Shown: positions 1 through 21,665 of the stretch, one piece after another
How the letters are laid out: every line of letters starts with the position of its first letter
How positions within the stretch are numbered: position 1 is the stretch's first letter
From: a virus
IMG/VR virus record: IMGVR_UViG_3300031952_000172
Span: 1 to 21,665 of that record
DNA: 21,665 bases
Reading direction: 5' to 3' (one strand)
The notes under the pieces: generated by a model
What the model was told of the DNA's origin: nothing
The model's database searches: none
The model's input: the letters and a program-made list of their open reading frames with translations, nothing else
Program-made: the position numbers and the translations under genes

Positions 1-1
1 T

Positions 2-2182
2 GATGATCCTTCCCGTATATCCCAACCCTACCGTAACCTGCGAATAGGTATCGTCTAAGGTAATTGCTCCACTTGCCACTACGCGGGTGGGATGGTTTGC
101 CCCATCTACCAATACTGATACTGTCTTACCCTCTAAATGGTCTAATCCTGATAGAGTAGATACACATTTACGCGCTTCTCCACCTGATATATAAGTCGTA
201 TAAAGAGAAGCATCCACATTGACCCCTGCTAAATCGTGGAGATGAAAACTTCCTGCCGCCCTTCCTGCGACTATATATTTCTTATAATTTACTTCCGTCA
301 TTCCCACAACACCCCTGATTTTGATAATATCCCCGTCGGCAAGGCTATTGACGCAACTTAATACAGGAGGATTGGTTTTTGTTATTGCTGTGATTGTATA
401 GGGGGTATCAAGTGTTAATCCACTATGCACAAAAAAAGCATCCTCTTGGTCGGTAAATTCAGGGGCTTCCATATATTCTATGTAACGCCTTGTTACCCCA
501 TTTACCACCCGGCGCACCACAAACCATACCTCATCATGGCTTGTCTTGGGGATCACCGCCACGCTCTCATAAAATCCCTGGGTATCATGCAGTGTCCATG
601 CGGATACTTTCTGTTCTATCTGCCGGGTGAATACCGCAAGTTTTCCGTCTGCCCTGATGCACCATAAGATATTAAGCGGTGATTGCTGGTAAGCCATATC
701 AACAATCCCGCTTTCTGAAATATGGTCTGATATTGCCGTTGCGTCATTTGCCAAATAATTATCCTCGTCAAGTGAGTAGACATATTCCCTTAATACCCTA
801 TTGTATTTCTGCCAATAAAAAACATTATTTCCTATTGATTGCGGCATGATAGTTGATGTCCCATATCTGGTTTTCTTCTTCATCCTGCCGGTAGAAGCAG
901 TCAAAGCTAAAGTATCACTTCCTGTCCCTAAACTTGATATGCCGCTTGGAGTCCCTACTAATATCTCATTCGCCGGGAATAACCAGTTCAAAACCTCGAC
1001 CTGGTTAGTATCTGCGGTAAATTCTATTGCATCAGCGCCAGATGCACCAAGTCCAAAATCTTCATAGGCCCCGACTGAAGATCCCCAGGTCGTCTGCGGT
1101 TGACTTTTTGTATATCCATATATCAACCTTCCTTCGCTGATAGTAACTACTCTAGGATACCCCCTATATCCACTCCATGCGCCTTCAGCCCAATCTGTTG
1201 TAGCTCCCGGGCCTGTGGCAAGATTTCCGCCATTTAATACATCGGCAGTAGCAGCAGTATTTAAAGGGCCTGCGGCAACGTGGGTAATTTTTACATATCC
1301 ATTTTTTATCCTCCATATCGAACCTTCATGGGTTTCGTCAAATATGGCTACGCTTGCATTAAGTGTTATGCCCGCTCCTATGTCTGCGGTCGGAAAGATT
1401 GTTGTTGCTAATACATTGGAAAGCATTAAGGCGGGACGGTTTGCTATGGTTGAATAATCTATATCCGTGATAGTCCATGCCGCATGGCCTGTGCGGGTCA
1501 ATTTTCTCTGGGGTCTACCTGCCGGAGTCGCTGTATTACCGCCAAAAGTTATGTATAATAAATCTGCGGTTTGGGCAAATTGTAAATTCCATATATCTGC
1601 CGTGGTATAAGTCGTAGTCAAAGTATAGACTCTTGCCGATGTCCCACCGGATACCCAGGCGGTATATCCTGTACTGTTAATATAATTCCCGTCAATATCC
1701 TTAATCTTAAAATTACCCGCAGCCTGGTCTGATACTATAAACCTTCTTCCGTTTAATTGCGTAGTCCCGACTATACCTGAAATATATACTGTATCTCCGT
1801 TTGTATAAGCATTGGCGGCGGTAATAAGACATTGTGCGGCTAAACTGATTGCGGTGATATTTATTCCTGTTTCAAGTACCGCCCCTCCCTTACCGGTAGT
1901 TGCGTCATCCATGTAAAACCGCATATAAAGATTGCCTATTTCTATGGTATATGCCTGGGTATCGGAGAACACAAAACGGATGATCCTTGTGGCTAATGAG
2001 GATGTCTTGACTTCATTGACAAAATAAGTCCCGGGAGATTTCTTCGCGCCGCCGTAAAATTCCACGATCATATTGAGCAATTCATCGGCACTCTGATAAT
2101 ACTGGGTTATATCAGTGCGCCCGGCAAGACGCGGACTAAGTTCACCTGCTACGAAATTATTTATTATAGATTCTACTTTCAT
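2..2182 (-). CDS. Tail nozzle / tail tubular protein B-like (T7 gp12-type), partial
   Basis: The frame is open from the ATG at 2182 to the left window edge, so at least 727 residues are present and the C-terminus is missing. The N-terminus has the pattern common in podophage tail proteins: an F-x-A-G-E-L-S-P-R-L-x-G-R-x-D stretch, then a Tyr-rich segment and G-G-A-x-x-x-P-G-T. The later part contains Y-I-E-Y-M-E, then H-S-G-L, then L-D-H-L-E-G-K and V-G-L-G-Y, all typical of the same family. By family knowledge this protein would form the distal nozzle of a short tail. It starts three bases after the stop of the tail adaptor gene, in the expected gp11-gp12 order. The assignment is by motif recall, not alignment. 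A long beta-rich tail protein of another class is the main alternative. Confidence 0.8.
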   Translation of the reverse strand, partial: MKVESIINNFVAGELSPRLAGRTDITQYYQSADELLNMIVEFYGGAKKSPGTYFVNEVKTSSLATRIIRFVFSDTQAYTIEIGNLYMRFYMDDATTGKGGAVLETGINITAISLAAQCLITAANAYTNGDTVYISGIVGTTQLNGRRFIVSDQAAGNFKIKDIDGNYINSTGYTAWVSGGTSARVYTLTTTYTTADIWNLQFAQTADLLYITFGGNTATPAGRPQRKLTRTGHAAWTITDIDYSTIANRPALMLSNVLATTIFPTADIGAGITLNASVAIFDETHEGSIWRIKNGYVKITHVAAGPLNTAATADVLNGGNLATGPGATTDWAEGAWSGYRGYPRVVTISEGRLIYGYTKSQPQTTWGSSVGAYEDFGLGASGADAIEFTADTNQVEVLNWLFPANEILVGTPSGISSLGTGSDTLALTASTGRMKKKTRYGTSTIMPQSIGNNVFYWQKYNRVLREYVYSLDEDNYLANDATAISDHISESGIVDMAYQQSPLNILWCIRADGKLAVFTRQIEQKVSAWTLHDTQGFYESVAVIPKTSHDEVWFVVRRVVNGVTRRYIEYMEAPEFTDQEDAFFVHSGLTLDTPYTITAITKTNPPVLSCVNSLADGDIIKIRGVVGMTEVNYKKYIVAGRAAGSFHLHDLAGVNVDASLYTTYISGGEARKCVSTLSGLDHLEGKTVSVLVDGANHPTRVVASGAITLDDTYSQVTVGLGYTGRII

Positions 2183-2185
2183 AAT

Positions 2186-2749
2186 TTATAACCTACTATT
2201 TAACCATTGGTCTTGTTGCGCTTCGTCTGGAGTAACTTCTTGCCCGTTCATTGATTTAGCGTAATTTAACTTTATCATAAATTCCTGTTTCCTTATTTTC
2301 TCCACATCCTTATCCCTTGTGATTGAATAAGCTAATTCGGCCGCCAATTTTGCCGCAAATGCTTCGACAAACGCATCATCATATTGCGTTGGGTCTGTGC
2401 AGAAATAAACATATTCAATCTTTACGGCATCCGCGTTACTGTATAACCTGCGCCCTTTTATCTTGTGTGAATAATCAGGTTCAACGCTTGTCTTATTCAA
2501 ACGCACAAAATCGGGAGGTAACTCGTATATATGCGCGTAATCTTCCAATACCGGAACCTCGGCAAGTTGCGAAAGAGTTGTTTCTTTTTTGGCAAAACTC
2601 CACGGGTGGCTACGCAATAAAGCGCGCAGATACATATTATATCCGGCACTCATCTTCCAAGCGTTTTCACTATCTTCGTCTATGGCCGCTATACTTACGG
2701 CCCCTAAACTACGTAAGGCTAAATTGCAGATTTCAACCTGTGAGGCCAT
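2186..2749 (-). CDS. Tail adaptor / tail tubular protein A-like (T7 gp11-type)
   Basis: This 187-aa protein has the family layout: an N-terminal helix with A-L-R-S-L-G-A, a central L-L-R-S-H-P-W-S-F-A motif (about residues 44-53), then Y-x-L-P-P-D-F-V-R (about 95-103), and a helical C-terminal half rich in Ala and Glu. In known podophages such proteins form a ring between portal and nozzle. Length and position just before the nozzle gene fit. The ATG at 2749 lies 17 bases inside the end of the upstream Wzy-like gene, which suggests translational coupling. Confidence is good because motif, length and context agree. Confidence 0.85.
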   Translation of the reverse strand: MASQVEICNLALRSLGAVSIAAIDEDSENAWKMSAGYNMYLRALLRSHPWSFAKKETTLSQLAEVPVLEDYAHIYELPPDFVRLNKTSVEPDYSHKIKGRRLYSNADAVKIEYVYFCTDPTQYDDAFVEAFAAKLAAELAYSITRDKDVEKIRKQEFMIKLNYAKSMNGQEVTPDEAQQDQWLNSRL

Positions 2750-3878
2750 CGAGTTTACTCCTTTCAGCCATTGCCATATAAATTATCAATAGCAATCCTA
2801 TCGCTGAGTGCATTGAAAATATTGATAAAGACGCTAAAATACACGCCACTAAACCGCAGGTGATGATTAAGTTGTGCTTTTTAAGTTTCCTGAATGTAGT
2901 AATAAAATACCCACACACAATAAATAAGCCAATCAACCCCAATTCAGTAGTTAAAGAAATCGCCTCATTGTGAGAATGCGCCCATTTTTGGTCATCGGGT
3001 TTGATTTCTTTCCTTATAATAGACGCAAGGAAAGGTTCTTGCCCCAAGCCCCAACCGATTATGGGCCGTTTGGGTATCAACTTGGTTATATGGAAATTCC
3101 ATACTTCACGCCTGTTACTTAAATCTAAAATATTAGGGACGCTTTCGGAAGTTGTGAAATACATGGTAAATATTAAGATTACGGGGATTAGAAATAATAA
3201 ACCTTTCCTCCCGAATTTTACCCCTAAGAATATTGCGGAAATTATAACGCAGGTCAATATCCCGCCAAAGGAATGGATAAGACCCAATGCCAAGATTATG
3301 AAAAAAACTAAACGTATACGTTCCTTTCTAAAGAACGCGGGTAAGCACATAGCAAGGAACGCCGAGGCTATATTCGGGTTATCAAGAAAACCTACGGGAA
3401 CAGCCCTGATTTGATTGCCGAATATATATATTGAATGCAGTGTTTTTGGGAATAAAATATGGCAGGCAGTCCCGGTAGGAACACCTAAAGGAAAAGTTAT
3501 AAACCATACTCCGAAACTTTGCAGGATCACCATAGCAGATTGAAGTAAAGCAAGCCCGCAGATGACATTCAGTATGGTATTGATTCTATCCTTGTTTAAT
3601 TTATCCGATAGTATCTGAAATAAAACCATAGCAAATACAATCGTATGTAAGGTAATCTGGGAGAATTGATTTAACCCTATCACTACCCTTAATATGCACC
3701 ATATCAAAAATAACCTGACCCAGATATTCTTAATAAACCATAATGCGATAGCAAAGAATATCGCCCACTCGACAAGGATGACCTTGCCAGTGCGAAAGGG
3801 TAGGAATCCTGGGATAAACCCCAGGACTCCTACTCCTATCACCATCCAAGATGCAATCTTGAACTTTAAATCCCGCAC
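2733..3878 (-). CDS. O-antigen polymerase/ligase-like membrane protein (Wzy_C family)
   Basis: The product is 381 aa with roughly ten hydrophobic segments. Motifs of the Wzy/WaaL O-antigen ligase family are visible: G-F-L-D-N-P-N at about 163-169, R-x-x-V-W at 257-260, P-I-I-G-W-G-L-G at 272-279, A-H-S-H-N-E at 300-305 and E-L-G-L-I-G at 312-317. Family members polymerise or ligate lipid-linked glycan units at the periplasmic face of the inner membrane. Translation appears to start at GTG 3878, directly after the TAA of the exported-protein gene, with AGGA about five to six bases upstream. The gene also overlaps the tail adaptor by 17 bases, so it is embedded in the late operon. A role in altering host surface glycans (serotype change or superinfection exclusion) is inference. 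Substrate and direction of effect cannot be read from sequence. Confidence 0.85.
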   Translation of the reverse strand: MRDLKFKIASWMVIGVGVLGFIPGFLPFRTGKVILVEWAIFFAIALWFIKNIWVRLFLIWCILRVVIGLNQFSQITLHTIVFAMVLFQILSDKLNKDRINTILNVICGLALLQSAMVILQSFGVWFITFPLGVPTGTACHILFPKTLHSIYIFGNQIRAVPVGFLDNPNIASAFLAMCLPAFFRKERIRLVFFIILALGLIHSFGGILTCVIISAIFLGVKFGRKGLLFLIPVILIFTMYFTTSESVPNILDLSNRREVWNFHITKLIPKRPIIGWGLGQEPFLASIIRKEIKPDDQKWAHSHNEAISLTTELGLIGLFIVCGYFITTFRKLKKHNLIITCGLVACILASLSIFSMHSAIGLLLIIYMAMAERSKLDGLTG

Positions 3879-4763
3879 TTATTTCCTGTTGTAGTAAAAT
3901 TCAGCATAGGATACTTCTAAATCACCCGTGCCGGTTGAAACATTATCTCTCCACGTCCTTAAAGTTACTACTTTTTCAGCGGCAAGTCCCGTAAAATCAG
4001 TTGCCGGTGTAAGTGTAACTATACAAGGAGTTCCTGCACCGGTTGATAATGCAACAGGTGTTTGATCAGTTGCCGCGGCATCCCAGGCGGTATTGTTACC
4101 ATTGACATATACATCAAAGTCAACCTGTTCAGGTGTAGTTGAATTAGAACTATCGCAGAATAACCTGAACGCACCCCCGGAGAGATAATCGCTTGGAACC
4201 TTGAAAGTTACCTGAACCGCACTCGTTTCACCATCAGACCAAACAATATCCGGAATAACATTATCAATCTCAAGTCCCGGAGTTGTTGCCGTAGTCAATG
4301 GTGTGCCAGTATTCTCAAACAAGAAACTGTTTAATGGCAATTCTACAGTCCCTACATTCGGAGTAGACAAGGTAATAGTCGTAGCGCTTATAGTCGGTGA
4401 ATTTACTATAGTCGCATTTACGTTAATAATATTACCTGTTGTAGCGGTAATTGTCGTACCGTTTACAGTCGTTCCTATGATCGCCGCCGGAGTAACACCG
4501 CCGATGACACTACTGTTAAGAGTAGAACTCGTGATTGTTGCCCCTGAGATAGTACCTGATGTGATTGCCGCTATCGGGCCACTCGGTTGTGTAACCGTAA
4601 AAGTAGAACCATCAGTCGTTATCGTGGTTCCCGATGGCCAGTTAATATCCGTGGCGGCCCCTTGAGTAACTCCATCAAGTTTTACACCTACCGATGCTAA
4701 TGCCGGAGATACAATGAATATCGCCATCAGCAATGTCAAAAATATAATTATGAACTTTCGCAT
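3879..4763 (-). CDS. Exported beta-repeat protein of unknown function
   Basis: The protein is about 294 aa. It begins with a short basic n-region, a hydrophobic core and an A-L-A cleavage site near residue 23, a classic Sec signal peptide. Residues about 35-150 are Thr/Ser/Ile/Val-rich with repeated T-I-T and I-x-G/S patterns, like beta-solenoid or trimeric fibre shafts. The C-terminal 140 residues look like a beta-sandwich domain rich in aromatic and Asp/Asn residues, ending in Y-Y-N-R-K. Of two adjacent ATGs, the inner one at 4763 has the better spacing to the AGGAGG site. It abuts the Wzy-like GTG start. It may be a host-surface (moron) protein made with the Wzy-like enzyme, or a fibre or decoration protein with a signal-like N-terminus. 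No specific function is recognised. Confidence 0.75.
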   Translation of the reverse strand: MRKFIIIFLTLLMAIFIVSPALASVGVKLDGVTQGAATDINWPSGTTITTDGSTFTVTQPSGPIAAITSGTISGATITSSTLNSSVIGGVTPAAIIGTTVNGTTITATTGNIINVNATIVNSPTISATTITLSTPNVGTVELPLNSFLFENTGTPLTTATTPGLEIDNVIPDIVWSDGETSAVQVTFKVPSDYLSGGAFRLFCDSSNSTTPEQVDFDVYVNGNNTAWDAAATDQTPVALSTGAGTPCIVTLTPATDFTGLAAEKVVTLRTWRDNVSTGTGDLEVSYAEFYYNRK

Positions 4764-4780
4764 CATTCCCTCCTATTTGA

Positions 4781-4810
4781 TAATGAAGCGGGATTGCTCC
4801 CGCCCCATTA
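4781..4810 (-). promoter_or_regulatory. Stable intergenic hairpin with GNRA-type loop
   Basis: Read on the minus strand, TAATG pairs with CATTA (outer) and GCGGGA pairs with TCCCGC (inner, 6 bp), around a GCAA tetraloop. There is no T-run after it on the minus strand, so it is a poor intrinsic terminator for the operon. It sits between the decoration-like gene and the SD of the exported-protein gene. It could mark an mRNA-processing or 3'-end-protection site, or tune translation. On the plus strand it is followed by a T-rich stretch, so a weak terminator for antisense transcription is possible. Confidence 0.5.
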
Positions 4811-4818
4811 TTGTTTAT

Positions 4819-5265
4819 TTAGCCTTTGCAGACATAGAAGATGGCCACAATGACTTTTACAGCAGCAGCCGCGCCACCACCTAAAGTCAAAGTCGGAATC
4901 TGTCCATCGCCAGCAGAAATCTCATATCCTAATGAACCTGCTACGCCGTTGGCTTCATAATTTTTCTTTGCAGCGCCAGCTCCGCAATCTGCGGCAGCCA
5001 TAAACACAGCAGCAGACGCAAGGGTTCCAAAAGCAAGCGTCCTGTTATTTGCTAAATCACCGTGGTCAATATCCCAACCTACAACACGCGCTTCAGCAGG
5101 TAATTTCATCCCGCCTAACTGGATTACATCTGCTGCCGCTTCGGTTGTCAGAAAGGTATATTCGTCAACCAAACAATGTATCTTTCCACCCTGTAACTCC
5201 GGCTCGATCTTGGCGGTTGTCCCGGTTCTTTGTAACGTTTTGTTTACTCCGTAAAAAGTAGGCAT
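4819..5265 (-). CDS. Putative capsid decoration or minor virion protein
   Basis: The 148-aa protein is predicted mostly beta. It has a pattern of a short charged N-terminus, L-V-D-E-Y-T-F, then L-P-A-E-A-R-V-V-G-W-D-I-D and a Gly/Ala-rich C-terminal half. Proteins of this length and general pattern often lie next to the major capsid gene in phages and are found in virions. It lies 47 bases downstream of the capsid gene. The ATG at 5265 has GAGGAGG about eight bases upstream. There is no motif with a biochemical meaning, so the role rests on context. Confidence 0.6.
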   Translation of the reverse strand: MPTFYGVNKTLQRTGTTAKIEPELQGGKIHCLVDEYTFLTTEAAADVIQLGGMKLPAEARVVGWDIDHGDLANNRTLAFGTLASAAVFMAAADCGAGAAKKNYEANGVAGSLGYEISAGDGQIPTLTLGGGAAAAVKVIVAIFYVCKG

Positions 5266-5312
5266 TTTAAAAACCTCCTCATATTTAATTATTTATTTTC
5301 TTATCTAATTTC

Positions 5313-6173
5313 TTATTCCGTGCAACCTACACGGACTACCTTTACTTCTTCTAACCTTGTTGCGCCATAAGACTGGCCTGCGTATATCTGCGCTGAGAAG
5401 TGGATACCCGGCATAATATCAATAGACGCTTTCAGATCAATCCATGTACCAAGCACCATGCCTGATTTATGGTATGCGGCGCAATATCTTGTGGTCGCAA
5501 GAGCTGGATCAACCGGCAATCTTTCAGTCTGAACGAAATTAAACCCACAAATCGTTCCCGGCATACCACTGACTAACGCCTTGACCTGCGCGTAATCAGC
5601 CGAGGTTGCTTCTGTAATAGCCAGCAAATCCTCTACCTGTTCAGCGGAAATAGCAAAAGACCTGTTATCCGCTGGTACTTCATTTTGATCAAGAACCTTC
5701 TTTGCCTGACGGATTTTAGCCATAGTCAATCCGGTTGCGCCTGCGGCAATCAACTGTTTACCGGCTAAAGTGGCATCAACGGTTCCTGCTTTTCCACTCT
5801 TAGCGACAGCAAAAAAGGCGTTACAAACTACCTCATCTTTTGCGCGGGCTAAAGAAGCGGCGTTATTCTGCACGACTTCGCTGGTCGGGTCTTTGGCTAA
5901 CAATACTTTGTCCATATTGTCAACTAAAGGCGCTTTGTAGAAATAACGTGGGAAGATTGCCCTGCGGGCATAGTTCGGATCGGTATTTCTTACAACTTCG
6001 TTTCTTGCTAATTTCTCATCTGCATCTTCGGAAGCCAACTGATCCTGGAATGAGATTTCTCCGGTGCAGTTTGGTTTCTGAGTTACCGTGGGAGCGACTT
6101 TCAATGTCATCTGCTGAGTAAGCAGCATGATATTGTCGCTGTATTGCTGGACTAATGCAGTATCAACGGCCAT
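5313..6173 (-). CDS. Major capsid protein (Phage_capsid_2-like, HK97 fold)
   Basis: The product is 286 aa. Features seen in this capsid family are an N-terminal segment with Q-Q-Y-S-D-N-I-M-L-L-T-Q-Q, a middle I-F-P-R-Y-F-Y-K-A-P-L-V-D-N-M-D segment (about 73-88), an A-A-D-domain-like region with I-S-A-E-Q-V-E-D-L-L, and a C-terminal S-A-Q-I-Y-A-G-Q-S-Y-G-A-T-R-L-E-E-V-K-V-V-R. It would form the icosahedral shell. The start is fixed by a near-perfect AAGGAGG eight bases before the ATG, the strongest SD in the late region, which fits a highly made protein. Scaffold lies upstream, separated only by the HNH gene. The assignment combines family pattern and position. Confidence 0.88.
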   Translation of the reverse strand: MAVDTALVQQYSDNIMLLTQQMTLKVAPTVTQKPNCTGEISFQDQLASEDADEKLARNEVVRNTDPNYARRAIFPRYFYKAPLVDNMDKVLLAKDPTSEVVQNNAASLARAKDEVVCNAFFAVAKSGKAGTVDATLAGKQLIAAGATGLTMAKIRQAKKVLDQNEVPADNRSFAISAEQVEDLLAITEATSADYAQVKALVSGMPGTICGFNFVQTERLPVDPALATTRYCAAYHKSGMVLGTWIDLKASIDIMPGIHFSAQIYAGQSYGATRLEEVKVVRVGCTE

Positions 6174-6310
6174 CTGAAACCTCCTTGTAATGTTAAATTA
6201 ACCTATTAACCTTTTAGCTTTTAGGTTATCTTTTTCAAGGCCTTTAAAGCTCAAAACTTTTTTTGGGCCTTCACAAGAAGGTTATCCAATTACTTGTTGC
6301 ACCGTAATTA

Positions 6311-6329
6311 AGAGGTTTATACCTTACCT
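6311..6329. repeat. Direct repeat copy flanking the HNH gene (left)
   Basis: AGAGGTTTATACCTTACCT matches the copy at 6837..6855 at 17 of 19 positions in the same orientation. This copy encodes the last codons and stop of the HNH gene. The pair brackets the HNH gene almost exactly. Confidence 0.6.
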
Positions 6330-6799
6330 TTTGTTACGGATAATTTTCTACCATCAAAGATAATATCCTTTGGGTCAATAGATAGATTTTGTTCAAATCT
6401 TGAATGAGTCCCACTTTTCGCAAATCCCATTAGATTTTCAGGATTATTATCATCCTTGATTTTGTTAATATGATGTACTACTTCCCATCTATGGAGATAA
6501 CGACCAATCATCTTTTCTACAATCAAACGATGTTCATAAACATAATTGAGGCAGTTCCTAAAAGGGTGATTCAAATCTTTAATAAAAATATGTCCATCAT
6601 AAGATTTCACCCTATCTTTAGACTTAGCGCATTTTTTAGAACAAAATTGTCCTCGGTTTCTTTTTCTTTCGCTATTCAAACTAAAGAATTCCATCTTACA
6701 TTTTTGACAGTTTAAAATTTTTCCAAAATGTCTTGCTTTTCCTGATGGATATTCTATAAATAGTTTATTACCTTCAAATTTTACTCTATCAAGTTCCAT
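6317..6799 (-). CDS. HNH endonuclease (HNH_3-like) with N-terminal zinc finger, inserted in the capsid operon
   Basis: The 160-aa protein has a Cys pair C-Q-K-C near residue 30 and a second group C-S-K-K-C near 53-57, a likely zinc ribbon. The C-terminal half carries Y-V-Y-E-H-R-L, then V-V-H-H-I-N, N-P-E-N-L and a final S-G-T-H-S-R-F, which is the HNH motif (HH, N, H) of phage homing-type nucleases. Such enzymes nick or cut DNA and often spread themselves between related phages. It lies between scaffold and capsid genes, which are normally adjacent, and has imperfect 19-bp repeats at both ends. AAAGG precedes the ATG by about five bases. It clearly resembles the HNH part of the fusion gene at 21106..21663. 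Confidence 0.88.
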   Translation of the reverse strand: MELDRVKFEGNKLFIEYPSGKARHFGKILNCQKCKMEFFSLNSERKRNRGQFCSKKCAKSKDRVKSYDGHIFIKDLNHPFRNCLNYVYEHRLIVEKMIGRYLHRWEVVHHINKIKDDNNPENLMGFAKSGTHSRFEQNLSIDPKDIIFDGRKLSVTKGKV

Positions 6800-6820
6800 T
6801 CTAACCTTTATCCGACTTCT

Positions 6821-6837
6821 TGTTCAACTCTTGAACA
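6821..6837. promoter_or_regulatory. Perfect 17-bp dyad upstream of HNH gene
   Basis: TGTTCAA-CTC-TTGAACA has 7-bp perfect arms with a 3-bp centre. It lies in the 69-bp gap between scaffold stop and HNH start and touches the left end of the 6837 repeat. It has no T-run, so it is not an intrinsic terminator. It could be an operator or RNA hairpin limiting HNH expression, or part of a nuclease recognition site. Function is not known. Confidence 0.4.
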
Positions 6838-6855
6838 GGGGTTTACACCTTACCT
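6837..6855. repeat. Direct repeat copy flanking the HNH gene (right)
   Basis: AGGGGTTTACACCTTACCT differs at two positions from the copy at 6311..6329. It lies in the gap after the scaffold stop codon. See the HNH gene for context. Confidence 0.6.
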
Positions 6856-6868
6856 GTCCGCAAGTTTA

Positions 6869-7873
6869 TTACCCTACGATCATTTTGTTCAACTGCATAA
6901 CCTTGTCCACAAAATAATTATGCTGGTGATGTCCAGCTTCATAATATGGATGTTTCGGGTCAGCTAATATCTTATCTTTCTCTAACTTTGCCGCTTCCGG
7001 TGAAAGCAATACCCCTGACATATCTGATCTTGTCAATGCTTCTTCGCTCAGGTTTCCACCTATGTTGGCAAGCATTTCTATAATCACCGGGTCATTGCCG
7101 TATTTCTTGGCAATCGCATCGCCTTGTTTAGGGTCTGCGAAGTTCCTAAGCACGTTATTGGCCAGTTTAGCCTTTTCATCATAAGCCACGCCCCATTTAT
7201 TCCTTAATGCCAGGGCAGACTCATTAAAAGCCTTCTCATTTGCGTCCTTCTGGGCCTGTGTGCCTTGATTAAGCACTGTAGCAAGCTCATCCATTACCAA
7301 AGCGTATTGATGCGGCAGGAAGCCTGCTTTGTGCAGTTTGGCGTTAAAATCACCCATAGACTTAGCATCCAAAGCCATACCTTCAGGAAGTTTGAAATTT
7401 GCCGATGGTTTATACTCTTTAGGGTCTTTCGGGCGGCCCAACTGTGTCATTACCCGGTCAAGTTCACCCTGTTCATAATTGCCGTCCTTATCCTTCTTAG
7501 GCATTGCGATTTTCTCATGGCCTACGAGTTTCTCTAATTCTGAATATCCCTTTATGGTATCTCCGGGAGTTTTCCAACCTTTCACTCCGACCAATGCCTT
7601 ATGTTCCGCATCTAATGATGTAGTCCAATCACCTTGAGCAGCAGGTGCTTTAGGCTTATAACCTGATAGGAACTCATCAAAAGATTTGAAGTCTGCCACA
7701 TCTTCTGATGTCGCTCCTGAATTGGTGATAAAATTAGTAACTGCCGGCCTTGATTCCTCTGCAACCGATTCGATAAACGGGATTACGACTTCGCCTCTAT
7801 TCCCTAATTTCTTGAAAAAACTCTTTAATGTTTTCTGGGCATTTGTTATCCACTTGGGGCAAATGTTGTCCAT
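6869..7873 (-). CDS. Capsid assembly scaffolding protein
   Basis: The product is 334 aa, hydrophilic, Lys/Glu/Ala-rich and mostly helical. It has a segment typical of podophage scaffolds: W-T-T-S-L-D-A-E-H-K-A-L-V, G-W-K-T, I-K-G-Y-S-E-L-E-K-L-V-G and K-I-A-M-P-K-K-D (about residues 82-127). Later come R-P-K-D-P-K-E-Y-K and a C-terminal acidic/basic tail ending near H-H-Q-H-N-Y. By family knowledge it would template procapsid assembly and be lost before or during DNA packaging. AAGGAG precedes the ATG by seven bases. Position between portal and capsid fits. The HNH gene splits it from the capsid gene. Confidence 0.8.
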   Translation of the reverse strand: MDNICPKWITNAQKTLKSFFKKLGNRGEVVIPFIESVAEESRPAVTNFITNSGATSEDVADFKSFDEFLSGYKPKAPAAQGDWTTSLDAEHKALVGVKGWKTPGDTIKGYSELEKLVGHEKIAMPKKDKDGNYEQGELDRVMTQLGRPKDPKEYKPSANFKLPEGMALDAKSMGDFNAKLHKAGFLPHQYALVMDELATVLNQGTQAQKDANEKAFNESALALRNKWGVAYDEKAKLANNVLRNFADPKQGDAIAKKYGNDPVIIEMLANIGGNLSEEALTRSDMSGVLLSPEAAKLEKDKILADPKHPYYEAGHHQHNYFVDKVMQLNKMIVG

Positions 7874-7876
7874 TTG

Positions 7877-8041
7877 TTACTCCTTTTTAAATAAGTTTTT
7901 AATAAAGTTTACCAATCTATGCCAAAAGCCGGATTTTTGGACACCTGTCCTTACCGAAGGACAACCGACCGGCTGAATCTCTAAAGGATGCCGCTTTAAA
8001 TACCACCTGCTTCTTGGATTATGTTTTTCGCCGTAGCCGAT
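7877..8041 (-). CDS. 54-codon ORF lacking a standard start, directly after the Bbp19-like stop
   Basis: After the TAA of the Bbp19-like gene the same frame stays open for 54 codons to a TAA four bases before the scaffold ATG. It has no ATG, GTG or TTG near its beginning. The first codon is ATC, with AAGGGGG about six bases upstream, so initiation at ATC, or readthrough of the UAA, would be needed. The peptide starts I-G-Y-G-E-K-H-N-P-R-S-R-W-Y-L-K-R-H-P-L and ends in a basic amphipathic stretch. It has protein-like composition and fills the gap exactly. Its end supplies the scaffold SD. It could also be a decayed or non-coding segment. No function is recognised. Confidence 0.45.
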   Translation of the reverse strand: MGYGEKHNPRSRWYLKRHPLEIQPVGCPSVRTGVQKSGFWHRLVNFIKNLFKKE

Positions 8042-8314
8042 TTATTCCCCCTTCGTTAAATCCTCAAGTATCTGCTTTAAGTCTTTTTCCAATAGATTCT
8101 TGATATGGACATAGATACTGCGCCTGCCTTCATTGAAACTCATCTGACCATGATTATCGTTATAGGTCGTATGGTTTATGAAGCAACGCTTCTCTAAATC
8201 CCTAAGGACTTTCCGCCCATCTTCCGAGTCAAATACGCGCTGATATAATTGCTGATTTTCAGTAATCTGTTTTTCTATTTCCCGCAACTGTTTTTTATCT
8301 TCGTAGCCAAACAT
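8042..8314 (-). CDS. Bbp19-like phage protein
   Basis: The 90-aa protein has the family pattern: Y-Q-R-V-F-D-S-E-D-G-R-K-V-L-R-D-L, then E-G-R-R-S-I-Y-V-H-I-K-N-L-L. It is mainly helical. Homologues (named after a Bordetella phage BPP-1 gene) lie beside portal genes; the molecular role is not firmly known. The ATG shares one base with the portal stop (TAATG), and the SD is an AGGAG inside the last portal codons, so the two are translationally coupled. Confidence 0.75.
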   Translation of the reverse strand: MFGYEDKKQLREIEKQITENQQLYQRVFDSEDGRKVLRDLEKRCFINHTTYNDNHGQMSFNEGRRSIYVHIKNLLEKDLKQILEDLTKGE

Positions 8315-9939
8315 TATTTAACTCCTGCCGGCACTTGCGCCTCTTTGATATTCCGATCCGCTTCTGTGGCAACCTTAGTCGTTTCTACGCCCTGTTTCAT
8401 CATCTCCATCTGCATTGCTATTGCCTGTTGCTCTGCCCTGCCCGTCCTTATATCCAAAACTTCTTCATCATCTCTTATAACTTTTGGCGTTATATTCGTT
8501 ACCTCTGCGGTATAATCCACCAATTCATCGAAGTCAATCTTATCAAAGGTTTCTGGATTGACCTGGCCGAATGAAGCGATAATCTGCATTGCCTGGCTGA
8601 GATTATTCAACTCCAGGGATTTCTGCGCCCGGGCAAGAGGAGAGATATATTGGATCACATATTCTTCATTGATTAACTCCGGGGGAAGTGAGGGCAATTT
8701 ACCAAGCCTTGCCGCGATAGAATATATATTCTCAATCGTAGGGCTTAATTTCTCGCGCATGATATTTCCGATTGCGCTCCCGAGTAATTGCATACGCTGA
8801 TTATTGCGGATATTCACTTCTGTGGCGGTCATATTGCCTATTTGCTGGATCATCACAAATAAATCGTTATAGAACGCCTGGGCCACCTTCTCCTGTTTAT
8901 ATTTCACATAATCCAAACCTAAAGGCACATTCGCCGCCGTATTGATAGGTACAATATGCTCATTAGGATAACCGGCGTTCTTGATATTTATGCCACGAGG
9001 GTTAAAGTTAAACGGCCTAAGAAAAGCCTCATCCGGCACTTCTAATGGCGGGGCTACCATCAACTGAGCACCTAAGATATTAGTCTTTTCCATCTGATTG
9101 AGCATCTTAATATCCGGGAAGATATTATCGGCTACTGCGTATCCATAAGGGTTGCCTTTAGCCTTAGCGAAACGCGATACCATAAAACGAAATTCCCTGA
9201 AACCTGATTCCCTGACCACCTTGATAACCTTACGGTCAATCCACAATGCCGCATAAGGCATATTTTTAGAATCTTTCTTACCCTGGTCATAGACTTCTCT
9301 TGGGAATACGCAGAATAGATATTTGAATTTAGTCGTATAATCACCCTTCTCATAACACTTGAGGACATCCTCTCCTACTGCCTTGCCGAATTTGCCATAG
9401 GCTTGCGAAGCAGTAAATTCATATTCTATATAAGCCGTATTGACTCTGTTAGCCGCGTCATTGCAGATGATCACGTTCTCAATAGATAAACTATCAAACC
9501 TTATATCCTCTTTTAAATCTTCCTCAAGATAAAGTATATCCGTGCCGATTGCGCCAAGCCCAAGATAACCCTCGACATCTTCCTGATAGAAATTTGAACC
9601 GTTGATCATTCCATACAACACATCTTCGGTATCTTTCAGATAATCCAGGATATTGCGCCTGGTCATCAGGTTGCGGTTACGCAGTCCGATTGTGAACCAT
9701 TTGGTCTGCGGCCCGGACATATAAGCCTGCATCCCCGCGGCAAAATAGGCATTGGCCATAATCGCTGTCGAGTCATAAATATCAGTAGGGGCCCTATCGC
9801 CTAAATTATAATTGCGGGTAATATAGGCTTTGCGAGGCAGGCAATAATAGGTTTTCTCCTGCCAATAAGCCTCAAGAGATGCCCGGTTGCCCTTTTCTGT
9901 GTCATAAATACGTAAGTGTCTTTGCGCTATATTTTCCAA
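8314..9939 (-). CDS. Portal protein (head-to-tail connecting protein family)
   Basis: The product is 541 aa, the usual size. The N-terminus has the family pattern W-Q-E-K-T-Y-Y-C-L-P, D-I-Y-D-S-T-A, A-A-G-M-Q-A-Y-M-S-G-P-Q-T-K-W-F and a later G-L-G-A-I-G-T-D-I-L-Y (about residues 25-137). A stem-like region follows (Q-Q-I-G-N-M-T-A-T-E-V) and a Gln/Met-rich helical C-terminus. The dodecameric portal is the DNA gate at one capsid vertex and docks terminase and tail. The start appears to be TTG at 9939, with GGAGG six bases upstream embedded in the final Gly-Gly codons of the preceding gene. Motifs and neighbours agree strongly. Confidence 0.92.
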   Translation of the reverse strand: MENIAQRHLRIYDTEKGNRASLEAYWQEKTYYCLPRKAYITRNYNLGDRAPTDIYDSTAIMANAYFAAGMQAYMSGPQTKWFTIGLRNRNLMTRRNILDYLKDTEDVLYGMINGSNFYQEDVEGYLGLGAIGTDILYLEEDLKEDIRFDSLSIENVIICNDAANRVNTAYIEYEFTASQAYGKFGKAVGEDVLKCYEKGDYTTKFKYLFCVFPREVYDQGKKDSKNMPYAALWIDRKVIKVVRESGFREFRFMVSRFAKAKGNPYGYAVADNIFPDIKMLNQMEKTNILGAQLMVAPPLEVPDEAFLRPFNFNPRGINIKNAGYPNEHIVPINTAANVPLGLDYVKYKQEKVAQAFYNDLFVMIQQIGNMTATEVNIRNNQRMQLLGSAIGNIMREKLSPTIENIYSIAARLGKLPSLPPELINEEYVIQYISPLARAQKSLELNNLSQAMQIIASFGQVNPETFDKIDFDELVDYTAEVTNITPKVIRDDEEVLDIRTGRAEQQAIAMQMEMMKQGVETTKVATEADRNIKEAQVPAGVK

Positions 9940-9941
9940 GA

Positions 9942-10280
9942 CTAACCTCCTAAAATTGAGTTTGTGCCGATATTCGCCTGACTAGGAATCCCTAAAGGTG
10001 AGGTTAAAATCGTTTGTGTCTGGGAAAGCCGTTGCCTTTTTAGTTTATCTTTCGCTTCCTGCGTTGCCAATGCTTCTGCTCCTGCGGCTTTCGCTTCGGC
10101 AGCTTTGACCTGCGCTTCCTGATAGGAAAGAAGTCCCTGCTGCTGTTGTCTTTGAAATTCAATAAGCTCATTCTGCTGTTCTTCCTCTTGGGCAGCTTGC
10201 ATCTGGGATGTAATAACAGACGCTCCTGCGCCTATTACCGCAGATGCTATAATCGCCGGGACTATGAATGCTGGTGGCAT
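9942..10280 (-). CDS. Small putative internal virion / DNA-ejection protein
   Basis: The protein is 112 aa. Residues 4-25 form one hydrophobic, Ala/Ile/Val-rich segment. Next is a long Gln/Glu/Ala/Lys-rich helix with coiled-coil character (about 28-85), then a Gly/Ser/Asn tail ending T-N-S-I-L-G-G. This layout is seen in small podophage proteins next to the portal that are thought to be internal or ejected. AGGAGG lies five bases before the ATG. The start overlaps the upstream gene by 19 bases. The role is inferred from layout and position only. Confidence 0.55.
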   Translation of the reverse strand: MPPAFIVPAIIASAVIGAGASVITSQMQAAQEEEQQNELIEFQRQQQQGLLSYQEAQVKAAEAKAAGAEALATQEAKDKLKRQRLSQTQTILTSPLGIPSQANIGTNSILGG

Positions 10281-10627
10281 ACTATCCTCCTATAAATAAA
10301 TCTACTCATGTCTTTATTAAACCAAGATATACTTTCGGGATTTTCCTTTTTGATGATCTCTTTTATGCCTTGTCTGCCGGCTGAAAACTCTTTATGGATA
10401 CCATTGTGTTTGCTATATACCCCGAAAAAATGTATGTTCTTTCCTTCCTGCGTCAATAATACTTTCATTGTTTCGGCATTGGTAAGCAATAATGGGTTAT
10501 GCCTTATTTTTTCAAGCCATTCATCATTAAGTTTAATAAAAAAACCGAAGCCATCATCACAAGAATACATCCTGCCTGTATCATCCATCAGGGAAATAAA
10601 ATTATAAACCTGTTCCTGGTCAATCAT
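10262..10627 (-). CDS. Conserved-looking phage protein, unknown (possibly degenerate GNAT-like)
   Basis: The product is 121 aa, mixed alpha/beta, with E-F-S-A-G-R-Q-G-I-K-E-I-I in the middle and an aromatic C-terminal stretch W-F-N-K-D-M-S-R-F-I-Y-R-R. Podophages often carry an acetyltransferase-like protein in this part of the operon, and the late R-x-G-x-K-E and aromatic strand pattern faintly resembles one. No acetyl-CoA loop can be shown. The ATG at 10627 sits inside the end of the 55-aa gene (8-base overlap), with only a weak AAGG far upstream, so coupling to that gene is likely. Confidence 0.6.
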   Translation of the reverse strand: MIDQEQVYNFISLMDDTGRMYSCDDGFGFFIKLNDEWLEKIRHNPLLLTNAETMKVLLTQEGKNIHFFGVYSKHNGIHKEFSAGRQGIKEIIKKENPESISWFNKDMSRFIYRRIVCHQHS

Positions 10628-10787
10628 AGTTCAAATGCCTTTTGTTCTTATTCTTTAAATGCTGCTCCCACATCCCATAGGCCTTGCCTAAAGCGTGTTT
10701 CTGGGATAATCCTTCCTTCTCAACCATATATTTAACGGCGCGAGAGATATATTCAGCTTTCTTTTCGTTTTTATTGGGTTGTGGCAT
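10620..10787 (-). CDS. 55-aa conserved-type small protein after terminase
   Basis: A 55-codon gene starts at the ATG directly following the terminase TAG. Its SD is GGAGG, five bases upstream, inside the terminase end. The product is highly charged and helical: A-E-Y-I-S-R-A-V-K-Y-M-V-E-K-E-G, then Q-K-H-A-L-G-K-A-Y-G-M-W. Small proteins with a terminal K-A-Y-G-M type motif occur beside phage terminase genes, but no function is established. The stop overlaps the next ATG. Confidence 0.7.
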   Translation of the reverse strand: MPQPNKNEKKAEYISRAVKYMVEKEGLSQKHALGKAYGMWEQHLKNKNKRHLNYD

Positions 10788-12347
10788 CTATGCCTCCAAC
10801 GGATGATAAGCCGGCGATGTTACAGGCTGACGTTTATAATTTCCGTTTAAAATGTCATATCCCTTTACCTGCTCCACTTCCATACCTTGCCTATTCATCC
10901 GGCCCTTGATTGGGGCTTTGGCTATCTGTTGTTGCATAGCAAAGGCATCTATCAGATCAACATAAAGCGATTTAAAACCGTCTATCGTAACCCCCGTAAG
11001 TTCAGTTTCAAGTTCGGCAAGCCAGGGAGAAAATTCAGGTAATTGGATTGTATGGGCCTTAAATCTAGGGGCCAACATCTTCACTCTTTCTAACTTTGAA
11101 CCCACCGAGGCGTGTTCTATCGGCACAATATCAAAATAGATATTCCTGCGCTGCATTTCTTTATAGATGAATGGTTCTAATATCTGTTTGAAATGACCTT
11201 TCTCTATGCCTACCGGGATGCGCCGGGAGCCGCCTAAATATGGTGTCCACTTGATCACAACCTCAAATAACTTGTCTATAAATTCATCTGACTTCCACCG
11301 GCCATAAGGGAAGTCCACTATCGTCCACATATTCTGTTCTGATACCGCATTGACGCAGATTGCCCGGTAGCAAGCTGATTTATTGACACTTGAAGCCGGA
11401 TCAACTGTGATAAACAAATTATGGTCTTTGATTATGTTATCCACATAAAGATATGAATAACGGACAAAATCTGCCTTATCGAATACCCTGGATTCAATAC
11501 TTGTGGCCTCGCACATCCTTTCCCTCATCCATACATCAATCTGGCCTACCCTGCGGAAACTTTCCCTTTGCTTTTCTATTTCAGGCAGGGGAAACTTCTC
11601 GATCCAGTTCGGCTCGCCCTGTTCATTCAATATCGCAACCTTGCGGGTCTGAAAATTCAACTCTCCCGCGGCATTGAATACCCTCTCAACGATACATTTT
11701 TCACCTAGGTTATTGCCGATTAAGAATATCCGGGTATGCTGGCCCAGGAACATCACATCGGATAAGAACCATAACCAGTCGCTTTCCAACACTGTATCGC
11801 TACGGGCATCCTCTGTGTCCTGGATGTCATCGCATACGCATATCTTGGGCCTTCTGTCTACGTTGGACAGGCCCCTGATTGATGAACCCTTGCCATAGGC
11901 TTCAATGCGGATATTATGGATTTTGCCCTGGGCATCCTTTACATCAGCCGAGAATATGGAGGCTGATTTTTGTTTTACTTCCACAAGATTGGCGTTTAAT
12001 GCAGGATTGGTCAAGTATTCGGTTTCTATTTCGAGGAGTTTTTGCGCGGCAAGTGTAGCGTTCTGTTTGATTAAAACTATATAATCCCTCTCAACGGTAG
12101 GGAACATCAGGCAATGCAACGGGAATGACCGCAAGACAATCTGCCCCTTCCCGGATTCCCTAAATCCTTCAATGGCAAAATTGTCTATTTCTTTCAGTAA
12201 TATATCCGACCATTCATAATGATATTTGGGAGGGGCAACCTCATCTTTGCCATTTACAAGCATCAGGTATCGGAAATCAACAAGAGTCTGGCGGGATAAC
12301 TCGACTCTCTCTTTGAGCGCCGCAATCTGATCAGGGGTAAGATTCAA
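10788..12347 (-). CDS. terL: Terminase large subunit
   Basis: The 519-aa protein has an N-terminal ATPase with a Walker A-like G-F-R-E-S-G-K-G (61-68), an RNA-helicase-like G-S-S-I-R-G-L and R-R-P-K segment (154-168), Walker B I-C-V-C-D-D-I-Q-D (169-177) and a coupling motif I-G-N-N (about 210-213). The C-terminal nuclease domain begins with F-I-T-V-D-P-A-S-S, whose Asp316 is a likely metal ligand, and ends with a further acidic D-L-I-D-A-F motif. It packages genome DNA through the portal and cuts it. The start is probably TTG 12347, with AAGGA about six bases upstream. The putative small subunit lies just upstream. Confidence 0.95.
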   Translation of the reverse strand: MNLTPDQIAALKERVELSRQTLVDFRYLMLVNGKDEVAPPKYHYEWSDILLKEIDNFAIEGFRESGKGQIVLRSFPLHCLMFPTVERDYIVLIKQNATLAAQKLLEIETEYLTNPALNANLVEVKQKSASIFSADVKDAQGKIHNIRIEAYGKGSSIRGLSNVDRRPKICVCDDIQDTEDARSDTVLESDWLWFLSDVMFLGQHTRIFLIGNNLGEKCIVERVFNAAGELNFQTRKVAILNEQGEPNWIEKFPLPEIEKQRESFRRVGQIDVWMRERMCEATSIESRVFDKADFVRYSYLYVDNIIKDHNLFITVDPASSVNKSACYRAICVNAVSEQNMWTIVDFPYGRWKSDEFIDKLFEVVIKWTPYLGGSRRIPVGIEKGHFKQILEPFIYKEMQRRNIYFDIVPIEHASVGSKLERVKMLAPRFKAHTIQLPEFSPWLAELETELTGVTIDGFKSLYVDLIDAFAMQQQIAKAPIKGRMNRQGMEVEQVKGYDILNGNYKRQPVTSPAYHPLEA

Positions 12348-12349
12348 AT

Positions 12350-12691
12350 TTATCCTTTACCAAAAGTCCTGCATTTATAGGGATCAGCAACAAATGGGAT
12401 ACCATGCGAATATTTAAGGCGATAATTTAATTTATGTTCTTTAATCAACTGCTTGGCTCTTTCCCAATGTCCCTGTTCATCAGCTATAAGCGCATTTTCA
12501 ATACGCTTTACTTCCCAAAGCACATCAGGCGGGCAATCAATCACCTTACGCCAGGTCTTTATCGCCTCATCAAGCGCCGCCCTTTCCCCGGGCAATAGAC
12601 TTTCTTTATCAAAGATGCACCTTAAAACCATTTGATGCATCAAACCTATTGAGGGGGCAAGGCGTTCTTTAATTTGTATTAGAGGGGGCAT
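12350..12691 (-). CDS. Small protein between terminase genes, unknown
   Basis: From ATG 12691 the product is 113 aa. A TTG nine bases upstream is possible, but neither start has a clear SD, so coupling to the upstream gene (23-base overlap) is likely. The protein is helical, with a Trp/Pro segment V-I-D-C-P-P-D-V-L-W-E-V-K-R and a basic C-terminus P-Y-K-C-R-T-F-G-K-G. It lies between the putative small and large terminase genes and could be a packaging accessory. It has no recognised family. Confidence 0.6.
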   Translation of the reverse strand: MPPLIQIKERLAPSIGLMHQMVLRCIFDKESLLPGERAALDEAIKTWRKVIDCPPDVLWEVKRIENALIADEQGHWERAKQLIKEHKLNYRLKYSHGIPFVADPYKCRTFGKG

Positions 12692-13025
12692 ACTTATCAA
12701 GACGATTGAGTAATGGCTTGGCTATGATTTCCTCGTAGAATATATTATGTCCAATGGAACCGGAATGTTCTGTTTTATCAATGACCTTTCCATCTATCCT
12801 GTCAAAATATTCTCTGATTGAAGGAAGATCACTATCTTGGGTAGCTTTCAATATCAACTGCATAGCTACAATAAGATTGACTTCCCCTTGTTCATCTTTA
12901 TTGGTGATGGGATTATGAAAATTGATTTTAGTGTGCGATAATCTACGAAGCCAATCGGTAGGAGTCCGCCCTTTATGGCGGCCATTCTTTTTGGGTTGGT
13001 AAGTGGAAGTAAACTGCTTTCCCAT
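12669..13025 (-). CDS. Putative terminase small subunit-like protein (DUF5681-like)
   Basis: The product is 118 aa. The N-terminus is basic with a K-K-N-G-R-H-K-G-R-T-P motif, as in proteins that bind the phage packaging site. Later come V-A-M-Q-L-I-L-K-A and R-E-Y-F-D-R-I-D-G-K-V-I-D-K-T-E-H-S-G, close to the D-R-x-D-G-K-P pattern of DUF5681/terminase small subunit-like proteins. It is the first gene after the promoter and hairpin leader, two genes before the large subunit, the usual place for terS. GAGG lies four bases before the ATG. DNA binding and subunit role are inferred. Confidence 0.65.
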   Translation of the reverse strand: MGKQFTSTYQPKKNGRHKGRTPTDWLRRLSHTKINFHNPITNKDEQGEVNLIVAMQLILKATQDSDLPSIREYFDRIDGKVIDKTEHSGSIGHNIFYEEIIAKPLLNRLDKYAPSNTN

Positions 13026-13053
13026 AAAACCTCGTTTAAATTCGTTTAATTAA

Positions 13054-13119
13054 GGGCGCAAGAAAAGAAGCTCTTTAGCTTAACGGCTGAGATATTTTAA
13101 TGTTCCTCTTTCTGCGCCC
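13054..13119 (-). promoter_or_regulatory. Nested hairpin in the late-operon leader
   Basis: On the minus strand GGGCGCA (13119..13113) pairs with TGCGCCC (13060..13054). The stem is extended by a GAAAGA-rich arm facing a TCTTTTC-rich arm with single-base bulges. Inside it AAGCT-AAAG-AGCTT forms a second 5-bp hairpin. There is no U-run after the stem, so it is not an intrinsic terminator. It would be in the 5' leader of the terminase transcript. A packaging-site (pac/cos) element, a regulatory leader or an antitermination site are all possible. Confidence 0.5.
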
Positions 13120-13149
13120 CTTATAGTTAAAGTATAGTGTTATGATATA

Positions 13150-13177
13150 ATTATACAAATAACAACCACTTTCTCAA
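13150..13177 (-). promoter_or_regulatory. Sigma70-type promoter for the late operon
   Basis: On the minus strand the -35 box TTGAGA (13177..13172) matches consensus at five of six positions. The -10 box TATAAT (13155..13150) is perfect, and the spacer is 16 bp in AT-rich DNA. Transcription would start near 13143 and run into the hairpin leader and terminase genes. It lies after the terminator at 13423..13477, consistent with an independent late unit. It overlaps the last bases of the 65-aa ORF. Confidence 0.65.
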
Positions 13178-13371
13178 GGCCTGCGCATAAGTATCCGCCC
13201 GACGATACTTTCCACGTGGCGAAGCATTGTTATTGCACGCTCAATTTCAGTCAGTTTCCGGCTGATTTTATTGGAATCCTTGCGGGACAGCATTCTGTTC
13301 TCTTCAAAGAGTTTCCTTAGTTTCCTTTGAGGTATATTTACTTTGACTTCTGTGAATGGAATTATTGGCAT
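13174..13371 (-). CDS. 65-aa basic helical protein, unknown
   Basis: The ORF encodes a basic, mostly helical protein: Q-R-K-L-R-K-L-F-E-E-N, then K-I-S-R-K-L-T-E-I-E-R-A-I-T-M-L, with coiled-coil spacing. The ATG has no SD of its own. An 18-codon ORF (ATG 13417) ends eight bases into it and could couple translation. It lies between the terminator and the late promoter, so its transcription source is unclear. A real gene is plausible but not proven. Confidence 0.4.
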   Translation of the reverse strand: MPIIPFTEVKVNIPQRKLRKLFEENRMLSRKDSNKISRKLTEIERAITMLRHVESIVGRILMRRP

Positions 13372-13422
13372 ATACCGATTCTGCGTTTTGCGATTTCAAG
13401 ATACTCCGCTTTTGTCATAAAT

Positions 13423-13477
13423 AAAAAAGGCAATGGTGCGCATTGGATACTATCCTTTGCTGCTTAATACCATTGCC
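13423..13477 (-). terminator. Rho-independent terminator closing the early/middle operon
   Basis: On the minus strand GGCAATGGT (13477..13469) pairs perfectly over 9 bp with ACCATTGCC (13437..13429), immediately followed by six T (13428..13423). The 31-base loop holds a small GGAT-AGT-ATCC hairpin. It comes 25 bases after the stop of the DUF2292-like gene and before the late promoter, so it separates the two transcription units. Confidence 0.8.
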
Positions 13478-13501
13478 TCACGAATACCGTGCCGGCCTAC
13501 C

Positions 13502-13657
13502 CTAAGCTATCGTAGTTTCTCTTTCCTTGTGTTCTTCTTTCATTCCCGATATTTTCCCTTGATGAGTCCTTATGGTGATAGTAAAGCTGCCGAAAGGAAC
13601 CTCATCTTTAGCTACCCGGATGATCTCTTGCAAAACTCTCTCTTGCTTATCTTCCAT
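13502..13657 (-). CDS. 51-aa DUF2292-like small protein
   Basis: A 51-codon gene starts at ATG 13657 with GGAG and AAGG just upstream. The in-frame ATG at 13678 is less well placed. The product has a helix followed by P-F-G-S-F-T-I-T-I-R-T-H-Q-G-K-I-S, matching the Y-G-S-V-x-I-x-x-x-x-G-K-V-x-x-I-E pattern of the DUF2292 small proteins seen in bacteria and phages, whose role is unknown. It overlaps the preceding 49-aa gene by 11 bases. Both genes begin with a near-identical M-E-D-x-Q segment. It is the last gene before the terminator. Confidence 0.6.
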   Translation of the reverse strand: MEDKQERVLQEIIRVAKDEVPFGSFTITIRTHQGKISGMKEEHKERETTIA

Positions 13658-13796
13658 CACCTTCTCCAAAAATCTCATCTATGATTGATTTACAATGTTC
13701 TTTTGTGAAATGCGTGCGCTTAAGTAAAACCCTTTCAACTTCTTTCCGCGAACTCTGTTTGGCTTCCAATAAAATCTTATCTTGGTTATCTTCCAT
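13647..13796 (-). CDS. 49-aa acidic/basic helical protein, unknown
   Basis: The ORF from ATG 13796 encodes a charged helical peptide: S-S-R-K-E-V-E-R-V-L-L-K-R-T-H-F-T-K-E-H-C-K-S-I-I-D-E-I-F. It was chosen over a 64-codon ORF in another frame of the same stretch because its composition is protein-like and it couples to the DUF2292-like start by an 11-base overlap. The SD is weak. It shares its first codons (ATGGAAGATAA) with the following gene, suggesting a small local duplication. Confidence 0.5.
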   Translation of the reverse strand: MEDNQDKILLEAKQSSRKEVERVLLKRTHFTKEHCKSIIDEIFGEGDGR

Positions 13797-13829
13797 TTTT
13801 CTAAGGTATAAATTGCATAAATAAAGCTA

Positions 13830-13889
13830 TTACGAAATCCGGGAACCAATAACAAAGACAAAAATAGGAACATAGAAATAGGCAGACAT
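13830..13889 (-). CDS. Possible 19-aa hydrophobic peptide
   Basis: From ATG 13889, with AGGG four bases upstream, a 19-codon frame encodes one hydrophobic stretch (Y-F-Y-V-P-I-F-V-F-V-I-G). The length suits a single membrane segment. It fills a 123-bp gap between the zinc protein and the 49-aa ORF. Its shortness makes it a weak call. Confidence 0.22.
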   Translation of the reverse strand: MSAYFYVPIFVFVIGSRIS

Positions 13890-13919
13890 AAAACCCTTTT
13901 CTTGTTTTCCGATCACACT

Positions 13920-14345
13920 TCATTTCCCCTCCCCATTAAACACCTTGTCATTGCGGTCTTGTTCTTCTTTGTCTAATCTACATAAAGGACATTCGCCCAT
14001 TTGTATATTGTATTGATGTCCGCACTTACAAATTATGTGTTGCCATCTTAACATTTCTTCTTCGCTATCTATCCTCTTTGGGGTTTCTTCGAGGTGACTT
14101 TTATCCCAACACTCATCACATACAGTAAAAGTAGTTCCACCCTCGTTCTTACTTCTTAATTTTCCGCACATATCGCAGGGATATTTCCTTTCGTCATCCT
14201 CCTTTGCCTGTGGGAGTTTACTTTCTAATTCTACAATTTTCATTCGTGCCTCTGCGAGTTCTTGCTCTACCCTGCATAAACAACAATCGTTAGGAAAGTG
14301 TTGATGTAGAATGTCGTGCTGATTAACCCCTATTTTCGTGGGCAT
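13920..14345 (-). CDS. Cys-rich zinc-ribbon protein, unknown
   Basis: ATG 14345 is chosen because GGAGG lies five bases upstream. The longer frame back to 14405 has no such site. The 141-aa product has C-C-L-C near residue 21, a short coiled coil, C-D-M-C and C-D-E-C about 20 residues apart, and a last C-K-C...C-P-L-C pair, so two or more zinc ribbons are likely. It could bind nucleic acid or protein. It overlaps the upstream HNH gene by 16 bases. Confidence 0.7.
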   Translation of the reverse strand: MPTKIGVNQHDILHQHFPNDCCLCRVEQELAEARMKIVELESKLPQAKEDDERKYPCDMCGKLRSKNEGGTTFTVCDECWDKSHLEETPKRIDSEEEMLRWQHIICKCGHQYNIQMGECPLCRLDKEEQDRNDKVFNGEGK

Positions 14346-14737
14346 CTTTTCCTCCGTTTCTTTCCAGAGTTTAATAAAGCACCAAGTCGTGCATTTTCCG
14401 ACCATTCAATAAATCGGCAGTTATCCAACCTATAACCCTTTGTGTTATCTATTCTATCTATTGACGAATGTTTTAATAGCCACGCTTTATCCCTAAACCA
14501 CAGATACTTGAACTCGTCTGGGGTCATTTCAAATATAATCTTACCCACATAGCCATAGCGAGGTGCGGTGCAACGCTTTCTTGCACTCTGATAGTGCTTA
14601 TACCAAGGATGTTCTTTATGCCATTCCTCTTTCCATTTTGGGTTTCTACATTTACCACAATACGCTTTCCTGCTTGTTGATACACAAGTAAACTCTCTTT
14701 TGCACCGTCTACACTCCTTTATCACTCCACACGCCAT
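14330..14737 (-). CDS. HNH-like endonuclease, copy 1 of a related pair
   Basis: The 135-aa protein starts with a zinc ribbon (C-R-R-C ... C-G-K-C, residues 9-31). The second half has K-H-S-S-I-D-R-I-D-N, then D-N-C-R-F-I-E-W-S-E-N-A-R-L-G, the S-I-D-R-I-D and N-C-R-W-x-x-x-x-E-N pattern of a large phage HNH-like family. It is basic at the C-terminus. AGGAG lies six bases before the ATG, which directly follows the TAA of the 75-aa gene. It is clearly related to the gene at 14955..15383. A mobile (homing) role is likely; cleavage activity is not shown. Confidence 0.75.
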   Translation of the reverse strand: MACGVIKECRRCKREFTCVSTSRKAYCGKCRNPKWKEEWHKEHPWYKHYQSARKRCTAPRYGYVGKIIFEMTPDEFKYLWFRDKAWLLKHSSIDRIDNTKGYRLDNCRFIEWSENARLGALLNSGKKRRKRCPRK

Positions 14738-14965
14738 TTATTTCTCCTTTAGTGGCTTACCGCAATTATCACAATTTCCTTTTTCGCCATTATCAAAGTG
14801 CCAACATTTACACTCGCCTTGTCCTAAAGCGGAGAGTGCATCTATAAGCCTTTCACAATTTGCCCAACTATGACACTTCTCAAAAGAACAATCTTCTTTG
14901 TTGGGTTCGCATCCCTGAACTTCAGCGAATACTTTCCAAAGTTCCTTTTCTCTATCATTTTGCAT
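14738..14965 (-). CDS. 75-aa Cys-rich protein, unknown
   Basis: The protein has Cys at C-E-P-N-K-E-D-C, K-C, N-C, then C-K-C and C-D-N-C-G-K-P near the C-terminus. The last part looks like half a zinc ribbon. TGGGGG lies seven bases before the ATG, and the start overlaps the upstream HNH gene by 11 bases. It sits between the two related HNH genes. No function can be assigned. Confidence 0.65.
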   Translation of the reverse strand: MQNDREKELWKVFAEVQGCEPNKEDCSFEKCHSWANCERLIDALSALGQGECKCWHFDNGEKGNCDNCGKPLKEK

Positions 14966-15383
14966 TGTGCGACCCCCAATTTTTTGGACATCTTTCGCTT
15001 GCTATAAAAGCGGTCATTGATAAACTTTTTTTCTTATTAGTAGTTACAGAGTGTTTTCTACCAAGATTACCAAGACGAGAGTTCTCTGATAATTCAATAT
15101 ACCTACAATTATCTTTTGTGTAATTACCACCATTGACTCTATCTATACTTGGTTTTTTCATAAGATGTGCTTTATCTCTTAACCAAATCATCTTAAAATC
15201 ATCAAGAGTCATTAAAAACTTAACACCATTAGTTGCATATCTCCCACTTCTGCACCTTGCACAGGAATTATAGTAACTTATCACCCAGGGATGTGTTTTA
15301 TAATAATTTTTTCTATACTTCCTGATGGCTTCCTTGTGGCTTAATTTATATCTTTTATTATAAGTTTTCATATCAAAACTCAT
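14955..15383 (-). CDS. HNH-like endonuclease, copy 2 of a related pair
   Basis: From ATG 15383 (GGAGG five bases upstream) the product is 142 aa. ATG 15395 is an alternative with its own AAGGAG. The core K-K-P-S-I-D-R-V, N-Y-T-K-D-N-C-R-Y-I-E-L-S-E-N-S-R-L-G aligns by eye with the gene at 14330..14737, as does the preceding H-P-W and I-W-L-R-D-K-A-H-L. It lacks the N-terminal zinc ribbon of its relative and has a Lys/Arg/Tyr-rich helical start instead. It probably arose by duplication or a second insertion. Confidence 0.75.
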   Translation of the reverse strand: MSFDMKTYNKRYKLSHKEAIRKYRKNYYKTHPWVISYYNSCARCRSGRYATNGVKFLMTLDDFKMIWLRDKAHLMKKPSIDRVNGGNYTKDNCRYIELSENSRLGNLGRKHSVTTNKKKSLSMTAFIASERCPKNWGSHNAK

Positions 15384-15392
15384 TGTGTCCTC

Positions 15393-15408
15393 CATCACTC
15401 ACTCCTTG
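15393..15408 (-). repeat. 16-bp start-region repeat, copy 1
   Basis: The plus-strand sequence CATCACTCACTCCTTG is identical to 15588..15603. On the minus strand it reads CAAGGAG-TGAGTG-ATG: an SD, spacer and start codon. Here it precedes the HNH copy 2. Confidence 0.6.
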
Positions 15409-15590
15409 CTTTCTGATTGCTTATTATAATAATCTTGTTCTCCTTGTCTTTCTTGTTCTCGTTCTTCTTCTCTTTCTCTTTCCCTGCGCTCGTATTCTGC
15501 GGGGTCTTTATCATATTCTTCTTGCCGTTCCCTGATGTTCCAAATTACTTCTGCCGTCATAACGCAATCTAAATATCTTGGTCTACTCAT
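15399..15590 (-). CDS. 63-aa highly charged helical protein, unknown
   Basis: ATG 15590 follows an AAGGAG with six-base spacing. The product begins M-S-R-P-R-Y-L-D-C-V-M-T-A-E-V-I-W and then becomes almost only Glu, Arg, Gln and Asp (about residues 22-58), a likely single long helix or coiled coil. The tail is low complexity. Its good SD and tight packing support a real gene. No family is recognised. Confidence 0.6.
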   Translation of the reverse strand: MSRPRYLDCVMTAEVIWNIRERQEEYDKDPAEYERREREREEEREQERQGEQDYYNKQSESKE

Positions 15591-15603
15591 CACTCACTCC
15601 TTG
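15588..15603 (-). repeat. 16-bp start-region repeat, copy 2
   Basis: Identical to 15393..15408. It supplies the SD and ATG of the 63-aa charged protein. Confidence 0.6.
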
Positions 15604-15834
15604 TTAGTGGCTCAAATGTTCTCTTACATAACTATCTAAAGTTTTTACTATCGGTTTCCTTTTTCCATTGTGTTCCCGTGAATTAAACACTATTCCGTGT
15701 CCACTATCGGTACACTGTATTTTCGGGATTTTATTAAACTTCTCAGCCTTTTTCTTGCTTGAAGTATATTCTCGGTATCTTACATCTTGCGAATATCTAC
15801 AATCCGTATTATAAGCCTCTAATTCATAAACCAT
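15604..15834 (-). CDS. 76-aa phage protein, unknown
   Basis: The start is set by AAGGAGG four bases before the ATG. The protein is basic with V-Y-E-L-E-A-Y, S-S-K-K-K-A-E-K-F-N-K-I-P-K-I-Q, T-D-S-G-H-G-I-V-F and a helical L-D-S-Y-V-R-E-H-L end. It has the look of a compact folded domain. No family is recognised. Confidence 0.65.
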   Translation of the reverse strand: MVYELEAYNTDCRYSQDVRYREYTSSKKKAEKFNKIPKIQCTDSGHGIVFNSREHNGKRKPIVKTLDSYVREHLSH

Positions 15835-15891
15835 TTTACCTCCTTATTTAGTGGCAAAGGGATTTCGGGCAGGAATCCCCACCCCAATCAC

Positions 15892-15903
15892 AATCCCTCT
15901 GCC
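15892..15903. repeat. 12-bp intergenic repeat, copy 1
   Basis: AATCCCTCTGCC is found here after the Gly-repeat gene and again, same orientation, at 16515..16526 before the DUF6948-like gene. The two copies bracket this gene pair. Confidence 0.4.
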
Positions 15904-15906
15904 TTA

Positions 15907-16176
15907 TTAGCCGTAGCCGTCGCCGTAGCCGTTGCCGTCGCCGTCGCCGTTGCCGTTGCCGTTGCCGTAGCCGTAGTCGTTGCCGTCGCCGTTGCCGTTG
16001 CCGTCGCCGTCGCCGTTGCCGTTGCCGTTGCCGTAGCCGTAGCCGTCGCCGTAGCCGTTGCCGTCGCCGTCGCCGTTGCCGTTGCCGTTGCCGTTGCCGT
16101 AGCCGTCGCCGTCGCCGTTGCCGCTGCTGTTGCCGATTAAACTATGAGCGTCCTCGTTTACAGTTTTGATTGCCAT
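15907..16176 (-). CDS. Gly-Asx/Tyr repeat protein
   Basis: The 89-aa protein has a normal 18-residue N-terminus and then about 70 residues of strictly alternating Gly-X, where X is almost only Asn, Asp or Tyr. At DNA level it is a hexamer array GGC-NAC, with the variable first base G, A or T, and one exception (GAC in place of GGC). Longer blocks such as Y-G-N-G-N-G-N-G-D-G-D-G-N-G recur, pointing to segmental duplication. Similar Gly-rich repeats occur after DUF6948-type genes in other phages, as far as I recall. The role is unknown. The ATG overlaps the DUF6948-like gene by 19 bases, with GAGGCGAG just upstream. Confidence 0.7.
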   Translation of the reverse strand: MAIKTVNEDAHSLIGNSSGNGDGDGYGNGNGNGNGDGDGNGYGDGYGYGNGNGNGDGDGNGNGDGNDYGYGNGNGNGDGDGNGYGDGYG

Positions 16177-16496
16177 TTTCTCGCCTCACAATCAATAGTC
16201 AACACAACGGTCATATAATCAAACTCAACTACACCCCTACACTTATCAAGTTTAGTGCTTGATGTCGGCCCACCTTCGGCTATCTCACCTAATCCATTAG
16301 TCGTTCCCCAAGACCTTATAACCGAGGCGTTGTGCAGTTTACATTGTGTTTCCTTTCGTTCAAACCTACCCACAACAATCCAGCCTCTTTGCAACACAAC
16401 AATCTTGATGTCGCTGATAATATCCTTTTCTACTTCGCTACCTTTTGGAACATATTTGATACCGTTGACGCTTAACTCATTCACTTCTGTTTCCAT
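16158..16496 (-). CDS. DUF6948-like phage protein
   Basis: The protein is 112 aa. It shows V-N-G-I-K-Y-V, then a strand R-G-W-I-V-V-G-R-F-E-R, N-A-S-V-I-R-S-W-G, G-L-G-E-I-A-E-G-G-P and a final strand M-T-V-V-L-T-I-D-C. This matches my memory of the DUF6948 pattern (V-R-x-x-x-A-G-V-x-x-G, R-x-x-W-x-W, L-x-x-L-A-x-x-G). The function is unknown. AAAGGAGG lies six bases before the ATG. It is coupled to the Gly-repeat gene by overlap. Confidence 0.6.
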   Translation of the reverse strand: METEVNELSVNGIKYVPKGSEVEKDIISDIKIVVLQRGWIVVGRFERKETQCKLHNASVIRSWGTTNGLGEIAEGGPTSSTKLDKCRGVVEFDYMTVVLTIDCEARKWQSKL

Positions 16497-16514
16497 TTGT
16501 TCCTCCTTTTAGTT

Positions 16515-16526
16515 AATCCCTCTGCC
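16515..16526. repeat. 12-bp intergenic repeat, copy 2
   Basis: AATCCCTCTGCC is identical to 15892..15903. It lies in the 89-bp gap between the helicase stop and the DUF6948-like gene, an AT-rich stretch where no clear promoter or terminator is visible. Confidence 0.4.
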
Positions 16527-16585
16527 GATTATTTAATTACCAATTCGTTACTAATCGTTAATCTCTGTTAAGCGTTGGGTGAGGG

Positions 16586-17509
16586 TCATAGGATTCTTCC
16601 TCCAAAAGTATCTATTGCCTTATCTACTAATTTATCTTCTCTCTGTTTTCCGGGATCAGTAAACTTATAATATTCTGGGATATAGTGCAAGAAGTGATCT
16701 CCGGTGCGGCCATTGCGTTGTTTGGCTATGATGATTTTATATATATTCCTATCCACCTTTTCATCGTAGAAATGCGGCCAAAACAATAAGATTACAGTAT
16801 CAGCGGCTTCCTCTAAAACTCCAGTTCCCTTTAAATTGGCAAGTGTCGGCTCTTTAGTTTCTTCATCAAATACCTTACGGGAGTTTTGAGATACAAGTAT
16901 GCCGGCAATGTCGTGCATTAAACATAGTTCCCTAAACCGCACGATATAATCATCCATATCTGCGCGCTCATTAAACCCTTTCCTTATGGCCTGAATATAG
17001 TCAATGATTATAACCTTTGGCTTTGGTTCTAATATCTCAATAAGTCCATTTATATCATCAAAACTTTTTCCCAGACTGCAAGAGAGTTTCAATGGAATAT
17101 TCATAAGTTGCGTAAACGTGTTCCACTTTTGTTGATATTCCATATTAAGTTTCATCTTACCGGTAAGCATATCAAAATTATCCACTTCCATTTTGTTGCA
17201 AAACAATCGTTCTATCAAATTGCCCGTAGTCATCTCAAGAGAAAGAAATAAGACTTCTTTCTGCTGATCCGCCAGGTCATAGGCTATCTGCAAAGCTAAA
17301 CTACTCTTACCCTGACTTGTCCGGCCCCCAATTATGGTTAGACCTTTTTTAATACCCCATATTTGCTTATTGAAATATGGTAAGGAACTTAAACCTAACT
17401 CCGGTTCATCGATTCTTGATTCAAGGTCTTGCTTTACCCCACCCAATAGTTCGTGTGCATCCTTCAGGTGCAGAATGGCGCGCTCGGTAATACTCTGCTT
17501 GTTTTGCAT
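16586..17509 (-). CDS. DnaB-type replicative helicase lacking the usual N-terminal domain
   Basis: From ATG 17509 the product is 307 aa. Another ATG six bases upstream is too close to the AAAGGA site. The RecA-like core is intact: Walker A G-R-T-S-Q-G-K-S (about 62-69), S-L-E-M (about 90-93), Walker B V-I-I-I-D-Y-I-Q (about 166-173), and V-S-Q-N-S-R (about 206-211), followed by the L-K-G-T-G-V-L-E-E-A-A-D region. Only about 50 residues precede the core, so the DnaB N-terminal collar domain is missing or very short. It would unwind the replication fork. The loader-like gene lies two genes upstream. It overlaps the 85-aa ORF by 89 bases. Confidence 0.9.
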   Translation of the reverse strand: MQNKQSITERAILHLKDAHELLGGVKQDLESRIDEPELGLSSLPYFNKQIWGIKKGLTIIGGRTSQGKSSLALQIAYDLADQQKEVLFLSLEMTTGNLIERLFCNKMEVDNFDMLTGKMKLNMEYQQKWNTFTQLMNIPLKLSCSLGKSFDDINGLIEILEPKPKVIIIDYIQAIRKGFNERADMDDYIVRFRELCLMHDIAGILVSQNSRKVFDEETKEPTLANLKGTGVLEEAADTVILLFWPHFYDEKVDRNIYKIIIAKQRNGRTGDHFLHYIPEYYKFTDPGKQREDKLVDKAIDTFGGRIL

Positions 17510-17678
17510 ATTCATTCCTTTGTTGATAAAGGGTCTTTAATGTTTCTTTGGCCAATTTTTTAGTATCCTGACCAAATCTTTTGTCATTAACAATAAACTC
17601 GTAGGTGGCAATCTCACCTACTATCTGTTTGTTCATATTTAAAGAACAATCTGCTAAATCTTTACAAATTTCCTTCAT
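17421..17678 (-). CDS. 85-aa helical protein overlapping the helicase start
   Basis: GGAGG five bases before ATG 17678 is a strong SD, and the ATG overlaps the stop of the upstream gene by four bases (ATGA type). The first 65 residues are helical and protein-like: I-V-G-E-I-A-T-Y-E-F-I-V, K-L-A-K-E-T-L-K-T-L-Y-Q-Q-R-N-E-Y. The last 20 residues, in the zone overlapping the helicase, are less typical. The long overlap may be a real dual-coding zone, or the original stop may have been lost. The function is unknown. Confidence 0.6.
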   Translation of the reverse strand: MKEICKDLADCSLNMNKQIVGEIATYEFIVNDKRFGQDTKKLAKETLKTLYQQRNEYAKQAEYYRARHSAPEGCTRTIGWGKARP

Positions 17679-18298
17679 AGTGGCCTCCGCAAAGTTAAGG
17701 ACTTACTTTCTTTGGGGTGATCTTTCTTATACCAACTTAAAATAGTATGATAGTGGCTTTTATATTTCTCTCCCTTTGAGCCTATATAGTTATTAAGGCG
17801 CTCAATCATCTCTTTAACCTGAGGTTCGCCCAAAATGTTGTTTAACTTATCAAATTCCTGTCTGGTAAGATAAACAAACTCCAAAAACTTTTCCTTAGCT
17901 ACAGTATTGTCCTTGTCTTTATCCATATCCATATCCATATCTTTATCCTTACGTCCTTGTAAGCCCCTTATAAGCCCCTTATAAGCCCCTTCTTTTTTAA
18001 GTATGTTGATAACCGATAAATGCGCCCGGTTTATTTCATTCAGCTCGCCATACTGAAAATCAATGAATTTAGAGATAAACCAAGTATCACTAGAAAGTTC
18101 TTTAATTCTTCCGTTAAATACTTGTTTGTTAAAAACAAAGTCTTTAATATGAAATTTCACAAGTGGCCAGTTTACTTTCCATATTCCGGCATGATCGCAA
18201 TTATCTATGATATATATCCAGAAAAGTTTATCATTGGAGTTTAACTCACAAAACCAGGGGTCGTTCCACTTCTCGCTATCCGTAAATCTTTTCGCCAT
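17675..18298 (-). CDS. Replication initiator / helicase loader-like protein
   Basis: The 207-aa protein has an N-terminal domain (M-A-K-R-F-T-D-S-E-K-W-N-D-P-W-F, L-F-W-I-Y-I-I-D-N-C-D-H-A-G-I-W) of the replisome-organizer type. A Lys/Asp/Met low-complexity linker follows (about 116-130), then a C-terminal domain with L-T-R-Q-E-F-D-K-L, I-E-R-L-N-N-Y-I-G-S-K-G and K-Y-K-S-H-Y-H-T-I-L-S-W-Y-K-K-D, the Y-K-S-H-Y-x-T-I-L-x-W pattern common in DnaD/DnaT/O-type phage replication proteins. It likely brings the DnaB-type helicase to the origin. The linker DNA holds 11-bp direct repeats. GGTGG lies about six bases before the ATG. Confidence 0.75.
   Translation of the reverse strand: MAKRFTDSEKWNDPWFCELNSNDKLFWIYIIDNCDHAGIWKVNWPLVKFHIKDFVFNKQVFNGRIKELSSDTWFISKFIDFQYGELNEINRAHLSVINILKKEGAYKGLIRGLQGRKDKDMDMDMDKDKDNTVAKEKFLEFVYLTRQEFDKLNNILGEPQVKEMIERLNNYIGSKGEKYKSHYHTILSWYKKDHPKESKSLTLRRPL
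17921..17941. repeat. Hexamer repeat coding for Asp-Met linker
   Basis: About three and a half copies of a 6-bp unit (ATCCAT family) encode D-M-D-M-D-M in the initiator linker. Flanking K-D codons extend the low-complexity run. In-frame length change by slippage is likely. Confidence 0.6.
17960..17991. repeat. Three 11-bp direct repeats (iteron-like) inside the initiator gene
   Basis: TAAGCCCCTTA occurs three times head to tail (the last copy lacks its final A). Each unit has short dyad arms TAAG and CTTA. The period of 11 bp is one helical turn and not a multiple of three, so it is not a protein repeat. On its right is a T/A-rich stretch, and on its left the hexamer tract. The layout recalls the origin inside lambda gene O. 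An origin function is inference. Confidence 0.5.
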
Positions 18299-18311
18299 TC
18301 CTCACCACCTT

Positions 18312-18602
18312 TTAGCGTGCAAATTCTATCTGTTTATTGACTGCTTTCATGTTGATAACCGTTTCCATAGTTAAGTTATGATTGGCAACTGTTTCTTCTA
18401 GCTCTGACGCAAGGAAATACCGCGCAAATCGCTTGCCATTTACTTCTGTGTCCATCTCCTCAATGCGATGGCCTTTCTTTTTTAGGTCGAATATCCGCCC
18501 GGACAATCTCATACATCCAAAAAGCCTCAAGGCATCTAGCGGTGTGATTGATTTGCCTGTTCTCAAATACTCAAGTATCAGTTGTTCTTGGGATTTTTTC
18601 AT
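18312..18602 (-). CDS. Helix-turn-helix protein (HTH_39-like)
   Basis: The 96-aa product begins K-K-S-Q-E-Q-L-I-L-E-Y-L-R-T-G-K-S-I-T-P-L-D-A-L, then R-L-S-G-R-I-F-D-L-K-K-K-G-H-R-I and a wing with F-A-R-Y-F-L. This is the winged-helix layout of small phage HTH_39-type proteins (Q-x-x-I-L-x-x-L-x-x-G, I-T-x-x-x-A, L-x-x-R-I-x-x-L-x-x-x-G). It may regulate early genes or act in replication. The ATG overlaps the stop of the Cys-rich gene by four bases. Confidence 0.75.
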   Translation of the reverse strand: MKKSQEQLILEYLRTGKSITPLDALRLFGCMRLSGRIFDLKKKGHRIEEMDTEVNGKRFARYFLASELEETVANHNLTMETVINMKAVNKQIEFAR

Positions 18603-18841
18603 CGTGCAAACCTTACCTTTGGAATGTCGTATAATGTTTTATTGCACTTATCTACTATTTCCTTTCCACCAGGACAATTATGTCCGAAAACTTTACAACT
18701 TTTATTTGTTCGTTTAGTCAAGGGCATTAGTTCAATACAATGCTCATATCCACAAAGTGCCTTTTGTTTTTTCCAATTAGGATTAAAACTAAAATCTTTT
18801 ACATAACCATTTATTGCTTCTTCGTCTGTAATTTTTCCCAT
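18599..18841 (-). CDS. 80-aa Cys-rich protein, unknown
   Basis: AAGGAGAG precedes the ATG with good spacing. The product has C-G-Y-E-H-C, a later C-K-V-F-G-H-N-C and C-N-K, suggesting one metal site. The N-terminus is acidic and helical. It overlaps the HTH gene by four bases. No family is recognised. Confidence 0.65.
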   Translation of the reverse strand: MGKITDEEAINGYVKDFSFNPNWKKQKALCGYEHCIELMPLTKRTNKSCKVFGHNCPGGKEIVDKCNKTLYDIPKVRFAR

Positions 18842-18890
18842 TATTCTCTCCTTAGTTTATGCGTATAGGCCATGCGCACCCCGGCAGGTG

Positions 18891-19802
18891 TTACTCTGTT
18901 TTTGCTGTTGTATCTGTAAAGTCAAACGATATTGAACCTTTGGCATTGACCTTCTTCTCAATCGTCCATTTACCGCAGGATATAATCGTCTTGTCTTGCA
19001 TATATCGTTTCAATTCTTCCTTTATCTGCTCGTCAAGATTCTTATATTCTTTGGCTTCCTCTTGTAGTTTTTCTCTATGAGTAAGGTTCTTCTCCAACTC
19101 GGCATTATCAATAAACTCTATGCCACCATTACTTAGTATTTCCGGCAAACACAGATGCCTAAACGGACAATCAGAACACGCCTTAAAGACATTGATCTTG
19201 TCCGGGTATGTTCCAATCTTGATATGTTCGTTTATTCGTTTGGCTCTTTGAAGTAATGACTCCCCTAAATCAAGGTAGTCATGCAGGTTGATATTTAACT
19301 GCTTGATCTTGCCGGTTGACTTATTCTTAAACAGGAATATCCCCATTTCACAGTTACCCATCAGTAGATAAAGCACCATTTGGGCAACATATTTCTTCGT
19401 CCAGGGATATTTCTTTAAATCCTCTGCTGAGTTAATACTCTGCCAAATATATGGGGACATAGACTTTATCTCTAAGGGATATTTACCTGTTTCATTAGAG
19501 ATATTGCCGTCAATCATCCCTGAAATCTGGTATTCAGGCCAGTTAAACGGCCTCTGTTGCTCGGTGATCTCAATGCCACTCTCGCGCAAGTCGTTCATCA
19601 GCATCTTTTCCTGGTTGTTGCCTTCGTCAAAGATATATTGGAGATCAGTATCGGGCATAAGTTGTTTATCCCAGGAGGTTCGCATATAGGTCAACTTGCG
19701 TTCACACTCATCACCCAACGCGGAGGCGCGGTTTGAATGGCAAGGGTAGATTTTTAACTTAGATGCTTTGTAAGCATCTATTTGTTTGATTATATCTACC
19801 AT
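18891..19802 (-). CDS. Cas4/RecB-like PD-(D/E)XK nuclease with Fe-S cysteines
   Basis: ATG 19802 fits best: it follows the upstream TAA by one base and has AAAGGTGG about eight bases before it. The 303-aa product has F-D-E-G-N-N-Q-E (57-65), G-M-I-D-G (95-99, catalytic Asp), E-I-K (111-113, the E-x-K) and Q-M-V-L-Y (141-145), the RecB-type nuclease motifs in order. Cys33 and the later C209-x2-C212-x5-C218 match the four Cys ligands of the Cas4/AddB iron-sulphur cluster. A long charged helix follows. It would resect DNA ends. Its place after a putative annealing protein suggests an exonuclease-annealase pair. There is no CRISPR locus nearby, so a Cas4 role in spacer uptake is not supported. 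Confidence 0.85.
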   Translation of the reverse strand: MVDIIKQIDAYKASKLKIYPCHSNRASALGDECERKLTYMRTSWDKQLMPDTDLQYIFDEGNNQEKMLMNDLRESGIEITEQQRPFNWPEYQISGMIDGNISNETGKYPLEIKSMSPYIWQSINSAEDLKKYPWTKKYVAQMVLYLLMGNCEMGIFLFKNKSTGKIKQLNINLHDYLDLGESLLQRAKRINEHIKIGTYPDKINVFKACSDCPFRHLCLPEILSNGGIEFIDNAELEKNLTHREKLQEEAKEYKNLDEQIKEELKRYMQDKTIISCGKWTIEKKVNAKGSISFDFTDTTAKTE

Positions 19803-19803
19803 C

Positions 19804-20577
19804 TTAATCACCACCTTTGTAATTCTGGACATGAGTGCAGATGTCCTCATAAAATTCTCTCTTTATTTCCTTCGTAGTGGTAATGGCATAGGTCTTGAAT
19901 AACCACTCTTTGAACTCCTGTTCCGGCATCCCCGATGACTTGCCAATAGCATAGAGGCGTTTCTGTTGAGGTTCGGAGATTATGTTCAAGTTACTACCGG
20001 CGTTTCCGTTCTTGTATTCAACCCGCGCGGCCTTCTCTTTGCTTACACCATAACCCTCTAACTGTGTCCAGGTGAGGTTGCGGATACCTAAGAGGCGGGT
20101 TACGCCGTTGACCATCATGTTGGTATAGGCGGCCTTCATAATGTTCGTTTCGTCAACATCATGGAGAGGCTTAAACGCCTGCGCTTTGCTATCCCATGCA
20201 AAGAACTTATCCCTGCTTGAGCAAGCCCCGATTGCCTCAATAGAGCCACCCTTCCAGGAGAAAGTGCCTTTATACTGGTAGATATAGTAACTTCCTTTCT
20301 CGTCGGTAGAATACCTCTTGTCATAAGAAGTATTATTGAGGTTTACCCCGAATAACGGCATGAGTTTCTCCGCACCTGAACAGGTAAGATAGGGTTTACC
20401 CATCTGATCTATCCAGTCATACGAGTTGGTTCGAGATATGGCTATCTGCAAAATCTTCTCCAGAACCTTGACCTGTTTCTCGGCATTGGCAATTACTAAC
20501 TCAATGCCTTCTTCAATATGCAAAACTTCTCTTTCATCTTGCGGTTGTATTGCGAGTATATCTTTATGTTCGTCCAT
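19804..20577 (-). CDS. Putative single-strand annealing protein
   Basis: The product is 257 aa. The core has Y-D-W-I-D-Q-M-G-K-P-Y-L-T-C-S-G-A-E-K-L, G-V-N-L-N-N-T, I-E-A-I-G-A-C-S-S-R-D-K-F-F, N-I-M-K-A-A-Y-T-N-M-M-V-N-G-V-T-R-L-L-G-I-R-N-L-T-W. I recall this pattern from phage proteins placed before PD-(D/E)XK nucleases. The C-terminal I-S-E-P-Q-Q-K-R-L-Y-A-I-G-K-S-S-G-M domain is like those at the end of some annealases. Annealing of complementary single strands for recombination or genome repair is inferred. AAGGAG lies seven bases before the ATG. Confidence 0.6.
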   Translation of the reverse strand: MDEHKDILAIQPQDEREVLHIEEGIELVIANAEKQVKVLEKILQIAISRTNSYDWIDQMGKPYLTCSGAEKLMPLFGVNLNNTSYDKRYSTDEKGSYYIYQYKGTFSWKGGSIEAIGACSSRDKFFAWDSKAQAFKPLHDVDETNIMKAAYTNMMVNGVTRLLGIRNLTWTQLEGYGVSKEKAARVEYKNGNAGSNLNIISEPQQKRLYAIGKSSGMPEQEFKEWLFKTYAITTTKEIKREFYEDICTHVQNYKGGD

Positions 20578-20578
20578 T

Positions 20579-20704
20579 TTATCTTCTCCTTTTTCTGCTA
20601 ATGTTTATCTTCAATAACTGACATCGTTTCTTAAGGCAATGTGTCAAAGCCTTATGGTATGGAACTTTGCTTGATTTTTGCGGATGCATACATTCGTATC
20701 GCAC
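20579..20704 (-). CDS. Small Cys/His-rich basic protein, start uncertain
   Basis: The frame is open back to 20764. GTG 20704 is preferred because GGAGG lies upstream (about ten bases). ATG 20689 is also possible. From GTG the product is 41 aa: R-Y-E-C-M-H-P-Q-K, then H-K-A-L-T-H-C-L-K-K-R-C-Q and a very basic tail R-K-R-R-R. The Cys and His spacing could bind one metal ion. The end of the gene supplies the SD of the annealing-protein gene. Confidence 0.4.
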   Translation of the reverse strand: MRYECMHPQKSSKVPYHKALTHCLKKRCQLLKINISRKRRR

Positions 20705-20706
20705 AT

Positions 20707-20862
20707 TTATCTCACCTCCTCCCGGTTTGCTTCTTCCATAATCCTTAAGTTCAAGAAAGAACATCTTAATCGCTTAGCTTTAGAGCAAAACGCCTCGCAT
20801 ATCCTGACTGACCAGTTGTCCTTTTCATACATTGCCTTGCATATCTTTTGGCTTAATACCAT
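20707..20862 (-). CDS. 51-aa basic protein, unknown
   Basis: ATG 20862 lies just inside the end of the zinc-finger gene and would couple translation. The longer start at 20931 has no SD. The product is helical and basic with three Cys: [28 protein letters not shown]. It sits in a tightly packed run of small genes. It has no family I recognise. Confidence 0.45.
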   Translation of the reverse strand: MVLSQKICKAMYEKDNWSVRICEAFCSKAKRLRCSFLNLRIMEEANREEVR

Positions 20863-21119
20863 CTTTCCCACTTTCCCTTTCCTCCACACTCCCGGCAAGG
20901 TAGCATTTCTGTCTTTCTTAACAAGTGCCATAGCTGAAGTGCCTTTTTGAATATGCCCTTTTCTCCATAGAATTGGTTAATGACATATTCTTTCAATTCA
21001 TCTGTATCGGCATACACCTCACCCTCGCCGTTGCACTCATCACATACCACTACTTGCCAATGGTAATTGGCAACACTGTTGCCTGAACCACCGGAATATC
21101 CTGACTTAACGATTGTCAT
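20853..21119 (-). CDS. DnaJ-type zinc-finger small protein
   Basis: The 88-aa protein has two C-x-x-C-x-G-x-G motifs, C-D-E-C-N-G-E-G and C-R-E-C-G-G-K-G, separated by a helical linker, as in half of a DnaJ zinc domain but without a J domain. Such phage proteins are common; the roles are mostly unknown. AAAGGAGG lies seven bases before the ATG, within the end of the upstream fusion gene (14-base overlap). Confidence 0.7.
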
Positions 21120-21663
21120 ATATCACCTCCTTTTGTAAGAAATATTTAACTAATCTCACCCAATTAGGATTTATATCAGGTGGAGAATAGGTCTTACCAA
21201 GAAATACGATAAAATCACCCTTACCATTCCACCGTTGTCTTGCGTGGCGAATTGTATTAAGACAAACTTGCCGAGGATTTTTACATTTAATCATTATGCC
21301 GTAAGGGTGGGATTTGCTGTTTTCTGCTTTAAAGATTGCATTGGCGAGTTGGGAATCGGTATAAGCAAAGGCATTAGAAAAGGACAACACCACTATGATT
21401 AAAATTACTACCCATCTTCTTAAAAAATGATGTAATTTTTGATGTTCTCCGTTTTCTAAAAGTGCAATATTTTCTTTACGATTGTCGTCTTTAATACCGT
21501 TTATATGGTGAATTTGTTCTTCAGATTTAAGATACCTTCCAAGTTTCTTTTCCATAACAAGGCGGTGTTCATAGACATAACCATTATGATTAAAGGGGTG
21601 ATCAGGAATATAAATTAAGATATACCCTTCAGACTGTCTAAATTTTCTACCTTTATTTATTAG
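21106..21663 (-). CDS. HNH endonuclease fused to a secreted domain, partial at right edge
   Basis: The frame is open to the window edge, giving 185 visible residues; the true start lies outside. The HNH part reads Y-V-Y-E-H-R-L, then [16 protein letters not shown] and H-Q-K-L-H-H. It is directly followed, without a stop, by R-R-W and a hydrophobic core ending in N-A-F-A (near 21364), a signal peptide or membrane anchor. The last 85 residues have [31 protein letters not shown] and [11 protein letters not shown] recall this as a small exported phage protein family; a muralytic role is only a guess. The HNH is related to the 6317..6799 gene. Confidence 0.75.
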
Positions 21664-21665
21664 TC

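Follow-up and report, generated by a model that had tools for sequence, protein, structure and literature searches.

A gene at positions 2733–3878 (minus strand) of the 21.7-kb virus record analysed here, whose full 21,665 nucleotides are referred to as the window, encodes what appears to be a glycan transferase of the inner membrane, belonging to the WaaL/Wzy superfamily, and occupies a swap-prone slot among the virion genes of a podovirus that is probably lytic. The product has 381 residues, begins with a GTG codon and is a Wzy_C-family membrane enzyme (O-antigen ligase/polymerase superfamily) with a predicted GT-C fold.

The virion genes around the enzyme gene all share its strand. They encode the terminase large subunit (10788–12347; PHROG 38, E 5e-63), the portal or head–tail connecting protein (8314–9939; Pfam PF12236, E 4e-112), a scaffold/protease-like protein, the major capsid protein (5313–6173; Pfam PF19821, E 2e-60; PHROG 3437), a small capsid-adjacent protein, dec148 (4819–5265), the tail adaptor gp11, which is tail tubular protein A-like (2186–2749; PHROG 394, E 3e-47), and the tail nozzle gp12, which is tail tubular protein B-like (2–2182; PHROG 376, E 2e-153) and continues past the window end. 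The product of dec148 has no family match in Pfam or PHROG; it is kept in close relatives, and "decoration protein" is a guess from its position after the capsid gene. It forms the upstream border of the slot, which in the window holds two genes, one for an exported protein of 295 residues (3879–4766, minus strand) and one for the enzyme. The start codon of the enzyme gene (3876–3878) abuts the stop codon of the upstream reading frame (3879–3881) with a gap of 0 nt. Its 3′ end overlaps the start of gp11 by 17 nt (2733–2749), and the gp11 Shine–Dalgarno sequence, AAAGGAG, lies within the enzyme gene. The initial annotation had described a GTG start touching the upstream stop and an end overlapping the tail adaptor, and these coordinates were confirmed exactly.

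Several further features were observed in the window and its relatives, the latter designated by L numbers. The window carries an HNH or HNH-like endonuclease gene inside the virion operon (6317–6799). Similar genes were seen in L001 (437–958, 2298–2741 and 5061–5594), L010 (9123–9596) and L017 (4405–4983), and they occupy different gaps of the operon in each relative, on either strand, as mobile insertions do. At 21106–21663 an HNH_3 endonuclease domain continues in frame into a signal-peptide-like stretch, as it might if an endonuclease had entered an exported-enzyme gene or become fused with it. A hexanucleotide array of about 38 copies of GCCGTT (15910–16135) sits in a reading frame (15907–16176, minus strand) encoding a Gly-Asp/Asn/Tyr repeat protein. 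Small inserted domains were found in tail proteins: gp12 of the window contains E1_FCCH repeats, the L024 tail adaptor (8001–8852) contains CBM_5_12 insertions, and the L113 adaptor (6608–7774) resembles such tail proteins by eye.

Searched against Wzy_C (PF04932), the window protein scored 39.5 bits (E 6e-10) with a curated cut-off of 31.7, and the Wzy_C assignment made in the initial annotation was thereby borne out. The cut-off was also exceeded by the homologues from L109, L113/L114 and L115, and by L001 in a genome search; those of L003 and L024 fell slightly under it when searched singly. No PHROG or NCBIfam family matched the enzyme. A hydropathy count indicated about 10 membrane spans, and the Wzy_C motifs R..W, GxG and His-Asn...ExG are all present. 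Across eight phage homologues R256, W260, P272, G275, G277, H303, N304, E312 and G314 are invariant, with R256 and H303 as candidate catalytic residues. Searched against the PDB, a profile of the eight sequences matched WaaL, the O-antigen ligase, and nothing else (7TPG, E 0.0077); R256 and H303 align there with WaaL R265 and H313, whose roles have been described (PMC10920833). A four-sequence profile likewise had a single match, an oligosaccharyltransferase (9rmk, E 0.009), again with matching Arg and His. Both E-values are weak, and the argument rests on the shared residues. The equivalent of WaaL Arg-191 is not invariant: a single Arg is conserved throughout the eight phage proteins, and other residues stand opposite the Arg of E. 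coli WaaL, in a region where the alignment is weak. The second diphosphate-binding Arg of WaaL thus appears to be missing.

An AlphaFold2 model of the window protein, built from four sequences, had a pLDDT of 42 and was set aside. The fold result concerns the L115 homologue, which is 21% identical to the window protein and gave a model with pLDDT 64 and pTM 0.68. This model superposed best on WaaL (7TPG; Z 14.8 over 295 residues, rmsd 4.8), followed by FtsW and RodA (Z 8.7–11.6), with unrelated folds below Z 6. WaaL ranked at the top only with a second-look aligner; plain Foldseek returned no significant match for the model in the PDB or BFVD. The L115 homologue is accordingly modelled, rather than observed, in the GT-C(B) fold of WaaL. 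The structural match that had been proposed as a check therefore stands for this homologue, while the window protein's own model was poor.

The catalytic-site residue was considered as a discriminator between activities, with His reported in ligases and Asp or Glu in most polymerases (PMC10920833). This was rejected: the Wzy-beta polymerases of phages D3 and epsilon15, whose function is known, carry His-Asn at that site too, so the rule does not decide between ligase and polymerase here. PglL_A (PF15864) gave no match to the window protein at E up to 0.1, nor to the L109, L113 and L115 proteins at E up to 1. The enzyme belongs, as judged from sequence, to the WaaL/Wzy/PglL superfamily, within which polymerases, ligases and protein oligosaccharyltransferases are inseparable by sequence. 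Of the "Wzy polymerase" of the initial annotation, the superfamily is supported and polymerase is one candidate activity beside ligase and protein transferase: neither sequence nor fold discriminates, and the nearest solved fold is that of the ligase WaaL.

The slot order capsid, decoration, exported protein, Wzy_C enzyme, gp11 was found in six further phage lineages besides the window. The enzyme in this position is 91% identical to the window protein in L001, 77% in L003 and 24–25% in L024. The last was recovered with a tail-adaptor query; its contig of 42,463 bases has 2,839-base ends repeated with one mismatch, so that the genome is complete, at about 39.6 kb. A query with the N-terminus of the exported protein recovered a second, distant clade (L107, L109, L113/L114 and L115) with capsids about 35% identical to that of the window, and L109, L113/L114 and L115 share its slot order. 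An assembly chimera, raised in the initial annotation as a possible explanation, was rejected because several independent contigs, L001 and L003 among them, have the gene at this position; the survey of relatives proposed there found the gene between capsid and tail genes repeatedly. Overall, Wzy_C was absent from 47 of the 50 records searched. Sister phages with capsids 57–68% identical to the window's pass directly from the decoration gene to gp11 and have neither gene, and about seven sister lineages, as well as HTVC010P, have nothing in the slot. In L004, from the window's own clade, the exported protein is followed by the start of a different membrane protein, cut by the contig end. That start (4883–5135, SGDDSEIINYHY...HGINIFLHL) has the look of a PMT-like glycosyltransferase by eye; assignment as a PMT/ArnT-like enzyme was set aside, the 84 available residues finding no support in Pfam, PHROG, PDB or phage searches. 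Two scans of genome contigs and tblastn of phage and plasmid collections yielded nothing usable on cellular relatives or on the host. No description of a Wzy_C gene inside a virion operon was found in the open-access literature, with subscription papers mostly outside that search.

The constant partner encoded upstream of the enzyme is new here and did not figure in the initial annotation. A signal-peptide gene precedes the enzyme in all seven phages with no same-strand gene between them; in L001 an antisense HNH gene separates the two. The exported proteins range from 168 to 322 residues. That of the window has a Sec-type signal peptide (read by eye), a conserved N-terminal module ('SVGVK-DG---GAATDIN'), Ser/Thr-rich repeats and a variable C-terminus; the C-terminal part varies strongly across phages, and the L024 protein is without the Ser/Thr-rich repeat. 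Sisters lacking the exported protein also lack the enzyme, and L107 has the exported protein and no Wzy_C gene. Used as the sole query, the exported protein turned up four phage lineages that were new, and three of these have an adjoining enzyme gene. As L109, L113 and L115, which are among the seven slots, were found in this way, they are unusable for estimating how often the enzyme occurs without its partner. Other signal-peptide proteins, fibre-like and with virion-like domains, were noted past gp11 or near tail genes in L113 (7778–8305), L109 (5694–6275) and the L024 genome (L090, 5043–5483); those of L113 and L109 appear by eye to have the exported partner's C-terminal domain in common.

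Among the window, L001 and L003, dN/dS of the enzyme gene was 0.10–0.21, about two to four times the values for capsid and gp11 and far below 1, so the gene is maintained under purifying selection. Comparison of the window gene with that of L001 (5741–6871) revealed two blocks, codons 39–76 and 305–342, that are identical including silent sites while the remainder has diverged, a sign of recombination between related phages. Exchange is also seen at greater distance. The capsid tree divides the phages with the exported protein into two clades, both supported (99/99 and 100/99). The L024 and window capsids are 74% identical, whereas their enzymes share 25% (49 bits, a weak match); the L024 enzyme aligns full-length with those of the distant capsid clade, at 32% over 378 residues (164–169 bits). 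These identities contradict the capsid clades, which means that one enzyme has been exchanged or substituted for another at this position.

Signals in and around the slot suggest a low output of enzyme. Clear ribosome-binding sites, mostly strong, precede the decoration, exported-protein and gp11 genes. That of the enzyme gene is weak in the window and L003 and absent at the other loci. Strong hairpins without a U tract lie upstream of the exported-protein gene in the window (4780–4811, minus strand, between the decoration and exported-protein genes; −21 kcal/mol), L024, L004, L113 and L115. A second hairpin, between the exported-protein gene and the next gene, is present in L024, L109, L113, L115 and L004 (z −3.3 to −6.2); in the window and L003 these two genes have neither a gap nor a hairpin between them. 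Hairpin positions around the exported-protein gene in the relatives are 6876–6935 in L024, 3716–3780 in L109, 5431–5555 in L113, 5504–5565 in L115 and 4826–4890 in L004. The hairpins are possibly RNA processing or stability elements isolating a highly expressed exported-protein gene. Given the weak or absent ribosome-binding site and, in most relatives, the hairpin, enzyme output is probably far below that of virion proteins. Neither feature is mentioned in the initial annotation. Scans for promoters and terminators gave matches no more frequent than in shuffled sequences. A single transcript from which the enzyme is made in catalytic amounts is likely on these sequence features, and the position in the operon suggests late timing. 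The tight overlap emphasised in the initial annotation is kept as close packing, with enzyme-to-gp11 distances of −29 to +4 nt across the seven loci, and not as an exact 17-nt overlap.

The reading preferred here, to which about an even chance is given, is that of a late, translationally throttled envelope-glycan transferase that would exclude superinfecting phages or mask debris. A small dose of enzyme, its translation coupled to that of highly expressed neighbours, would insert into the host inner membrane late in infection. There the diphosphate of a host glycan linked to undecaprenyl-PP may be held by R256, and H303 may activate an acceptor facing the periplasm. O-antigen or another envelope glycan would thereby gain new linkages or caps, and with its surface so changed the doomed cell, or its debris, would be bound less well by late superinfecting phages or by the progeny of the phage itself. 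Versions of the enzyme would differ between phages because host glycans differ. O-antigen, the putative substrate in the initial annotation, goes beyond the sequence evidence here. In favour of this reading count the Wzy_C match, the WaaL matches by profile and by superposition, a slot conserved in two supported capsid clades, purifying selection, the swapping of enzymes, a complete L024 genome in which no tyrosine integrase was found, and tight same-strand packing with virion genes, unlike D3 and epsilon15. Functional precedent comes from seroconverting phages (PMC4815439) and from the Gnarls of lytic phages (PMC12373910). Weighing against the envelope-glycan reading, it does not predict the partnership with an exported protein in seven of seven phages, the enzyme has one invariant Arg where WaaL has two for the diphosphate, and the good fold match belongs to a homologue at 21% identity, the window enzyme itself having modelled poorly.

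That partnership is what a dedicated O-oligosaccharyltransferase would explain, a PglL/PilO-like enzyme transferring host lipid-linked glycan to the exported protein encoded upstream, and the protein so glycosylated would do its work on the surface of the cell or on virions once released. Besides the unbroken upstream linkage, the joint absence of both genes from sisters and the three in four lineages recovered with an adjoining enzyme, this proposal draws on the oligosaccharyltransferase match of the four-sequence profile (E 0.009, with its Arg and His), on the Ser/Thr-rich window partner and on gene neighbourhoods: a pilin target is encoded beside pglL in 21 of 31 cases, and the PilO gene adjoins that of its pilin even though PilO lacks the PglL motifs (PMC3643930). 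It is set back by the missing PglL_A match, by L107 with its exported protein and no enzyme, and by a partner whose C-terminus varies strongly and which in L024 is without the Ser/Thr-rich repeat; it is considered rather unlikely, though a serious candidate. A more specific glycosylation pair, in which a fibre- or decoration-like phage protein is exported to the periplasm, a phage-encoded WaaL-like enzyme adds the host's surface glycan to it, the sugar-coated protein covers virions or debris, and enzyme swapping matches host glycan types, is regarded as a long shot.

The empty slot in some seven sister lineages and HTVC010P, together with HNH genes that entered nearby gaps too (for example L001 5061–5594), could indicate a mere hot spot for host-acquired cargo, the two genes being unrelated passengers without a role in the phage cycle. 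Against this stand purifying selection on both genes and a gene order common to two capsid clades about 35% identical and packed tight against gp11; given selection and conserved order, idle cargo is improbable. Classical lysogenic conversion, with the enzyme active at an early stage, during lysogeny or in some persistent state, is judged just as doubtful. The window is a 21.7-kb fragment of a genome that is in part unseen, and a small HTH protein and a recombinase of the resolvase type are encoded by the complete relative. Against this, 12 records, among them the complete genome of L024, yielded no tyrosine integrase, and the enzyme gene lies on the strand of the virion genes, packed between them, whereas the converting genes of D3 and epsilon15 are on the opposite strand. 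On this gene content the window's phage group likely grows lytically. An IS607-like serine resolvase with a MerR-type HTH was observed in the otherwise integrase-free L024 genome (L089, 5129–5731).

The phage enzymes known to alter surface glycans have mostly been products of lysogenic-conversion genes. An enzyme of the WaaL/Wzy type that two distant podophage clades retain among their capsid and tail genes, that has been swapped between those clades and that is tied to an exported partner is a pointer to the remodelling of glycans in the course of lytic growth. It suggests that phages, here uncultured distant relatives of pelagiphages, remodel host-cell or exported glycan while building particles. 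Enzyme and exported protein form a testable pair for superinfection exclusion, debris masking and phage-directed protein glycosylation.

The nearest phage-borne counterparts are the Wzy-beta proteins of D3 and epsilon15, Wzy_C enzymes of 386–392 residues (D3 under the curated cut-off) that show the same Arg and His-Asn motifs in alignment. D3 and epsilon15 are temperate, and their wzy-beta genes lie opposite the late strand, near tail-spike and lysis/integrase genes. They also encode an inhibitor of the host polymerase of 31–66 residues, and D3 an acetylase (PMC4815439). No short reading frame of the inhibitor type was recognised in the window slot, where the neighbours are the 295-residue exported protein and gp11. 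The phages described here differ in having the enzyme gene on the late-gene strand, between decoration and tail-adaptor genes, with a 168–322-residue exported partner and no integrase found. The opposite strand of the D3 and epsilon15 genes, which sets them apart from the late genes, contrasts with the shared strand, 0-nt gap and 17-nt overlap of the window gene, in agreement with the view of the initial annotation that it is not separately controlled as in most known converting phages. HTVC010P-type pelagiphages, the nearest cultured relatives by capsid protein (39%), arrange portal, capsid, decoration-like gene, gp11 and gp12 in the order seen here, and their slot is without the exported protein and the Wzy_C gene. 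WaaL (7TPG, CAZy GT121) is the solved structure closest to the family by both the eight-sequence profile and the L115 superposition; the phage enzymes differ from it in lacking an invariant first Arg (the R191 equivalent) and in lying outside any LPS locus. PglL and PilO, of the same superfamily and weakly matched through 9rmk, share the adjoining exported-protein gene, but the phage enzyme is without the PglL_A domain and its partner is not a pilin. The closest likeness in proposed benefit is to Gnarl proteins and T5 Llp, for which a surface change after entry would keep progeny or rivals from binding; lytic-phage proteins that modify O-antigen, with debris masking as the proposed benefit, provide a precedent (PMC12373910). 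Gnarls have 40–90 residues and are probably non-enzymatic, whereas the gene described here encodes a full transferase.
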